Shown here: piece by piece, positions 1 to 64,000 of the stretch
How positions within the stretch are numbered: position 1 is the stretch's first letter
Layout: each line of letters starts with the position of its first letter
Assembly (NCBI RefSeq): GCF_008087665.1
Contig: NZ_CP042912.1
Location: forward strand, 4,464,001-4,528,000
Direction of reading: 5' to 3'
Source: Mariniblastus fucicola
GTDB lineage: Bacteria; Planctomycetota; Planctomycetia; Pirellulales; Pirellulaceae
Length of the DNA stretch: 64,000 bases
Position numbers and translations under genes: made by a program
Notes under the pieces: generated by a model
What the model saw: the letters and a program-made list of their open reading frames with translations, nothing else
What the model was told of the DNA's origin: nothing
Databases searched by the model: none

Positions 1-2
1 CG

Positions 3-905
3 ATTGCAGCGCCGCACAGAAAACCCAAATCCGGACTAAAGAAAGTTGGCCGGAAGGTAGAAAAAGCGATTCGCGACAGAGTCCGGGCAACGGTCAATGA
101 CGAACTCTATCGCAAGATATCCAATCGATTCAAGAAGTCCAAAAAGATCAACATCTTGCCGGCAAGATTTGAAGTGGACCAGCTCGACCTGAGTGGCGTT
201 GTATACACCAGCATTTTCAACCCCAACGACGGCAGAAAAAATTGGCAAGACCTGATCACTTCCTTCCTGGTGGCTCTTGGCGAAAGGGACGACGCGACAC
301 TGGTTGTAAAGCTGGTGACGCGAGACAGCGTTGCCGTCGCAAAGTTTCTGCGATTTTATCGGGGCAGGGACATCGACCAGCGTTGTCGCGTGATCGTAAC
401 TTCGGAGTATCTCACGGACCAGCAGCTCGTTGATTTGACGGAAGCATCGACCTATTACATTCAGACGACCAAGGCTGAAGGCAACTGTCTTCCACTGATG
501 AATTTTCTGGCCGCTGGCAGACCCGGCATCTCTCCGTGCCATTCAGCGATTTCGGATTACTTTGACGATGAGATCGGATTTGTTGCAGACTCAAACCCCG
601 AGCCCGCTGCATGGCCACACGATCCACATTTACGAACGCGTTCAACCTGGGGGCGGCTGGTTTGGACTTCGATGGTCGATCAGATTCGCAAGAGCTACCA
701 AATCGCGAAAGATTCCCCGGAAACATACAACGAAATCAGTCAACGCTCTCGCGAGCGACTAAGAAGTTGGGCCAGTCCCGACTGCGTTCAAGGGAGACTC
801 ATTGAAGCATTGGACGACGTCTACGAATCTCGCTCCCATGCAGATCCCGTTCACGAAAACGTTAGGCCGGCAGAGGTGAAACGACCTACTCGAAAAGCTG
901 CATGA
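3..905 (+). CDS. Glycosyltransferase, GT-B type, C-terminal part (5' end outside window)
   Basis: The reading frame is open from the left edge, so the true start lies outside the window; about 300 residues are visible. The internal TTG at 156 is not a credible start because the frame continues upstream with ordinary codons. The visible part looks like the nucleotide-sugar-binding half of a GT-B transferase: a core containing GVVYTSIFNPNDGRKNW, then EGNCLPLMNFLAAGRPG, which sits where GT4 enzymes carry the E-x7-E motif. The second glutamate is Asn here, so donor binding may differ. The tail is basic and low in complexity. It lies 78 bp upstream of an ABC exporter gene and a second glycosyltransferase on the same strand, which suggests a role in cell-surface glycan assembly. 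Acceptor and sugar cannot be told from sequence. Confidence 0.75.
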   Translation: MAAPHRKPKSGLKKVGRKVEKAIRDRVRATVNDELYRKISNRFKKSKKINILPARFEVDQLDLSGVVYTSIFNPNDGRKNWQDLITSFLVALGERDDATLVVKLVTRDSVAVAKFLRFYRGRDIDQRCRVIVTSEYLTDQQLVDLTEASTYYIQTTKAEGNCLPLMNFLAAGRPGISPCHSAISDYFDDEIGFVADSNPEPAAWPHDPHLRTRSTWGRLVWTSMVDQIRKSYQIAKDSPETYNEISQRSRERLRSWASPDCVQGRLIEALDDVYESRSHADPVHENVRPAEVKRPTRKAA

Positions 906-983
906 ATCGAAATGTTCTGGTTCATACACCCGAACGACTACCTCGCCACGCTTTCAACTCGTAAGAATGTTCAGTAACTGACG

Positions 984-2957
984 ATGATAAATTTCCTCAG
1001 AGTTATCAAACTTTCGTTGGTCAACAAGTGGAAGATTACCGCGTTGTTGGTCAATTCGTTGATCATCGGCCTGCTGTGGGGCTGTAGCATTTCCGCCGTC
1101 TACCCTTTCGTCGAAGTTGTTTTCTCAGGGAACACGATTGAGACGTGGCTGGTTTCGGAGATCGAAAAAACGGACGAGAAGATTGCTGAGCTTCAAATTA
1201 CGTGCTCAGACCTAAAGTTGAAAGTTGGCGATTCTGGCAATTCGACTCAGCTTCGTAACGAACTCGACACCCATTCGCGAAGACTGATTGCCGAAGAGAA
1301 AGCGAACCAACTGTATCGCACCGTCATGCCGTGGATCGAAGGGCGAGTCCCCCAGACACCGTTTGGGACGTTGGTTTTCGTGATGAGCACGCTGATCATG
1401 ATCACGATTATAAAGGGCGTTTGCCTCGTTCTCAATTCAGTGCTAGTCGCTCAAATTGCACAACGCACTGCGCTGGTCATGCGGCGACAATTCTACTCGT
1501 CTGCCGTCAAGATGGATCAGTTGACGATCGACCAGAAAGGCACATCAGCAATGCAGACGATGTTGATTTACAACCTCAACCTCGTCACCGCGGGTTTGAT
1601 CAGCCTGTACGGAAAAGGTACGCGTGAGCCTTTGAAAATGCTGGTCTGTCTGGTGTTGGCGGCCTGCATTTCGTGGAAATTGCTGCTCCTCACGATGGTC
1701 GTCGCGCCGATCGCTGGCTTTGTAATCAACCGCATTTCCCAACACATGCGAACGGCCGCCCAAAGAGAACTTGGGGGAATCGCGGGCGTCCTGCAATCGA
1801 CAATGGAGTCCTTGAGTGCTCTGCGAACGGTTCGCATTTTCAATCGGGAACGCACCGAGAAAGCCCGCTTCAATCGCTTTTCGAAAACGCTTTACAACCT
1901 CGGCGTCAAGCAAGCGTTCTTTGATTCGCTGCTCCGACCTACAACAGAATTGGCAGGCATGGTCTGCGTTGCGATTGCCTTGCTGGCCGGCGGATATCTG
2001 GTTTTGAACGACACGACGCACCTCTTGGGCGTGCGAATGAGTGACAGGCCGATGACGGTCAGTTCGGTTTTCCTGTTTTTTGCGATGCTGGCCGGAATCA
2101 GCGAACCGGCAAGAAAGATGAGCGAGATCTACAACACGTTGGTTCGCGCTGACGTTTCTTCCAAAGGGCTTTACGATTTCTTCGAAGTCGAACCGGAAAT
2201 CCAAACGCCAAAAAACCCAAGCCAGCTACCTCTCCATTCCAAAGGGATTCGTTTCAAAAGCGTAAACTTTGCCTACAACTTGAAACAGATCACGCTCAAA
2301 AGGTTGGATCTGATCATCCCCTTTGGGCAAACCGTTGCGTTGATTGGACCAAACGGATCAGGCAAATCGACGTTGATCAACTTGCTTGCCAGATTCTACG
2401 ACCCGCAATGGGGAGCCGTGCTTATTGATGGTGTCGACATCAAGAATGTCAATCCGCGTCACGTTCGCAAACAGATGGCGATGGTGACTCAGGATCCGGT
2501 GCTTTTCAAAGGTACTGTTCTGGAGAACATTCAGTACGGCAACATGAATGCGACAAGCGATGATATTCTTCGAGCTGCTGAAATGGCTCGTGTAACGGAC
2601 TTCCTCGACGTACTTCCAAAAGGTTTCGACACGATGGTCGGCGACCGAGGGAACACCCTTTCAGGCGGACAGCGACAAAGAATCGCGTTGGCTCGCGCGA
2701 TCGTGGCGGATCCAAGAATTCTGTTTCTTGACGAAGCGACCAGCCAGGTCGACGTTGCCTCCGAACAGCTAATCCATGATTCTTTGAAGCAGTTTCTGAA
2801 GCAAAGAACGACGATCATTATCTCCCACCGGCCCGCGACCCTTGAAATCGCAGATCGAGTCATTGTGCTTGAACAGGGTCAAATCGAGGAAGATTTGAGC
2901 TCAACAGAATACTTTGAACGATACGGCATTAAGCTTGATCGAAAGAGAGTCGCTTGA
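984..2957 (+). CDS. ABC exporter, fused permease and ATPase (MsbA-like)
   Basis: 657 residues, the length of a half-transporter that works as a homodimer in the inner membrane. The N-terminal half has about six hydrophobic segments (first at about 17-45). The C-terminal ATPase shows Walker A GPNGSGKS (455-462), Q-loop VTQDPVLF (about 501-508), signature LSGGQRQR (559-566), Walker B ILFLDE (579-584) and H-loop ISHR (about 615). Unusually, about 80 mostly charged, coiled-coil-like residues (about 50-125) lie between the first two membrane segments, where MsbA has only a short loop. The gene sits between two glycosyltransferase genes and its stop overlaps the next start by one base (TGATG), so it probably exports a lipid-linked glycan or lipid made by those enzymes. 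The substrate is inferred from context only. Confidence 0.9.
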   Translation: MINFLRVIKLSLVNKWKITALLVNSLIIGLLWGCSISAVYPFVEVVFSGNTIETWLVSEIEKTDEKIAELQITCSDLKLKVGDSGNSTQLRNELDTHSRRLIAEEKANQLYRTVMPWIEGRVPQTPFGTLVFVMSTLIMITIIKGVCLVLNSVLVAQIAQRTALVMRRQFYSSAVKMDQLTIDQKGTSAMQTMLIYNLNLVTAGLISLYGKGTREPLKMLVCLVLAACISWKLLLLTMVVAPIAGFVINRISQHMRTAAQRELGGIAGVLQSTMESLSALRTVRIFNRERTEKARFNRFSKTLYNLGVKQAFFDSLLRPTTELAGMVCVAIALLAGGYLVLNDTTHLLGVRMSDRPMTVSSVFLFFAMLAGISEPARKMSEIYNTLVRADVSSKGLYDFFEVEPEIQTPKNPSQLPLHSKGIRFKSVNFAYNLKQITLKRLDLIIPFGQTVALIGPNGSGKSTLINLLARFYDPQWGAVLIDGVDIKNVNPRHVRKQMAMVTQDPVLFKGTVLENIQYGNMNATSDDILRAAEMARVTDFLDVLPKGFDTMVGDRGNTLSGGQRQRIALARAIVADPRILFLDEATSQVDVASEQLIHDSLKQFLKQRTTIIISHRPATLEIADRVIVLEQGQIEEDLSSTEYFERYGIKLDRKRVA

Positions 2958-4222
2958 TGGGAATTAGATCCGAAAACCAAAACGGTTCTCACCCTTTCGT
3001 TGTCCTGTACGACGGAATGATTTTTCACCGACAGGAAGCCGGAGGCATCAATCGGTACTTCGAAAAATTGATCGAACATCTTCCTGGGAATGTGCGACCA
3101 GCGATCACACTTTCCAAATGCCCGACGAACAATTTCCCCAGAAGCAAACGTCTCCAATTGTTCGTCAAAGGCTTCGATCTACCGCGTCCATTTCGCAAAG
3201 TCTCGAGAGCGATTCGCGCGACGCGTCTAGAATCGATTCAAAAGAGTCTCTCGCCAGACTTGATCCACGCAACCTATTACGACACCTTGGGCGGATTTGA
3301 TAAAATCAGCAGCGGACCGCCATTCGTGGTTACCGTTCACGACATGACCCACGAGAAATTCCCGCACTTGCTTGATCGAAATGGCAAGCATGCGGAACTC
3401 AAGCGGCGGGCCATAAAACAAGCGGATGCAATTATCTGCGTGTCTCACAACACCAGAAATGACCTGTTGGAAATGTACCCAGAATGTGAATCGCGTACGA
3501 GAGTCGTCTACCATGCGACTGAACTGGGAGACAGTCTGCCCACTGACGCGATGCCCTTTTCTGACCGACCCTACATTCTTTACGTAGGCAGTCGATCACG
3601 ATACAAAAATTTTGATGGCTTGTTGCGAGCGTTTCAAATCGTCATTGCCCGCGATCAGGAACTTCAACTGCGTACAGTTGGCAATGAATTCACAAAGAAG
3701 GAAAGACAACGCATCGCAGAGCTGGGATTGACGGACCATGTCGCTAACGAGGGAATAGTCGATGACAGCCAACTGGCTCAGCTGTACCGAAACAGCCTCT
3801 GTTTCGTCTATCCTTCATTGTACGAAGGATTTGGATTGCCGCTGCTGGAAGCGATGAGCTGCGAAACTCCAGTTTTGGCATCCAACAATTCCTGCATCCC
3901 GGAAGTAGTTCGGGATGCGGCATTGCTATTTGATCCGAACTCAAAAACGGATCTGGCAGACGCGCTGACTTTCCTTCTCCAGAACCCTTGTGTTCGGGAA
4001 CAACTCGTCATCGAAGGAAGGATGCGTTGCAGTGAATTCAGCTGGGAAAAATCAGCGCGGCAAACGATGCAAACCTATCAGACTGCGATTTCCGCTGCGA
4101 GAATTCGCATTGGCAACAAATTGTCGACAGATCATTTTTCCGGATCGATTTTACCGACTCAAACTCGCTGGTTGCCGCCCATGACGAAGCCGGGAACTCG
4201 AGCCGGACTAATGACGTCGTGA
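2957..4222 (+). CDS. Glycosyltransferase family 4 protein
   Basis: 421 residues. The ATG at 2957 overlaps the ABC gene's TGA by one base, favouring coupled translation; a TTG one codon upstream is less likely. The N-terminal half opens with YDGMIFHRQEAGGINRYFEK, typical of GT4 mannosyl or glucosyl transferases (glycine-rich loop near the acceptor site), and HATYYDT. The C-terminal half has the donor site YEGFGLPLLEAMSCETPV at about residue 288 onward, containing the E-x7-E pair, followed by NNSCIPEVV. No membrane segment or signal peptide is seen, so it should act on the cytoplasmic face of the inner membrane. With the upstream transferase and ABC exporter it forms a compact surface-polysaccharide block. 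The sugar transferred is unknown. Confidence 0.88.
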   Translation: MGIRSENQNGSHPFVVLYDGMIFHRQEAGGINRYFEKLIEHLPGNVRPAITLSKCPTNNFPRSKRLQLFVKGFDLPRPFRKVSRAIRATRLESIQKSLSPDLIHATYYDTLGGFDKISSGPPFVVTVHDMTHEKFPHLLDRNGKHAELKRRAIKQADAIICVSHNTRNDLLEMYPECESRTRVVYHATELGDSLPTDAMPFSDRPYILYVGSRSRYKNFDGLLRAFQIVIARDQELQLRTVGNEFTKKERQRIAELGLTDHVANEGIVDDSQLAQLYRNSLCFVYPSLYEGFGLPLLEAMSCETPVLASNNSCIPEVVRDAALLFDPNSKTDLADALTFLLQNPCVREQLVIEGRMRCSEFSWEKSARQTMQTYQTAISAARIRIGNKLSTDHFSGSILPTQTRWLPPMTKPGTRAGLMTS

Positions 4223-4254
4223 TGTAAAAACGAAGCAGCCGATACGAACTGTCG

Positions 4255-7005
4255 TTAGCCGACGTTCTGCAAACCGGCTGCGATTCCGTTGATCGACAAC
4301 ACGATCGAACGCTGTAGCTGCTCGAGATCGGCTTGATCCGGATTACTGCGGATCTCTTTGAGCAACGCGACCTGAATATAGTTCATCGGATCGACGTACG
4401 GATTGCGGACTTTGATACTGTGCTGCAACCACGGCTCCGTTTCCAGTATCTCTTTCGTCCCCGTGACCTTCAGCAGCATTTCGCGGCTGAGTTCAAACTC
4501 GGCTTTGATGTCGCCAAAGATCGCATCACCGACTTTCGGATCCGCAAGTTCGGCGTACATACCCGCGATCTCCATATCCGCTCGGCCCATGCCAAGATGG
4601 ACATTCGCCAACATTGTGCGGAAGAAGGGCCAATCCTTGTGCATTGATTGCAGCATCGCCAAACGCGAGCCGTCCGAATCGTCACCCAGCCACTGCGAAA
4701 ACGCGGTTCCGATCCCGTACCATGACGGCACGTTGGCACGTGACTGCGTCCAGGCAAACACCCAGGGAATGGCTCTCAAATCGTCCAACGTTCTTGTCAC
4801 GCGGCGGTGAGAAGGACGAGAGCCGATGTTCAACCTGTCGATCTGATCGATCGGCGTCGCGGTCTGGAAATAGCTCAGAAAATCAGGATGGTCGATCAAG
4901 CCGCGATACTTTTTCCACGCGACCGAACTGAGTTCATCCATCGCTTCGGACCAATTGTCGATATCGTCAAACTCAGGACGCGAACCGGTCGAACAAAGCA
5001 CCGCGTGCAGCACCTGTTCGAGGTGTCGTCGGGCGATCGCCGGAACGCTGTAGCGCGAACTGACGACTTCGCCCTGTTCGGTGATGCGAATTCGACCGCG
5101 AACAGATTCGGTTGGTTGAGCCAGAATCGCACGATTGGTCGGACCGCCGCCGCGACCGAGCGAACCGCCGCGACCGTGAAATAGCGTCATGCGTACATCG
5201 CATTCGGCACAAGCCTGAGCCATGTTTCGCTGAGCCGTGAACAGCATCCAGTTGGCTCGCATGAAGCCGCCGTCCTTGTTGCTGTCGCTGTAGCCGATCA
5301 TGATCTGCTGTTTGTTGCCGCGAAGTTTGAGGTGCTCCGCATAGGCAGGATTTGCAAACAGGGCCTTCATAATTTCCGGCGCGGCCATCAAATCGTCAAC
5401 CGTTTCGAATAGCGGCACGATATCGATCTTGCCCAGCAGGCCGGCGTCTTTGGCGAAAACCAGAATCTCCAGCAGGTTACTGACGCCCTCAGTCATGCTG
5501 ATGATGTATGTCGTGATGCTCTGTTCCCCGATCGCCTGATGAGCAAGCTTGACCGTCGCGAACAGATCCAGAAGTTTCGCCGTGCCAACCTTCCGCTGAT
5601 CCGCGTTAGCCGAATGATCGGAATCGTCGGCTGCAAACTTGGTAAGCGTTTCGATCCGGGCCGCCTCATCGAGCTGCGAATACTTTTCGCAAAAGCCAAG
5701 CGAATTCAGCAAGTCGTCCATTGCCGAGCGATGCGTTTTGGCGTGCTGCCTGATGTCCATCGACGCCAGGTGAAAACCGAAAACCTGCGTGGCACGAATC
5801 AGCCGCTCCAATCGCCCGCGAGCCAATCGCCAGCCCTTGTTGTCCAGCAAACTTTGGCGAATCGTTTCCAGATCCTCGCGAAACGCGTCGACATTTGGAT
5901 ACGCCCGGGGTGAAATCGGATCGCCCTTCCAAGCTGATTCAGAATGCTCACGCGTGGCCCGCAAGCGTCGAAACATCATCACCAGTTTTTGACGATAGGG
6001 CTCATCTTTGAAACGATCGATCGTTTCGTACTCTGACGGATCCAGCAATTCGCGATCAGAATCGATGCTGTCCATCAGCGACTCGCCAACCCCCGTTCGC
6101 GACTTGCTGCAGCTAAATAGTTCATACAGGGCATCGATCTCGTGAAGATAAAGCGTCAGCACGAGTTCTTGCTGAGCCTTCAACGCATCGACCGTTGTGT
6201 CGACGGTCACGAACGGATTGCCATCACGGTCTCCTCCGATCCACGTGCCGTAGCTCAGGAAGCTCGGCACATCAAATTCTTCGTCCGGCCAGACATCGTT
6301 GAGCGCCTGTTCAAGCTCTTCATAGATTCGGGGCACCAGATCGAAGAGCGTGTGCTCGAAAAAGTACAGTCCCGTGTTGCGGACTTCATCCATCACCGTC
6401 GGCTTGCGGTGCCGCGTTTCGGCGGACTGCCACAGCAGCGTAATGTAGTCGTGCAACAGTTCGCGCAGTCGGGCTCGTTCGGTCGACAGAATGCCCTGGC
6501 GATTGATGCCAGCCAGCAGATTGGTGACGTGCCGCAGGATCTCGCGGATCGTTTGTCGCTTCGATTCGGTCGGATGTGCCGTGAAGACGGGGACGACTTC
6601 CATGCTGTGGAAAAACGTCTGCAATTCTTGCGGCGAAACGCCTTCCTGCTTGAGCGTTTCCAGCGCCGCGGCAATCGTTTCGTCCATCGGCTGTCCGGAC
6701 TCGTAGGCTTCCTCGGCGCGCTTGTCCAACACCGTGACGCGTTGATGTTCTTCGGCGAGATTGACCAACTGAAAATACGTCAGGAACGCCTTCAAGGTGG
6801 ACTCAGTCAATTCCAGATTACCCATCAGCTTGGGCATCAGCTCCGCCAGCCGTTCCTGAGCCGACGCGTCGCCAGTTCGCCATTGCTTGGCGAGCGACCG
6901 AATTTCTTCTTCGAGTTCGAAAGCTTCCTGGCCTTCTTGGTAAACGATCGTTTCACCGAGGAGGTCTCCGAGCGTGCGAATGTTGGAGCTGATGTAGTTC
7001 TTCAT
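4255..7005 (-). CDS. ppc: Phosphoenolpyruvate carboxylase
   Basis: 916 residues, the usual length for a bacterial enzyme. It adds bicarbonate to phosphoenolpyruvate to give oxaloacetate, refilling the TCA cycle in the cytoplasm. Landmarks: FTAHPTESKR (141-150) with the catalytic His144; GGDRDGNPF (257-265), the PEP and metal loop; GYSDSNKDGG (about 555); the mobile phosphate loop FHGRGGSLGRGGGP (about 590); and IPWVFAWTQSR near residue 720. The C-terminus ends IAAGLQNVG, whereas many enzymes end in NTG, a small change. It is a single gene, convergent with the glycosyltransferase gene and divergent from xseB. The antisense strand carries a long open frame that is only a shadow of this gene's codon bias. 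Confidence 0.97.
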   Translation of the reverse strand: MKNYISSNIRTLGDLLGETIVYQEGQEAFELEEEIRSLAKQWRTGDASAQERLAELMPKLMGNLELTESTLKAFLTYFQLVNLAEEHQRVTVLDKRAEEAYESGQPMDETIAAALETLKQEGVSPQELQTFFHSMEVVPVFTAHPTESKRQTIREILRHVTNLLAGINRQGILSTERARLRELLHDYITLLWQSAETRHRKPTVMDEVRNTGLYFFEHTLFDLVPRIYEELEQALNDVWPDEEFDVPSFLSYGTWIGGDRDGNPFVTVDTTVDALKAQQELVLTLYLHEIDALYELFSCSKSRTGVGESLMDSIDSDRELLDPSEYETIDRFKDEPYRQKLVMMFRRLRATREHSESAWKGDPISPRAYPNVDAFREDLETIRQSLLDNKGWRLARGRLERLIRATQVFGFHLASMDIRQHAKTHRSAMDDLLNSLGFCEKYSQLDEAARIETLTKFAADDSDHSANADQRKVGTAKLLDLFATVKLAHQAIGEQSITTYIISMTEGVSNLLEILVFAKDAGLLGKIDIVPLFETVDDLMAAPEIMKALFANPAYAEHLKLRGNKQQIMIGYSDSNKDGGFMRANWMLFTAQRNMAQACAECDVRMTLFHGRGGSLGRGGGPTNRAILAQPTESVRGRIRITEQGEVVSSRYSVPAIARRHLEQVLHAVLCSTGSRPEFDDIDNWSEAMDELSSVAWKKYRGLIDHPDFLSYFQTATPIDQIDRLNIGSRPSHRRVTRTLDDLRAIPWVFAWTQSRANVPSWYGIGTAFSQWLGDDSDGSRLAMLQSMHKDWPFFRTMLANVHLGMGRADMEIAGMYAELADPKVGDAIFGDIKAEFELSREMLLKVTGTKEILETEPWLQHSIKVRNPYVDPMNYIQVALLKEIRSNPDQADLEQLQRSIVLSINGIAAGLQNVG

Positions 7006-7028
7006 TTTGGCGTGATGGAGGAGGTTTT

Positions 7029-7048
7029 TTAGCGTATTCGAACGCTAA
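7029..7048. promoter_or_regulatory. Inverted repeat between divergent ppc and xseB
   Basis: TTAGCG and CGCTAA form perfect 6-bp arms around the 8-base spacer TATTCGAA, whose core is also palindromic. The repeat is 24 bp upstream of the ppc start and 90 bp upstream of xseB, a position that would suit an operator or a shared promoter element. No regulator is identified and chance cannot be excluded for arms this short. Confidence 0.3.
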
Positions 7049-7137
7049 CAATGTACCGCAGCGGAGGCCTCGCGATGAGGGGGGCGAAGGCGTGTTCGCC
7101 ACCTGACAGTTTGCGGCGGTCTTGCTATCCTGATGAC

Positions 7138-7509
7138 ATGGCGAAAAAGAAATCATCGAAAAAGAAAGCGGCAACGAAGGACGCGGTCGCGTTTGAGGCT
7201 TCGTTGGAAGCATTGAAGGAAATTTTGTCCGACCTTGAGGAGGGCAATCTGCCGCTTGGTGAGTCGCTGGAAAAATATGAAGCCGGCGTGAAGCATCTTC
7301 GCCATTGCCATGATTCTCTCAACGAGGCCAAGACGCGTATCGAGTTGCTGGAGAAGATCGACAAGCACGGCCAAGCGGTAACCAAGCCGTTTGACCATTC
7401 GGCGACCGTTGAAGAGACAGAGGTTTCGGACGAAGAAGCCGATTCGTTGCAGGAGGAATTGGACGAGGCCGCGGAAGACGATGCCGATTGGGATGGTGGC
7501 TTGTTTTAG
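7138..7509 (+). CDS. xseB: Exodeoxyribonuclease VII small subunit
   Basis: 123 residues. The core FEASLEALKEILSDLEEGN then LPLGESLEKYEAGVKHLRHC is the two-helix signature of XseB, which binds several-fold to XseA to make the single-strand exonuclease VII. The ATG at 7138 is preferred over the upstream in-frame start at 7051 because the upstream stretch lacks similarity to the family and the lysine-rich MAKKKSSKKK leader begins here. The C-terminal 35 residues are a very acidic tail (EEADSLQEELDEAAEDDADW), longer than the roughly 80-residue family core. xseA is not next to it, and xseB is also away from the ispA and dxs genes (58-59 kb), with which it is grouped in many other bacteria. Confidence 0.88.
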   Translation: MAKKKSSKKKAATKDAVAFEASLEALKEILSDLEEGNLPLGESLEKYEAGVKHLRHCHDSLNEAKTRIELLEKIDKHGQAVTKPFDHSATVEETEVSDEEADSLQEELDEAAEDDADWDGGLF

Positions 7510-7588
7510 CTCTCCGCTCATCGCAACTCACGCTTGCTTCGGGATATGATTTGTTGCCGATTCACGACAATAGCCAGCCAGAAAACGC

Positions 7589-8497
7589 ATGCGAGTCATC
7601 TCTTCCACATCGATCAAACCATCTTCGGCCAGTCCGAACGTTCAGCCGTTGCTCGATCGCGTCGATCCAGTTTGGCTGCGAGACGTTGTGGAAGCAATCT
7701 CAAAGCCACGGCAATGGACGGCTCAGCGAGAACAGAATCGCGAAACAGCCAACTACATCGAAACCCAGCTTGGCGACTTGGGCTACAACACGTTTCGCCA
7801 GAGTCCGTTCGACAACATCGTTACGGAATTCAATCGTGACAAACCCGTCACTATCATCGGGGCTCACTACGATAGCGTGCCGCAAACTCCGGGAGCCGAC
7901 GACAATGCGAGTGCCGTGGCGGCGATGCTGGGCTGCGCGAAGGCCGTCGCGGAATTGAGTTTGCCAGTTTGCTTTGTGGCTTTCAATCTCGAAGAAGAAG
8001 GCCTCGAAGGCAGCCGTTCTTTCGTGAACGACTTTATCAAGAAAGAAGACATCGACGTCGACGTCTGTCATGTTTTGGAAATGGTGGGCTATTGCGATCA
8101 CACAGAAGGTTCGCAAAGACTACCCAAAGGCCTACCCGTGAAACTGGCCCGATCCGCTGGCGACTTTCTGGCGATCATCGCCAATCGAAACTCCAACCAT
8201 CTTCTGGACAGCACGGTTCAAACGGCGTCGACCTACGCGAGTGACCTGCCAGTGTTAGGGCTGAAAGTTTTCATGGGTATGGAGAAGATTTTCAAAGACC
8301 TGCGACGCTCTGATCATGCTCCGTTTTGGGACGCGGGCTACCCGGCGTTTATGTGGACCGACACGTCAGAGTTCCGCAATCCGCACTACCACCAACCAAG
8401 CGACACGCCGGAGACGCTGGACTACGAATTTCTGGCGAAGGTAGTGAAGCTTTTGGTCGCTGAAGTTGCTTCGAAAGAGTTGTCGCCGCAGCGTTGA
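7589..8497 (+). CDS. M28 family zinc peptidase (aminopeptidase-like)
   Basis: 302 residues covering one M28 catalytic domain. Metal and catalytic residues are readable: GAHYDSVPQTPGADDNASAV (91-110) with His93, Asp95 and the bridging Asp104; NLEEEGLEGS (133-142) with the Glu-Glu pair (catalytic Glu136, metal-binding Glu137); a later Asp/Glu ligand in EMVGYCD; and the last His in NPHYHQPSDTPETLDYEF. The family cleaves N-terminal residues from peptides, though glutaminyl cyclases share the fold. No clear signal peptide is seen, so a cytoplasmic site is more likely than export. It stands alone, 79 bp after xseB, and converges on bioA. The exact substrate is unknown. Confidence 0.88.
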   Translation: MRVISSTSIKPSSASPNVQPLLDRVDPVWLRDVVEAISKPRQWTAQREQNRETANYIETQLGDLGYNTFRQSPFDNIVTEFNRDKPVTIIGAHYDSVPQTPGADDNASAVAAMLGCAKAVAELSLPVCFVAFNLEEEGLEGSRSFVNDFIKKEDIDVDVCHVLEMVGYCDHTEGSQRLPKGLPVKLARSAGDFLAIIANRNSNHLLDSTVQTASTYASDLPVLGLKVFMGMEKIFKDLRRSDHAPFWDAGYPAFMWTDTSEFRNPHYHQPSDTPETLDYEFLAKVVKLLVAEVASKELSPQR

Positions 8498-8526
8498 ACG
8501 CAGCAGCGCTGATTCGTTTTTGCCAC

Positions 8527-8578
8527 TTCACAGAGTCTACATATCCTCGGTGATCTCTGTCCTTCTGTGGCGAAGCTT
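8527..8578. repeat. Imperfect long hairpin between the M28 gene and bioA
   Basis: The 3' ends of two convergent genes are separated by a segment whose ends pair: GCCAC with GTGGC, and ACAGAG with CTCTGT, with unpaired bases between. It may act as a bidirectional transcription end. The CTCTGT..TCTGTGGCGAAG..TTTT wording resembles short dispersed intergenic elements I have seen in planctomycete and related genomes, but copy number could not be checked in this window. Confidence 0.35.
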
Positions 8579-9871
8579 TTAAACAGCACCGACGCGGGAA
8601 ACCGACTGAACCACTGAGTCGCATAGCTTGCCCAGCTGGGCGTGGGAAATCGTAAACGCAGGCGCCAAATAGATCGTATCGCGGATAGGACGAATCCAAA
8701 CTCCCTGTTCGACGAACCCGGAAACGGCTTTTGAAACGTTCACCTCATCCTTCATCCGCACGGCTCCGACAGCGCCGAGACAATGGACCGAGTTGACGTC
8801 GTCGCATTCAGCCAGCGGCTCGAGTCGATCACGCAATGTTCTTTCAATCGCAGCAACCTGTTCCAATCGAGGCTCGGTCTCGAACAAGTCCAGCGATGCA
8901 TTCGCAGCAGCACAAGCGATCGGATTTCCCATGAAAGTTGGACCATGCATCAGCGCCGCCTCCCAACGTTCCGAATGAAATGGCACGTAAACTTTGGCCG
9001 TTGCGATCGTGGCCGCCAGCCCAACGCTACAACCGGTTAGCCCCTTGCCGACGCACATAATGTCCGGAGCAATCTCGGCCTGTTGGTACCCGAACATCGT
9101 TCCGGTCCGGCCAAACCCGGTGGCGACTTCGTCTGCGATCAAAAGCACATCGTGCTTGCGACAAACGCGCTCAATTCGTTGGAGCGCCGAAGCTGAATGG
9201 AATCGCATGCCTGCCGCCATCTGGATCAATGGCTCGATAATGACTGCGGCCAGCTGATCCTTTCGCTGCTCAACGAACAAGTCAAAACTCGCTTCCTGTT
9301 CGTCCGTTTCCGGAATCGGTTGCGGGAATTGGTCCAACAGAAATCCTTTGAAGTTCGCATGCATGCTGTCGTCCGGATCGCAAACGCTCATCGCACCCGT
9401 TGTGTCGCCATGATATGCGTTTTGAAAACTAACGAACTTGTTGCGAGACGTCTTCCCGTTTGGCGACCGGTTGGCCCAGTGTTGCATCGCCATCTTCATC
9501 GCGACTTCAACAGCCACCGAACCTGAGTCGCTCAAGAAGACACGATTGCCATCACCCTCAAGACATGGAGCAAGCCGATCGGCCAGGCGGATCGCCTGGT
9601 CGTGCACGATTCCGCCCAGCATCACGTGCGGCATCGTTTGAGCTTGCGAGACGATCGCCTCAACAATCTTTGGGTGGTTGTATCCGTGACAGGCAGTCCA
9701 CCATGACGAAATGCCGTCGATCAATTCTCGGCCATCCTTTAGCCGTAGCGTGACGCCGTTTGTCGATTCGACTTCGATCGGCGGCGAGGCCGTTTTCATC
9801 TGGCAATAGGGGCGCCAGAGGGAATGCGGAAGTCGGAATTCGGGTTTCGGAGCGTCAGAGTCGCGATTCAT
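8579..9871 (-). CDS. bioA: Adenosylmethionine-8-amino-7-oxononanoate aminotransferase
   Basis: 430 residues. BioA uses S-adenosylmethionine as amino donor to turn KAPA into DAPA, the step before BioD in biotin synthesis (cytoplasm, PLP-dependent). Visible residues: the DGISSWWTACHGYNHP segment (52-67), where the paired Trp and the Tyr are typical of BioA; GDTTGAMSVCDP (155-166); LLIADEVATGFGRTG (243-257) with the PLP Asp247; and CVGKGLTGC (273-281) with the Schiff-base Lys276. Other aminotransferase class III members lack the SWW motif, so BioA is the best call. No other bio gene lies nearby. The N-terminal codons for EFRLPHSLW fall inside one arm of an inverted repeat shared with the pqiA leader. 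Confidence 0.93.
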   Translation of the reverse strand: MNRDSDAPKPEFRLPHSLWRPYCQMKTASPPIEVESTNGVTLRLKDGRELIDGISSWWTACHGYNHPKIVEAIVSQAQTMPHVMLGGIVHDQAIRLADRLAPCLEGDGNRVFLSDSGSVAVEVAMKMAMQHWANRSPNGKTSRNKFVSFQNAYHGDTTGAMSVCDPDDSMHANFKGFLLDQFPQPIPETDEQEASFDLFVEQRKDQLAAVIIEPLIQMAAGMRFHSASALQRIERVCRKHDVLLIADEVATGFGRTGTMFGYQQAEIAPDIMCVGKGLTGCSVGLAATIATAKVYVPFHSERWEAALMHGPTFMGNPIACAAANASLDLFETEPRLEQVAAIERTLRDRLEPLAECDDVNSVHCLGAVGAVRMKDEVNVSKAVSGFVEQGVWIRPIRDTIYLAPAFTISHAQLGKLCDSVVQSVSRVGAV

Positions 9872-9963
9872 GCGTAATCGATATGGCGTCGGGACGAAAC
9901 AGTGCTGATAATACGGAGGTACATACTACTACAGCTCAAACAACATTCCGACCTCCGCATTCC
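9821..9963. repeat. Inverted repeat pair around the bioA/pqiA divergent promoter region
   Basis: The 19-base arm GGAATGCGGAAGTCGGAAT (9821-9839) inside the bioA coding region is the reverse complement, with one mismatch, of ATTCCGACCTCCGCATTCC (9945-9963) just before the pqiA-like start. The arms enclose the bioA start and the intergenic region. Either a mobile-like dispersed sequence inserted twice, or a structure that affects expression of both genes. Confidence 0.5.
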
Positions 9964-9973
9964 GCATTCGAAG

Positions 9974-10555
9974 ATGCTCAAAGCCTGCCATTGCTGTGGA
10001 CTGATCCACGAAATCCCTCAGCTAGAATCTGAACAGGCCGCGGCGTGCACGCGCTGCGGAAGCCAGTTTACCGAACCGGCGTGCCGTGACATTTCGGCGA
10101 GCCGGACTGCGGCGGCAGCGATCGGAGCCTTCTTGCTGTTTTGGCCAGCGATCCTGTTACCAATTTTGCGTATCGATCAGCTTGGGCTGACGCACCAAAG
10201 CAGTATCCTTGGGGGCACGATTGAACTGTTCCATCATGGCAACTGGTTCGTCGGAGCCGTCGTGCTTTTGTTTTCAGTCATCTTTCCACTGACAAAAATT
10301 GTGTTGCTGATCGAGCTAAGCTGGTTGGAACTTTTGCATCGCAAGCACAAAGCTTTCACGCTTCGCATGATGGAACATCTGGGCAAGTGGAGCATGATGG
10401 ATGTGATGTTGTTGGCGTTTTTGGTGATGCTGGTAAAACTTGGCGACATGGTCGAGTTTCATTTCGGACCTGCGATCGTTGCGTTTACTTTTTGTGTCGC
10501 GATGAGCATGTTGGCGTCGTTGAGTTTTGATCCGCACGCGATTTGGGAAGATTGA
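9974..10555 (+). CDS. Paraquat-inducible protein A (PqiA)-like membrane protein
   Basis: 193 residues from the ATG at 9974, which starts right at the zinc-ribbon-like head; an upstream in-frame start at 9902 would add 24 residues encoded partly by repeat DNA. The head has two cysteine pairs, ACHCCG and ACTRCGSQF, expected to bind metal. Four hydrophobic segments follow, with the PqiA-type pattern LDRIDQLG-like, here LRIDQLGLTHQSSILGG, and LLIELSWLELL. E. coli PqiA has two such modules; this has one. PqiA proteins sit in the inner membrane and are thought to serve lipid transport with MCE proteins. The next gene, 125 bp on, encodes an MCE protein, matching a pqiAB pair. No lipoprotein gene like pqiC follows. 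Confidence 0.8.
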   Translation: MLKACHCCGLIHEIPQLESEQAAACTRCGSQFTEPACRDISASRTAAAAIGAFLLFWPAILLPILRIDQLGLTHQSSILGGTIELFHHGNWFVGAVVLLFSVIFPLTKIVLLIELSWLELLHRKHKAFTLRMMEHLGKWSMMDVMLLAFLVMLVKLGDMVEFHFGPAIVAFTFCVAMSMLASLSFDPHAIWED

Positions 10556-10680
10556 ATCGCTGATCCTCAGAATTAGGATGTATGCTTGAAAGCGTTCAAC
10601 ACGATGGCCTTTACGCACGAACCCTCCTCACGAAGTCAACGGAACCTATTGCGGCTGGAAGCCACGATTAAGAGAAATCT

Positions 10681-12132
10681 ATGAACAACCCACCTGTTGC
10701 CGACATTCGCCCGAGATCCTCCAAGATGCACCAGCTGTTCGGCGGTTCACGTCTGTGGCTGCTGACGCTATTATGCCTGTTGATTGCCGGCGGACTGATC
10801 TGGTGGTCAATGCCGCAGCGCGGGACGACAATCCACATTCAATTCCCGGAAGGCCACGGCCTGAAAACGGAAGACACGGTTCGCTATCGAGGCATCGAAG
10901 TCGGCACGGTTGAGTCCGTTCATCTGGACGATTCGCTTGACGGCGTCGAAGTCGAAGTGTTACTTAAACCATCCGCAGAACAACTGGCAAAGGAAGGAAC
11001 CCGATTTTGGGTCGTGCGACCGGAGCTTAGTTTGACTCGCATTTCCGGCCTCGAAACGGCGATCGGCCACAAGTACATTGGCGTTTCGCCGAATCCGATG
11101 GCGGACAGCGAGAACCGACAGACGACGCACCGGTTCCAGGGACTTGCAAACGTTCCAGTCGATACGCTTTCGGATTCCGGAGTCGAACTAATTCTCCGCG
11201 GCGACAAACGATACAGCGTCAGCAAAGGTTCCAACGTTACGTTCCGCGGAGTCGAGATCGGGACGGTGCTCGACGTTGCACTTTCTCAGGAATCCCGACA
11301 TGTCGATGTCCGCGTGCGAATTTTTGATCAACACGCCACGCTGCTGACCTCTGAATCGAAGTTCTGGGCAAGTTCTGGTCTGGACCTCGACTTTCAGTTT
11401 GGATTCAACGGCGGTTTCAATCTGGACACCGAATCGCTGGAGACGCTGGCTCGCGGCGGCGTTTCAATGATCACGACGGGGCAGGGCAAGTCGGTCTCGC
11501 CTGGTGACATATTCACTTTGCACGCGTCTGCCGAAGACGATTGGTTCAAGAGCGCGGAAAAATTCGAAACCACAAATATCGCGTTACGCGGAGCAGTACC
11601 AATCAGGTCATCATGGGAGTCGTCGGGCTATTTTGGACGTTCCATTAAAACAGCTCAGTGCAACGGCATCGCGATCATCAACGGAGGCGAGCAGTTTATC
11701 TGGTTCCCGGCCGACGTAATGAGCAACTCGAAAAAGATTGGCTTTAATCTTGCTGTTGGAGACATCGAATCCGTTGGACTTGGGAGCATCCGCTCCGTCA
11801 AGGATTCACTGGTCGTGCGAATGGAATCAAAAGCCAGGATCGATGCTTTCGACGCGAGCAAAGACTTCATCTCCCCAGTGAAACCGATGGACGGCCTTGT
11901 GGTTCGCCAGTCGGCAGAACAGGACGTTCGCTTTCATCTCTCGATCGAGAAAAGTTCGATCAAGCCGGATGAAGACAACGAAAACCTGTGGGACGTGATC
12001 GATTTTAATGGCGATCGCAACGTCTGGCACGGCGCACCGGTAGTTTCTGCAGCCGACGGAAAATTGATGGGGATCCTGTTGATCGAGTCTCGCAAAACGA
12101 AGATCCTGACGGTCAACGGACTGGCGAACTAG
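10681..12132 (+). CDS. MCE-domain (MlaD/PqiB-like) protein
   Basis: 483 residues. One membrane anchor at about 22-42 (LWLLTLLCLLIAGG), then periplasmic MCE modules. Two copies of the MCE signature are clear: VRYRGIEVGTVESV (about 80-93) and VTFRGVEIGTVLDV (about 190-203). The part after residue 290 does not repeat that motif clearly and may be a third, degenerate module or another domain. MCE rings form tunnels or tubes that carry lipids across the periplasm between inner and outer membranes. Together with the preceding PqiA-like gene this is a reduced pqi-type lipid transport pair. No ATPase or permease of the Mla kind is adjacent. Confidence 0.85.
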   Translation: MNNPPVADIRPRSSKMHQLFGGSRLWLLTLLCLLIAGGLIWWSMPQRGTTIHIQFPEGHGLKTEDTVRYRGIEVGTVESVHLDDSLDGVEVEVLLKPSAEQLAKEGTRFWVVRPELSLTRISGLETAIGHKYIGVSPNPMADSENRQTTHRFQGLANVPVDTLSDSGVELILRGDKRYSVSKGSNVTFRGVEIGTVLDVALSQESRHVDVRVRIFDQHATLLTSESKFWASSGLDLDFQFGFNGGFNLDTESLETLARGGVSMITTGQGKSVSPGDIFTLHASAEDDWFKSAEKFETTNIALRGAVPIRSSWESSGYFGRSIKTAQCNGIAIINGGEQFIWFPADVMSNSKKIGFNLAVGDIESVGLGSIRSVKDSLVVRMESKARIDAFDASKDFISPVKPMDGLVVRQSAEQDVRFHLSIEKSSIKPDEDNENLWDVIDFNGDRNVWHGAPVVSAADGKLMGILLIESRKTKILTVNGLAN

Positions 12133-12178
12133 AATCCGGCAGACGTGGATCATTGCGACCATCATCCGTCGCGCCGTT

Positions 12179-13000
12179 CTATTTGCCGCGGCAAAATAGC
12201 AACAGGTCCGCAGCCAACGTCACGTTCATTTGCTCGACGCCCTTCAAGCGACTCTGCTGCGAGTTCCGCACGGCTCGATAAGTCATTGCGAGCGCGTCGG
12301 CAATTTCGTCGGATTTGAGTTCGACGTGCTGAGTCCATTTTTTGTGTTGAGAAAGCACAAGGTTCGCGGCTTTCATCTCTTCCGCAACCATTTCCCAACG
12401 ACTGCGGCGATGACCGGATTTCTGAGTTTGCTCCCGAAGCTCAATCAGATCTTCTTCGCCCGGAATGGCGACAACACAAACGCCATCAACGCTCAAAACG
12501 CGTTCAATTTCACTGACGGGTCGTCGTCCAAAAAGTGAAACAACTTGCTGAATGCATCCATCGGCTATCGGCAGTCCGCGATCGGCGTTCGCCAGCACCC
12601 ACGTTGCCTCCGGCCAGCCACGCGCCGCCAGTTTGATCGCGCGGCGAGAGAGATCGATGCCGCAATAGCTGGATGCTGCGTGTGGGAACAGTGCCGGCCC
12701 AAAGCTACCTTCGCCGCAACCAAGATCGAGAACATTCTGCGCTGCAGACGAAGTCGAAGTCCACTCCCGCAGACTCTCAACCAGCCCCGCCGCGAGACCT
12801 CGTTCGAGCCAGCGGCGACGCGCGAGGACAGCCTCGTCGGAATCGCCTGGGTTGGAGGACTTTTTGTCCTGAGGCTGAGTCAGATTCCAGTAGCCTTCTT
12901 TGGCGCGATCAAAATTGTGTCCGCTGGCACAGCGCAACGACGAATCGCCTGGCTCAAGAGGCTGTTTGCAGTTTCTGACGGTGCATCGAAGTTCAATCAT
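12179..13000 (-). CDS. RlmA-like 23S rRNA methyltransferase
   Basis: 273 residues. The N-terminus has a zinc-binding head with Cys6, Cys11, Cys24 and His28 in CASGHNFDRAKEGYWNL, the hallmark of RlmA(I)/(II) guanine-N1 methyltransferases of 23S rRNA. It is followed by a SAM-binding fold with VLDLGCGEGSFG (about 91-102) and GIDLSRRAIKLAA. Family members methylate G745 or G748 in helix 35. The canonical short CxxC first pair is spaced C-x4-C here, slightly unlike E. coli RlmA. It is a single gene, 142 bp upstream of the 3' end of the YcaQ-like gene on the same strand. Which G is the target cannot be told from sequence. Confidence 0.83.
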   Translation of the reverse strand: MIELRCTVRNCKQPLEPGDSSLRCASGHNFDRAKEGYWNLTQPQDKKSSNPGDSDEAVLARRRWLERGLAAGLVESLREWTSTSSAAQNVLDLGCGEGSFGPALFPHAASSYCGIDLSRRAIKLAARGWPEATWVLANADRGLPIADGCIQQVVSLFGRRPVSEIERVLSVDGVCVVAIPGEEDLIELREQTQKSGHRRSRWEMVAEEMKAANLVLSQHKKWTQHVELKSDEIADALAMTYRAVRNSQQSRLKGVEQMNVTLAADLLLFCRGK

Positions 13001-13143
13001 CGGCAGATTTTAGTCGATTCCAGCCCCCGACGTAAGTTTGACTGGGGCACTGAAACTGGGGCAGCACGCTCGGTTTTCAAAAGTGGCCTTTCTGTATCGA
13101 CTCAGACCTGCTGCTTGCAACTCAGCGACGAACGGCTTGCCAA

Positions 13144-14337
13144 TCAGTTCTGCTGACGCCGTTTCTGAACAATCCGCTTCACCTTCGCCGGCGACGTCTT
13201 GAGCAAGCGAAAATCTTCGCAGTTGTTAAACTTGAGGAAACGCTGCAGCTCTTTTTCGAACGCACCGAGAAACGCTTCATTGCCTGAAACCGAAGACTCC
13301 AACGCAAGATTTTGGATTAGCAACAAAGCATTATCTCGATCCACTTTGCAATCCATTCTGGCGACCAACATTCCGTCCCACAGAATCGGCAAACAAAAAT
13401 ACCCGTACTTCCGTTTGGCTTCCGGCACATAGCACTCAATCAGATAGTCGAACCCGAACAGAGCCTGCATTCGCTTGCGTTGGATTACGAGATTGTCGAA
13501 AGGTGACAGGATTTTGAGCTTGCTGCGGGCCAACGGCTTGCTCAGCAGCTTCAACGATTCGGGCATCGCGTAGTACGAATCGCCATCGACACGAACGGTC
13601 TGCAGCTCACCGCTTGAAACCATATCCTCCAGCGTCGTTGCAACGAGAGGTTTTGTGTTCTTGAGCAAGTACGCCATTTCGGCTGGTCGCCCCAATCCGT
13701 TTGCTCGCAAATATCGCCAGATCAAATACCGAGCGTACTCTTCCGGTTCCGGCGGCGTCGTATCAACGTTGTCCGGCAACACGCGTTCGGTCAGGTCGTA
13801 GACCTTGTGAAAGTTGCTTCGTCGCGGCACCATCAAATCGCCCTGCATGAACAGGACCTCAAGAGCACGCTTTGCGGGTCTGGTTTTCCATTCGCCAATC
13901 TTATCGCCCTTGTGCTCAAAATCTCTGGCCATCAAAGGACCTTCAGATTCGATTCGTTTCAGCACCATCTTCATCATCGCTTCATCGACCGTGAACCAAT
14001 GCTTCATCTTCCCGGTCGAGAGTGCCTGCTTGCGAACAAGGCTGAACCGATAGTCGCGCATCGGAAGGTAGGCTGCAGCATGCGACCAGTATTCAAAAAC
14101 CTGCTTGTCGGCCAGCAGTTGATCCAAATGAGCAGATTTGTATCGCGGATTGCGATTCCAAAGCGTGTGATGGTGAGCCCGTTCGATGACTGAGATCGCG
14201 TCGATTTGGATGTAGCCCAAATGTTCGATCGCGGAAAGCGTTGCCTTCGCTGCCGCACCGGATTGCCTGGCCGTTGGGAGCTTTTGTGAAAGCAAAACCA
14301 GTTTCCTGGCTTGTTCGATAGAAAGTGATTCAGACAT
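13144..14337 (-). CDS. YcaQ-like winged-helix protein (DNA glycosylase superfamily HTH_42)
   Basis: 397 residues from the ATG at 14337; a longer in-frame start at 14406 adds a Cys-rich leader with no family likeness. The motif LGYIQIDAISVIERAHHHTL (about 41-60) is characteristic of the family of E. coli YcaQ (AlkX), which unhooks interstrand DNA crosslinks; it contains the QxD triad region. Further family text: VFEYWSHAAAYLP and LKILSPFDNLVIQRKR. The protein should act on DNA in the cytoplasm. It is divergent from the redoxin fusion gene; the two starts are adjacent (14337 and, for the long frame, 14338), so the true start of the other gene must be further in. Confidence 0.85.
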   Translation of the reverse strand: MSESLSIEQARKLVLLSQKLPTARQSGAAAKATLSAIEHLGYIQIDAISVIERAHHHTLWNRNPRYKSAHLDQLLADKQVFEYWSHAAAYLPMRDYRFSLVRKQALSTGKMKHWFTVDEAMMKMVLKRIESEGPLMARDFEHKGDKIGEWKTRPAKRALEVLFMQGDLMVPRRSNFHKVYDLTERVLPDNVDTTPPEPEEYARYLIWRYLRANGLGRPAEMAYLLKNTKPLVATTLEDMVSSGELQTVRVDGDSYYAMPESLKLLSKPLARSKLKILSPFDNLVIQRKRMQALFGFDYLIECYVPEAKRKYGYFCLPILWDGMLVARMDCKVDRDNALLLIQNLALESSVSGNEAFLGAFEKELQRFLKFNNCEDFRLLKTSPAKVKRIVQKRRQQN

Positions 14338-14529
14338 ATGCTCGCAGTTTCCCTGGAAATACTGGCTGACACAAGGACAATGCGGCTCTTCGGTCAGAAC
14401 GCGCAAAAAAATAGTGGACGCAATTTACTGCTCGATATTTTGGCGAAACAATCTGATATAAGATCAGGGTACGGTTGGCTAATCGCATCTTCCGTCAACG
14501 ATCCAGTACTCATTTCGAAACTTCAAAAA

Positions 14530-16467
14530 ATGCCTGTTCGACAACTGCTGCTTTTGTTTCTCGTCGCCTGTTTCGCTCAGCCGATTTCAGCTGAAGAGAC
14601 CAAACACACTGGCGAGATCGTTAAAGAATTCGTGTCACAGGATTATCGTGGCCAGGAATTCAAGCTGTCGGACGTGAAAGACAGAAAGCTGGTTGTGTTG
14701 GCGTTTTTGGGAACCGAGTGCCCGCTGGCGAAGCTATATGGCGGCCGACTTCAGACACTTGCGGACGCTTACGGGGATCGTGGCGTCACGGTGATCGGAA
14801 TCAACTCCAATCGCCAGGATAACGTGACCGAAATTGGTGCCTACATGCAGCGGCACAGCCTCAAGTTCCGCATGCTCAAAGATGTTGGAAACAAAGTCGC
14901 CGATCAGGTCGGCGCAAAACGAACGCCGGAGGTCTTTCTGCTCGATTCCGAGCGTAAGGTTCGCTATCGCGGCAGGATTGATGATCAGTATGGAGTCGGG
15001 TACTCGCGACAGGAACCTACTGTGTCGTTCTTGCAGAATGCGATCGATGAGTTGCTGGCCGGAAGCGAAGTCTCGACGCCGACGACGGAAACAGTTGGCT
15101 GTCATATTGGACGGATCAAAACGCCTCAGGAAGATTCGGAGATCACGTATTGCAATCAGGTTTCGCGGATTTTGCAAACCCATTGCGTCCGATGTCATCG
15201 CGACGACGAGATTGGCCCTTTCACTTTGACTGAGTACGACGAAGTTGTGGGTTGGGCTGAGATGATCGAAGAAGTCATCGACGAGAATCGCATGCCTCCG
15301 TGGAATGCGAATCCGCAGCACGGAGATTTTTCGAACGCTCGCTATTTGACTGATAAGGAAAAACAAACGATCTCGCAGTGGGTCGAAGCAGGTGCTCCCC
15401 AAGGCGACGAAGCCGACTTGCCTGAACCGGATGAATATGTGAAAGGCTGGCAACTTCCCAAAGAGCCGGACTTCGTTGCCAACGTTTCGCCCAAGCCATT
15501 TCGCGTCAAGGCAGAGGGAGTTTTGGAGTACGAACATTTTCGCGTGGATCCAAAATTTACCACCGACAAATGGGTCAAAGCGGTTCAACTGCTACCGGGC
15601 AATCATCGAGTCGTGCATCACATCCTCGCATTCGCGGTTCCGAAAGGCCAACGGATGCGTGATATCGGTGGCGGCATCGATGGTTTTCTGGCCGGCTACG
15701 TTCCAGGTTTGACGGTCGAGGCGTTTCCGGAAGGTATGGCGAAACGAATTCCGAAGGGATCGACGCTGCTGCTGGAAGTCCACTACACACCGATCGGTAG
15801 CGTACAAACCGATCATTCAAAAATTGGCATCGTGTTCGCTGACGAAGACGAAATCACTCACGAAGTGATCACTACCAGCGGGATCAATGAAGACTTTCGG
15901 ATCCCGCCCAACACCGCATCACATCCTGTGACGGCTCGATCACACCGACCAATTGGCGGTAGTTTGTTGCTGGGCATGATGCCGCACATGCATCTGCGAG
16001 GCAAGTCTTTTCGATACACGGCGAAGTATCCTGACGGCGAGGACGAAGTGCTGCTGGACGTTCCCAACTACGATTTCAATTGGCAAATGTCGTATCGCCT
16101 GACCGAGCCAAAACCGATTCCAGAAGGGACTTCGATTCAGCTGAACGCCACGTTTGATAACTCGAAGAACAACTTTCATAACCCAAATCCGGATCAGACC
16201 GTTCGTTGGGGCGACCAAACCTATGAAGAGATGATGATTGGTTACTTTGACATCGCTGTCCCAATCGATGACGAAATTCGCAGCTACAATTTCCCTCAGC
16301 TGATCGAGGCCCAAGGATTGATGTATCGCTTTGATAAAAACCGTGATGGGAAAGTCGTTAAATCAGAGCTTCCGGGTGCGATTCAAAAACGGTTTGGGCA
16401 ATACGATCATGATGAAGATGGAGCAATTGTGGTCAGAGAGGTCGCCAGGACGATCGCGGAACGATAA
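14530..16467 (+). CDS. Secreted redoxin - cytochrome c - copper monooxygenase-like - EF-hand fusion protein
   Basis: 645 residues from the ATG at 14530, which begins a signal peptide (MPVRQLLLLFLVACFAQPIS). The longer frame from 14338 is rejected because it would bury that signal. Modules in order: a peroxiredoxin/TlpA-like domain (about 30-180) with FLGTECPLA (Cys64, no second Cys of CxxC); a haem-binding CVRCH (219-223) in a planctomycete-type cytochrome segment ending WNANPQHG; a copper type II monooxygenase-like region (about 325-585) with HHILAF (His363, His364), LEVHYTPIG (His418) and MMPHMHLRGKSF (His486, His488), matching the two copper sites of PHM/DBH enzymes; and two EF-hand loops (602-613 DKNRDGKVVKSE, 626-637). 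It should act in the periplasm or outside. The substrate is unknown. Confidence 0.87.
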   Translation: MPVRQLLLLFLVACFAQPISAEETKHTGEIVKEFVSQDYRGQEFKLSDVKDRKLVVLAFLGTECPLAKLYGGRLQTLADAYGDRGVTVIGINSNRQDNVTEIGAYMQRHSLKFRMLKDVGNKVADQVGAKRTPEVFLLDSERKVRYRGRIDDQYGVGYSRQEPTVSFLQNAIDELLAGSEVSTPTTETVGCHIGRIKTPQEDSEITYCNQVSRILQTHCVRCHRDDEIGPFTLTEYDEVVGWAEMIEEVIDENRMPPWNANPQHGDFSNARYLTDKEKQTISQWVEAGAPQGDEADLPEPDEYVKGWQLPKEPDFVANVSPKPFRVKAEGVLEYEHFRVDPKFTTDKWVKAVQLLPGNHRVVHHILAFAVPKGQRMRDIGGGIDGFLAGYVPGLTVEAFPEGMAKRIPKGSTLLLEVHYTPIGSVQTDHSKIGIVFADEDEITHEVITTSGINEDFRIPPNTASHPVTARSHRPIGGSLLLGMMPHMHLRGKSFRYTAKYPDGEDEVLLDVPNYDFNWQMSYRLTEPKPIPEGTSIQLNATFDNSKNNFHNPNPDQTVRWGDQTYEEMMIGYFDIAVPIDDEIRSYNFPQLIEAQGLMYRFDKNRDGKVVKSELPGAIQKRFGQYDHDEDGAIVVREVARTIAER

Positions 16468-16624
16468 TGGAACGTTGGCGTTCGAAGCTTTGGTGCTTGC
16501 GTTTATAAGTCATGGCAATCGATACACGAGCATACCCAACGTGCCGTGTGGCTTGCAGCGGAAGCGAATTCGTTTTTAAAATGGCGTTCTCCCATGCGTT
16601 TTGTTTTCTTTCTTCGGAACACTC

Positions 16625-17986
16625 ATGATCGATCGTCACCGCCGAATTGCCCTCTTCGTTGTTGCATTCACGCTCGCGGCTTTCACGTCCAGCCAGCCCG
16701 CCCGTCTTCGCGCAGACGATTGGGGACAATGGATGGGTCCCAATCGCGATGGCGTTTATTCCGAAAGCGGGATCATCGATTCGATTCCTGAAAGCGGATT
16801 GAAAGTCAAATGGCGAACGCCGATTCGGGGTGGCTACGCTGGCCCTGCAGTCGCTGGCGGGAAGGTTTTCGTTTTCGATTACGACGTCAAGGAAGGCAAG
16901 CTCGTCAATCGTCCTGACTTACGAGCAACGATGCAGGGCATGGAACGAGTCATCGCTTTGGACGAAACTGATGGTTCCGAAATCTGGCGCTACGAATACG
17001 AGTGTCCTTACGAGATCTCCTATCCGGCAGGACCACGATGCACTCCGACGATCGATGGAGATCGTGTTTACACGCTCGGTAGTGAGGGAGACCTATGCTG
17101 CCTGAATGTCAAAGACGGAACTCTGGTTTGGAAAAAGAGCCTCAAGGAAGACTTTGGAGCGGAAGTTCCGATGTGGGGATTCTCGGCGCATCCACTTGTT
17201 GACGGAGACATGCTTTACACGATGGTCGGCGGGGAAGGGCAAGGCGTTGTTGCACTGGACAAGTTGACTGGCGCTGTGAAGTGGAAAGCGCTGGACTCAA
17301 AGGCGGGCTATTGCCCTCCGTCAATCATCGAACATGCTGGCGTTCGACAAATGATCGTCTTCAGTCCAACCGGCGTCACGTCATTGAATCCGACGGACGG
17401 TTCGCAATACTGGACGATTGCGATTGAGCCACTGTACGAGATGTCAATCTGCCGCCCGATGCTCGACGGCAATCTGCTTTACGCCAGCGGAATTGGCAGT
17501 CAATCCGTCATGATCGAACTCGATCCGGAGAAACCTGCCGCGAAAGAACTTTGGCGAGGCAACCCAAAGAAATCAGTCTTCGGCGCGAACGCGACGCCGA
17601 TGTTTGTGGACGGGATCCTGTACGGAAGTGACTGTCAGCTGGGCAAGTTTTTCGCTGTAGACGCGAAAGACGGGACCCGCCTTTGGGAAACTTTTGACGC
17701 GACGCTGCCGACAGAGAAACGCCGCGCGAACCACGGCACCGCGTTCGTTACGCGGTTGGGCGATTCGAATCGCTACCTGATCTTCAGTGAAGTCGGCGAC
17801 CTGATCGTTGCCGAATTGACGAAAGAAAAGTACCAGCCGCTGGGCAGGTTTCACGTTCTCGAACCGACAGGCGAATGCTTCGGTCGCAACGTCGTCTGGT
17901 CTCACCCGGCCTACGCGAACAAAACGGTTTATGTGCGAAACGACAAAGAAATTGTCGCCGTCAGTTTGGCCAAGCCGGCAGAGTAA
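16625..17986 (+). CDS. Secreted PQQ-like beta-propeller (BamB/YvtN-type) protein
   Basis: 453 residues from ATG 16625; a TTG eight codons earlier is possible. A signal peptide (RIALFVVAFTLAAFTSS) is followed by DDWGQWMGPNRDGVYSESG, the standard opening of planctomycete quinoprotein-like propellers. Repeated blade motifs are visible, such as LDETDGSEIWRYEY, LNVKDGTLVWKK, LDKLTGAVKWKA and VDAKDGTRLWET. These resemble PQQ-binding blades, but the dehydrogenase active-site residues cannot be confirmed, so a structural or assembly role is equally possible. It is located after the redoxin fusion gene and before a long non-coding stretch, and is probably transcribed alone. Confidence 0.85.
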   Translation: MIDRHRRIALFVVAFTLAAFTSSQPARLRADDWGQWMGPNRDGVYSESGIIDSIPESGLKVKWRTPIRGGYAGPAVAGGKVFVFDYDVKEGKLVNRPDLRATMQGMERVIALDETDGSEIWRYEYECPYEISYPAGPRCTPTIDGDRVYTLGSEGDLCCLNVKDGTLVWKKSLKEDFGAEVPMWGFSAHPLVDGDMLYTMVGGEGQGVVALDKLTGAVKWKALDSKAGYCPPSIIEHAGVRQMIVFSPTGVTSLNPTDGSQYWTIAIEPLYEMSICRPMLDGNLLYASGIGSQSVMIELDPEKPAAKELWRGNPKKSVFGANATPMFVDGILYGSDCQLGKFFAVDAKDGTRLWETFDATLPTEKRRANHGTAFVTRLGDSNRYLIFSEVGDLIVAELTKEKYQPLGRFHVLEPTGECFGRNVVWSHPAYANKTVYVRNDKEIVAVSLAKPAE

Positions 17987-18660
17987 GCGGATCTAATAAC
18001 CGATTTCGACAAATGGCATTCATCGGAAATTGGGATTTGATGCGCGCAAGTCAAATCAGATTCGCCTCTTGAAACTGGTTCCAGGAAGTTTCTTTGCTCA
18101 GTAAGGATTAAATTTTCGAATTTCTGAATTCGTTTTGACTGCCAAGTTTCGTACATACGCCTGCGCAATGTACGCTTCATTCGTGACTCCATCAAGAAAC
18201 TTCGTGGTTTCGGAATGGAGACTCGAGCGTCTGGAATGCTGAACGCAAATTCACTCGTCCTTCCTTTCGGCGAGACGCTAAAGAATTCGTCTTGAGGGCA
18301 TTGTGGCCAGTCAAAACCGTGCTGGATGTACTAATAAACACCCTTTTGGAGCACAGGAGAGGGCCAACCCTGGTTTTCAAAGTCGGAAGAAAACGCCCGC
18401 ATCATAAAAAGCAACAAACGCAATAGCCGACGTTAAACAACGATCGTCGAGCGGCCACAGATTTCTGGGCGATAGAGTCTAGATGCTGACGACAGCTTGA
18501 ACCTTGAAACGCCTAACTGACCACCTGGTTTGATTGCTCGGTTCACGATGCCCCTGACGCCTGTAAGATGATCCGTCGCAGAAGAACCGTGGATGCTTTC
18601 CTGGTTTCTTTGACTAAAGGATGCACTTTGAAACGCCCCATGATAAATGGAATCGCCCCT
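17987..18660. other. Non-coding stretch before the PEP-CTERM gene
   Basis: 674 bp with no convincing gene. Short open frames on both strands (for example leftward from 18195 and 18380) lack family likeness and have no ribosome site. An upstream in-frame extension of the PEP-CTERM gene to 18568 or 18640 is possible but would hide its signal peptide. The region may hold its promoter and long leader. No tRNA or riboswitch pattern was recognised. Confidence 0.5.
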
Positions 18661-19362
18661 ATGCTAAAGAAACTTTCTCTCTCCATCGCTTTGATCTCAA
18701 CCGCTATCTTCACCGGCAGTGCTTTGGGAGACGTCGTCTATTTGGTGGACTACAACACGGAAATCAGCACTGACGACTACAACCCGAACTATGACCAGGC
18801 TGACAACGGTAGTTCAGCAATTACTTACAGCGATGCAACAGGTCTCGACGGATCACGCGCAGCACAGATCGATTTTGATACCTCGACTGGGCCTCAGAAC
18901 GTCAGTTATTTTACAGATCTGGCTGCTTCCGAAATGAACGCTGCGACCTCTGCGGACGCATCGGACTACATACTTTCATTTGACATTCGAATCGAAGGAT
19001 TCGACACGGGACAAACGCAAGTCTATTCTCCCTATGAACTGAAACTTGGAGATGTTAGTTTTCAGGGAAATCTAAACGCTACTGCATCCTACCAAACTGT
19101 TTCTGCCAACCTTGGCGATTTGAGCATGGGCGGAGCCGGAACTTTTGACTTGACGGACTTCGATAGCGGCCAGCAGTTCAAGATTGGATTTTCGAACTTT
19201 GGCACCAACTTGACGGAGCAATTTGGTTCAGATGCAGACAACCGATACTTCGTCGACAACGTCACACTGTCTCAAATCGATGCGGTACCAGAGCCAACTA
19301 CTTTGGCCCTGATTGGACTCGGTGTTCTCGCGTTTGCTGGAACACGCAAACGTAAAAACTGA
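18661..19362 (+). CDS. PEP-CTERM sorting-domain protein
   Basis: 233 residues from ATG 18661, which begins a clean signal peptide MLKKLSLSIALISTAIFTGS. The C-terminus is a textbook PEP-CTERM tail: the VPEPTTLALIG motif, a hydrophobic stretch and a basic end RKRKN. Such proteins are cleaved and anchored or released by an exosortase and are linked to exopolysaccharide production. The middle is Ser/Thr/Asp-rich and low in cysteine, with alternating beta-strand-like sequence (FDIRIEGFDTGQTQVYS, GTFDLTDFDSG), plausibly a sandwich domain that binds polysaccharide or calcium. No exosortase gene lies in the window. A rho-independent terminator follows, separating it from the GH16 gene. Confidence 0.85.
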   Translation: MLKKLSLSIALISTAIFTGSALGDVVYLVDYNTEISTDDYNPNYDQADNGSSAITYSDATGLDGSRAAQIDFDTSTGPQNVSYFTDLAASEMNAATSADASDYILSFDIRIEGFDTGQTQVYSPYELKLGDVSFQGNLNATASYQTVSANLGDLSMGGAGTFDLTDFDSGQQFKIGFSNFGTNLTEQFGSDADNRYFVDNVTLSQIDAVPEPTTLALIGLGVLAFAGTRKRKN

Positions 19363-19385
19363 TTCGAACGACTACGATAAAACTG

Positions 19386-19423
19386 AGCGATGAGATCAAC
19401 ATGATGCTCATCGCTTTTCTTTT
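19386..19423 (+). terminator. Rho-independent terminator after the PEP-CTERM gene
   Basis: A 9-bp perfect stem, AGCGATGAG (19386-19394) with CTCATCGCT (19407-19415), a 12-base loop, followed by TTTCTTTT. It lies 23 bp after the stop codon and 12 bp before the GH16 start, so the two genes are probably separate transcripts, and the GH16 ribosome site (AAGG at about 19424) directly follows it. Confidence 0.8.
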
Positions 19424-19434
19424 AAGGTGCTGAA

Positions 19435-20853
19435 ATGTTGAACTTTCGTCTTGCTACCCTGTCTGCCGTCTGCGCCGTTGCTGTGCTCAGCCAAAACTCG
19501 TTGTTAGCACAATCGGTTTCCATTCCCGATGCCCCAATGACGGTTGTCGCCGGACAGAAGATAGACGTTCCCGTCGAATTCGAAGGGGCAGAAAAAGACA
19601 TCCTGCAAGTTCAACTTTTCGACTCCAGTTGGAAAAAAGTCTCCGAAGGCTGGGTCAACGTCGACTCGGCCAGCGGGACACATACATTCGCGATCGATGT
19701 ACCCGCCGACACTGCCGCAGGCAAAGGCCACATGTGGCAAGCGTTGCTCTACGACAACGCCTGGAAGAAGAAAAAAGATGTGCTTGTCACAAACGTTGTT
19801 GTTACCGCGGCTGTAAAAGGCGGATTGAAACCTGACTCGAAGATGAAACTTGAGTCAGAACCCAAAGCGAAGCCCAAGCCAAAGAAAGATCCCAAATCGA
19901 TACCACACCGCAAGGCTCAGCTATTGGGCGACGAGTGGCTACCGGTTCTCGAAAACGGAAAATGGGAGATCGACTGGGCTGACGAATTTGATGGAGAAGG
20001 GGAACCAGAAAAGTGGTTCCCTTTGCTGGGCTATGACCCGGAAGCGTATAAGGCTGCCGATGCGAAGGGCATTCGCTGGACCGGCGGCACGGAAGAAACC
20101 GCCTGGATGTATAGCACGCGTTCGGGCAACCACTGGCAAAACGGAAAAGGCCAACTGGTGATGCAGATTGTCACGAACAAAAAAGAATCAAACGAGATGG
20201 GCCCCAAAGTGGAAGCCGCCTATCTGCTGTCCGGACGACCTGTGGCCTGGGATTCGAATGAGCCCAACGGTGCCAAATGGGACGGGAAATTTGTTTCTCC
20301 AACGGAAGAAACTCCGCTCTATATCTGTGCCCGCGTCAAGTCGGACGAACTGGTTGGCTATTCAACCTGGTTCGCGTTCTGGCTGTTCACCGAAACGAGA
20401 GCTTACAACGGCAACCCGACCGACGGAACGGAAGTTGACGTGGTGGAGATCGTGAAAGGCAAAAAGAACTATCTCAATCATTGCTTCAACGTCGCCAACC
20501 ACTGGAAAAAAGGTGGCGGGTCGGAATCGAAACAGTTCAACACGCTCTCAAAGCCTGCAGCTCTTGATCTGGTCGATGTTACGGACAGCGAATATCACGT
20601 TTACGGCATCGAATGGACGACGGAGAAGATGACATGCTTTGTTGACGGCAAGCCTTACTACACGTTCACGGAAAACATTCCAACCAAGCCAGTCGACATG
20701 ATGATGTTGCTGACGCTTGAGTTTCAGAAAGACGCTTGGGATCCGGACCAGGGCGATGGTCGCGTCGAAGGCCCAGCGGTTTCGGAAGACGAAAACACGC
20801 GAGTCATGTCCAAGGTGCTGGTCGATTACGTGCGAGTCTATAAGAAGAAATAG
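19435..20853 (+). CDS. Secreted glycoside hydrolase family 16 protein
   Basis: 472 residues. A signal peptide (about 1-25) is followed by a small beta domain (about 30-128), a Lys/Pro-rich linker (about 129-160, KPKPKKDPK) and a GH16 catalytic domain (about 175-472). The catalytic signature is GTEVDVVEIV (331-340), giving nucleophile Glu333, Asp335 and acid-base Glu338 with the beta-bulge spacing ExDxxE. Other GH16 landmarks are WADEFDGE, GYSTWFAFWLF, YGIEWT and VLVDYVRVYKK at the end. GH16 enzymes cut beta-1,3/1,4 glucans, agars, carrageenans or porphyrans; the ExDxxE form is found in agarases, carrageenases and laminarinases alike. With two sulfatases 4 kb away, a sulfated algal polysaccharide is a fair guess only. 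Confidence 0.9.
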   Translation: MLNFRLATLSAVCAVAVLSQNSLLAQSVSIPDAPMTVVAGQKIDVPVEFEGAEKDILQVQLFDSSWKKVSEGWVNVDSASGTHTFAIDVPADTAAGKGHMWQALLYDNAWKKKKDVLVTNVVVTAAVKGGLKPDSKMKLESEPKAKPKPKKDPKSIPHRKAQLLGDEWLPVLENGKWEIDWADEFDGEGEPEKWFPLLGYDPEAYKAADAKGIRWTGGTEETAWMYSTRSGNHWQNGKGQLVMQIVTNKKESNEMGPKVEAAYLLSGRPVAWDSNEPNGAKWDGKFVSPTEETPLYICARVKSDELVGYSTWFAFWLFTETRAYNGNPTDGTEVDVVEIVKGKKNYLNHCFNVANHWKKGGGSESKQFNTLSKPAALDLVDVTDSEYHVYGIEWTTEKMTCFVDGKPYYTFTENIPTKPVDMMMLLTLEFQKDAWDPDQGDGRVEGPAVSEDENTRVMSKVLVDYVRVYKKK

Positions 20854-20903
20854 CCGCTTGCCTCGGAGCGAAAACTCTCCAACAACTTCCAATCTCCCAC
20901 ATC

Positions 20904-20936
20904 AAAAACGGCCCTGAGACAGTTGCCCCAGGGCCG
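20904..20936 (-). terminator. Rho-independent terminator for the leftward gene at 20954-21379
   Basis: Stem CGGCCCTG (20909-20916) with CAGGGCCG (20929-20936), 8 bp, loop of 12. Read leftward it is followed by TTTTTG, so it ends the leftward gene that stops at 20954; it has no T-run rightward, but may still slow transcription coming from the GH16 gene. Confidence 0.75.
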
Positions 20937-20953
20937 CGACGATAGCTTGCTCG

Positions 20954-21379
20954 TTACGCAAGTGACTTGATGAAGTCCATTGCGACTGAGAAGTCCAAAC
21001 CGTTGGCTTCGCGAGCGACGTCAACTACTTTCATCACGATTGCCATGTCCAGCAATCCGAATGAGTAGGGAATTTTGCGTCCGCGAAGCGCCTTCAATTT
21101 TCCTTCAAGCTTCTGACGTTTGCCAAGCTTCTTTTTCGAAGTCAACCAACGTTGCTTTGCGGACTCGAGAGCCTCGTAGAGCTTCATTAACTTGAATTGA
21201 GACGAATAGGCTGCTGGTCGGCCGACAGCAACTTCATCGTTTTTACATTCGCGTTCGATTGCTCGAAACGCTTTATCAGCCTGTTCATAACGGGCTTTTA
21301 GCCGGTTGTGCTTCCGCGAAGCTAACTTGCGAAGAACCACAATCCAGCCACACAACATTGCATAAATGAATGCAACCAT
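20954..21379 (-). CDS. Hypothetical membrane-anchored coiled-coil protein
   Basis: 141 residues that I do not recognise as a named family. There is one hydrophobic segment at the start (AFIYAMLCGWIVVLR, 3-17), which would anchor it in the membrane, then a long charged helical region (about 20-100, rich in Lys, Glu, Gln and Leu, for example KLYEALESAKQRW and KKLGKRQKLEGKLKAL) likely to form a coiled coil, and a short more hydrophobic end (FGLLDMAIVMKVVDVA). The ATG at 21379 has AAGG eight bases upstream. It is bounded by its own terminator downstream. It may be a small cell-envelope or cytoskeleton-like factor; function unknown. Confidence 0.65.
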   Translation of the reverse strand: MVAFIYAMLCGWIVVLRKLASRKHNRLKARYEQADKAFRAIERECKNDEVAVGRPAAYSSQFKLMKLYEALESAKQRWLTSKKKLGKRQKLEGKLKALRGRKIPYSFGLLDMAIVMKVVDVAREANGLDFSVAMDFIKSLA

Positions 21380-21746
21380 AGGACGCCTTTCTGGATTCGG
21401 GTTTTAGTTCGTTCGCTCGGCGACATTCGCATTTTCAGCGCAAACCGCTGAAGTTGTTGGCGTACGATCGAGCGAGCAGATTTGCAACTCGGCGTCGTGA
21501 CCTTCCCGGGATGATCACGTTAGATAGCACTTCCTGTGCGTGGCTTTCGACTCATCCGAAAGCTTGTGAGTCAACGACTCACTCTCACCTTGGCAAGATA
21601 GAACCGAATCTAACAAATTGGTTCGCGGTTCGGGAGAAATCTTTTGGTCGCATATAGAAGACGACTTGTGAGCAGATGTCGCGGCGCTGTGCAGCGAGAA
21701 AGAAAAGAAAAGGACGTCCTTGTCCCAATCGAATTATCGCCAACGA
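21380..21746. other. Non-coding stretch between two leftward genes
   Basis: 366 bp upstream of the coiled-coil gene and downstream of the LEPR-XLL gene. No convincing reading frame on either strand and no recognised RNA. Probably holds the promoter of the coiled-coil gene. A loose TGAGTCAACGACTCA palindrome lies at about 21567-21581. Confidence 0.4.
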
Positions 21747-23588
21747 CTATCGACGACTGAACTCAAAACCAATGTCGAATCGAAACACTGATTCAGGGTC
21801 GAACTCCGCAAAGAAGGAATCGACAAAATCCTGTTTCGCATCGAGGTCACTGAAGCAAATTTCCATTTCTTCGTCGACCAGGTCATCTATCGAACTGTCA
21901 GCGACAACAGCAACGCCGGTGGCCGGCTCGTCATCAACCGGATCGATTGCTGGCTGTTCGGCGTCGACGTTGAGATCTTCTTCCGCCTCGGAATCCGCAA
22001 CATCAAAGGCCGGGACGTCATCAATCGCATCGTTCAGGTTAGCCGGATCCGATGCATCCTGTTGGCCGTCCACCGGATCAGCCTGATCGTCGACGACGAC
22101 TTCCGGCGTTCCCGCTTCCGGATCAGCCAGCGGCGTCTCAGCTTCGACATCAGAGTCGACTACTTCCGCAGCGTCGTCAGAATCGATCTCACATTCTGGC
22201 TCCGCAGTTGCGTCGGTGTCGATGACAACTTCTGGCTCAGCTTCCGCAACTGCCTCGCCGTCAACTTCATCCCCAGCGGTCTCGTCAGCGATATCGCCAG
22301 CAGTTTCGTCAGCATCATCCACCGGACCGGAATCTCCATCGACTTCACTCGCTGCATCTACTTCCGGGTTGATCGCGACATCGCCATCATCTGTAACGAC
22401 CTCTGCATCGTCACCCGCGGCTTCGGCCTCCAAGCCAGGATCGTCCCCCGTTTCTGCTTCGACTTCTGCGTCCGAATTTGCGTCAACAATTTCGCAGTCC
22501 GTCAATTCGGGCTCCGCTTCCGGTTGCGTTTCCACTTCCGTTTCAGCAATGACCTCTACTTCCGGATTCACCGCATCGATGGCCAACGACATGTCTAACT
22601 GGTAAGTTCCAGTTTCGCCTTCGCCGGCTGAGATGGCGAGGAAGTACTCAGATCCACCTTCGACATCAAACGAAATTCCGACAGTTTCATTCGTGATTCC
22701 GCGAGTGATCGCCGTGCCGTCGGCACCAAAGACTTGAACTTCCAGTTCCGTCGCGTTATCGGCATTCAGCTCAGCAAGCCCCAGCGAAATTTTTCCGCTC
22801 TCGTCGGCAGTGAACTGAAAGGTATCGACATCTCCAGCCAGCTCAAGATCGCCCTGAACTTCCGTCGAACCGTCGACGAATTCCAACTCACTGGAGTCCG
22901 CCCCAATGGCGTCAACGTGCAGATCCACAGGTTGCGGAATTTCGCTATGGCCGACGGTCACCTGAAAAAAGCCTTCTGCATTTTCCTTGGAAGAGACGTT
23001 CAGCTCGAACTCAGCCCCGGCCTCGGCTTCGAATGAGAGCGTCTGGAAGCCGGAAACTTCCTCGGTCATCGTTGCAGCAACAACATCTCCGTTCGAGTCG
23101 GTGACTTCCATCCGCGTTTCTGCGTCGCCGAACGAAGACGCGACGACGATGTTGATCATGCCATCTTCTGATGGCGAGAAAGTGAAAGTTTGACTCGGGT
23201 TTTCGGCTTCTATCGAGCCAAAGAAACCATCAGTGCCGTCGACCGGATCGCCCAGATCATGAGCCGAACTCTCCGTGCCAACTTCTGCGTCAACTTCAAC
23301 TTCTGCTTCTGCGTCAACAACCTCATCGGTGACTTCTGTTTCGGCAATCACACCATCATCGGCGATCGAGTCATCAACTACATCGACTTCGATTTCAGTC
23401 GCGTCCAGATCCAAAATCTCTGACTGTTCTTCCGTGGCGTCTGTTTCAGTTTCCAGTTCTGCGACCTGGCACATCTCCGGTTCAACGATTTCAACCGGTG
23501 CAAGATCGACCGCAAAGTCCGCGGCCAAAAGACGTCTATCTTCGAGGCGATTGACGGCGAAGCTTCTATTCCAATTCCGTTTTCTCAT
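21747..23588 (-). CDS. LEPR-XLL-type surface protein with PPC-like domains and an acidic repeat region
   Basis: 613 residues from the ATG at 23588 (a GTG two codons earlier is possible). The leader MRKRNWNRSFAVNRLEDRRLLAA carries the motif that marks planctomycete exported surface proteins (LExRxLLAA). Residues about 105-330 hold two similar beta-rich domains (FFGSIEAENPSQTFTF, DVDTFQFTADESGKISLG) that look like PPC-type modules: short beta sandwiches found at the end of secreted proteases. The rest, residues about 25-100 and 340-580, is extremely acidic, built from Asp, Glu, Ala and Val in imperfect repeats such as EAEVEVDAEV. Cysteines are rare. It probably sits outside the cell or in the envelope, perhaps binding calcium. 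The S/T/A-rich frames on the other strand are only codon shadows. Confidence 0.75.
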   Translation of the reverse strand: MRKRNWNRSFAVNRLEDRRLLAADFAVDLAPVEIVEPEMCQVAELETETDATEEQSEILDLDATEIEVDVVDDSIADDGVIAETEVTDEVVDAEAEVEVDAEVGTESSAHDLGDPVDGTDGFFGSIEAENPSQTFTFSPSEDGMINIVVASSFGDAETRMEVTDSNGDVVAATMTEEVSGFQTLSFEAEAGAEFELNVSSKENAEGFFQVTVGHSEIPQPVDLHVDAIGADSSELEFVDGSTEVQGDLELAGDVDTFQFTADESGKISLGLAELNADNATELEVQVFGADGTAITRGITNETVGISFDVEGGSEYFLAISAGEGETGTYQLDMSLAIDAVNPEVEVIAETEVETQPEAEPELTDCEIVDANSDAEVEAETGDDPGLEAEAAGDDAEVVTDDGDVAINPEVDAASEVDGDSGPVDDADETAGDIADETAGDEVDGEAVAEAEPEVVIDTDATAEPECEIDSDDAAEVVDSDVEAETPLADPEAGTPEVVVDDQADPVDGQQDASDPANLNDAIDDVPAFDVADSEAEEDLNVDAEQPAIDPVDDEPATGVAVVADSSIDDLVDEEMEICFSDLDAKQDFVDSFFAEFDPESVFRFDIGFEFSRR

Positions 23589-23849
23589 CTTCACACAGCC
23601 CGATGGAGCTGCTCCCTAAACATGTGACAAAAACACGATTCAGGGTTAAGGCAACCGCTGTGCCAGAGCATATCGAGAGTGATGCCAACGCAGCGAAAAG
23701 ACCACGTTCCACGCTCTCTGCCGCGATTCGCAGCACGACGCCAGCAAGTGACGGAAATCAGAAATGTAAAAACGACACGCCAGCAATCCGCTTTCTACAC
23801 GCGAACAACCTGCGTTGACTTAGGCGCTGTCGCAACAAAAATCATCGCA

Positions 23850-24197
23850 TCAATCAAACCACTCGTCGTTCGGATCGAAGGCCGGAACCGGAATGTTAAT
23901 GATTTTCATTTCGCCGATCGCGCGATGGCGACATCCGGGCTTGATTAGAATCGACACGCCTGGATGGACGTCGAACAGTTCACCGTCAAGTTCCATTTGC
24001 CCGCTGCCTTCGAGAATATAGTAGATCTCAGTCAGTTTTTTGTGATAGTGCGTCTTCGCGTCCTCGCGAATATCGACGACGTGCAACGAACAAGTCTGAT
24101 CCGGATCGTCGGTGAATGCTCGCCGGGTCGAACCGCACGGACAGGGAACAGGCTCAACGGCAGTGGTGTCAACTATTTTGAAAAGCGGATCCGGCAC
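23850..24197 (-). CDS. Cupin-fold protein
   Basis: 115 residues from a GTG at 24197 that has AAGGA eight bases upstream; another GTG at 24245 would add 16 unconserved residues. The cupin metal motif is present: DAKTHYHKKLTEIYYILEG (HxH-x4-E, with the following G) and a second box PGCRHRAIG. A CPCGSTRR segment near the start has two cysteines. Single-domain cupins of this kind bind metal and act as isomerases, dioxygenases or sugar-binding factors; the substrate is not inferable. It is divergent from the first sulfatase gene, with about 80 bp between starts, so the two may share a promoter region. Confidence 0.8.
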   Translation of the reverse strand: MPDPLFKIVDTTAVEPVPCPCGSTRRAFTDDPDQTCSLHVVDIREDAKTHYHKKLTEIYYILEGSGQMELDGELFDVHPGVSILIKPGCRHRAIGEMKIINIPVPAFDPNDEWFD

Positions 24198-24280
24198 GAC
24201 TTGTTTCCTTGTAAAATTGATCTTCCAATAGATTGTCGTAAACACACGGCATTTTACCAGTTCGAAAACAGAATCAATTG

Positions 24281-25819
24281 ATGCTCAATCGCAAACGAAC
24301 CGTTTTTTTCTGCATCCTGATCTTGCTCACGATTTTTCGGCTTCCTGCGTTTGCCGACGAACGACCGAACATCGTCTTTCTAATGACGGATGACCAGTCC
24401 ACCTATTCGTTGGGCTGCTATGGAAATTCGGATGTGAAGACGCCCAACCTCGATCGTCTGGCCGCGGCCGGAGTTGTCTTCGACCGGCATTATGCGAACA
24501 CTGCGATTTGCATGGCCAGCCGCGCGACCGTGATGACGGGATTGTACGAGTACCGAACGGGATGCAACTTTACGCACGGCAGCATGCTGGAGAGCACTTG
24601 GAAGCGATCGTATCCGGTGCTGCTACGCGACGCGGGCTATCGTACTGCTTTCGCGGGAAAGTTCGGATTCGAAACAAAAGCCAACCCCGACGACAAGGAC
24701 AACTTGCCTTTGCCGTCAGACGATTTTGACATGTGGGGTGGCGGACCAGGCCAAACGAACTACGCAACGAAACACAATGAGTCGATGAAGTCTTACGCCA
24801 AAGAGTTCCCGCATTCGACGCTTTCCTATGGCGCCTTCGGTCGCGACTTCATCAACCAGTCAGCGAAACTGAACCAGCCGTTTTGCCTCTCGATCAGCTT
24901 CAAAGCGCCACACAAACCAGCCAGGCCTGACCGGCGTTTTGATCACGTTTACAAAGACGCGACGTTTCGCAAACCGTTGAACTATGGTCGCGAGGCTGGA
25001 GCCCATTTCTCGCCGCAAAGCAAGACGGATCGGCAGTACGAACGATTTCACAGTTGGAAATACGCTGACCGATACGACGAAGTGATGGCCACGTACCATC
25101 AGCAAATTCACGGCGTCGACGCAGCCGTCGGAATGATCGTGAAAGCACTCGAAGCAAGCGGCGCCGCGGAAAACACAGTCATCATCTTCACTTCCGACAA
25201 CGGTTTCCTTTGTGGCTCACATGGCTATGGCTCGAAAGTCCTGCCTTACGAAGAAGCGAGCCACGTGCCGTTGATTATGTTTGATCCGCGAGAGGAAAAC
25301 TCTGGCAAACAACTTCGTTGCGACGCCTTGTCCGGCTTGATCGATATCGCTCCGACCATTCTGGACCTTGCCAGTATCGAAATTCCCGAACCTGTCGATG
25401 GAGCAAGTTTGGTAAGCTTGTACCGCGACCCCAAATCTTCGATTCACGATGACATCACGCTGACCAATGTTTGGGGACACCCGGCGACACACTCGCTGTC
25501 TGTGGTGACTCGCGACAAAAAGTACATTTATTGGGCCTACGCCGGCGGAGGCATGCAGGCCGCAGAGGAACTTTACGATCTGGGGAGCGATTCGCTTGAA
25601 ATGCAGAACGTGGCCAAACGATCAGGTTATGAGTCTACAATGAACGAAATGCGTCAGCGTTATGACCAACATGTTCGAGCCTGGAAATCCGACGCAGTTC
25701 CCTTTCACAATTACCAACAGTACGGAACGATTTTCGATCGGCACTTGGACTGGGATTCCAAAAAGGATCTCTATCCGAACAAAAAACCGGCGAAGAAACC
25801 GCAACAGAAACCAAATTAA
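24281..25819 (+). CDS. Secreted sulfatase (S1 family)
   Basis: 512 residues from ATG 24281. A signal peptide (FFCILILLTIFRLPAFA) leads to the sulfatase core RPNIVFLMTDDQST. The catalytic motif is ICMASRATVMTG (76-87): Cys77 of C-x-A-S-R would be turned into formylglycine by a maturase. Asp37 and Asp38 bind calcium; a later Asp-Asn pair in TSDNGFLCGSHGYG and Lys residues complete the site. C-terminus has the family's second small domain. It removes sulfate esters from polysaccharides or other substrates in the periplasm or outside. It is divergent from the cupin gene, and its stop (25817-25819) overlaps by one base the ATG of a second sulfatase. No maturase gene is in the window. Confidence 0.92.
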   Translation: MLNRKRTVFFCILILLTIFRLPAFADERPNIVFLMTDDQSTYSLGCYGNSDVKTPNLDRLAAAGVVFDRHYANTAICMASRATVMTGLYEYRTGCNFTHGSMLESTWKRSYPVLLRDAGYRTAFAGKFGFETKANPDDKDNLPLPSDDFDMWGGGPGQTNYATKHNESMKSYAKEFPHSTLSYGAFGRDFINQSAKLNQPFCLSISFKAPHKPARPDRRFDHVYKDATFRKPLNYGREAGAHFSPQSKTDRQYERFHSWKYADRYDEVMATYHQQIHGVDAAVGMIVKALEASGAAENTVIIFTSDNGFLCGSHGYGSKVLPYEEASHVPLIMFDPREENSGKQLRCDALSGLIDIAPTILDLASIEIPEPVDGASLVSLYRDPKSSIHDDITLTNVWGHPATHSLSVVTRDKKYIYWAYAGGGMQAAEELYDLGSDSLEMQNVAKRSGYESTMNEMRQRYDQHVRAWKSDAVPFHNYQQYGTIFDRHLDWDSKKDLYPNKKPAKKPQQKPN

Positions 25820-27450
25820 TGATTCGATCCTCGAGAAACATCATGAAGTTAAGCCGATGCCTTGCGCTGATATTCCTGTTTCAAGCCCTTGCCGTTGTAT
25901 CGGCGGATGAGCCAGAAGCTGATCGGCCGAACATTGTCTTCATTTTCAGTGACGACCACGCGCAGCATGCGATCGGCGCCTACGGAGGAATTCTGAAAGA
26001 CATCAATCCGACTCCAAACATCGACGCTTTGGCTCGGCAAGGCATGCTGTTTCAGAACAGCTTCTGCACGAATTCAATTTGCGGGCCCAGCCGCGCGGTC
26101 ATCCTGACGGGCATGCACAGCCACAAAAATGGCTTCATGCACAACGGCAACAGCTTTGACGGCTCACAAGTCACGTTTCCAAAGCTACTCCAAAACGGCG
26201 GCTACGAAACGGCGATCATTGGCAAATGGCATCTCAAAAGCGAGCCACAAGGCTTCGACTATTGGGATGTGCTGCGTGGCCAAGGTGACTATTACAATCC
26301 GGTTTTCCTGTCTAAAAACGGCAAGGCAACTGTCGAAGGTCATTGCACCGACGTTGTGACGGACAAGGCGATCGACTGGCTGACGAAATCTCGCGACAAC
26401 GGCAAACCTTTTATGCTGATGTGCCAACACAAGGCGCCGCACCGAACCTGGATGCCAGCCATCCGCCATTTGGATCTTTACGCCGATCAGGATCTGCCAG
26501 AGCCTGAGACGCTTTTTGATAAATGGGAAGACAACACCGACGCCGCCAAGTTCCAGGAAATGGAAATCGATCGGCACATGCACATGCAGTACGATCTGCA
26601 TCTGCCGATTCCTGACAGCTTTGACCCGACGGTAAAACAGGGTTCACTAACCAAAGCCGCGTGGCGGAACAGGAACAAGTTTACCGATTCGCAGCGGAGC
26701 CAGTGGGACGCGAAGTGGAAAGCACGCAACGATGCGTTTGCGGCTGCCAATCTCGAGGGCGACGAACTGGTTCGCTGGAAGTATCAACGCTACGTGAAAA
26801 ACTATCTGCGTTGCATCAAGGGAGTCGACGAATCGGTCGGCCGAATCGTCAAGTGGCTTGAAGACAACGACCTGCGTGAAAACACGATTGTGATCTATTC
26901 TTCCGATCAGGGTTTTTACCTTGGAGACCACGGTTGGTACGATAAGCGGTGGATGTATGACGAGTCCATGAAGATGCCTCTGATTGTGTCGTGGCCCAAC
27001 GTGACCAAGCCCGGATCCGTGAATTCCGATCTGGTACAGAACCTTGACTACGCTCAGACCTTCCTGGAGGCCGCCGGCGTGGATGCTCCAGATACGATGC
27101 AAGGCGAATCGCTGATTCCCGTTCTCAATGGCGAAACGCCAGCAGATTGGCGGACCAGTTTGTATTACCACTATTATGAATATCCGGGCGCTCACATGGT
27201 GCCAAAGCACTGCGGCGTCCGAACCAAAGACCTGAAGTTGATTCAGTTTTACCAGTTCGGCGAGTGGGAACTTTACGATTTGAATTCTGACCCGAACGAG
27301 CAAACCAACCTTTATGGCAAACCGGAGTACGCTGATCGCGTCGCTGCGATGAAGCTAGAATTGGAGCGGTTGCAGGATCAGTACGAAGACGACACCGACT
27401 TGAGCCAGATGCCGGAGCAGTGGCAAAAACAACGACGACAGGCGAAGTAG
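25819..27450 (+). CDS. Secreted sulfatase (S1 family), second of an overlapping pair
   Basis: 543 residues from ATG 25819, overlapping the TAA of the first sulfatase by one base (TAATG), which suggests coupled translation. An ATG at 25843 gives a tidier signal peptide (MKLSRCLALIFLFQALAVVS) and is an alternative start. Core motif RPNIVFIFSDDHAQH, then catalytic SICGPSRAVILTG (86-98) with Cys88 in C-x-P-S-R; YSSDQGFYLGDHGWYDKRW holds the later metal and substrate residues. The C-terminal end YDLNSDPNEQTNLYG is the usual sulfatase marker. The two differ enough (CxASR versus CxPSR, length) to suggest different sulfated substrates. Both should be exported; with the GH16 gene this suggests polysaccharide use. 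Confidence 0.92.
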   Translation: MIRSSRNIMKLSRCLALIFLFQALAVVSADEPEADRPNIVFIFSDDHAQHAIGAYGGILKDINPTPNIDALARQGMLFQNSFCTNSICGPSRAVILTGMHSHKNGFMHNGNSFDGSQVTFPKLLQNGGYETAIIGKWHLKSEPQGFDYWDVLRGQGDYYNPVFLSKNGKATVEGHCTDVVTDKAIDWLTKSRDNGKPFMLMCQHKAPHRTWMPAIRHLDLYADQDLPEPETLFDKWEDNTDAAKFQEMEIDRHMHMQYDLHLPIPDSFDPTVKQGSLTKAAWRNRNKFTDSQRSQWDAKWKARNDAFAAANLEGDELVRWKYQRYVKNYLRCIKGVDESVGRIVKWLEDNDLRENTIVIYSSDQGFYLGDHGWYDKRWMYDESMKMPLIVSWPNVTKPGSVNSDLVQNLDYAQTFLEAAGVDAPDTMQGESLIPVLNGETPADWRTSLYYHYYEYPGAHMVPKHCGVRTKDLKLIQFYQFGEWELYDLNSDPNEQTNLYGKPEYADRVAAMKLELERLQDQYEDDTDLSQMPEQWQKQRRQAK

Positions 27451-27691
27451 GATGCCGTGGAGCGTGAGTTCCGCTGATACCAGACGTTCAGCGTGACGGC
27501 TGAATTTCCCATCCAGTCGACTTTCGCCATCGAAAAGGCAGGACAGCCAGTGCATAAGCCCGTGTTTGAACATGAAAATGCGGCATTCCTTCGCACTTTG
27601 CTAGCAGAATTTCTCTAGGGCTCACGGCGACAAAAAACTACTATTCGCGGACCTCTCTGCCTTCGCCGAATTACCCAGTCACAAGAACTTC

Positions 27692-30600
27692 GTGTCTCCG
27701 TACAGAGCCCATCTTTATAATCGCAACCAGAGCGACTCCGAGCCATCGTCGCTCGCGCGCGGAGCGTGGGCAACGGTAAAGCTGACGGCGTTCCTATCCG
27801 TCGTCGGAATCGCCGGATGGCTGTTCTTTCAGGATCAGATTCAGTCGAAACTGGGCTCCGCTGTCGAAAACAAATGTAACCTCGCACTTCAGGGAACAGG
27901 TGTCGCCACATCGATTGGAAACGCCCAGTTCTTTGACGGACAAGGCATGTTGCTATCAAACATGCATGTCAAAGCTCCGAATGTGTCGCTCACCGCCTAC
28001 GAAACCTTTCTGTCGATGCGCTCCAACACGACCGACCTGGTCACGGGAAGCTGCAAAGTCGATGGTGTGGAGATGCGCCGAGTCCAATTGGAAGTTTCCC
28101 GCTCCCCGAACGAGCCTTTCGACTTCAGCGTCTTTTCAAAGCTTGCCGAATCGATCGAAAAAGCAACGCAAGGAGAAGACAAACAACTGATCCCAATCGC
28201 TCTGCTCGATTCGCAAATCCGAATTATCGATCGCACAACGAACTCCGAAAAAACGCTCTCGGACATCAATCTGCGAATCACCCCGATCGATCATGAAGGC
28301 CGCATCATTCTCCAATACGTCGCCACGGCGGCATCGATAGAAGTCCAACACGTCGTCCTGAAAGGATTCCTGGATCCGGAATCCGGACAGTGGAACGTGG
28401 ACCTGAAATTGGACAACGCTGCGATCAGCGATGATCTAATTGCTTTACTCCCTCGCCAGACGCAGGCGAAACTTGGTTCGATCCAGATGCTGTCCAGCCG
28501 AGTAGACGGGTCGGTTCAGGCGAATGGCAATTGGCGAACGAACGAGATTCGATGGTTTGAAGGCAACGGTTCGGTCAGCCAACTTTCAGTTGCACATAAG
28601 CGATTGCCTTCGGACGTTCGCAACGCATCCGCAAAGTTTTCATTCTCGCCAGAAGGTGTAACGGTCAGCGAAATCTTCGGGCAAATGGGAACTTCGCCAT
28701 TCACCGCCCATTTTAAACTTTCCGACCTTATGCAGCCGACCAGCTGGCAGTTGGCGGGGCAGCTACAAGATTTCCAACTGGACCGCTCACCGAACACAAT
28801 ACGAGCGATGCCTGCTTCTGCCCATCGCTTTCTGGAAGACTTTCAACCGCAAGGCGAATTCGACTTTCAGTTTGACCTGTCGTTCGACGGAACGCGAATC
28901 ACGAAAACGATCGACGCTTACATTGAGGGGCTGGCGTTCAATTTCAACAAGTTCCCCTATCCGATGACGGACTGCAACGGCGTTGCTCACTGGGTCAATG
29001 ACCAAGTCACTTACGAGCTCAAACATGAAACGCGTGACCAGGTCATGACGGCCAAAGGGTTCGTTAACAATCCGGGAGCCGATGCAACCTGGCGATGCGA
29101 CCTGAACATTGAACAGGGCAGGCTCCCGTTTGACGACAAGCTACTGGCCGCGATCGACGCAAATCCTCCGATGGCAAAGATCGTACGGGCCTTCGATGCA
29201 CGCGGTTGGATCACTGGAAACGGCACGCTTCAGAAACGGACCAGCGGAGGCGATGTTGAGAAACGATTCAACTTTGACGTCTCCGACATGACGATGCGCC
29301 ACGAGCGATTCCCCTACCTGATCGAGGGCGTTACAGGATCCATCGCGTCAGTCAACAGGTCCTTTCGGTTTGAGGATCTCAGTGGCCGCAGTGAGGACGG
29401 AAAAATCCTTTGCAATGGCACGTGGAACCCGGAAACAGGACTGAACGTTCGGTATCTTTGCAACAACATTGAGCTGGATGATCGTTTACGACGCGCCTTG
29501 AGAGCCGAACTGAAAGAAGTTTGGGATGGATTCCGCCCAAAGGGAACTGTCGAAATGATGACGGTCGACATGACCATGAAACCAGATGAAAAGGAATGCA
29601 ACCTTGTACTCGATGCGATGCTCAACGGAGAAAATGAGGGTATCCGAAACAGCAACCTGTCGATCGATCCGACGTGGTTTCCGTACGAGCTGAACAACCT
29701 TGCGGGAACTCTGGTCGTCGGCAACGGTGGTGTGAGACTGCAAAAATTCAAAGGTCAGCACGGCCGCACAATTGTCGAGTGCGATGGCGACGGATCATAC
29801 TCGAGTGACGGTTGGGACATGCGTCTGTCCAATCTTTTGACCCGATCCCTGCGAGCTGACGAGCCTTTGCTACGAGCTCTTCCGGAGTCGCTTGCCAGAC
29901 CGATTCAGTACATGAAGTTTAACGGACTGTTGAATGTACAAGGCACCATGACGCTGGCCAGTCGATATCGAAAGCCGGCGATTCAGTTCGCAAGCCATGC
30001 TCCTGCCAACCATGCCCAAGCTTTCAACGCTGGAACCCGCAGCAACTACCCCGCGAACCAGGCTTCGTACGTGCAACGTGCTTCCGCAGTACAGCCCGTC
30101 AATTCTGGCCCGTCTGCTCCAAAAGTTTCCATGGGATGGGATTTGCGTTTTGATATGAACCAGGCAGAAATGTTTCTGGGTATTCCAATCGAGAACGTCT
30201 TCGGCTGGTTCCAGTTGATCGGGCAATACGACGGCGAAAACGTAGAATGCCGCGGCTCGGTTAACCTTGACTCGCTAACGATCTACGAAGCTCAAATCAC
30301 GAAAGTTCGCGGCCCCGTCTGGTTCGACAATTACCAGGCACTGGCGGGCGGAATGATCAACGAACTTTCGACCAGCGGCACGCCCTCGCCATCGATCGAA
30401 GGCGAAATGTACGGTGGAATCGTCAGACTCGACACGGCGATCAGCTCAGACAAGGAAGGCCGCTTTGTGATTCAGACAACACTGGCCGATGGGAACCTTC
30501 GCCAACTTGCTCAAGAGTTTTCCCCCAACCTGGAGGATGTCGAGGGGCGAACTTTTGCCGCCCTCCAAATGCAGGGCAATGCCAGCGGCACGCATACCTG

Positions 30601-31027
30601 TCGTGGCAGCGGGCAAATCCATTTGCGTGACGCAAAAATCTACGAGCTCCCGCCCATGATGCGATTGCTGAAACTTTTCATGCCGGTCCGGCGGATCAAC
30701 GATGTGGCATTCGATAGCGGCGACATCTTTTTCGAAGTCAACGGCGAGAATATCGACGTCAAACGAATGGAATTCAATGGCGACACAATTTCGATTATCG
30801 GCAACGGTCAAATGAACATGAACCACGATCTGGATCTGAACTTTTACTCGGTCATGGGCCGAAACCGCATCAACATCCCACTCATCAGCGATCTTTACCG
30901 CCGCAGCAGCCAGAAATTCATGTGGATCAATGTCGGTGGCACCGCCGAAGACCCAAAAATCAGCAAGGAAATCCTACCTGAGCTAAATGATTCGCTACGA
31001 CAACTTTTTCAGTATGACGTTCCTTGA
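27692..31027 (+). CDS. Very large AsmA-like/TamB-like envelope protein
   Basis: 1111 residues starting at GTG 27692. One membrane segment near residue 28-48 (LTAFLSVVGIAGWLFFQDQI), then a long beta-rich periplasmic body with repeats of short strand patterns and polar turns, ending with MGRNRINIPLISDLYRRSSQ and VGGTAEDPKISKEILPELND. That ending matches AsmA-like C-terminal regions of bridge-like lipid transfer proteins (AsmA/TamB/YhdP), which carry phospholipids between membranes along a hydrophobic groove. A Pro/Ala/Gln/Ser-rich insert lies at about residue 765-805 (AFNAGTRSNYPANQASYVQR). It is a single gene upstream of dapF, with 92 bp between them. Identity within the family is uncertain. 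Confidence 0.72.
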   Translation: MSPYRAHLYNRNQSDSEPSSLARGAWATVKLTAFLSVVGIAGWLFFQDQIQSKLGSAVENKCNLALQGTGVATSIGNAQFFDGQGMLLSNMHVKAPNVSLTAYETFLSMRSNTTDLVTGSCKVDGVEMRRVQLEVSRSPNEPFDFSVFSKLAESIEKATQGEDKQLIPIALLDSQIRIIDRTTNSEKTLSDINLRITPIDHEGRIILQYVATAASIEVQHVVLKGFLDPESGQWNVDLKLDNAAISDDLIALLPRQTQAKLGSIQMLSSRVDGSVQANGNWRTNEIRWFEGNGSVSQLSVAHKRLPSDVRNASAKFSFSPEGVTVSEIFGQMGTSPFTAHFKLSDLMQPTSWQLAGQLQDFQLDRSPNTIRAMPASAHRFLEDFQPQGEFDFQFDLSFDGTRITKTIDAYIEGLAFNFNKFPYPMTDCNGVAHWVNDQVTYELKHETRDQVMTAKGFVNNPGADATWRCDLNIEQGRLPFDDKLLAAIDANPPMAKIVRAFDARGWITGNGTLQKRTSGGDVEKRFNFDVSDMTMRHERFPYLIEGVTGSIASVNRSFRFEDLSGRSEDGKILCNGTWNPETGLNVRYLCNNIELDDRLRRALRAELKEVWDGFRPKGTVEMMTVDMTMKPDEKECNLVLDAMLNGENEGIRNSNLSIDPTWFPYELNNLAGTLVVGNGGVRLQKFKGQHGRTIVECDGDGSYSSDGWDMRLSNLLTRSLRADEPLLRALPESLARPIQYMKFNGLLNVQGTMTLASRYRKPAIQFASHAPANHAQAFNAGTRSNYPANQASYVQRASAVQPVNSGPSAPKVSMGWDLRFDMNQAEMFLGIPIENVFGWFQLIGQYDGENVECRGSVNLDSLTIYEAQITKVRGPVWFDNYQALAGGMINELSTSGTPSPSIEGEMYGGIVRLDTAISSDKEGRFVIQTTLADGNLRQLAQEFSPNLEDVEGRTFAALQMQGNASGTHTCRGSGQIHLRDAKIYELPPMMRLLKLFMPVRRINDVAFDSGDIFFEVNGENIDVKRMEFNGDTISIIGNGQMNMNHDLDLNFYSVMGRNRINIPLISDLYRRSSQKFMWINVGGTAEDPKISKEILPELNDSLRQLFQYDVP

Positions 31028-31119
31028 CTTACAGAGGCTGTGTACCCGTGCGACAGCCGACGTTAGAATCACGCTAAATCGAATTTAGAAACCGCGTTCA
31101 TTTTCAACAACTATCGCCA

Positions 31120-31971
31120 ATGAAGTTTACCAAAATGCATGGAGCCGGAAACGACTACGTGTATGTCGATTGCTTTAACCATGATACTCCAGCTGACCCA
31201 GCCGCGACGGCGATCGCTGTTTCTGATCGCCACAAGGGCATCGGCGCCGATGGGCTGATCCTGATTCGCCCTTCCGAGGTTGCAGATGCGCGAATGCAAA
31301 TGTTCAACGCTGACGGATCCGAAGCAGAGATGTGCGGCAACGGAGTTCGTTGCGTGGCAAAGTACATCTACGATCATGACATTTGCAAACAGGACTCCGT
31401 GAAGATCGAAACGGGAGCCGGGACACTATCGATCGACCTTGTCGCCAACGATGGCAAAGTCGAACAGGCGAAAGTCGACATGGGCGAACCGATTCTGATC
31501 GCCGACCTGATCCCGACTACGCTGTCCGGCGACGCAAAGATGTCTCCAGTCGTTGACGTACCACTGGATATAGACGGACAAACGTTTGACGTCACCTGCG
31601 TCTCGATGGGCAATCCTCATTGCGTCATTTTCGTCGACAAAGCAACGGACGAACTGGTCCACGGCATTGGACCATTGATCGAAAATGATCCACGGTTTCC
31701 CGCCCGAGTTAACGTTGAGTTTATCGAACTGGTTTCACCCAGCGAAGTCCGCCAGCGCACCTGGGAACGCGGCAGCGGCGAAACGATGGCTTGCGGAACG
31801 GGTGCCAGTGCCGTTTGCGTTGCGGGAGTCTTGTCTGGTCGCACCGAACGGAAAATCACCAACCATTTGCTTGGTGGGACTTTGATTTTGGAATGGGACG
31901 AGACAACGAATCACGTTTTCAAAACTGGACCGGCGGTTGAAGTATTTTCCGGATGTTGGCAGGAAGCTTAA
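31120..31971 (+). CDS. dapF: Diaminopimelate epimerase
   Basis: 283 residues, family length. DapF inverts LL- to meso-diaminopimelate in lysine and peptidoglycan synthesis, in the cytoplasm, without a cofactor. The two catalytic cysteines are visible in [16 protein letters not shown] (Cys72) and [12 protein letters not shown] (about Cys227). The start [17 protein letters not shown] and the Gly-rich [10 protein letters not shown] are typical. Its presence agrees with peptidoglycan in planctomycetes. The next gene begins 28 bp after the stop on the same strand, so the two may be co-transcribed. Confidence 0.96.
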
Positions 31972-31999
31972 GCTCGGGTTGCAACACTCGAAAGGAAAA

Positions 32000-32791
32000 A
32001 TGGAAAAGGATTTCGAAGTACCGCTGAAGCTGCGACTGATGGGTCAGACCACGGCGATGATTCTTCCTCGGTTGATCAGTTTGCTTGATATCAAGATCGC
32101 TCATTACGATCGCAGCGCCGATCCCGCGCGCCCGGAATACAACGAGCACATGGTATTCTCGTTTTGGCACGAGTTCATCGGCGTCATTCTGCCGCGATGG
32201 GGACATACGCCGCTGAGTATCCTCGCTTCCCAACACCGCGATGGCGAATGGGTCAGCCAAACTGCGTTGGCGTTGGGACTGAGAATCGTCCGCGGAAGCT
32301 CAACTCGCGGCGGAGCCTCGGCAATTCGAAAATTGAAGAAGCAGTGCAAGGAAACCAGTTTGGCAATCACTCCCGACGGCCCACGTGGTCCAAGGCGAAA
32401 GATGGCGATCGGACCTGTGTTTATGGCTTCACGTTTGGGCATGCCCTTCGTTCCGCTGGGAATTGGCGTCAACGACGCTTGGCGACTCAACACATGGGAC
32501 TCGTTCGCAATCCCCAAACCGATGTCGCGAGTCCGAATCATTTTTGGGCCCAAAATCGACATCCCCCCCAAGGCAAAGAGGGATGAACTGGAATCGATTC
32601 GCCAATCGGTCGAGGATCTGATGAACGACCTCAGCGACCAGGCTGAATCGTGGGCCTGTTCTGGCCAAAACATGTTAGGGGAACAGCCGTTCACTCGAGT
32701 TCGTCGCCGCAAAGTTATTTTCGACTCGAAGCCAGTACGTGAAACGTTTCGGCCCGAGCTAAAGATTATCCGCAGCAACGAAGTGGCGTAG
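32000..32791 (+). CDS. Lysophospholipid acyltransferase family protein (DUF374)
   Basis: 263 residues from ATG 32000, which has AAAGGA six bases upstream; a TTG at 31937 inside dapF would add 21 unsupported residues. The motif VFSFWHEFIGVIL (His with a following acidic residue) and RGSSTRGGASAIRKL, ITPDGPRGPRRK and GIGVNDAWRL mark the DUF374 group of LPLAT-fold acyltransferases, which includes proteins of lipid A or lipoprotein type. The HX4D motif of true glycerol-phosphate acyltransferases is here H-E-F-I-G, so Asp is missing as in the rest of DUF374. It should act at the inner membrane. Probable operon with dapF. A 23-bp tandem duplication begins two bases after its stop. Confidence 0.8.
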   Translation: MEKDFEVPLKLRLMGQTTAMILPRLISLLDIKIAHYDRSADPARPEYNEHMVFSFWHEFIGVILPRWGHTPLSILASQHRDGEWVSQTALALGLRIVRGSSTRGGASAIRKLKKQCKETSLAITPDGPRGPRRKMAIGPVFMASRLGMPFVPLGIGVNDAWRLNTWDSFAIPKPMSRVRIIFGPKIDIPPKAKRDELESIRQSVEDLMNDLSDQAESWACSGQNMLGEQPFTRVRRRKVIFDSKPVRETFRPELKIIRSNEVA

Positions 32792-32792
32792 A

Positions 32793-32837
32793 GCGTCGAT
32801 TGACTCAGAGCTTTGGCGTCGATTGACTCAGAGCTTT
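32793..32837. repeat. 23-bp tandem duplication just after an acyltransferase gene
   Basis: The sequence GCGTCGATTGACTCAGAGCT plus TT (22 identical bases) occurs twice with a period of 23 bases (32793 and 32816). It starts directly after the stop codon and is recent by its perfect identity. No function seen; may be a small slippage event in non-coding DNA. Confidence 0.75.
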
Positions 32838-32875
32838 AAAACGCTCGATCGCCTGCTTGAAAGGGCTCGACAATC

Positions 32876-33301
32876 CTACTCAGGCAGGTCGCGAGTATGA
32901 TCAAACATTTTTCGCATCGCTGCCTTTGGCTTCCATCCGTGGTAAACCCGCGGGTCCGAAATTCCGTCGGCAGAATAATAGATCATGGCCGGCATCGAGC
33001 TGATACCTTTGGCTTCCAACTGAGCCACGCCGCCGGGGCCGAGGGTTCGGACATCCACGGTGCGGACTCTGTATCCTTCTGTTTTCAATTCGGCGACCGC
33101 CGAGTCCTGCTTTCTGCAGCGACTGGAGTTTCAGCCTCCGGCAATGTAGTACAGCGTCAGTTCGCCGACCGGTTTGAAACCTTCCGGCAATCCGGGATCG
33201 GCTGCCGAAAGCGTTGGCAGGCTAACACATACGACTGCCGCGCCGACCGGAACAAGAAACCCGATGGCGCAGACGGCAATCAAAAACAGTTTTTGTGGCA
33301 C
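32876..33301 (-). CDS. Thioredoxin-like protein interrupted by one in-frame TGA
   Basis: Read leftward from GTG 33301, the frame encodes 141 codons: a signal or membrane segment (LFLIAVCAIGFLVPVGAAVV, 5-24), then a thioredoxin-like fold with LTLYYIAGG (48-56), TGA at codon 57 (33131-33133), then NSSRCRKQD, AELKTEGYRVRTVDV, SSMPAMIYYSADG and AAMRKMFDHTRDLP. Sequence on both sides of the TGA fits a single thioredoxin domain in one frame. Cys62 matches the second Cys of CxxC, and the TGA is five residues before it, so it does not sit exactly on the first Cys position. It could be a selenocysteine codon (a hairpin follows), a nonsense mutation from TGG or TGC, or a sequence error. The gene lies 189 bp after a MauE/DoxX/HTTM-like membrane gene on the same strand. 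Confidence 0.6.
33103..33124 (-). other. Hairpin just downstream of the in-frame TGA
   Basis: On the coding strand, AGTC-G-CTGC-AGAAA-GCAG-GACT: two 4-bp stem blocks with one bulged G and a 5-base loop with G second. It starts six bases after the TGA and its loop starts 15 bases after it. This geometry is close to, but at the short end of, the bacterial SECIS elements as I recall them. Free-energy and conservation tests were not possible. Confidence 0.4.
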
Positions 33302-33490
33302 AGTGATTCTCCCATAGTCATCTCAGGAAAATCCTAGGTCGCCGCCAGCTGCATGACGGCATCTGCAACCGACGCTGCGTGGACACAGGCACTACAACGC
33401 CGATCGAGTGCGGATAAAAAGGTTTGTGGCGACCATGCGTGCGGTCAAATGACAAACCGGTGCAACCGAGATCGCCATCGGCGAATCAGC

Positions 33491-34696
33491 TCAGTTTTCC
33501 GGCAACGCTACCGCCGAACTCGATCGACGCCCGGTCATCGGGTGCGACGGACCATATTCAATCAGCTTTGCCAGACCTTGCATATCGTTCGCTCGCAGCC
33601 AGCGAAGGACCGCAGATTTTTGAAACCGAGCCTGTGGATAGATCGGCACACCCAGCTCATCCAACGACCAACGATCCATCGCAAATCGACTGCTTCCGGG
33701 CATCTTCTGTGACTCCACAAAGTATGGCTGAAGCAGAACGTCGATGCGATCTCGAGCCACATCGGAAACGAGCAATTCGACCCGAGAATTGCTGGGCGAA
33801 TACAAACCCCAAGCCAGCCAATGATCCCAGTACTGAACCGGACGTAGCAACGGCCCGAAAAGCACCACCATTGAAAAGACGACACCCAACCGCTGAACGG
33901 TCCCCACTCGTTCGTTCGCCTGCCGACGCCCCGTCGCGTCAGTGGACTGAGCGTTTGACAGGAACAGCCAATAGACCAACAGGATCGACATCCCATTCCA
34001 AATAACGACAGGCCAGCGATGAGACAAACCGACTGGCGACAGCACCAGCATCAACAAAACGTGCAACACGATCGCCAACCACGCCGCAAGTTTTCGCGTT
34101 GGCTGGAATATTAATCCGACTGCAATCAACAGTTCTCCGACAGGGAAAAGCAGTACCAGCTTTGCCCTCAAAGCATCGGAAAGCGAATCAACACGGACCA
34201 CGGACGCCGTCCAGCCAAGAATGACGTCGAGGAACTCTTGCCCGGTGGTATGCACAAACTGATAGTCAAATTTCCCGATCGCCGAAAACAGATAGATGGA
34301 GATCAACAGCCGCGCGGCCCACCGTCTGGCTTCGTCGATCGGCATACTCGCCAACAACGTAGCGATGATGAAAGCCTGCCAGGCCCAAGGTTGCAGGCAG
34401 TGTTGATTGCAGCAGAACAAAATGGAAAATGCGGCTGAGACGCAAACCGCCGCCCAACGGAACTTGATCACTCCCGACGCCAATCCAACCAGACCAACAA
34501 CAAGCACCGTTGTGCCAAAATATTGAAGCAACGACAGCCACGCGCCATCGTGGACATCAAAAATGGGAACTCGTGGGAAATCCGAAAATCCGGGCAACCA
34601 GAGCTTCCATGAAAAAGCTAACAGAACAGCAACAAACGCAGCCCAAATCTGAAGGACCGTTCGATCTGTGTCTCCCAATTTTTCTTGCTGATCCAT
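33491..34696 (-). CDS. MauE/DoxX- or HTTM-like multi-pass membrane protein
   Basis: 401 residues from ATG 34696, which overlaps the TGA of the pseudouridine synthase gene by one base (TGATG). About eight to ten hydrophobic segments are visible. Text such as CCNQHCLQPWAWQAFIIATL and LFSAIGKFDYQFVHTTGQEF, with the ISIYLFSAIGKF pattern, resembles the MauE/DoxX redox-associated membrane proteins and the HTTM group related to vitamin K-dependent carboxylase. The C-terminal region (after about 280) is soluble (RVELLVSDVARDRIDVLLQP). The gene is followed by the thioredoxin-like gene; MauE/DoxX-type proteins often act with thioredoxin-like partners, so a redox pair is a reasonable but unproved idea. 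Confidence 0.68.
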   Translation of the reverse strand: MDQQEKLGDTDRTVLQIWAAFVAVLLAFSWKLWLPGFSDFPRVPIFDVHDGAWLSLLQYFGTTVLVVGLVGLASGVIKFRWAAVCVSAAFSILFCCNQHCLQPWAWQAFIIATLLASMPIDEARRWAARLLISIYLFSAIGKFDYQFVHTTGQEFLDVILGWTASVVRVDSLSDALRAKLVLLFPVGELLIAVGLIFQPTRKLAAWLAIVLHVLLMLVLSPVGLSHRWPVVIWNGMSILLVYWLFLSNAQSTDATGRRQANERVGTVQRLGVVFSMVVLFGPLLRPVQYWDHWLAWGLYSPSNSRVELLVSDVARDRIDVLLQPYFVESQKMPGSSRFAMDRWSLDELGVPIYPQARFQKSAVLRWLRANDMQGLAKLIEYGPSHPMTGRRSSSAVALPEN

Positions 34697-35439
34697 CAAA
34701 CTTCTTCATTGGACTCGATCGCGTGCTGCCGCAGGCTGGACAACGCTTGCTCAAATTCTACTCCGGGATCCGCTTCGATATCGACTACAACGTCCGTGAC
34801 CGGATGCACGAAAGAGAACGCTTTTGCCACCAACAGTAATCGCATCACTCCGAACTGCTCGCGAAACAAGCGGTTGTGCCGTCGGTCTCCATAGGTCGTG
34901 TCGCCGACAATCGGATTGGCCATGTGGTTGAAGTGTCGCCGCAATTGGTGCTTACGCCCAGTCAAAGGCCTTGCTTCCACCAGCGAATATCGACTCTGCG
35001 GATACTTGCCCGCAGAAAAAGGCACGGTCCAGGATTCCAAAGTTCGATACTCCGTGATCGCGGACTGGGCTGGTTTGTCTTTACGAGCTTTCGCATCGGT
35101 CGCCCGGTCCTGTTTCTCCACAAGCGGCTCATCCCAATGTCTCGTCTTTGCAGTCCGGCCACGAACAATCGCGAGATACATTTTACTGACCTCGCGATCG
35201 GCGAACTGAGCAGAGACGGCTCTCGCAGAATCCTTGTTCAACGCAAACAGCAAAACGCCAGACGTCGGTCGATCAATTCGGTGGACTGGAAACACTGGTT
35301 GACCAATTTGATCGCGCAACATCTGCAATGCAAACTCGCGAGCGTAAACGTCGACTTTGCTACGATGCACAAGCAATCCGGCAGGCTTGTCGATCGCAAC
35401 GAAATGATCATCGCGGTAGAGAATGGTAAGAGTTTGCAT
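34696..35439 (-). CDS. RNA pseudouridine synthase (RluA/TruC type)
   Basis: 247 residues, short like TruC. The catalytic motif HRIDRPTSGVLLFAL (about 53-67) holds the essential Asp. LVEARPLTGRKHQLRRHF is the second conserved block (RluA-type substrate loop), and ILYRDDHFVAIDKPAGLLVH opens the domain. There is no S4 RNA-binding domain, which favours TruC (tRNA position 65) over RluC/RluD. It acts in the cytoplasm. First gene of a leftward group: pseudouridine synthase, membrane protein (1-base overlap), thioredoxin-like gene. Exact target RNA not known. Confidence 0.88.
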   Translation of the reverse strand: MQTLTILYRDDHFVAIDKPAGLLVHRSKVDVYAREFALQMLRDQIGQPVFPVHRIDRPTSGVLLFALNKDSARAVSAQFADREVSKMYLAIVRGRTAKTRHWDEPLVEKQDRATDAKARKDKPAQSAITEYRTLESWTVPFSAGKYPQSRYSLVEARPLTGRKHQLRRHFNHMANPIVGDTTYGDRRHNRLFREQFGVMRLLLVAKAFSFVHPVTDVVVDIEADPGVEFEQALSSLRQHAIESNEEV

Positions 35440-35538
35440 CGCTTTAAAAATTAAGCTGCAAGCCGGGGCGACTGAGAAATCGGGAGTATGCAGATTTCGC
35501 CGCTTGGCCCAAACGGATCAAGCGGTAAAACAATCGGG

Positions 35539-36390
35539 CTACTGTTTCAGTGCCGGCAGGAAAAAGTTCAATTGAACTCTGATCAAACCAGCCCACTTTT
35601 TATAGCCATCCGCATTCAAGTGCAGCTTGTCCTCAACAAAGAATTCTGACTTTGGCGTGCCGTCCACATTCAAGTAATGCTGGGCGGTCGCGATGAAGAA
35701 CGTATTGTCGGTCGTCAAAGCAATCTCGCGAAGCATCGCATTCAGTTCACGTGTTTTACTCCACGACGAAAATCTGCTTTCCGTTGGCGTAATTTCGATG
35801 ATGAACACAGGAGCATCTGGCCGGTGGGATTTGGACACTCGAATGATCTCCCGCACCGCGCAATCGACCTCTGCTGGCGACGAATCGTTATCGTTACCGG
35901 AAACATCATTGGCCGCAAACAGCACCAAGGCCCGATACTTGTGTAGGGCGAGAATCCGATCGGCGAACAAGACCATATCTACATATTTCGCGCCACCGTA
36001 CCCGCGGTTGATCGCAGGAAAGGTGACGAGGTCTTCGTTCATTGTCTTCCAACGACGAATGCTGCTACTGCCAAAAAACAACAACGCATCTTCTGACCAC
36101 TTGCCGCGCGCATTTTCGGCAGCACTGCGGGCTTCCATTTTGAGTATTGTTTCTTCCCACTTCTCGACACCACGGTCACGATACTTTTCCAGCAACGATT
36201 CGAGCGTGAGCTTCGACGAGTCCTTGGTTTCCGGGTCCGCATCGACCGGCGACGCGACAGGAGGAGTGACAGAATGTTCTGCGTCTTGCTGGGCAGAACA
36301 ATCAGCGGCGAAACAAAAGACAAACGCCAAAGCGACGGCAATCAAGCCAGCGACTTTGGCGTTCAAAATTTCAGGGCTCAATGAGCTCAT
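35539..36390 (-). CDS. Secreted SGNH/GDSL-type hydrolase
   Basis: 283 residues from ATG 36390. That start overlaps the TGA of the upstream isomerase gene by four bases (ATGA), so translation is probably coupled; the in-frame start at 36471 inside the isomerase is less likely. A signal peptide (about AKVAGLIAVALAFVFCFA) precedes a linker and the hydrolase domain: block I LLFFGSSSIRRW with the nucleophile Ser, block III LFAANDVSGND, and block V EDKLHLNADGYKKW with Asp and His. This pattern fits planctomycete periplasmic GDSL esterases that act on acetylated sugars. Its pairing with a Tat-exported sugar isomerase-like protein suggests use of an acylated carbohydrate. Confidence 0.86.
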   Translation of the reverse strand: MSSLSPEILNAKVAGLIAVALAFVFCFAADCSAQQDAEHSVTPPVASPVDADPETKDSSKLTLESLLEKYRDRGVEKWEETILKMEARSAAENARGKWSEDALLFFGSSSIRRWKTMNEDLVTFPAINRGYGGAKYVDMVLFADRILALHKYRALVLFAANDVSGNDNDSSPAEVDCAVREIIRVSKSHRPDAPVFIIEITPTESRFSSWSKTRELNAMLREIALTTDNTFFIATAQHYLNVDGTPKSEFFVEDKLHLNADGYKKWAGLIRVQLNFFLPALKQ

Positions 36391-37286
36391 GAAGAAAGAC
36401 CTTTCAGGTGAGCAAAGCTTTGCGTCATACTTTCGATCGGATTCGGCGACTGATCCTGCTCGACGTGACACTGCAGCGCACCGACTTCTTCGGCGACCTT
36501 CATGATCTCAGCCATGTCGATCGAGCCGTCACCGCATTCTTCGAACGCATCATGAGGCACGGTGCCTTCGTCAAAGTTGATTTCTGCGCCTTCTTTCAGG
36601 TCCTTCAAGTGCACCTGAGTGATTCGGCCGTCCAGCTTTTTCAGTGTTTCGATCGGATCCCAGCCGCCGATTTTGGCCCAGAACACATCCAGTTCGAACT
36701 TACATTTGTCGTTATCGAATTCGTTCATCAAAATATCGAAACCAGTCGTCTCGCCGTCGATTGGCTTGAATTCAAAAGAATGATTGTGGTAACACAGCTT
36801 GACATCAGCATCGTTGCACATCTCGCCAAACGCATTGGCTTTGGCCGCAGTCTTCTTGACAAGGTCTACCGTTTCGCGATGGCCTTTGCCGATATAGCCG
36901 AACACGAGGTGCTCAAGTCCCCATTCTTTCGCGGTTGCCACAATCGTTTTCAGTTCCGGATGTTCGCCGTCGTTGCCAAGTACGCTGTTCCAGTCAACGA
37001 ACGATGAAGTCACCTTCATGCCAAGCTCGCGGGCTTCCTTGACGATGCTCTCCGAACCGACGACTCGACCAAGCTCAACCTGTTTGTAGCCCGCATCGGC
37101 GATCGCCTTGAGCGTTGCTGACTGATCTTCGGCAAGTTGGTTGCGAACTGTCCAAAGTTGGAGCCCCATTGTGTCGAGGTACTTGGAATTCTTCGCTTTT
37201 TCCTGCATTGCACGGAGTGATTTCGAGAGAGTAAGTGAGAGCGTGGCGGCCGCGGCAGTGCCCGCGATGAAGGTTCTTCGTTTCAT
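36387..37286 (-). CDS. Tat-exported sugar isomerase/epimerase-like TIM-barrel protein
   Basis: 299 residues. It starts MKRRTFIAGTAAAATLSLTL, a twin-arginine leader, so the folded protein is probably exported with its metal. The barrel of the xylose isomerase-like family follows: MGLQLWTVRNQL, VELGRVVG, LEHLVFGYIGKGHRETVD, LCYHNHSFEFKP (metal-binding His), FELDVFWAKIGGWDP (Glu and Asp) and ITQVHLKDLKEG. Such secreted members are abundant in planctomycetes and are believed to process sugars or 3-keto-sugars, often annotated as sugar phosphate isomerase/epimerase, though a phosphate substrate is unlikely outside the cytoplasm. Coupled to the SGNH hydrolase by a four-base overlap. Confidence 0.9.
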   Translation of the reverse strand: MKRRTFIAGTAAAATLSLTLSKSLRAMQEKAKNSKYLDTMGLQLWTVRNQLAEDQSATLKAIADAGYKQVELGRVVGSESIVKEARELGMKVTSSFVDWNSVLGNDGEHPELKTIVATAKEWGLEHLVFGYIGKGHRETVDLVKKTAAKANAFGEMCNDADVKLCYHNHSFEFKPIDGETTGFDILMNEFDNDKCKFELDVFWAKIGGWDPIETLKKLDGRITQVHLKDLKEGAEINFDEGTVPHDAFEECGDGSIDMAEIMKVAEEVGALQCHVEQDQSPNPIESMTQSFAHLKGLSS

Positions 37287-37384
37287 GATTGATCGCTGAA
37301 TGGTTGAGCTTGTGGTTCAAAAATGGACTGGATTCATTATATCAGCTACTTCGCGAACTGCCGAACAATCGGAAAACCCAATCG

Positions 37385-37591
37385 CTACGGTTTCGGCTTC
37401 ACACCGGCTTTCCGCACAACCTCTTCAGGCGTCATCAATCGTCCGGTTGACGATTCAAAAATCCATTGCGAGGCCGTTGAATCCTGCACATTCGCCTCGA
37501 ACTTTCCCAGCAACCCGTCAAGATCCACCATGCAGCCGCTGGCGCCGCGAATGCGTTGAACCAGCTGAATCAATTCTTCTTCACTCATCAT
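37385..37591 (-). CDS. Small protein resembling colicin/bacteriocin immunity proteins
   Basis: 68 residues from ATG 37591 (the next codon is a second ATG). The helical core SEEELIQLVQRIRGAS, GKFEANVQDSTASQWIFESS and RLMTPEEVVRKAG follows the order of Im7/Im9-type immunity proteins: a SEEELxxLV helix, an acidic second helix, a SDLIY-like strand (here SQWIFESS), and a PEEIV helix. Such proteins exist singly in many bacteria without a toxin gene. No bacteriocin gene is seen nearby. The longer frame up to 37792 is mostly non-conserved. Function and even family are tentative. A convergent neighbour is absent; it is divergent from the trans-sulfuration gene. Confidence 0.55.
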   Translation of the reverse strand: MMSEEELIQLVQRIRGASGCMVDLDGLLGKFEANVQDSTASQWIFESSTGRLMTPEEVVRKAGVKPKP

Positions 37592-37784
37592 TTTCGTCCG
37601 ATTTTTGTGCTTGTCGAATCGCGGCAATCGGCTAATCTTTCCCCTAGGGATTTGATGCCGCTTGCAGCCTTTATCTGCTAAAGAGCACTTCGACGCCAGC
37701 CATGATTCGTGCAATCGGCTGCGTCGTTGATCTTGCCGAACGCTTTCGGTGTCGACTCCTGCAATCTTCATGGGAGTTATGGAA

Positions 37785-38990
37785 ATGTCCACAGTGTCAG
37801 AACAAAAGCCAACATCAGCAACTCAACGCGGAATTTCGACGACATCGGTCCACGCCGGGGAGGCTCGCCAGAAAGCACTCGATTCGATCACCGATCCGAT
37901 CGTGATGGCGTCGACATTTACTTTCGAGAACACGCAGTCCATCATCGACTACGTGGAACAAAAACAGGAACGCGGCGAGTACGGACGATATGGAGTTCCG
38001 GGCGAACGTGTCGTTGAGAAGAAGATGGCAGCTCTCGAAGGCGCCGAAGAAGGGATACTTTTCAGTACCGGCATGGCCGCGTTCGTTGGATTGCTGAATG
38101 CAAAACTTTCCAGCGGCGATGAGATCGTGTTTTTCGATGAGTGTTACCATCGGTCGCGAGACTACTGTCGTACTTACCTTTCTCGCTTTGGCGTCGTTAC
38201 CCGGGAAGTCAAAACGGGCGACTACGAAGCAATGGAAGCTGCCATAAATTCGAATACGAAATTGCTGGTCAGCGAATCCCCGACGAATCCGCACCTGAGC
38301 ATCGTTGATTTGGAACGCTTTGCCGCGATTGGAAAAACTCATGGCGTGGAAACGATTATCGACGCAACACTGGCGACGCCGTACAACCTTCAGCCAATTT
38401 CTTACGGTGTGGATTACGTGATGCACAGCGCAACGAAATATCTGGGCGGGCACAATGATCTGCTGGCCGGCGTGGTGTTGGGCTCGAAAGAGCAGCTTGC
38501 CGACGTGCGGAAACTGCGCGGCATCATGGGATCGATCAACTCGCCGCACAACTGTTTCCTGCTGGAACGCGGATTGAAAACGTTTGAGCTTCGCATGCAG
38601 CGCCACAACGCGAACGGGATGGCCGTTGCCCGTTTTCTCGAAGACCATCCACGCGTTGAACGTGTTTTCTATCCGGGACTTGAATCGCACCCGTATTTTG
38701 AGACGGCTCGATCCCAGATGCGAGGCTATGGCGGATTGGTTACTTTCGAAGTCAAAGACGCTGACTGGAAAGAGACTTCGAAGATTGTCGATGCCGCACA
38801 ACTGTGCCGAATCGCGCCAAGCCTCGGCGGCGTCGAGTCATTGATCGAACAGCCGCTTGTAATGAGCTATTGGGAGCGTACTCCGGAGCAACGTAAAGAG
38901 TTTGGCATCACCGACAACATGATCCGTCTTGCAATCGGCATCGAAAATGCTGAAGACGTCATCGCCGATCTGACCCAGTGCCTGTCGTAG
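37785..38990 (+). CDS. Trans-sulfuration enzyme (cystathionine gamma-synthase-like), PLP-dependent
   Basis: 401 residues from ATG 37785, which has GGGAG nine bases upstream; in-frame starts further up (37749, 37770, 37779) lack this. The family markers are STTSVHAGEARQKALD, SESPTNPHLSIVDL, VMHSATKYLGGHNDLL with Schiff-base Lys218 and GIENAEDVIADL. The Cys/Met metabolism PLP family includes MetB, MetC, cystathionine gamma-lyase, O-acetylhomoserine sulfhydrylase and methionine gamma-lyase; motifs do not separate them safely. A methionine or cysteine interconversion role in the cytoplasm is certain; the exact reaction is not. It is a single gene, divergent from the small immunity-like gene. No SAM riboswitch pattern was seen upstream. 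Confidence 0.87.
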   Translation: MSTVSEQKPTSATQRGISTTSVHAGEARQKALDSITDPIVMASTFTFENTQSIIDYVEQKQERGEYGRYGVPGERVVEKKMAALEGAEEGILFSTGMAAFVGLLNAKLSSGDEIVFFDECYHRSRDYCRTYLSRFGVVTREVKTGDYEAMEAAINSNTKLLVSESPTNPHLSIVDLERFAAIGKTHGVETIIDATLATPYNLQPISYGVDYVMHSATKYLGGHNDLLAGVVLGSKEQLADVRKLRGIMGSINSPHNCFLLERGLKTFELRMQRHNANGMAVARFLEDHPRVERVFYPGLESHPYFETARSQMRGYGGLVTFEVKDADWKETSKIVDAAQLCRIAPSLGGVESLIEQPLVMSYWERTPEQRKEFGITDNMIRLAIGIENAEDVIADLTQCLS

Positions 38991-39037
38991 TAACGCTCGA
39001 CTCGTTTGTCCTGGATCAGACTGGATGAAACGAATCG

Positions 39038-39895
39038 TCATTTTCTCTTGACCGAAAAATCGTATTTCAATTCAACATCGCCAAGGTCGAATAGTCTATC
39101 CGCAATCGGCTGGTTGATTGACTTCCACTCCAGTGTGACCTTGGTCGATTTGTCAGATTGCATGAAGGTCGCGTCCTGCGGCAACCAAACTCCGTTGAAT
39201 TGATCGACGCTTACTTTTTGTTGAAAAATTGGCTCTGCACCATACGCCATCTCCAATGGCCAGATTCCTTTTTCCCAGTCAACGATGACGAAAAAATCTT
39301 CGCCTCTCGTTTCAGTCTTCCCTGAGAACCGAACTTTTCCGTCGCCGAGATCGGTCTCTACGAAGCCTTTGTTCCAAACCGAATATTTTTGCACAATGTT
39401 CGGCAACGATTCACCAGTGGTTAGTTCTCCCGGAAACATCAGGCCCAGCGCAAGAGGATCAAAGTGCTTCGGCTTTGGCACGTTTCGATCAGGCTTGGTC
39501 ACGAAGCCACGACCAACGCTCCCATCAACGTCGTTGTAGTAGATTTTGCTCAACGGAGTCTCAACATAGACGTACCATCGCGAGAACTCTTCTTCCCCCG
39601 TTGCCTTAACTTGAAAGTGATCTCTCCTTGCGATCAATCGTCGCTTTGATTCCTGGTCAAGGGCCAGTTCAAGCGTAAACCCGACGGGGATCCTTTTGCG
39701 AACATGAACGCTACCATCAGACAATTTGACTTTCTCTGGCTCTCCCTCAATTTCTCCAGTAATCAAGGCGTGATACGAAACAACCTTTGCGCGTTCGGAA
39801 ACAATATCCTTGACGATAGTTTCAAACCCCTGGCCAAGCGTCACGGCTGGCCACGAAATCGATAACAGCAAGGCGAAATGGATACCTAATTTCAT
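39038..39895 (-). CDS. Secreted hypothetical protein
   Basis: 285 residues of no family I can name. A signal peptide (LGIHFALLLSISWPAVTLGQ, 3-22) is followed by a beta-rich domain with alternating strands: VVSYHALITGEIEGEP, FTLELALDQESKRR, FSGKTETRGEDFFVIVDW, KVTLEWKSINQPIADR. This arrangement, with a final basic FDLGDVELKYDFSVKRK, is like outer-membrane lipoprotein carrier-type (LolA-like) beta folds often found in planctomycete secreted proteins with a DUF label, but I cannot assign one. One cysteine or none is seen. It is convergent with the trans-sulfuration gene and separated by 300 bp from the Fae gene. Confidence 0.65.
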   Translation of the reverse strand: MKLGIHFALLLSISWPAVTLGQGFETIVKDIVSERAKVVSYHALITGEIEGEPEKVKLSDGSVHVRKRIPVGFTLELALDQESKRRLIARRDHFQVKATGEEEFSRWYVYVETPLSKIYYNDVDGSVGRGFVTKPDRNVPKPKHFDPLALGLMFPGELTTGESLPNIVQKYSVWNKGFVETDLGDGKVRFSGKTETRGEDFFVIVDWEKGIWPLEMAYGAEPIFQQKVSVDQFNGVWLPQDATFMQSDKSTKVTLEWKSINQPIADRLFDLGDVELKYDFSVKRK

Positions 39896-40194
39896 TCCAA
39901 CTACTTCCTCAAAAATCCAAAGACGATCTTTTCACGGAACTTCAACGACCCTCCAAGTCGCTGATCGTGAGACGGAAATGATAATGAACTTTGAACAAAA
40001 CGATTGCCAACAGATTCCCAGGAACAAGTTTGAAACCCGGTTTTTGAAACGCAACGCAAGCATCCTGCATCGGATTCACCTATTTACAGAGTCATAGCCG
40101 GCCGGATGCCGCCTACACTCAGTTTGGAAACGCCCTCCAGCAAGAGCTCATGGAGGCGCGTCGCAGGTCCAGAAACAGACGTACCGCGGTGTTG

Positions 40195-40743
40195 CTACAA
40201 TTCGCCGTCGAGTCCGCGTTGGTAGTACTTGTGAGTAATCTCTTCCTGATGCTCAAGCAACCAGTCGATCGACGGCTCGTTGTTCATCGCTTTGTGGATC
40301 GCCTGAGTCGTCGCTTTGCGGTGAATTTCGAACAGGGCTTTGTGGTCGAGATTCTTTTCTGTTGCTGCTCCCGGGTTCAACCAGACCGAACAGATGATGC
40401 CAAGATCGTTGGCTTTCTCTTTTGGAATGTCTCCGGCACGGACAGCATCGAGCACGCCGTTGGCGATCGCTGCCTGCACGGTGCCCATCAGAATATTCGT
40501 GTAAGCGCTACTTTTGACAGTCACTTTACTCACCATCAACGTGACCGGACGCACTTGAACGTCCGTATTGAGAATGGCAAAAACTTTTGAGTGACCCGCG
40601 GATTGGTCACCGGTCAACGTCGCGAGCGCCGTGCCTACCGGTCCATCGAGTTCGCCGATGACGACTTCGGGTTCGGCTGCCGTGAACGGAGGTCCGCCGG
40701 CCACGAGGGATTCACCAGTACGCATTACAATTCGGTCGCTCAT
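40195..40743 (-). CDS. Formaldehyde-activating enzyme (Fae) homologue
   Basis: 182 residues from ATG 40743, which has GGAG nine bases upstream; an in-frame TTG four codons earlier is rejected for this reason. Family text is clear: GHSKVFAILNTDVQVRP (about 50-66) and VTLMVSKVTVKSS. Fae joins formaldehyde to tetrahydromethanopterin in C1-metabolising bacteria, and planctomycetes carry this archaeal-type pathway. From memory, Methylobacterium Fae has VAHIDLIIG with an active-site His17; the aligned stretch here reads TAAEPEVVIG, placing Glu24 where His is expected. It may be a paralogue (like the described Fae2/Fae3 forms) with a different substrate. No other H4MPT gene lies nearby; downstream is non-coding. 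Confidence 0.82.
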   Translation of the reverse strand: MSDRIVMRTGESLVAGGPPFTAAEPEVVIGELDGPVGTALATLTGDQSAGHSKVFAILNTDVQVRPVTLMVSKVTVKSSAYTNILMGTVQAAIANGVLDAVRAGDIPKEKANDLGIICSVWLNPGAATEKNLDHKALFEIHRKATTQAIHKAMNNEPSIDWLLEHQEEITHKYYQRGLDGEL

Positions 40744-40859
40744 TTCTTCTCCCAACTGGAAAGTGTTCGTTTCGAAGGCGATAGCATATCGTGAATCCGT
40801 GATCTTACGAACCCGCCGCCCAGGAGGTTCTCAACTCGCCACGCACTGCGCTCAATGTT

Positions 40860-41144
40860 CTAGCGATCTGAGTGCCCCAGATCTTTTTGAGGATCGATCA
40901 CATCGCGAACGCGACGCTTCAATTCTTTGGCATCCGGAAATCCGCCGTCGACTTTGCGGTCCCAAACAACTTCACCAGCTGCAACGATCTGGTAGACGCC
41001 GGGATCAGAGGGCGACAACGCGACCTCGCCAATCTCATGTTCGAACGTTGACAACAATTCTTGCGCCATCCAAGCCGCGCGAAGCAGCCATTTACACTTC
41101 GTGCAATAAAGGATCAGTACTCTTGGTCGTTGGGACACAGCCAT
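40860..41144 (-). CDS. SelT/SelW/SelH (Rdx) family thioredoxin-like protein, Cys form
   Basis: 94 residues from ATG 41144; an in-frame upstream frame to 41231 lacks similarity. The redox site is LYCTKCKWLLRAAWMAQEL near the start (CxxC), then STFEHEIGEVALSPSDPG and the ending GGFPDAKELKRRVRDVI. These match the SelW/SelT/SelH (Rdx) family, where many animals and bacteria have CxxU; here the second position is cysteine. Probable role: a small thiol redox protein in the cytoplasm. It is 116 bp upstream of the Fae gene on the same strand. Its Cys form gives weak evidence about selenocysteine use in this genome. Confidence 0.85.
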   Translation of the reverse strand: MAVSQRPRVLILYCTKCKWLLRAAWMAQELLSTFEHEIGEVALSPSDPGVYQIVAAGEVVWDRKVDGGFPDAKELKRRVRDVIDPQKDLGHSDR

Positions 41145-41234
41145 TCCAGCGTTCGATGTCGAAATTAAGACGTATTCGAAGCGATGCAAAGCGAGCGTAC
41201 AACCAGTCTTCGCGGTCGGATGAAAGTCCAAGCT

Positions 41235-41513
41235 TCAGCCAACATCAACTTTGGGATCAAGAACAACCCCAAGGACCTTCTGCAAGAAGCCAAACTTTTG
41301 CAGTTCGACCAGCGGTGCACTACCAATACAAGCCTTCTTGCGAGTCATTGTTTGCCGGAAAAGCTTTAGTTGGTCGGCCATTTCATTTTCGGAATGGCGA
41401 GCAATCATCAGCAGCAACACGTGGTTTAACTTTTCCAGAACGAAGGCAGAGGATCGATTTCCACAGTCGCCAGACGCGGGATACATCTGAACCATGCACT
41501 TACTCAGTGACAT
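41235..41513 (-). CDS. Small hypothetical protein right after a terminator
   Basis: 92 residues starting at ATG 41513, with GGAG ten bases upstream, just past the T-run of the LysM gene's terminator. Sequence: MSLSKCMVQMYPASGDCGN, then FVLEKLNHVLLLMIARH, then DQLKLFRQTMTRKKAC and ELQKFGFLQKVLGVVLDP. Codon choice looks normal for the neighbourhood. No family recognised; two or three amphipathic helices are likely. It may be read through from the terminator or have its own promoter. Could be spurious. Confidence 0.4.
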   Translation of the reverse strand: MSLSKCMVQMYPASGDCGNRSSAFVLEKLNHVLLLMIARHSENEMADQLKLFRQTMTRKKACIGSAPLVELQKFGFLQKVLGVVLDPKVDVG

Positions 41514-41523
41514 TTCACACTCC

Positions 41524-41557
41524 AAAAAAAAGGCCGCTCGAAAAATTTCGAGCGGCC
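41524..41557 (-). terminator. Rho-independent terminator after the LysM gene
   Basis: Perfect inverted repeat GGCCGCTCGAAA (41532-41543) with TTTCGAGCGGCC (41546-41557), giving at least a 9-bp GC-rich stem; read leftward it is followed by a run of seven T (41524-41530). It ends the LysM gene (stop 41588) and lies directly before the small gene starting at 41513. Confidence 0.9.
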
Positions 41558-41587
41558 TTCTCCGATCAACACAATTGAGGAGAGTCG

Positions 41588-43000
41588 TCAATTGTTCAGG
41601 TTGGGTATCTCAATCTCAATACCGGCTGGCGAAGCCGTGATTCGATCGAGCACCTCTCTGTTCGCTTTGTAGATCTCTACGTAGTAGTCCGCTGAACCAT
41701 AGAACTGAATCGAAATACTCTGCAGGGTATCGCCCGGTTGAATGGTATATCTATTTGCGAACTGTGACTGAATGTTAGAACGGTGACTCCAATTCGAATC
41801 GACACCGACATTGACGGGTCGCAAACGATGTTGCGGCTGTCGCCGTGGCGGCAACGAATCCTGACGCTGCTGCGTTGGCGTGTAGTACGCCGTCTCAGTT
41901 TCTGGCGCCGGTGGAGCCATCTCTTCTGGCTCCGTGAGCACGCTTTGGAAACGATTGCCAGGATCTTCGATATCGAGAATGTCCCGATTCCGTCTGGCAG
42001 CCTGCTGAGTGACTTCGTGACGACGAGCTTTCGTCCAGCTATCCCGTGGAGGATTCGTTGCCCACGTTTCACGAGACGCTTCTTTGCTCTGGTCCTCCTT
42101 TAGCCAATCTGCACTCCGACGAGAAATCACGTCTTCGATCGTCTCTCGAGAGACGTTGTCCTGCTTGGGCGTCTGGCCGACACTTCGAAACTGGTCGATC
42201 GCTTTGTCGCGATTCACACGCCAACGCCCGGAATCTGGAACAACAGCAGAGAACTCACCGCGAATCGAATCTTCAATCCGGTCGACTTCGCTGGCGATGT
42301 CCCGCAACGGAGTCGCGACCATTGAGCCTGGTTGCTCGCCGAATGGCTGTACCTTTTCTGGCTGTGCGTTTTCTGGCTGTGCGTTTTCTGGCTGACGAAC
42401 CACCATCTTCGGTGCTTCAAAGACGTTCGAGAACGGAACTCGCTCCGATTCATGAACCACACCCTCCGGATCTCCGCCAGTTTCTTCACTTAACGCCAAT
42501 GGAGTGCTACGGAAGCGCGACGCCAGTTCGGAAAAATCGGGAACGACTGGCTTTCGTGTTGCCGCAGGAACGACAGATGGATTGCGACGCTGAGTCTTCA
42601 CTGGCTGAGTCGTTGATGACACGACCGGGACGCGTTCCGAAGGATCGATCGCCGGCATGCCGTGAGACGCAGGGACTTGCGAAACGACAGGTGACGGTTG
42701 CAAGCTGGCAAGCGTATTCAAGTTCTCAGCGTGTGTGTTTAGAGCGGGAGAATGCGAGACCGGTCGCTTGCCGAACGCGAGTATTGAATCGAGTGGATCC
42801 GCGGTCGCCGCCTGGCGTGGAATCTCTTGCTCGTTTTCTGCCGGGCGGTTGTGCAAGTAGCTTCCGAAAAAGAAAGCTGCTGCAAGGCAAGTAGCGCCCA
42901 TTAAAATTTGTTGAAAGGAACCCATTTGGTACTCCATGGATTGTTGCCCTGTTCCTGTCATAGGAGACAAAGCGTCCGAGTCGAAATCGAGCCAATCCAT
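41588..43000 (-). CDS. LysM-domain membrane-anchored protein
   Basis: 470 residues from the first ATG (43000); an ATG at 42925 with GGAG nine bases upstream is a good alternative start (445 residues). A hydrophobic segment at about 32-47 (ILMGATCLAAAFFFGSYL) anchors the protein, followed by a long disordered-looking region rich in Pro, Arg, Gln, Ser and Thr, and ending with one LysM domain (RYTIQPGDTLQSISIQFYGS, about 416-435 onward, to IEIEIPNLNN). LysM binds peptidoglycan or chitin-like glycans, so it probably ties the inner membrane to the cell wall. A three-unit 15-bp tandem repeat (PENAQ) lies near residue 205. Its own terminator follows. Confidence 0.83.
   Translation of the reverse strand: MDWLDFDSDALSPMTGTGQQSMEYQMGSFQQILMGATCLAAAFFFGSYLHNRPAENEQEIPRQAATADPLDSILAFGKRPVSHSPALNTHAENLNTLASLQPSPVVSQVPASHGMPAIDPSERVPVVSSTTQPVKTQRRNPSVVPAATRKPVVPDFSELASRFRSTPLALSEETGGDPEGVVHESERVPFSNVFEAPKMVVRQPENAQPENAQPEKVQPFGEQPGSMVATPLRDIASEVDRIEDSIRGEFSAVVPDSGRWRVNRDKAIDQFRSVGQTPKQDNVSRETIEDVISRRSADWLKEDQSKEASRETWATNPPRDSWTKARRHEVTQQAARRNRDILDIEDPGNRFQSVLTEPEEMAPPAPETETAYYTPTQQRQDSLPPRRQPQHRLRPVNVGVDSNWSHRSNIQSQFANRYTIQPGDTLQSISIQFYGSADYYVEIYKANREVLDRITASPAGIEIEIPNLNN
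42354..42398. repeat. Three 15-bp tandem repeats in the LysM gene
   Basis: TTTTCTGGCTGTGCG occurs twice perfectly (42354-42368, 42369-42383) and a third time partly (42384-42398). They encode PENAQ repeats in the disordered region. A length-variable site by slippage is likely. Confidence 0.75.
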
Positions 43001-43364
43001 GGCCGGCGAGTTATCCTGTGGCTTTCACCGTCGAAGTATTGCACGGCGTGCACCGGTGGTACGCGGATCCTCGCAAGATGGATCGTAAGCAAACAAAAAA
43101 ATCTCCGGTTTTTCCCGTGAGCGAAACTTCAACGGCAAAATGTTGCAAAACCTGTCGTTGTCAAATTTCCCTGACCCTCAAAGTTCAACATTTACCGCGT
43201 CTTTTTCGATTCGCAACTTGATCAACGACATGAAGTTTCGGTTCAGGAACGATGGGTTTTTGCGAAATCCGGGCCTTGGTAGACTTCGACGGAATGCCAT
43301 ACATCGTTCCGTTCCGATCAAGAAATGACATCCGCCAATCATCGCGTCAGTAGCAAAGCAGAAG
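43001..43364. other. Non-coding stretch between divergent LysM and TIM-barrel-like genes
   Basis: 364 bp. Both genes begin here in opposite directions, so it should hold two promoters. Short open frames (for example leftward 43390-43178, 70 codons) show no family likeness. There is no recognised RNA. Confidence 0.4.
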
Positions 43365-45083
43365 ATGCCAACAGAGAACCTCCTTATCATTGACGCGATC
43401 GGGCCATTCTTCCGGCACTACAAACCGAAGCGAATCAACTGGTCAAAGATTCCGTTTTCACATCTTGAAAACGAATCTGGCCTAAAACCGAAGGTCATCG
43501 CTTCCGCGATCGAGGACTTCCGTACGTTCTGCGAGGCTTGTTCATCGTATGGATACAACGCGGTCACACTCGACGACGTCGCTCACTTGATCACGGACGA
43601 CTCATATGATGATTCCTTGCGAGCAAAGATCACACAATATCGTGAGCTCTTCGGCCTGCTCATCAAGATCGCGAATGAGTTTGGGCTCAAAGTATTATTC
43701 ACGATGGACGTCATGTTCTTCAATGAAGGACTCCTCAGGCGTTTAAGCCGCAGCCCAGACAAAGTCGCACTTTGGCTCAATGAGAAACTGGCCGAGCTGT
43801 TCCAGGACGTGCCTGCGATCGCAGGGATCGTGATGCGTTTCGGTGAAAAGGACGGACTTGATGTACAGGGCGATTTCAAAAGCAAACTGCTACTTCGCAA
43901 CGCCAAAACGACGCGTCGTTTTTTACAGAGTGTTTTGCCAATATTTGAACAGCACAATCGGCTACTTATTTTTCGCACCTGGTCTGTCGGTGCGTATTCG
44001 ATTGGCGATTTGATTTGGAACCCGAAAACTTTTAACCGCGTATTCGATGGCATCGACAGCCCGGCACTGGTCATTTCCATGAAATATGGCGAAAGTGACT
44101 TCTTCCGCTACCTTCCATTGAATTCCAACTTCTTGCAATCGGATCACAAGAAGATTATCGAATTCCAGGCACGTCGAGAGTACGAAGGCTTCGGGGCGTA
44201 CCCAAGCTTTGTAGGGTGGGATGTTGAAGAATATTTGACCCAATTGCAGTCCGCGAAAAACGTGATCGGAGCGAGTGTCTGGTGCCAAACTGGCGGATGG
44301 GGAAAGCTACGTCAACTGACTTTCATTCGCAATTCTTCTCTGTGGGTCGAAATCAATACGTTCGCAATAGCCCAGCTTTGGAATGGAAAATCTTGCACTC
44401 AGGCAATCGAAAATTTCCTCGCATTGAAACAGCTGGATGTTTCGCATGAATCGATGGTCGAGTTCCTCAGACGGTCGGACGTCGTAATCAAAAAGTTGCT
44501 CTGCGTTCCCGAGCTGGCGAAAAAGCAGTTGTTCTTTCGGCGGCTACGCTTGCCACCACAGCTGTACGTGTTTTGGGACCGGATCATCATCGATCACACG
44601 ATGAAACGAATCCTTTCCTTTCTGGTAGAGGACCGCGAGCAGGCTCTCGCAGATGGGCGTGAAGGCCTTGAAAATCTGCGGCAAATGATTGAGATCGCGG
44701 AGCACAACGGCATACCGAGCAAGGGGCTCAATTTTCAGTTGGCAACTTTCGAGATTCTGGCGAAAGCCCGCGAGTACTTTTTTTTGCCGTACTCAGAAAG
44801 CGTTGCGGTTGAACTATTTGCGCTCAAGGAAACTTACAAACGCAGGTTCAAGCGGAACTACTCGATTGTGCTGAACTTCGAACCAGCGCCGCTGAAGAAA
44901 AGACACGTCCACCGGTTGCTCGCTCTACTTCTGAGACCTCAGAGCAAATACCGATTGATTGACGAAGTGGTCACGCTGCGAGCACTGGCCTGGATTTACC
45001 CATTGGTGAAACATCTGGGAAAGAAAGCCACGCCCAAGTTCGCGAACAAGCAGGCGATGGGGATCGACGTGCTCTTCAAATAG
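43365..45083 (+). CDS. Unrecognised TIM-barrel-like protein
   Basis: 572 residues. I do not know its family. Residues 1-340 alternate strand and helix like a TIM barrel: NLLIIDAIGPF, NAVTLDDVAHLI, LKVLFTMDVMF, AIAGIVMRFGEKDG, LLIFRTWSVGAYS, LVISMKYGESDFFRYLPLN and EGFGAYPSFVGWDVEEYL. The last blocks recall GH67-like or GH20-like sugar hydrolases, where acidic residues at strand ends catalyse; Glu and Asp in RFGEKDG and KYGESDFF are candidates. The C-terminal 230 residues are helical and rich in Leu and Lys. No signal peptide is seen. It is followed after 120 bp by a glycosyltransferase fused to a metallophosphoesterase, so the two may work on the same glycan. Confidence 0.6.
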   Translation: MPTENLLIIDAIGPFFRHYKPKRINWSKIPFSHLENESGLKPKVIASAIEDFRTFCEACSSYGYNAVTLDDVAHLITDDSYDDSLRAKITQYRELFGLLIKIANEFGLKVLFTMDVMFFNEGLLRRLSRSPDKVALWLNEKLAELFQDVPAIAGIVMRFGEKDGLDVQGDFKSKLLLRNAKTTRRFLQSVLPIFEQHNRLLIFRTWSVGAYSIGDLIWNPKTFNRVFDGIDSPALVISMKYGESDFFRYLPLNSNFLQSDHKKIIEFQARREYEGFGAYPSFVGWDVEEYLTQLQSAKNVIGASVWCQTGGWGKLRQLTFIRNSSLWVEINTFAIAQLWNGKSCTQAIENFLALKQLDVSHESMVEFLRRSDVVIKKLLCVPELAKKQLFFRRLRLPPQLYVFWDRIIIDHTMKRILSFLVEDREQALADGREGLENLRQMIEIAEHNGIPSKGLNFQLATFEILAKAREYFFLPYSESVAVELFALKETYKRRFKRNYSIVLNFEPAPLKKRHVHRLLALLLRPQSKYRLIDEVVTLRALAWIYPLVKHLGKKATPKFANKQAMGIDVLFK

Positions 45084-45203
45084 GCAATGTGTTGAGGCAT
45101 TCTGCTACGAACAAGACCGTGAGTGGCAAACTGCTGCTTCGCCGTTTCTTAACATAAGCGCCAGTTCTTTGGCGACTTTTTACGGGCCCCGAGGCGACTG
45201 AGG

Positions 45204-47777
45204 TTGACCGAAAAAAACAGAAGAAGTTACGTTATCAAAAGTTGGCGACAATATGTGCACCAACTTCTCGATCACAGGGAGACGGCCATTAACCATCCTC
45301 ACCTTTCCGGCTCTGCAACGCGAAGCCGTGTCGTTTGCTTCTCTGACACCTTCGGTGTCGAATCCAACAACGGAGTTGGGCGATTCTTGCAAGACTTAAG
45401 AACAGGCTCGCAGTCCAATGACTTGCCCATTGAGTTCGTGGTTCCTGGCAAGCATGAAAACATTGAGGATGTTCGTTTCGTTCGGGCGCCTTCGTTCACC
45501 GTTCCGGGCTATCCCGACCTGAGAATCTCAATGCCGCTGGAGCACCAGCGGAAACAGATCGCGTACCTATTGAAGAAAAAGCAGCCGGACGTGATTCACG
45601 TATCCACGCCCGGACCGTTCGGATTCTTTGGTGTTTCGCTCGCCAATGATTTGCGGCTACCCCTGGTCGGCATCTATCACACGGATTTCCCGGACTACGC
45701 TCATTCAATTGTAAATTCTCAGCTCGAACACTACGCAGTGAACCCGGGATCGCTGTTGGAAAATCCGATCGTGAAAGCAGTTGCGCCCGTTGTAACCGAC
45801 AAGGCCACGCCACTGTTCATGAAACTGATGACGGGGAACCCGCAATTCATGCAAGACGTGGCAGCGTGCACCGACATTGGAAAGAGAAACTTCGAAATAC
45901 TCGCTGGAGACGTGGACTGGAAACAACGTGTTTGCGATCTATCTTCCTTGATCACCGCCAAAGTCCTCCACCAGTTTTACTCCCGATTCACTCTGGTGGT
46001 CGCACGCTCTCCGGCACAAGTTCAACGCATCCAGGAAACATTGAATCTTTCACCAAATCGAGTTCGCTGCTTGACGCCTGGAATCGACACTAACAAGTTC
46101 CACCCCAACCATTCCGATCAGAACATCTGGCAACAGTTCAGCGACGTCGATTCAAAATCCTTCAAGGTTCTGTACGTTGGACGGATCACTTCAGAAAAGA
46201 ATTTCAATTTCCTTCTGGAAACATGGCAGGCGCTGCAGGAGAGAGTCTCCGATGACGATCGAAAAATCGAACTAATCGTTGTCGGGAGAGGCGATGAAAA
46301 ACTGAAAACGAAAGCCGCACAGCTCCCCAACGTTCGACTGGTCGGAGCACTCGGCGGCAAGGAACTGTCGGCTGTCTACGCGTCATCCGATATTCTCGCA
46401 TTCCCATCGACGACGGAAACCCTCGGCCAGGTCGGACTGGAGGCGGGTGCGTCCGGTTTGCCCGTTATCGTGGCTGATCAAGGTGGCCCAGGAATGTACG
46501 TCCTGCCTTCAACCGGCTGCGTGTTGCCAACCAACGATCCTTTGCGGTGGGCAACAAAGATTCTCGAGTTTGCGCGTGATGAGAATCGCCAGCAACAGTT
46601 TTCCAATGCCGCACGTCGACATATCTCCGAGAATCACTCACTTGAGGCGTCGCTGGAGAGTTACTGGAATATTCACCACGAAGCGATCGTCGTGGAACAG
46701 GATCGTCGGAAGAACCTTCGCGAAAAAAATCGTCGCGCGATCGCGTATTCCAAATCCGCCGAGCCATCCGGGCAAAAGGGCGTGATGGTGATCACGGATT
46801 ACCACGCCGGCAAACGGTTTGGTAACAAGGTGACCCAAAAACAGAAGCGTAACGCAATCAAATCGATGCTGTTGATGGCTGTTGAAAATGACCTGGACGT
46901 CATTTTCGGAGGAGATTTTGGCGACCACGGCTCACGGCCCGAAAGGCTCGAAGCCGATTTCGCGATGCTCCGCGAGGTTCAAAAAGAAGTCGGTTTGGAT
47001 CACTCGCCGCAGCTCATTCGGGGTAATCATGACTGCGGATATACCGACCAGGAGCTGTCAAAGCTAACCGGTGGCTGCCGAGTTCACGAGAGCCTACTGT
47101 TTTTCCACGAAGCGTCTCGTGTCGCGATCACTCACGGGCATATTCTTGGGCTACATCGGGTAATCGAACTCGCAGGGCAGCAGGGCATCGGCTACGAAAA
47201 ACTGGAACATGCGTTTCGTGAGGACTCGCTGGATGAGGATCTGAAGCCATCCGTGATTGCCTATGATCTTGCAAACCTGGTTGAGTCTTTGACACAAAAG
47301 AAAGGCTTGTCCGGCCTGGGAAATTTCTGGGAGGCAAGCTTTGGATTTCGGTCAGCTGTCGCGGCGCATTTCCTGAAGCTGGAAAAGCAATCCAGTCGAA
47401 TTGACATGCGAACGTGGAAACTCATTGCCAGCCTGGTCGGCACCCACAACGATATTGAAACCGCAGCTAAAATCGGAGAAGCCTGCGGCAGTTGGGCCAC
47501 GGTTTTTGGTCACTCGCACGAGCCGTTGACTCGGGCAGTCAAAATGGGAGAGTCGGGGCACAAACACCTGGTTGGAAACGCTGGAAACATCCACCGGAAG
47601 TCGCCGACATGTATCGTCGCGAAGTTTCCCGTCGTCCAGGTTTACCGATTCAGTCACACTGCGCAACAACTTTCCGTCCGCTATGCTCACTCGTTGCGAA
47701 ACGAAAACCTGAAACGCCATCAAGCCAAGTTCAAGAATGCGTTTCCTCAACCTGTCAGTTTCAGCGAGACAAATTAA
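45204..47777 (+). CDS. Fusion of GT4 glycosyltransferase and calcineurin-like metallophosphoesterase
   Basis: 857 residues, start at TTG 45204, which has no better in-frame alternative. Residues about 42-490 form a GT4 enzyme: VVCFSDTFGVESNNGVGRF, IYHTDFPDYAHS and the donor site with Glu405 and Glu413 in TETLGQVGLEAG. After a Lys/Arg-rich linker (500-520) residues about 525-800 carry the metallophosphoesterase set: VITDYHAGKR (Asp532, His534), GGDFGDHGSRPE (569-580), RGNHDCGY (606-613), ITHGHILG (642-649) and FGHSHEPLT (GHxH). Fusions of these two are not ones I know. The phosphoesterase could remove a phosphate from a sugar-lipid or nucleotide. It converges on the histidine phosphatase gene with a short overlap of stop codons. 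Confidence 0.85.
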   Translation: MTEKNRRSYVIKSWRQYVHQLLDHRETAINHPHLSGSATRSRVVCFSDTFGVESNNGVGRFLQDLRTGSQSNDLPIEFVVPGKHENIEDVRFVRAPSFTVPGYPDLRISMPLEHQRKQIAYLLKKKQPDVIHVSTPGPFGFFGVSLANDLRLPLVGIYHTDFPDYAHSIVNSQLEHYAVNPGSLLENPIVKAVAPVVTDKATPLFMKLMTGNPQFMQDVAACTDIGKRNFEILAGDVDWKQRVCDLSSLITAKVLHQFYSRFTLVVARSPAQVQRIQETLNLSPNRVRCLTPGIDTNKFHPNHSDQNIWQQFSDVDSKSFKVLYVGRITSEKNFNFLLETWQALQERVSDDDRKIELIVVGRGDEKLKTKAAQLPNVRLVGALGGKELSAVYASSDILAFPSTTETLGQVGLEAGASGLPVIVADQGGPGMYVLPSTGCVLPTNDPLRWATKILEFARDENRQQQFSNAARRHISENHSLEASLESYWNIHHEAIVVEQDRRKNLREKNRRAIAYSKSAEPSGQKGVMVITDYHAGKRFGNKVTQKQKRNAIKSMLLMAVENDLDVIFGGDFGDHGSRPERLEADFAMLREVQKEVGLDHSPQLIRGNHDCGYTDQELSKLTGGCRVHESLLFFHEASRVAITHGHILGLHRVIELAGQQGIGYEKLEHAFREDSLDEDLKPSVIAYDLANLVESLTQKKGLSGLGNFWEASFGFRSAVAAHFLKLEKQSSRIDMRTWKLIASLVGTHNDIETAAKIGEACGSWATVFGHSHEPLTRAVKMGESGHKHLVGNAGNIHRKSPTCIVAKFPVVQVYRFSHTAQQLSVRYAHSLRNENLKRHQAKFKNAFPQPVSFSETN

Positions 47778-48355
47778 TTGGGCGACAATTCACGAAGCTC
47801 ACCAGGTTGAAGCGGATCTCGTTCGCGGTGAGTTGAAAGCGGCAACTGCTTCAAAGCCGTTTCTAGAATTTGCAAGGAATCCCCGTGAGACACGATCACG
47901 AATGTCGTCTCCTTGGCGGATTCGTTCAAATCTTGAAGTTCGGCCAGAACTCGATCGGCAACACTGGAGACGCTTTCGACATTCCACTGCGAATGCTCAG
48001 GATCAGCGGCGTCCTGCTGCCAAACAGTTTGATAGTTCAAATTGGATGTTGACTCGAAATCGCCAAAGTATCGCTCTCGCAACCGAACAGAAAACTCAAC
48101 CTCAGCAACCATTCGCTCGGCCAACAACTCTGCAGTGTGACGTGTTCGAAGAAAGTCAGAACTGACGATTCGGCAAGTGGGGCCAATTTGCTCAAGGTAG
48201 CCCTCAAGGCATCGTTCCAACTTTGCTCTACCAACTGAACTCAATCCATAGTTGGAACAACCCGTTTTCGGGTCGCTAATAATCAATCCCAGTTCATTGG
48301 CCTCGCTCACTCCATGGCGCAATGCAAAGAATCGATTATGGCGATGCTCAATCAT
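47774..48355 (-). CDS. Histidine phosphatase family protein
   Basis: 193 residues from ATG 48355. That start overlaps the TGA of the upstream DUF2062 gene by four bases (ATGA), supporting coupled translation; the in-frame start at 48484 inside that gene has no family likeness. The catalytic RHG motif is FFALRHGVSEAN (about 9-20), with SSDFLRTRHTAELLAE (second Arg) and VIVSHGDSLQILE (catalytic His2). The family includes phosphoglycerate mutase, alpha-ribazole phosphatase (CobC) and SixA; the precise substrate is unclear. Its stop codon overlaps the convergent fusion gene's stop. Confidence 0.86.
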   Translation of the reverse strand: MIEHRHNRFFALRHGVSEANELGLIISDPKTGCSNYGLSSVGRAKLERCLEGYLEQIGPTCRIVSSDFLRTRHTAELLAERMVAEVEFSVRLRERYFGDFESTSNLNYQTVWQQDAADPEHSQWNVESVSSVADRVLAELQDLNESAKETTFVIVSHGDSLQILETALKQLPLSTHRERDPLQPGELRELSPN

Positions 48356-48891
48356 GACGCATGACTCGCACGATACTTGCGGATCAGGGCAAACGAAATG
48401 TAATAGACGACGATCGCCAGCGTGATGCCGACAGTCGTGCAACCGATACACAGCGGAACTGCGATTTCCGAGAACTGTTGCCATACGAACTGAAAGTAAT
48501 CACCGATTCTGGCGGAGGAGTCGTCCGCCAGGGTCTTCCACGATTGATGGATACTGGCAAACTTACCTTTCATAATTGGCGCGCCGGTGATCCAGCACCC
48601 CAAAACGTAGCAGGGGAAAAAGACAGGGACGATGGTCACCGGATTGGTAATCCAGACAATGGGAATGCCCACCAGTTTGTTGGCTCGCAGCACCCACGCC
48701 AGGACAACATTGATCACCATCTGCAGGCCAAACAACGGACTGAACATGGCAAAAGTGCCAGTCGCCAGGCCGAGCGCAAGTCGATGCGGTGGATCGTTGG
48801 CATGCAACACCTCATACACAAAGAAATGTCTGATGCGACCTGTGATCATTGTGGGGGTTTCTGGTTGATCATTCACGAACTTGATTGGCAT
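48352..48891 (-). CDS. DUF2062 membrane protein
   Basis: 179 residues from ATG 48891, which has GGAG nine bases upstream; an in-frame start at 48960 adds 23 residues without support. Two or three membrane segments are visible, with the DUF2062 text ALGLATGTFAMFSPLFGLQM, ITNPVTIVPVFFPCYVLGCW and IAVPLCIGCTTVGITLAIVV. DUF2062 proteins are small inner-membrane proteins of unknown function, sometimes fused to glycosyltransferases. It is the first gene of a coupled pair with the histidine phosphatase. A long leader from 48892 to 49030 separates it from the SecDF terminator. Confidence 0.8.
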   Translation of the reverse strand: MPIKFVNDQPETPTMITGRIRHFFVYEVLHANDPPHRLALGLATGTFAMFSPLFGLQMVINVVLAWVLRANKLVGIPIVWITNPVTIVPVFFPCYVLGCWITGAPIMKGKFASIHQSWKTLADDSSARIGDYFQFVWQQFSEIAVPLCIGCTTVGITLAIVVYYISFALIRKYRASHAS

Positions 48892-49023
48892 CTGAACTCC
48901 GACGCCTACATCATGGACTTCTATCAAGCCATCAATTTTGACAGCTTTTGATTGCGGCAAGAATGCCAGCTCGCAAACACAAACATTAAATTTTGTTCAT
49001 CAAGTCGGCCTTCGAATGCCAAC

Positions 49024-49052
49024 AAAAAAAGCCGCGAGCAAATGCTCGCGGC
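49024..49052 (-). terminator. Rho-independent terminator after secDF
   Basis: Stem GCCGCGAGCA (49031-49040) with TGCTCGCGGC (49043-49052), loop AA; read leftward it is followed by TTTTTTT. It lies 27 bp after the SecDF stop and ends the yajC-secDF transcript. Confidence 0.9.
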
Positions 49053-49078
49053 TTTGAATTAACCATTCGAAGCCAGAA

Positions 49079-52000
49079 CTAGACCTGGCCAGCGATTTTC
49101 TTTTCGTCGTCAACTGGCTCAGGCGACAATCCAATCGTGTTCATCAACCACAGCAGAGCAGGGGATGCGATGAAGATCGAACTGTAAGTACCGACGATAA
49201 CGCCGACCACCAGAGAGAATGCAAATCCGTGGATCGCCTCGCCGCCGAAGCAGTAGAGGATGAACACAACCACAAACGTGGTCACGGAAGTCAGAATCGT
49301 ACGGCTTAACGTTTGCGAGATGCTTGTGTTAATCATGTCCGACGTGATCTGCTTTCGTTTGCCGCGAACTTCACGAATACGATCGAACACAACGATCGTA
49401 TCGTTCAGCGAGTAACCGATGACGGTCAACAATGCCGCGATGATCTCGAGGCTGATTTTGAACTTATCGATTCCAAGGAAACTGAATCCGAGCATGTCAA
49501 AAACATAGTGCGACAGGGCAATCATTCCAAGCACGACCAAAACGTCGTGCAGGAGAGCAACCACAGCAGCAAGCCCGAACGCAATGTTCTGGAATCGAGC
49601 CCAAATGTAAGCGATGATTCCGATCAGGCTGAAGATGATTGCCAACGCCGCGTTAACACGCATCGATTCAGCGATCTGACTACCGACCTTACTGGACGTT
49701 GGAAAATAGGGCTGTGCATTAAGATCTTCCGACCATTTGTTGATGATGGCAGCACCATCTTTTTCCTGCGGGACATTCAGCTTGATTGTCCAACTGTCAG
49801 AAACGGTTCCGTCTGCGTTTTCACCTTCAAGGATGGCGTCCGAAATCAGAACGATCTGCTCGTCTTCAAGCTCCATCTCCAATCGCCGAGCCGACTCAAC
49901 AATCTCTGATCGCAATGACTTTCCAAGGATCGGAGGATCAATTTTCACTGCAGTCTCTGTTGTGAAAGACAATCCGCCGCCGTTGCCAACTTCTGGATCT
50001 TCATCGACGGGCAAATCTCCACCAGTAAGAACAGGCTTGTCGTCTTCTTCGTCAGTTGACGGTTCCGACTGTTCAGCATTCTCATCCTGCGGTTCTGTTG
50101 TTTCTGGATCAGCCGAAATCGAAGGCTCCGCAGCGCCTTCGTCCTGCAGCATCATCGTCGGACCAGCCAAAATCGAAGCAACTGCCGGGGCAGATCTCCA
50201 CGATGCAGTTCGCACTGGGCTCTGCGTTTTCCAGCTTCCAACATCAGCACCTGCACCGCTTAGCACGTCGACTTTGTGCAGCTTCAGCTTGCCGGGGAAA
50301 AGTTCCGTCATCAGCTCGTCGAGCTGAACCCATTTTTCGGATTCCGGTCCACCTTCCCAAGCGGGAAGGTTGCTATCGACTCGAAAAATTCTGTCTTTGT
50401 CAGCAGGATCCTGATCAGCGCCGCCAAAGCTGGCGACAGAAAACTCGATCTTCTCGCCTTTGACTTCAAGATCTTTGTTCTTGAGCGTTTCCCGGATCTC
50501 TTCAATTTCCTGTGGCTGATCGAAGACGACACGAATGGTTGAACCACCACGCAAATCGTGATCGAGCAGCTTTGATCCGAGCAGGAACATTCCGGCAATC
50601 CCAAGTCCGATGAACAGAGCCGACATAACTCCAGTCAAGCCGATCTTGCTGAGAAAGTCGAATTTCTTCTTGTCCAGAATTCGCGTCATGCTGAGCTTCG
50701 TCAACCAACGTTTACGCTCAGCGATATCGAAGATGATTCGCGAGCAGAAGATCGCCGTGAACATCGAAATCAGGATACCGAGAATCAACGTTACCGCGAA
50801 TCCTTTCACCTGCTCGGTTCCAACCGTGTAAAGAACAATCGCCGTGATCAATGTGGTCACGTTGGCATCCACAATCGTTGTACGGGCTTTGTCGAAACCG
50901 TTTCGAATCGCCATTCTCAGCGTCGAACCACGATCCATCTCTTCTCGAATACGTTCAAAAATCAGTACGTTGGCATCAACCGACATACCGACCGTCAGCA
51001 CCAAACCTGCCAAACCGGTCAGCGTCAGCGGTTGCTGAATTGCCATCACGATTGCAAGGATAAGGATGATGTTCAGCACAAGGCTGATCGCTGCAACGAT
51101 TCCCGCAAAGCGATAGTAGAACACCATGAAGATCAAAACCAACAGCAGCGAAACTCCGATCGCCCAGATACCTTTCGAGCGAAGCTCCTGACCAAGCAGA
51201 GACTCGACGAAGTTCTTGCTGATCGGGTTCTTGTTCAGAGCCGCCTTCATCTTTCCGCTTTGCAGCTTCAAAACGAGGTCGTCGATTTCTTTAACCGTGA
51301 AGTCACCTTCGATGATCCCGCGTTTGCTAATTCGACTGTTGATCGAAGGAGCGGAGTGAAGCTTGTCATCGATCACGATCCCCAGAAGTCGCTTGTCGCC
51401 GCCAGGAGTTGGCTCGTTCATACCGGTAAGCATTCCCAGCTGACCAGCACCTTCGGCCGTTGTTTCGAACTGAACGATCGGACGACCAGTTGTATTGTCG
51501 GTACCGCGTGAGACGACAGCCAAATGGCTACCTTCGACGTTCTCATCGGGACGCGGTTCAATCATCAGAATCTGCGGACGAATCCCGTTTTCTTCGCAGT
51601 ATCGGGCGAAATCAGCACCGTGAAGATCCTGATCGCGAGACAGCGGCATGTTGCGAAAGGAAACAATGTTGCCCGTGTTCTGGTCGCGGAAAAGCTGAGT
51701 GCTGTCCGGCGAATACTTGTACGGGATTACTGCAGGGACGGCTTGGCCAGGTTCGAGTTCAACACGGGCGATCGGACACCAGAATGCGATCTTTTTGCCG
51801 TCTTCGTCGAGGATTGCTTTACCTCGATAACCGTTGGCAGCTTCCTCCTCGGCTCGATTGAACTCGGCTTCGTGAAACTTGCCGTGCCCGACGATTCGGA
51901 ACTCAAGCTTTCCCGCAGAAACCAACAGCTGCCAAATGTTGTCCGCTTCCGCCGACGTAACGTCCGGAATCGTGACTTCGATTTTGTCATCGCCCAGTGG

Positions 52001-52432
52001 ACGGATGACAATTTCCATCGTTCCCGAAGGATTCACACGTTTGATCAACTGGTCGATGATGTCCTGAACTTTGGGACGATTCTCTTCCGGGAAGCCGGCG
52101 AGATTCAGCGAGCCAACCATATTCATACCACCACGAAGGTCGACGCCGAAGCGTGGCGGCCAGCCGCTATAGATCAAAAGACCGCCAAGCATGATTGGCA
52201 TAATTGCCAACATCAGGCGACTTCGGTATTCCGGCAATCGCAGCGAACTGGAAATCGACTTGGCAAGAAACCAGCCAAGAAACATAACGGCCAGTAGCAA
52301 CAGGAATCCGAAAGTTCCCGACTGAAAGAAACTGACTTCACCGGAGGCTTTTTGAGCAACATCAGAAGTGTTGGCTTGAGCCAGCAGGTTGATCATTCCG
52401 GACAGGTTGGTAGCCAAAATTGAATCAGACAT
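49079..52432 (-). CDS. secDF: Fused preprotein translocase subunit SecDF
   Basis: 1117 residues from ATG 52432; an in-frame start at 52525 adds 31 residues without support. SecD-type half: FGVDLRGGMNMVG (P1 domain start), then GMSVDANVLIFERIREE with the membrane proton-path Asp. SecF-type half begins at about residue 600 (second DLRGGSTIRVV near 620) and has the counterpart GYSLNDTIVVFDRIREVRGKR. SecDF sits in the inner membrane and uses proton motive force to pull proteins across after SecYEG. A low-complexity acidic insert (about 760-820, PETTEPQDENAEQSEPST) lies in the SecF-type periplasmic part. It is second in the yajC-secDF operon, 111 bp after yajC. Confidence 0.95.
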   Translation of the reverse strand: MSDSILATNLSGMINLLAQANTSDVAQKASGEVSFFQSGTFGFLLLLAVMFLGWFLAKSISSSLRLPEYRSRLMLAIMPIMLGGLLIYSGWPPRFGVDLRGGMNMVGSLNLAGFPEENRPKVQDIIDQLIKRVNPSGTMEIVIRPLGDDKIEVTIPDVTSAEADNIWQLLVSAGKLEFRIVGHGKFHEAEFNRAEEEAANGYRGKAILDEDGKKIAFWCPIARVELEPGQAVPAVIPYKYSPDSTQLFRDQNTGNIVSFRNMPLSRDQDLHGADFARYCEENGIRPQILMIEPRPDENVEGSHLAVVSRGTDNTTGRPIVQFETTAEGAGQLGMLTGMNEPTPGGDKRLLGIVIDDKLHSAPSINSRISKRGIIEGDFTVKEIDDLVLKLQSGKMKAALNKNPISKNFVESLLGQELRSKGIWAIGVSLLLVLIFMVFYYRFAGIVAAISLVLNIILILAIVMAIQQPLTLTGLAGLVLTVGMSVDANVLIFERIREEMDRGSTLRMAIRNGFDKARTTIVDANVTTLITAIVLYTVGTEQVKGFAVTLILGILISMFTAIFCSRIIFDIAERKRWLTKLSMTRILDKKKFDFLSKIGLTGVMSALFIGLGIAGMFLLGSKLLDHDLRGGSTIRVVFDQPQEIEEIRETLKNKDLEVKGEKIEFSVASFGGADQDPADKDRIFRVDSNLPAWEGGPESEKWVQLDELMTELFPGKLKLHKVDVLSGAGADVGSWKTQSPVRTASWRSAPAVASILAGPTMMLQDEGAAEPSISADPETTEPQDENAEQSEPSTDEEDDKPVLTGGDLPVDEDPEVGNGGGLSFTTETAVKIDPPILGKSLRSEIVESARRLEMELEDEQIVLISDAILEGENADGTVSDSWTIKLNVPQEKDGAAIINKWSEDLNAQPYFPTSSKVGSQIAESMRVNAALAIIFSLIGIIAYIWARFQNIAFGLAAVVALLHDVLVVLGMIALSHYVFDMLGFSFLGIDKFKISLEIIAALLTVIGYSLNDTIVVFDRIREVRGKRKQITSDMINTSISQTLSRTILTSVTTFVVVFILYCFGGEAIHGFAFSLVVGVIVGTYSSIFIASPALLWLMNTIGLSPEPVDDEKKIAGQV

Positions 52433-52543
52433 TCGTTTGATTTCTGAACAGGAAAAATGTTTTATGAACTCGGCGTTCCAGGTCCTGAAAAATGGACTTG
52501 GAAAGACCGCCGTACCACGAAGCATGTGGCAATGAAATGAACG

Positions 52544-52987
52544 CTATTTTTTGTCCGAAGACGCCTTTTCTTTGTCCTTCTCATCCGAGAGGACTTTAAC
52601 GATCGAAGACGTCAGGAACTGCATCTTGGTGTTCCCCGAATCGTCAACGCGAAGGGTCGTCGTATCGGAATCCGGATCATTTTTGATGACCGTCCCAACG
52701 ATGCCTCCCGCCGTCACGACTCGATCGTTTTTCTTCAGCTCTGGCAAATCACCAGCTCGTCCACCTTTTGCAGGCGGCTTCATGAACAACATGTAGACCA
52801 ACATCATGGCCAGCATGGCGGGCAGAAAGTAAATCATCGAATCGAAAAAAGACGGTGGCGTTTGCGCGCCTCCGGCTGCTCCCGTCGTGCCCGTCGCGGA
52901 ATCAGCAGCTGAAGCAGCTGCGTTACCGGCTGATGTTGCTTTGGTTTGCACCAGCAACAGACACAGAATTGAGTACAGGTAATACAT
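52544..52987 (-). CDS. yajC: Preprotein translocase subunit YajC
   Basis: 147 residues from ATG 52987; the in-frame start at 53026 is less likely because the signal-like segment begins here (MYYLYSILCLLLVQ). An Ala/Ser/Thr/Gly-rich linker precedes the conserved membrane segment IYFLPAMLAMMLVYMLFMKPP and the YajC cytoplasmic domain ELKKNDRVVTAGGIVGTVI. Two hydrophobic stretches instead of one and the length above the usual 85-115 residues are unusual but seen in planctomycetes. YajC associates with SecDF, and secDF follows on the same strand. Confidence 0.92.
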   Translation of the reverse strand: MYYLYSILCLLLVQTKATSAGNAAASAADSATGTTGAAGGAQTPPSFFDSMIYFLPAMLAMMLVYMLFMKPPAKGGRAGDLPELKKNDRVVTAGGIVGTVIKNDPDSDTTTLRVDDSGNTKMQFLTSSIVKVLSDEKDKEKASSDKK

Positions 52988-53262
52988 TAAAGTTCGCTTT
53001 TGAACGTTCGTTTTTTGGTCGAACACCGAATCGGTGCAACGGGAGCGCAGAACTCCCGTAATTGTCGAGTTTGTAAGCCGCTAGAGTCTAAATTCTGCGG
53101 AAAAACCCAGCAAGGGCAGAATTGCGGTCGAAGGTCGAATTCGAGGCCGGAATTGGCAAAACGGGAACTCCCTGATCAAGGTCGGAGGAGGATTCCTGGG
53201 TAAGTGCGGCATTTGGGTCATCGCTCCGGTCTTTCCCAACTCAAATTCCGACCTTGGCTGAC
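52988..53262. other. Non-coding gap between tgt and yajC with an inverted repeat
   Basis: 275 bp with no gene. CAAGGTCGGA (53177-53186) and TCCGACCTTG (53247-53256) form a perfect 10-bp inverted repeat with a 60-base spacer. Words similar to the bioA/pqiA repeat pair occur (TTCCGACC). Confidence 0.45.
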
Positions 53263-54381
53263 TCAATCGCTGGACTTGCCGCCAGCCCATCCAGCCATTC
53301 TCTCTTCAAAAAAGTCGAGAAAACGGTCCGCGGCGATCGCTTCGCGGGCCTGAGTCATCAGTCTCTGGTAGTAGCCGATGTTATGCATCGAGACCAGCAT
53401 TCCGGCCAGCATTTCTTTGGCCATGAACAAATGGCGAATATAGCCACGAGATAGTTCCGCGTGCGGCGTGTGCATCCCAGCCTGAATTGGTCTCGGATCT
53501 CGCTCGTGGATCGCGTTTTTCATTTTCAGAAACCCATCGTCGGTGAAGGCCATCGCGTTTCGGCCATTGCGAGTCGGCATCACGCAGTCAAACATGTCGA
53601 CCCCACGCAATACAGCCTGGAGCAAATCTTCCGGCCTCCCCACGCCCATCAAGTATCGCGGGCGATCTTCGGGCATATGAGGCGTCGTTGCTTCGATGAT
53701 GCGATACATTTCCGGCGGAGGTTCGCCAACACTTAAACCGCCAATCGCGTATCCCGGAAAGTCCAACTGTCGCAATTCCTTGGCGCATTCGATCCGCAGG
53801 CTCTCGTCGAGACCTCCCTGCAGAATTCCGAACTGGACCTGAGACTCCAGCGTGTGGGCGTCCCGACATCGCTCTGCCCAACGGATCGATCGATCCATCG
53901 CGTCTTTGACTTTTTCGCGCGAACTTGGAAGCTCGATGACGTGGTCGAAAACCATGGCGATGTCGCTGCCAAGATCCTGTTGAATCTGAACGCTGATTTC
54001 GGGCGTGATGGTGATTTTGCTTCCGTCGATATGAGAGCGAAAAGTGGCTCCCTGCTCGTCGACGACCGTTCGCTGAGCCAGCGAGAATACCTGAAAGCCT
54101 CCGCTGTCGGTCAGAATCGGTTTGTCCCAGCCCATGAACTTGTGCAAGCCACCGAGTTCTTTGACGACGCTTTCGCCGGGCCGAAGATGCAGGTGGTAGG
54201 TGTTGCCCAGCAAAATTTGGGAGCCAGTGGCTTCGACCATGTCCGTCGTCATGCCTTTGACTGTGCCGCAGGTCCCGACGGGCATGAAGGTCGGAAGTTC
54301 AATGACTCCACGCGGCGTATGCAGTCGCCCCAACCGAGCGCCACAGTTTTGGTCGACGTGAAGAAGTTCGTATCGGAACAT
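53263..54381 (-). CDS. tgt: Queuine tRNA-ribosyltransferase (Tgt)
   Basis: 372 residues, normal length. Tgt swaps guanine 34 for preQ1 in tRNAs with GUN anticodons. The general acid Asp92 is in [12 protein letters not shown] and the nucleophile Asp265 in [23 protein letters not shown] holds the base pocket. The zinc site is odd: bacterial Tgt has CxCxxC (302, 304, 307 in E. coli) plus His333, but here the aligned stretch reads [16 protein letters not shown], so positions 302, 304 and 307 are Gly, His and His, with His333 kept (SMHNIGYYQ). Either zinc is held by His residues or the site is lost. It is the first gene of a leftward group that leads to yajC and secDF, an arrangement common in bacteria. 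Confidence 0.93.
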
Positions 54382-54483
54382 GCGAAGAAGCTAAAAGTAA
54401 TAGGATGCAGTTTTCAGAGGCACACAAAGTAGCCTGAGCTGCACACTTTACCCGTTAACCTGCAAACTTCCACCTTCAGCCGA

Positions 54484-55572
54484 CTACTTCTTCAGCGGCT
54501 GAAGCAGCGTGCGAGTCCGCTGTTCTTCGCCCGGGACCGGATTCTTTTTGGCAACTTTGGCGACCGGCGCCGCGACAGCGACTTTCTCTTCCTGCACCAG
54601 CAATTCTTTGCGGAAGGCCGTGTAGTGCATGTAGCTTTCGGGGCCTTGGTAACCGATCACTCGCTCGTCCCACCGAGTTTCGCGATTTGTAATCAGCCCT
54701 TTCGCGATGTCGAACACGATGAATCCGCGAGCCATATGCGTGACGACCTGCGACCGGGTGGTTTCGTCAATGTGAGGCGTCATGACATTGGTGGTGAAGG
54801 TGACATGAGCTTTGCCATCGACGACTTTTTCCAAAACGTATCGCACACGAAGTTTCAGCTGCTGGTTCGAGCCGTATTCATCTCTCGCTTTAACGGTATC
54901 AGTGACGTCCCATTTGTGGCCGACGGGAATGGGTTCGTTGGGAAACGCGATGACGGGATTGTCACCGACTCCTCCGAGCTTGATCTGGTAGTCATAGTTG
55001 GATTTTTTGTTGACGACCTGACCGTTGGGCGAAATCGAATATGTCGAACAGACGCGTCCAAGCCGTTCCTGGTACGGCAGGCAAGTTCCAGGAGCTTCCT
55101 TGTCTTTTTCGCTGTCGTAGTTGATCGGATCGGACTCGCCTTTTTGCTCAAGGACTTTGATCTTTTCCATTTCGATATCGAATCGAATTGTGCCGCGGGA
55201 GTCAACATTTTGAACCGTCCATTTGAATTCAGGACGAGCACGAGTCGACGTTTTGTCGGACGCGGTACCGAAACGCGTTTCGACGACGGTGCGATGGTCG
55301 TGTTGCCATCGGATGACGTCGCCTTTTTTGAGCTTGTAGTTCAGCGAGTATTTTTGCTGACCGATTTTTCGTTTGGTGAATTTGTCGATTTGAGCCGCGA
55401 AGTCCGAATCGGTATCGGAGGTGGAGCCAGAATCTTCCTGAGGAGATTTTGCTTGCTGGACTGTTGTTTGCTGATCATCCTGCGGGTCGGACTGAGCAAC
55501 AACTCCGGAGAGAGTAACGGCGGTGATCGCCAACGCGACCAGGATACTTTTCAATTGCATTCGATTCACCAT
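54484..55572 (-). CDS. Secreted hypothetical protein
   Basis: 362 residues from ATG 55572, which has AAGGA ten bases upstream. The signal peptide (LVALAITAVTLSGVVA, about 11-26) precedes an acidic Ser/Thr/Asp/Gln linker (27-60) and a beta-rich domain with Lys/Arg-rich patches: YSLNYKLKKGDVIRWQHDHR, YSISPNGQVVNKKSNYDYQI, HKWDVTDTVKARDEYG, VTHMARGFIVFDIAKGLITN. A basic tail KKNPVPGEEQRTRTLLQPLKK follows. I do not know its family; it resembles planctomycete DUF6263-type proteins in its alternating beta design, but that is a weak guess. It sits between nadK and tgt. Its 3' end holds an imperfect hairpin around the stop. Confidence 0.65.
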   Translation of the reverse strand: MVNRMQLKSILVALAITAVTLSGVVAQSDPQDDQQTTVQQAKSPQEDSGSTSDTDSDFAAQIDKFTKRKIGQQKYSLNYKLKKGDVIRWQHDHRTVVETRFGTASDKTSTRARPEFKWTVQNVDSRGTIRFDIEMEKIKVLEQKGESDPINYDSEKDKEAPGTCLPYQERLGRVCSTYSISPNGQVVNKKSNYDYQIKLGGVGDNPVIAFPNEPIPVGHKWDVTDTVKARDEYGSNQQLKLRVRYVLEKVVDGKAHVTFTTNVMTPHIDETTRSQVVTHMARGFIVFDIAKGLITNRETRWDERVIGYQGPESYMHYTAFRKELLVQEEKVAVAAPVAKVAKKNPVPGEEQRTRTLLQPLKK

Positions 55573-55684
55573 CGTTTCCTTACGAACGGTTTCATTTAAC
55601 AGGCCTGACGCGACAGGGCTCTGCGGAATCCTGCGAACATCCGAAGGGCTAGATTTCGCGACATGGCATAAGCCTGTCGATCAA

Positions 55685-56545
55685 TTACTTTTTAATCTCG
55701 CCACCCCAGCCAAGTTTCTCGCGGAGCGTGCGGTAGTAATTATTGCCGCTGACTTCGATTAATTGAAAGATCGATTTGGCCCGCGAAACACGGACTCGAT
55801 CACCTGCTTGCAGTTTTGAAACGATCTGACCATCCAAAACGACACACGCCGACTCGTTCGGATTCGCCGCCACAAGCTCGTAAACTCGATCGGCGGAGTC
55901 GACGACCGGACGAACCGTCAGCGTGTGCGGGCTGATCGGAGAAATGACGAAAGCCTGCAAATCTTTGCGCAAAATCGGGCCGCCAGCCGAAAGATTGTGG
56001 GCGGTTGAACCCACCGGTGTGCTGATAATCAGCCCGTCGCAGCTGTAGGAAGTCGCCGGTATGCCGTCGACGGCAAGGTCCAATTGCTGGATATCGAATG
56101 GCGGGCCGCCGAGAATCGCGACTTCATTCAGCCCCGTTTTCGATGCGATCGTTTCGTCGCCCCGAAGGACTTCGATCTGCAACATTAGATGATCAACCAG
56201 CTGGAATTTCCCGCAGTCGATCGATTGCAAAGCCGCAACGATGTCTCGCGGATTGACGTCAGCAAGAAAGCCGAGCTTGCCCAGATTCACACCAAGAACC
56301 GGAATCTGATCGTTCTCCATCCGCGTCGCGGCTCGCAAAATGGATCCGTCGCCGCCAAGCACGATCGCAAAATCGGCTCCCATCTGGCCCGGGTTCTCGG
56401 AGTAGTCAAACTCCTCGGCGACGACGTCGACCACGCTTTCAATCAGCGGCCGCAGCTCTTTGGCCTGATGCACAACTTTGGGGCGGCGATCACCGGAACC
56501 GACCAGGACGACTTTGAATTTTTGCTGGTCGTCTGATTTTTGCAT
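55685..56545 (-). CDS. nadK: NAD kinase
   Basis: 286 residues from ATG 56545; an in-frame start at 56599 adds 18 residues without family likeness. The enzyme phosphorylates NAD to NADP in the cytoplasm. Key motifs: LGGDGSILRAATRM (GGDG), NLGKLGFLADV, LNEVAILGGPPF, ISTPVGSTAHNLSAGGPIL and ISPHTLTVRPVV. All belong to the NAD kinase family, and the diacylglycerol-kinase-like relatives lack these. It is downstream of dxs, 91 bp from its stop, on the same strand. Confidence 0.95.
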   Translation of the reverse strand: MQKSDDQQKFKVVLVGSGDRRPKVVHQAKELRPLIESVVDVVAEEFDYSENPGQMGADFAIVLGGDGSILRAATRMENDQIPVLGVNLGKLGFLADVNPRDIVAALQSIDCGKFQLVDHLMLQIEVLRGDETIASKTGLNEVAILGGPPFDIQQLDLAVDGIPATSYSCDGLIISTPVGSTAHNLSAGGPILRKDLQAFVISPISPHTLTVRPVVDSADRVYELVAANPNESACVVLDGQIVSKLQAGDRVRVSRAKSIFQLIEVSGNNYYRTLREKLGWGGEIKK

Positions 56546-56635
56546 GGCGGGAACTCTGAAATCGTATTCGTTTTCGACGCAATGATCATGATCGATCACG
56601 GGCTGGAGTCCTACGCCACCTTTTGGCAGAACGCA

Positions 56636-58543
56636 CTATCCAACCGATTCGATACCAGAGTCTACCGCCGCGCCGCTGGCGTTGCGACAAGTCTCCACGA
56701 TTCCGTCGACATCGAGCTTCAGATCGGCAAGCAGACCGGCGCGGTCGCCGTGAGGCACGAACAGGTCCGGAATTCCAATTCGATGGACTTTTCGAGCGTC
56801 GAGCCGCATGTCGTTCGCGGCTTCAAGAAACGCACTGCCGAATCCACCGTGCAGCATCGCCTCTTCAACCGTGACGACGAAATCGTGATTCTCGATGGCG
56901 TCGCGAACCATGTCGCGATCGATCGGTTTCACAAAGCGTGCATTGACCACACCGACATTGATTCCGATCTGGGCAAGTTTCTCCGCAGCTGCCAAACAAT
57001 CGACCAATTGAATGCCGGCACAAACGATCACGCCATCGCTGCCTTCACGTAGCGTCTCGGACTTGCCAAGCTCGATCGGTTGAAGTTCGCGGTCGACTTC
57101 GGTCGCATTAAGTTTTGGATAGCGAATCGAGCAGGCCGTATCGTGGCTGAGCGAGAAATCCAACATGGCTCCAATGTCATTGGCATCCCCCGGAGCCATC
57201 ACAACCATGTTCGGAAACAGCCGCATGTAGCCGTAGTCGAACGTTCCATGATGCGTCGGGCCGTCGTCCGCCGTCAGACCTCCGCGGTCAAGCATGAAGG
57301 TGACCGGAAGTTTCTGCAGACAGACCTCCTGGAAAATGTGGTCGAAACTACGCTGCAAAAATGTGCTGTAAATGTCGACGATCGGACGCATGCCGACTTT
57401 GCACTGACCAGCAGCAAACGCAACCGCGTGCGCCTCACAAATTCCGACGTCAAAGAAGCGATCTGGAAACTCTTCCCGAACGGCTTCCAACTTATTGCCC
57501 TGGCACATCGCCGCGGTGATGACCGTGACACGTTCGTTGTGCCGCATCTGGTCGCCAATCGCGTCGGCGGCATGATTGGTGAACGCTTTCGATGAAGATT
57601 TGGTCAGCGGAACCGGAATGCCTTCTTCGCTGCGTTCAAATGCCGGAGGCGTGTGAAAGTAAACCGGATCTTCGGCCGCGGGCTTGTACCCGTGCCCTTT
57701 GTTGGTCATTACGTGCAGCAAAACCGGTCCGTCGATTTCGCGAACCATCTTCAGATATTTCTTGACCAGACCAATGTTGTGTCCATCGATTGGCCCGAAA
57801 TATTTGAAACCAAAGTCTTCGAACATCATGCCGCCGTGCAAACCGGCTTTAACGCCTTCTTTGATTTGGAACAGCATCCGTTCGGTCGGATCGCCGAGCA
57901 GCGGAACCTTGTTCAGCATGTTGACGACTTCGTTTTTGACGCCCGAATAGATCGGGTTGGAACGAAGCTTGTCGAGATAATGAGCCACGCCGCCAACGCG
58001 CGGACAGATCGACATCTCGTTATCGTTGAGCACGACCAACATCTTGCTTTTCAGCTCGCTGGCATTGTTGATGGCTTCGTAGACGACGCCGGAAGGAAAC
58101 GCACCATCGCCGATGACCGCGACAGTGTAGTTATCGCGGCCCATCAAGTCGTCGCCGCTGCGAAGCCCGACCGCGGTCGAAACGCTGGCTCCCGCGTGAC
58201 CGGTGACGAACAGATCGTAGTCACTTTCTTCCGGGTTTGGATAACCCATCAATCCGCCGCGTGTGCGGATGGTGTCGAATTGGTGATACCGACCGGTAAC
58301 GAGTTTCTGCGGATAAATCTGATGACCGGTGTCCCAGATCAGACGATCGCTCAAAAAATCAAACGTGCTGTGCAGCGCCAACGTCAACTCGACCACGCCC
58401 AGGTTGGACGCGAAGTGAGCAGCTCGCTTGCTGAGCAGATTGCACAGCGTTTCACGAATTTCGTCAGCGACCAATTCGAGGTCGGCGACAGACATTTCGT
58501 GAAGGTCACGGGCGTCATTGATTTTTGAAAGAAAGTTCGACAT
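56636..58543 (-). CDS. dxs: 1-deoxy-D-xylulose-5-phosphate synthase
   Basis: 635 residues. ATG 58543 has GGAG 11 bases upstream. The first step of the MEP pathway: pyruvate plus glyceraldehyde 3-phosphate to DXP, using thiamine diphosphate. Motifs: GHAGASVSTAVGLRSG, GDGAFPSGVVYEAINNAS (ThDP-binding GDG..NN), GPIDGHNIG, GHGYKPAAEDPV, DRGGLTADDGPTHHGTFDY and HGGFGSAFLEAAND at the end. It lies 36 bp after the polyprenyl synthase gene on the same strand, so the two form an isoprenoid operon; nadK follows. Confidence 0.96.
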   Translation of the reverse strand: MSNFLSKINDARDLHEMSVADLELVADEIRETLCNLLSKRAAHFASNLGVVELTLALHSTFDFLSDRLIWDTGHQIYPQKLVTGRYHQFDTIRTRGGLMGYPNPEESDYDLFVTGHAGASVSTAVGLRSGDDLMGRDNYTVAVIGDGAFPSGVVYEAINNASELKSKMLVVLNDNEMSICPRVGGVAHYLDKLRSNPIYSGVKNEVVNMLNKVPLLGDPTERMLFQIKEGVKAGLHGGMMFEDFGFKYFGPIDGHNIGLVKKYLKMVREIDGPVLLHVMTNKGHGYKPAAEDPVYFHTPPAFERSEEGIPVPLTKSSSKAFTNHAADAIGDQMRHNERVTVITAAMCQGNKLEAVREEFPDRFFDVGICEAHAVAFAAGQCKVGMRPIVDIYSTFLQRSFDHIFQEVCLQKLPVTFMLDRGGLTADDGPTHHGTFDYGYMRLFPNMVVMAPGDANDIGAMLDFSLSHDTACSIRYPKLNATEVDRELQPIELGKSETLREGSDGVIVCAGIQLVDCLAAAEKLAQIGINVGVVNARFVKPIDRDMVRDAIENHDFVVTVEEAMLHGGFGSAFLEAANDMRLDARKVHRIGIPDLFVPHGDRAGLLADLKLDVDGIVETCRNASGAAVDSGIESVG

Positions 58544-58579
58544 GGAAATTCTCCGTTAATTTGTCGTCAGCAAGTCTTC

Positions 58580-59470
58580 CTACTGAGTCCGACTGACTAC
58601 AAATCGGGCAAGGAGTTCAAGTGGTTTGGCAGCGTCCCCAAAGGACTGAATTGAGGCAATCGCTTTTTCGGTGATTTCATGCAGGAAAGTTTCGCTTTCG
58701 GCTTCGCCGAGCACCGACGGGTAGGTCAGCTTGCCTCGATCGGCATCTTTTCCGGTACGCTTTCCCATTTTGGTCTGTGAGCCGCGAAAGTCCAACAGAT
58801 CATCCACAATTTGAAACGCGAGGCCAAGATGTTTGCCATATTCGACCAGGGAATGGCGTTGATCTTCGTCGGCACGAGCCGTCACGGCTCCCATTTCCAG
58901 CGAAACGGTCAGCAGAGCTCCCGTTTTGCGGCTGTGAATTTTTTCCAGCATGACACGATCGTGGGCTCCGAATTCGCATCCAAGATCGTCAGCCTGGCCT
59001 CCAACGAGTTTGCTTGGACCGGAGGCAATCGCCAACAATCGGCTACATTCGAGGGCAACTTCAGCTGGCTGCACATCGCGAGCGATCGCTTCAAAAGCCA
59101 TCGGAATCAGGGCATCGCCGGCAAGAATTGCGATGGCTTCATCGAACTGAATGTGACACGTCGGGCGACCGCGGCGAAGTTCGTCATCGTCCATCGCCGG
59201 AAGGTCGTCATGGATCAATGAGTAGTTGTGGATCATCTCGACGGCACAGGCAGCCGGAATCGCGGCCGACAAATCGCCGTCGCATACTTCGGACGCCGCC
59301 AGCGTAAGCAACGGTCGAATTCGCTTCCCCGGAGCCAGCAGACAATAGCGAATCGCTTCGGCGAGGTGTTCAGGACAGCCGGAATCGAAGTCGCAATAAC
59401 GCAGCAGGGCGTCTTGGATCAGTTTTCGGTGAGCTTCGATTTGCGGAGGAAATAGAGCAGTGCTGGCCAT
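58580..59470 (-). CDS. ispA: Polyprenyl (farnesyl/geranylgeranyl) diphosphate synthase
   Basis: 296 residues. The first Asp-rich motif DDLPAMDDDELRRGRPT (about 92-108) and the second DDLLDFRG (about 224-231) bind magnesium and diphosphate. The residues before the first motif are YSLIH, with Tyr five residues and His directly ahead of it, pattern often seen in farnesyl synthases of the bacterial IspA type. It condenses isopentenyl diphosphate with shorter allylic diphosphates in the cytoplasm. Upstream of dxs in the same operon. Product chain length (C15 or C20) is not certain. Confidence 0.92.
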   Translation of the reverse strand: MASTALFPPQIEAHRKLIQDALLRYCDFDSGCPEHLAEAIRYCLLAPGKRIRPLLTLAASEVCDGDLSAAIPAACAVEMIHNYSLIHDDLPAMDDDELRRGRPTCHIQFDEAIAILAGDALIPMAFEAIARDVQPAEVALECSRLLAIASGPSKLVGGQADDLGCEFGAHDRVMLEKIHSRKTGALLTVSLEMGAVTARADEDQRHSLVEYGKHLGLAFQIVDDLLDFRGSQTKMGKRTGKDADRGKLTYPSVLGEAESETFLHEITEKAIASIQSFGDAAKPLELLARFVVSRTQ

Positions 59471-59855
59471 GGACTTTCTTGTCGTTCAAAACGTCGGCTT
59501 GCTATATAGAAGAACCGCAACTGTTCATCAGCCAGCAACCTGAAGGCGGGGTCTATTCTAACTCTTTGAGCAATTCGGTCCATTCGGGTAGCGAATCGTG
59601 CCAAATTGGCTCAGTTTCTTTGATTGGAGGTCGTTAACGGCTCGAATCGCCGTTCCAAGCGATGGTGACCGCCCCCGCCAGCCACGGCCGCGATTGTGCC
59701 GCCGCATGCGGTTTGAGCCAGTCGGCTGTTCCGACTGTAGCGGTTTTCACGGCAAGATTTCCCGGGTTAGGGCAAATCCGGTTTGCGAATTTGCGGATCT
59801 GCCGCGCATTGGCTTTTCAAAACCTAAACTTTGAAAATCATTTGGGAGCAGACCT
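59471..59855. other. Non-coding stretch upstream of ispA and the small membrane gene
   Basis: 385 bp between divergent starts at 59470 and 59856. Frames on both strands (for example rightward 59598-59834, 78 codons) are not supported by any family likeness. It should carry promoters for both directions; a GGGAG at 59843-59847 is the ribosome site of the small gene. Confidence 0.4.
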
Positions 59856-60041
59856 ATGTCACATTCTAGCGTCAACATGAAATCACTTTCGCTGGTGGAG
59901 CGAAAGGAATACGAAGAGCTGAAGCACTACTATTCGATCGAAGCCCAACGACTTCGCCAGCAAAAGGTCTTCCTGGGCCTGGCCGTGGTTGCCTTCATCG
60001 GTGCGCTGGCTGCGTTTCATTTCTTCGAAATCAGCCTGTAG
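59856..60041 (+). CDS. Small single-span membrane protein
   Basis: 61 residues. ATG 59856 has GGGAG 13 bases upstream. A charged N-terminal helix (LVERKEYEELKHYYSIEAQRL, split as LVERKEYEELK and HYYSIEAQRL) is followed by one membrane segment KVFLGLAVVAFIGALAAFHFF near the C-terminus (VFLGLAVVAFIGALAAF). This N-in, tail-anchor-like design is common in small proteins that modulate membrane enzymes. No family known. A CCTTTTG/CAAAAGG hairpin (60052-60069) follows ten bases after the stop, possibly a transcription end, but it lacks a T-run. Confidence 0.6.
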   Translation: MSHSSVNMKSLSLVERKEYEELKHYYSIEAQRLRQQKVFLGLAVVAFIGALAAFHFFEISL

Positions 60042-60224
60042 AACTCGCTCACCTTTTGTCATCAAAAGGCAAAATCCAAAAAGCCGACTTCCATCGTGAC
60101 CGTCGCCAAAAGACACGTCGCGCGGATCGCTACGCACGAGGTCTGTTTCCCGCTCGCCGACCGATTCGATTGGCTGCTCACCGCAGCAAACAGCAGTGCA
60201 CCGCATCCCGTACGAACGGCGACA

Positions 60225-61310
60225 TCAGTCTTCTTTCGCTGACGAATCCGTCAGCGTCGCACAGAAAACCAACACCCACGACCGGTTTTTGTCTCTCGAG
60301 CTAATCACTGAAGCTTCGCCTGATTTGCACTCGATTTCTGCTTCAAGTTTGAAGTTCTGAATCGATTTCGCGAACACAACGTCGTCGCCGTCTTCCATCA
60401 ACGCGACGTCGGAATCCTCCAGCATCGACTTCTCCAAACCAAAGTCAATCGTAATGAGTTCACCACTGCGAGTCGCCTTGCCGGACAGGCTGGTGCCAGT
60501 TTCATACGTGGAAATCTGATTCGACGTTTGGCCTCCTCGCGAACGGGTAGCTCCGTTGACGACCGGATTCTGCCCACCACGGACTAGCGAGAAAGAACCG
60601 CCGAATTTCGTGCTCAAATGAAACTCTTCAATTTGCAATGAAGACCGTTTTGCGAGCTTGGCCATTTCTTCCGCCACGACGCGACTGGATTTACCGTTGA
60701 GCATATTCGCATCGACCCAACCTTCGGAACTGACGACCCAGATGCTGACTTCGGCAGAATTTGACTTTGATTTTGTTTTTTTCGAACGGGCAACCTTGTC
60801 GACAGCTTGCTGTTTCAAAATGGCTTCGACGGATTCAAGATCGGCTGCATCGCCCCACATTGTGATTTTGTCGCCATCAGAAAGCAGCGTGACGGTACCG
60901 CCAAGTTTCTTGCGAGTTAATTTCTTCGCATGTTTTGATCCTGACCTCTCGTCAACCTCTCTCAATCTATTGGGGCGAGATTCGACCGCACGTTTTTTTC
61001 GTTTTTCGGCATTCTCCAGTCCTGCATTTCCGAGATAGCTATTGAACAATTCGTCAAAACTGATTTCGCCATCAGAGTTCACGTCAGCCTTGCCCGGTGG
61101 CTTGCGCCTCATTTCCGACATCTCTTCGGTGTCGAGCAAACCGTTTTCGTCGGCGTCATAGGTATGGAAAAGTCCTTTGACGTAAGCTTCGTACCCCGTC
61201 CGTAGATCCCGTTTCTGGGCAAACGCGTCTTGCGAGGCGATGGAAAACAAACACAAGCTGATGAGCGCCGGTAAAAATGGCTCACGCAAAATTTTCGTTG
61301 GCAACAACAT
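60225..61310 (-). CDS. Secreted EF-hand protein
   Basis: 361 residues. A signal peptide (FLPALISLCLFSIASQDAFA, 12-31) precedes two EF-hand loops: DADENGLLDTEE (52-63) and DVNSDGEISFDE (76-87), each with full calcium ligand spacing. A basic linker (about 100-130, KRKKRAVESRPNRLR) leads to a beta/alpha domain (VTLLSDGDKITMWGD, 139-153) and a Gly/Ser/Thr-rich middle, ending with FKLEAEIECKSGEASVISSR and SWVLVFCATL. The end part resembles secretin-like domains of planctomycete surface proteins but I cannot name it. Exported, calcium-binding. Single gene. Confidence 0.72.
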   Translation of the reverse strand: MLLPTKILREPFLPALISLCLFSIASQDAFAQKRDLRTGYEAYVKGLFHTYDADENGLLDTEEMSEMRRKPPGKADVNSDGEISFDELFNSYLGNAGLENAEKRKKRAVESRPNRLREVDERSGSKHAKKLTRKKLGGTVTLLSDGDKITMWGDAADLESVEAILKQQAVDKVARSKKTKSKSNSAEVSIWVVSSEGWVDANMLNGKSSRVVAEEMAKLAKRSSLQIEEFHLSTKFGGSFSLVRGGQNPVVNGATRSRGGQTSNQISTYETGTSLSGKATRSGELITIDFGLEKSMLEDSDVALMEDGDDVVFAKSIQNFKLEAEIECKSGEASVISSRDKNRSWVLVFCATLTDSSAKED

Positions 61311-61476
61311 TTTGCTGACTCCAGAGAGATTTCAGAAATGCGACTTCAGGTTTGAACACAGGCGAGTTTTGGGTGTTCCGCAACTTCCCGGAACTTGATC
61401 CTGTCTACTGCCTGACTGTTTTGGCTTTGAAATGTGAGACTACTACAGGAAGCACGAGCGAAATTTCGGCCCAGTG

Positions 61477-62784
61477 TTATGTTTGAGAGGCTCGATACCA
61501 ATCCAGTGCGTTGTCAGGAATCTCAGGCGGCGCGGCTCGAAACTGTTTTAGCAACTCTCTGTCGAAACCCTCGGCAAACATCTTCAGATTGCCCAGCGCG
61601 GTGCGACGCAGGCAGTCATCCATCTGCTGTCCGGCCATCAACCGGTAATACTTTTCATTGACCGATGTGGCAGTGCGACCGACATTGAGCACGCGATCGC
61701 CAGGAACAATTTCGCGCCACGTGAAATCAGGCAAGGACATCGCTTTCTCACTGGCTTCGAGAATTCGCTGGGGCGTCAACGTGTCGAGCCGATCAAAGCT
61801 TTCGGACACGAAATAGGTTTTCTGAAACTCGCTGATCAAGTAGTCCGTATTTGCCAACCGCAGCAAGTCGGCATCCTGTTGCGGATCGATCAGTATCCGA
61901 TTCGATTCGTCGTTCTGAATGCTGTACTTGGTCTCGCCTGGCGAAGAAAGAATACCTGCTCCAAAGTCACGCACTTCTCCGTCCTGCATCACCAAACCAA
62001 ACTCGACGGTGAACCAGTAGATCCGTCCGGCGTAAGTCAGCAACTGATCTGCATGCTTGTTAATCGCCTGGATCTCGATCGCGTCCGTGACGCCAACCAG
62101 TCGTTGATCGCGTCGTTCGTAAATCAGATCGCGAGCCCGACCGTGGTTTTGCATTACATTGGCAACGGCTGGAATCGTGAACGTTGCAACGTGACCAGCA
62201 ACATCATGCCCAATGTCAGGCTCTTCAAGATAGTCCGTCCCCAGCGGGCGCATGAACGTTGTCACAGGAAAAAATCGCCGCGAGTGACAGGTGAAAAAAA
62301 GCTCAGCCGGAATGATCTCCTTGACGGTCGCCAGCTGCCATCCCGTTTGCTGATAGATGCGTGCGTTGAGCAACCAGTAGTTCGGAATCATCGCCGCTCC
62401 GATCTCGAACAGCGCTTCTCCCTGCAAATATTCGCGACAGGCGAACTCATGTTTCGTTTTCTGCTGCTGAGCGACCAGGCAGGCCCAGCTAAGATGTTCC
62501 TCGAACGTGTAACCGTCGTAATTTTGCGAGTTCGCGTAGTGCTTCAAATCAACCGTCAGGTCAGTGAACTCGCCAATGCTGAACTGTTCGCCCGCGGCGC
62601 ATGCCTCCAGATAAGACTGGCGCTTTTCTACAGGAATCGGCCACGGAACATCTTCATTGTCGAGCGTCTGACTCAACAAGGCCACTAACTCATCGTGCGG
62701 TATCGGCCCGACAGCAGACAGCTCGATTCCGTTCTGGTCGGCGAAGCGTTGATAGTCGTCCTGATTGAAGATTGATATGCTCAT
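61477..62784 (-). CDS. Biopterin-dependent aromatic amino acid hydroxylase-like protein
   Basis: 435 residues. ATG 62784 overlaps the TGA of hemC by four bases (ATGA). The metal site resembles phenylalanine 4-monooxygenase: LEEPDIGHDVAGHVATF with His193 and His198, and WFTVEFGLV with Glu261. In Chromobacterium and human enzymes the spacing from the second His to Glu is about 40 residues; here it is 63, with an added segment (MQNHGRARDLIYERRDQR). The usual HExxGH is HDVAGH. The protein also has longer ends than the about 280-residue bacterial form. It may hydroxylate phenylalanine or another aromatic substrate; a dead or altered activity is possible. The hemC link may be just genomic order. 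Confidence 0.8.
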   Translation of the reverse strand: MSISIFNQDDYQRFADQNGIELSAVGPIPHDELVALLSQTLDNEDVPWPIPVEKRQSYLEACAAGEQFSIGEFTDLTVDLKHYANSQNYDGYTFEEHLSWACLVAQQQKTKHEFACREYLQGEALFEIGAAMIPNYWLLNARIYQQTGWQLATVKEIIPAELFFTCHSRRFFPVTTFMRPLGTDYLEEPDIGHDVAGHVATFTIPAVANVMQNHGRARDLIYERRDQRLVGVTDAIEIQAINKHADQLLTYAGRIYWFTVEFGLVMQDGEVRDFGAGILSSPGETKYSIQNDESNRILIDPQQDADLLRLANTDYLISEFQKTYFVSESFDRLDTLTPQRILEASEKAMSLPDFTWREIVPGDRVLNVGRTATSVNEKYYRLMAGQQMDDCLRRTALGNLKMFAEGFDRELLKQFRAAPPEIPDNALDWYRASQT

Positions 62785-63719
62785 GGCTCCGACTTTGCCG
62801 CGGCCAACAGTTTGTCGGCTCCGGCGGCGATCAATTTTTCCGCTACGGAAATTCCAAGTAGCTCATAGTCATTCAGCGGCGCCGAATCACTGGCCTCGGT
62901 TCTTATTTTACCATCCCGGCTGAGCACGACACCGGTGAGCGTCAGCGTAGTTCCGGTTATATCACAACGAGCCCCGACCGGAGCCAGGCAACCTGCAAAC
63001 AGCCGCCGCAACATCGCGCGTTCGGCCAACGCAGACGAAAAACTTTCGGGGTGATTCAATTTGGCAACCGCCGCAACGGTGGCTTCGTCGTCGGCCCGCG
63101 TTTCCAGCCCGAGTGCTCCCTGGCCAACCGCCGGCAACAGCACGTTTCGATCAAAGCGAAATGAAATTCGGTCGGCCAGTCCCAACCGTGTCAGGCCCGC
63201 TGCCGCCAATACGATCACGTCGAACTCGCCCGAATCCAGTTTCGCCAGTCGCGTGTCGACGTTGCCGCGAATGTCCCGGATGTCGAGATCCGGACGCAAG
63301 TTCAGAATCTGGGCGGCACGACGAACTGAGCCTGTTCCTACGATGGCTTTCTGCGGCAGCGACTCCAGTGAATTGAGCGTGGAACCGACGGGCCCGCAAA
63401 TCGCGTCTTCGGTTGTTTCTCGTGGCGGAATCGCGGTAATCGAAAGTCCATCCGCATCTTCGGTGGGCAAGTCTTTCAAGCTATGAACCGCCAAGTCGAT
63501 TTCTTTGGCGTCGAGCGCGACCTGAAGTTGCTTTGTGAACAGGCCCTGACCGCCGATCTGAGCCAGTGGTCCGGTCTGCACATCTCCCTGCGTTTTAATC
63601 TGGATCAGTTCGACGACGTTGCCAAGTTTCTCAAGCTCAGCTTTGACCCAATTGCTTTGCCACATCGCAAGTTTACTGCCGCGAGTTCCAAGTCGAATGG
63701 TTTGGGGAGTGGAAGACAT
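62781..63719 (-). CDS. hemC: Hydroxymethylbilane synthase (porphobilinogen deaminase)
   Basis: 312 residues. It condenses four porphobilinogens to hydroxymethylbilane for haem and related tetrapyrroles. Cofactor-attachment Cys244 is in FAGCLAPVGARC. Other markers: RLGTRGSKLAMWQ (9-21), HSLKDLPTE (79-87, with the catalytic Asp83), GTGSVRRAAQIL and AVGQGALGLETR. Length as in the family. It overlaps the aromatic hydroxylase-like gene by four bases, so both are co-translated. ATG 63719 is unambiguous. The next gene upstream on the same strand is the ComF-like one. Confidence 0.96.
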   Translation of the reverse strand: MSSTPQTIRLGTRGSKLAMWQSNWVKAELEKLGNVVELIQIKTQGDVQTGPLAQIGGQGLFTKQLQVALDAKEIDLAVHSLKDLPTEDADGLSITAIPPRETTEDAICGPVGSTLNSLESLPQKAIVGTGSVRRAAQILNLRPDLDIRDIRGNVDTRLAKLDSGEFDVIVLAAAGLTRLGLADRISFRFDRNVLLPAVGQGALGLETRADDEATVAAVAKLNHPESFSSALAERAMLRRLFAGCLAPVGARCDITGTTLTLTGVVLSRDGKIRTEASDSAPLNDYELLGISVAEKLIAAGADKLLAAAKSEP

Positions 63720-63863
63720 TTTGAATCTTGGGGCTGCAGTCGCTGTTCGTTTTGGTGTGTCAGTCGAAGCAATTCGACATCGAAATCGCGCCGTTCAACT
63801 TTGAACACGCGACGGCAACATCCTAACGCTCAGCGTCGGTCGCATGAACAGGGCTGGGCAAAT

Positions 63864-63998
63864 TCAGCCGTCCGTGCGAGGCCGAAAGCTTCCCGTTCCG
63901 CGGGCCACGATGGCACAGTGTGCAGATGCGGCACCTGACTTTCGCAGCATCTTTGCCAATTCGCTAAGGGTTGCCCCGGAAGTCATCACGTCGTCCAC
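63864..63998 (-). CDS. ComF-type phosphoribosyltransferase, C-terminal end (start outside window)
   Basis: 44 residues plus stop, cut by the right edge. VDDVMTSGATLSELAKML is the PRPP-binding motif of ComF/GntX-type phosphoribosyltransferase-like proteins, followed by GAASAHCAIVARGTG. ComF proteins in competent bacteria help DNA uptake; others are of unknown role. It is read leftward, 145 bp upstream of hemC on the same strand. The rest of the gene is not in the window. Confidence 0.8.
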   Translation of the reverse strand: MDDVMTSGATLSELAKMLRKSGAASAHCAIVARGTGSFRPRTDG

Positions 63999-64000
63999 GA

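Follow-up and report, generated by a model that had tools for sequence, protein, structure and literature searches.

A putative selenocysteine-containing thioredoxin-like protein with a widened active-site motif in Mariniblastus fucicola

A minus-strand reading frame in the genome of Mariniblastus fucicola, broken by a single TGA, is very probably a selenocysteine gene in which codon 57 is decoded as selenocysteine (Sec), as judged from comparative sequence analysis. The frame lies in a stretch of 64,000 nucleotides (hereafter the window; contig NZ_CP042912.1, positions 4,464,001 to 4,528,000, assembly GCF_008087665.1), and coordinates refer to the window unless another contig or locus is named. 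Selenocysteine in a thioredoxin-like protein was the leading idea of the original prediction for this DNA, and it is well supported by the sel genes and the tRNA-Sec of the genome, by an alignment column that holds either TGA or Cys, and by a conserved hairpin behind the TGA.

Results

The gene extends from 33301 to 32876 on the minus strand, with a GTG start codon at 33301 and a TAG stop codon at 32878-32876, and encodes 141 residues when the TGA is read through. The TGA is located at 33133-33131 (codon 57) and is the only interruption of an otherwise open frame, exactly as originally described. The codon run TGA AAC TCC AGT CGC TGC leads from there to the codon of Cys62 (33118-33116), the presumed resolving Cys of the motif U-NSSR-C. 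A Shine-Dalgarno-like GGGAG is present at 33313-33309, seven bases 5' of the GTG. The structure model displays a predicted hydrophobic N-terminal helix at residues 2-27 (33298-33221), which may represent a membrane anchor or a signal peptide, and the N-terminus is hydrophobic in the relatives as well.

Codon usage was scored with a training set of eight hand-picked ORFs from the window. The scores were +0.19 bits per codon for the 56 codons before the TGA and +0.18 for the 84 codons after it, both of which exceed the 99th percentile of the wrong frames (0.127 bits per codon). All five other frames scored below zero, as did a competing ORF of 146 amino acids on the plus strand (32897-33337; score -0.07). 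Codon use is thus coding-like on either side of the TGA.

The genome consists of one contig of 6.57 Mb. A genome search identified selA (555 bits), selB (356 bits) and selD (265 bits), all above the curated cut-offs, and a tRNA-Sec that scores 70 bits, where the gathering score is 47, and that ARAGORN classified as tRNA-SeC with the anticodon TCA. The full set of selA, selB, selC and selD was thus found, which excludes the absence of sel genes that had been named as grounds for a pseudogene or a sequence error. The selA, selB, selD and tRNA-Sec loci are mutually distant on the contig. In a single ORF of 730 amino acids (L065:855-3044, about C1:4274854-4277043), selD follows a pyridine nucleotide-disulphide oxidoreductase domain to which it is fused.

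Four of the 29 AhpC/TSA matches in the genome hold one TGA, in each case at the catalytic site, with the motifs WUGPC, WUPSC, WUPYC and GULAC, and all four score above the PF00578 cut-off when read through. These genes, at C1:5525986-5526348 (L057), C1:345447-345752 (L058), C1:5688146-5688553 (L059) and C1:3976040-3976393 (L060), combine an AhpC/TSA fold with one in-frame TGA and a G-containing hairpin behind it, and they are probable further selenoproteins of the genome. The genome mixes Sec and Cys forms, and the Cys form of another protein family in the window therefore says little against Sec here. It was a SelW-like protein with Cys that had been held against Sec in the original prediction; a crude motif scan of the window for such a protein yielded one unlikely candidate only.

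Used alone as the query, the window protein matched 2 of 60 relatives (itself included) and 25 of 396 members of the order at E 0.01 (itself included, and several only as domains of longer proteins), with no relative in the named genome collection and no orthologue in the 27 genomes of the same genus (G001-G027) at E 0.001. Searches were also made with an alignment of 11 small thioredoxin-like proteins (A1). In the named genome collection, the A1 search returned 47 loci, of which 11 were examined around the motif together with L066, the contig of G373. In the family, 18 of 241 genomes matched the A1 profile at E 1e-29, and a single TGA was observed in the genes of five of these, namely the window genome (G000), G325, G373, G443 and G425. 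The TGA is located at the first Cys of CxxC in all five, and Cys occupies the same column in all 12 genomes examined of the remaining 13 (G428 was left out), in six more members of the order (G049, G088, G098, G080, G053 and G071) and in G242. The codon of Cys62 aligns with the second Cys of CxxC, which is invariant in the 11 rows of A1. The other four TGA-containing genomes are separate assemblies from at least three other genera (g56, g63 and g47). The original prediction had asked whether Sec, Cys or Trp occupies codon 57 in homologues; those examined show Sec (TGA) or Cys, and the closest relatives found carry TGA rather than a sense codon.

All five Sec genomes contain a selA of 551-584 bits. 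Among the 19 Cys genomes tested, one has a selA above 500 bits, three (G114, G129 and G060) have one narrowly above the cut-off of 267.9 bits, at 274-280 bits, and 15 remain below that cut-off. The single exception is G080 (L130), in which the Cys form is accompanied by a full-strength selA at 528 bits. Full-length selA-like proteins of 146-280 bits are present alongside the Cys form in G114, G129, G060 and G133 (g34) and in eight g35 genomes; these low-scoring proteins of the Cys genomes are perhaps SelA paralogues with another role.

Within the genus of the window genome, 15 of 16 tested genomes have a selA of at least 560 bits, yet this gene was found in none of the 27. Strong selA genes in genomes from which the gene is missing point to gain or loss of the window gene inside the genus.

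A tree was inferred from 19 rows (5 Sec and 14 Cys; the known Cys genomes G071, G099, G124, G129 and G141 and the unexamined G428 were left out). A branch with support values of 80/82, recovered in 86% of the bootstrap trees, has all five Sec rows on the same side. The branch of the window row measures 3.75 changes per column as compared to a median of 0.29, and its exact position in the tree is therefore unsure.

The active-site motif is UGPC in G325, G443 and G425 and URPC in G373. The window protein has neither CxxC nor UxxC but U-NSSR-C (UX4C). The stretch from the TGA to the residues SAVA, which holds the proposed SECIS element, is a net three codons longer in the window gene than in its Sec relatives, with two of the additional codons inside the motif and one behind Cys62. 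This lengthening was observed in the window protein alone and is shared by no relative examined. The spacing of the TGA and Cys62 had been taken as an argument against Sec, with the remark that it is not that of CxxC. The remark is true of the window motif, but it is no counter-argument, since the relatives place the TGA at the first Cys of CxxC and the window gene has added codons.

No match to the window protein alone was obtained in Pfam and NCBIfam up to E = 1, PF00085 and PF00578 included, and a search of solved structures with its sequence alone gave one chance match (E 0.48). PF00085 is matched by the relatives in G373 (5e-9) and G425 (2e-9), and a profile of the five Sec proteins retrieves thioredoxins. 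A structure model, built with Cys in place of Sec, had a mean pLDDT of 76.3 and a pTM of 0.56, with a helix at residues 60-74 after the motif. The best match of the model was 3gnj_B in Foldseek (E 7.6e-5) and 3hxs_B in VIA-align (Z 11.5, rmsd 2.8, 88 residues), and the top matches were thioredoxins and their relatives. The thioredoxin-like fold originally proposed is thus backed by the relatives and by the predicted structure, although the window protein by itself lacks a Pfam match.

Given the fast change and the added motif residues, either a new activity or decay is conceivable. We consider it possible, albeit unlikely, that the gene is a decaying selenoprotein gene, that is, a member of a Sec family whose window copy no longer works, though it is perhaps still translated. 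The long branch, the missing Pfam match, the lack of an orthologue in the 27 genomes of the same genus and motif residues seen in no relative examined would all be consistent with decay. Against it, the frame, the start, the Sec codon, the second Cys, the cis-Pro region and the SECIS element are all intact, codon use is coding-like on either side of the TGA, and the core of the SECIS element is unchanged as compared to G425.

Two adjacent hairpins follow the TGA. The first, AGTC-G-CTGC-AGAAA-GCAG-GACT (33124-33103, minus strand), had been highlighted in the original prediction and is present as described; at -9.4 kcal/mol it is stable for its composition (z -3.3, 1 of 200 shuffles as good). 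The second, TCGGC-GGTC-GCCGA (33103-33090, minus strand), lies directly behind it and has an energy of -6.9 kcal/mol (z -2.4, 7 of 200 shuffles as good). Folded side by side, the two reach -16.4 kcal/mol (z -1.7, 13 of 200 shuffles as good), and base 33103 is able to pair in either hairpin.

We compared both hairpins with a published model of bacterial SECIS elements, which, in the part of PMC13188914 that describes it, specifies a loop of 3-9 nt, a stem of 4-16 bp and a position 16-37 nt behind the TGA, with G in the first two loop places followed by G or U, and an energy of -7.5 kcal/mol or lower. The second hairpin, with the loop GGTC (33098-33095), a stem of 5 bp and a distance of 32 nt, is within the loop, stem and spacing terms. 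Its energy is -6.9 kcal/mol alone and -16.4 kcal/mol with the first hairpin, as against the -7.5 kcal/mol of the model, for which the model passage leaves the folded stretch unspecified. At 15 nt from the TGA, the loop of the first hairpin falls marginally short of the range in that passage (the original prediction had placed it at the short limit), and its G is followed by A rather than by G or U.

Hairpins within 57 nt were listed for nine TGA genes. A GC-GGTC-GC hairpin was found in five of these, namely the window gene, G425, G373, L057 and L060, with 32, 23, 23, 31 and 31 nt between the TGA and the loop (35, 26, 26, 34 and 34 nt when counted from the T of the TGA). The other loops were GTT at 26 in G325 and G443, AGTT at 28 in L058 and GGA at 23 in L059. 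The best-scoring hairpin near the TGA is not the proposed SECIS element in the window gene, G373 and G443; the last of these contains a strong hairpin further upstream, whose loop is at 11. The sequence of the first hairpin is absent at this place from the other eight TGA genes, some of which have different upstream hairpins.

The 14-nt core of the second hairpin is the same in the window gene and in G425. In G373, two synonymous third-base changes swap a G-C pair for an A-U pair, and in L057 and L060 the same hairpin RNA is read in another frame (AVA versus RSL). In an alignment of the five sequences, which is a selection (window gene, G425, G373, L057 and L060) with the four genes with other loops left out, 25 of 25 cells are standard pairs and three of the five pairs have changed on both sides; slid versions of the same alignment pair at 25-64%. 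Three of five covariation measures exceeded all 500 shuffles; for the other two, 70 and 384 of the 500 shuffles scored as high. Equally good hairpins with GG/GU loops and perfect stems are present behind 320 of 20,496 codon positions in 49 long ORFs of the window (1.6%), and it is therefore conservation that carries the argument for the SECIS element. The core GCGGTCGC with an upstream TGA was not enriched in the whole genome (240 matches versus 250 in a reversed control), and an Rfam search at 33000-33200 gave no match.

We conclude that the first hairpin is probably not the SECIS element and that the second is the more likely candidate. It is improbable that the roles are reversed, with the first hairpin as the SECIS element and the second as an accident. 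The first hairpin is the more stable when folded alone, it has G in the second loop place, and it carries one bulged base on the 5' side, a single bulge that is reminiscent of E. coli fdhF. Its loop position and the A that follows the G speak against such a role, as does the contrast between a sequence found in none of the other eight genes and a second hairpin that is conserved with compensatory changes. The first hairpin covers the lengthened active-site stretch, and for this reason it may have arrived with the insertion. A pseudogene or an artefact, produced by a nonsense mutation or by an error of sequencing at a Cys (TGC or TGT) or Trp codon, would be permitted by the window gene taken by itself and would require a single base change from TGC or TGT. 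It is very improbable, given that four other genomes, each with a full-strength selA, share the TGA at this column and that a conserved SECIS element lies behind it.

The gene upstream of the window gene (33491-34699, minus strand) encodes a membrane protein of 402 amino acids with a MauE score of 24.7 bits, below the Pfam cut-off of 27. It had been described as a MauE-like neighbour, a description that holds for a membrane protein with a weak MauE match and that is not reflected near the relatives: a Pfam scan of ten neighbours of six relatives (L061, L062, L067, L150, L152 and L153) gave no MauE match up to E 0.001. A conserved operon partner, as in a redox pair of the MauE/MauD type, is not supported by these ten neighbours or by the sub-threshold match in the window. 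In G325 and G443, which belong to one genus, the neighbours are a DUF3500 protein and an ABC-F-like ATPase in each, and no neighbour common to different genera was seen around the genes of the six relatives.

Discussion

We infer Sec insertion, export and redox chemistry from the sequence comparisons, and the following scheme is proposed. SelB with GTP and Sec-tRNA-Sec would bind the GGUC loop of the mRNA hairpin at 33103-33090, and the UGA at codon 57 would be read as selenocysteine. The product would be a small selenoprotein of the thioredoxin-like type, which has a hydrophobic helix at its N-terminus and probably faces the periplasm. Sec57, which replaces the first Cys of CxxC, would attack substrate disulfides, and Cys62 would resolve the mixed bond. 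The three added codons would turn UxxC into UX4C and lengthen the distance from the TGA to the SECIS loop from 23 to 32 nt. A more far-reaching version, which we regard as doubtful, is that the protein is a natural UX4C thioredoxin-fold selenoenzyme, with a redox pair two residues wider than UxxC and an extra hairpin that folds the longer spacer so that SelB reaches the UGA; such a role for the first hairpin is conjecture.

Selenoproteins are known from planctomycetes. According to the relevant part of PMC4807772, complete gene sets for Sec insertion occur in G. obscuriglobus, in I. pallida and in two Porphyra isolates, of which one is a Rhodopirellula. Thioredoxin, Prx-like and thiol-disulfide isomerase-like proteins have long been known in Sec versions with UXXC (PMC1088965, in the part concerned), and Cys-to-Sec changes are described as common in thiol-based redox proteins in a section of PMC1794560. 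A review from 2026 counts 119 prokaryotic selenoprotein families or subfamilies in the portion considered here (PMC13188914). The Sec-containing thioredoxin in Table 1 of that review (PF00085, UxxC) likewise has Sec for the first active-site Cys and a SECIS element inside the coding region, whereas the window protein differs in its UX4C motif, in the hydrophobic helix at its N-terminus and in matching no Pfam family. The Prx-like and TlpA-like thiol:disulfide oxidoreductase selenoproteins (PF00578, UxxC), as presented in the relevant sections of PMC13188914 and PMC1088965, resemble L057-L060, which have UxxC and a comparable hairpin; the window protein belongs to another branch of the thioredoxin superfamily and lacks a PF00578 match. 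Small Cys-containing thioredoxin-like proteins with a hydrophobic N-terminus in other Pirellulales (such as those of G107, G114 and G049) share its length class and column pattern, but they have CxxC rather than UX4C, and full-strength selA is missing from most of their genomes.

A lengthened motif in a thioredoxin fold is also seen in an E. coli thioredoxin that carries an extra arginine in its active site (PDB 1tho), which matches the structure model with Z 9.4. That protein was made in the laboratory, contains Cys only and has gained a single residue, as compared to two in the window protein. The strings UxxxxC and UxxxC are absent from the main text of PMC13188914, the table of which, as far as consulted, contains UxxxxU (a rhodanese/DsbD fusion) and LULAxC. 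In the open-licence PMC literature, no paper was found that names UX4C or UxxxxC for a selenoprotein, or a CxxxxC motif together with a thioredoxin fold; CX4C does occur there in papers on thioredoxin and an active site. Thioredoxin-fold Sec proteins with UxxC are thus already known, and what is new is the unusually wide active-site motif, UX4C, as read from the sequence.

Standard annotation splits genes with an in-frame Sec-TGA into two parts or overlooks them, and the window gene in addition has no Pfam or NCBIfam match. The gene adds a Sec form to a family of small thioredoxin-like proteins in Pirellulaceae, in which the Sec or Cys form pairs almost cleanly with the presence or absence of a full-strength selA. 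If the protein is active, its UX4C spacing would offer a natural test of the extent to which the thioredoxin motif can be stretched, and the UGA-SECIS distance, 9 nt longer and containing a hairpin, would offer one of the spacing rules of SelB.
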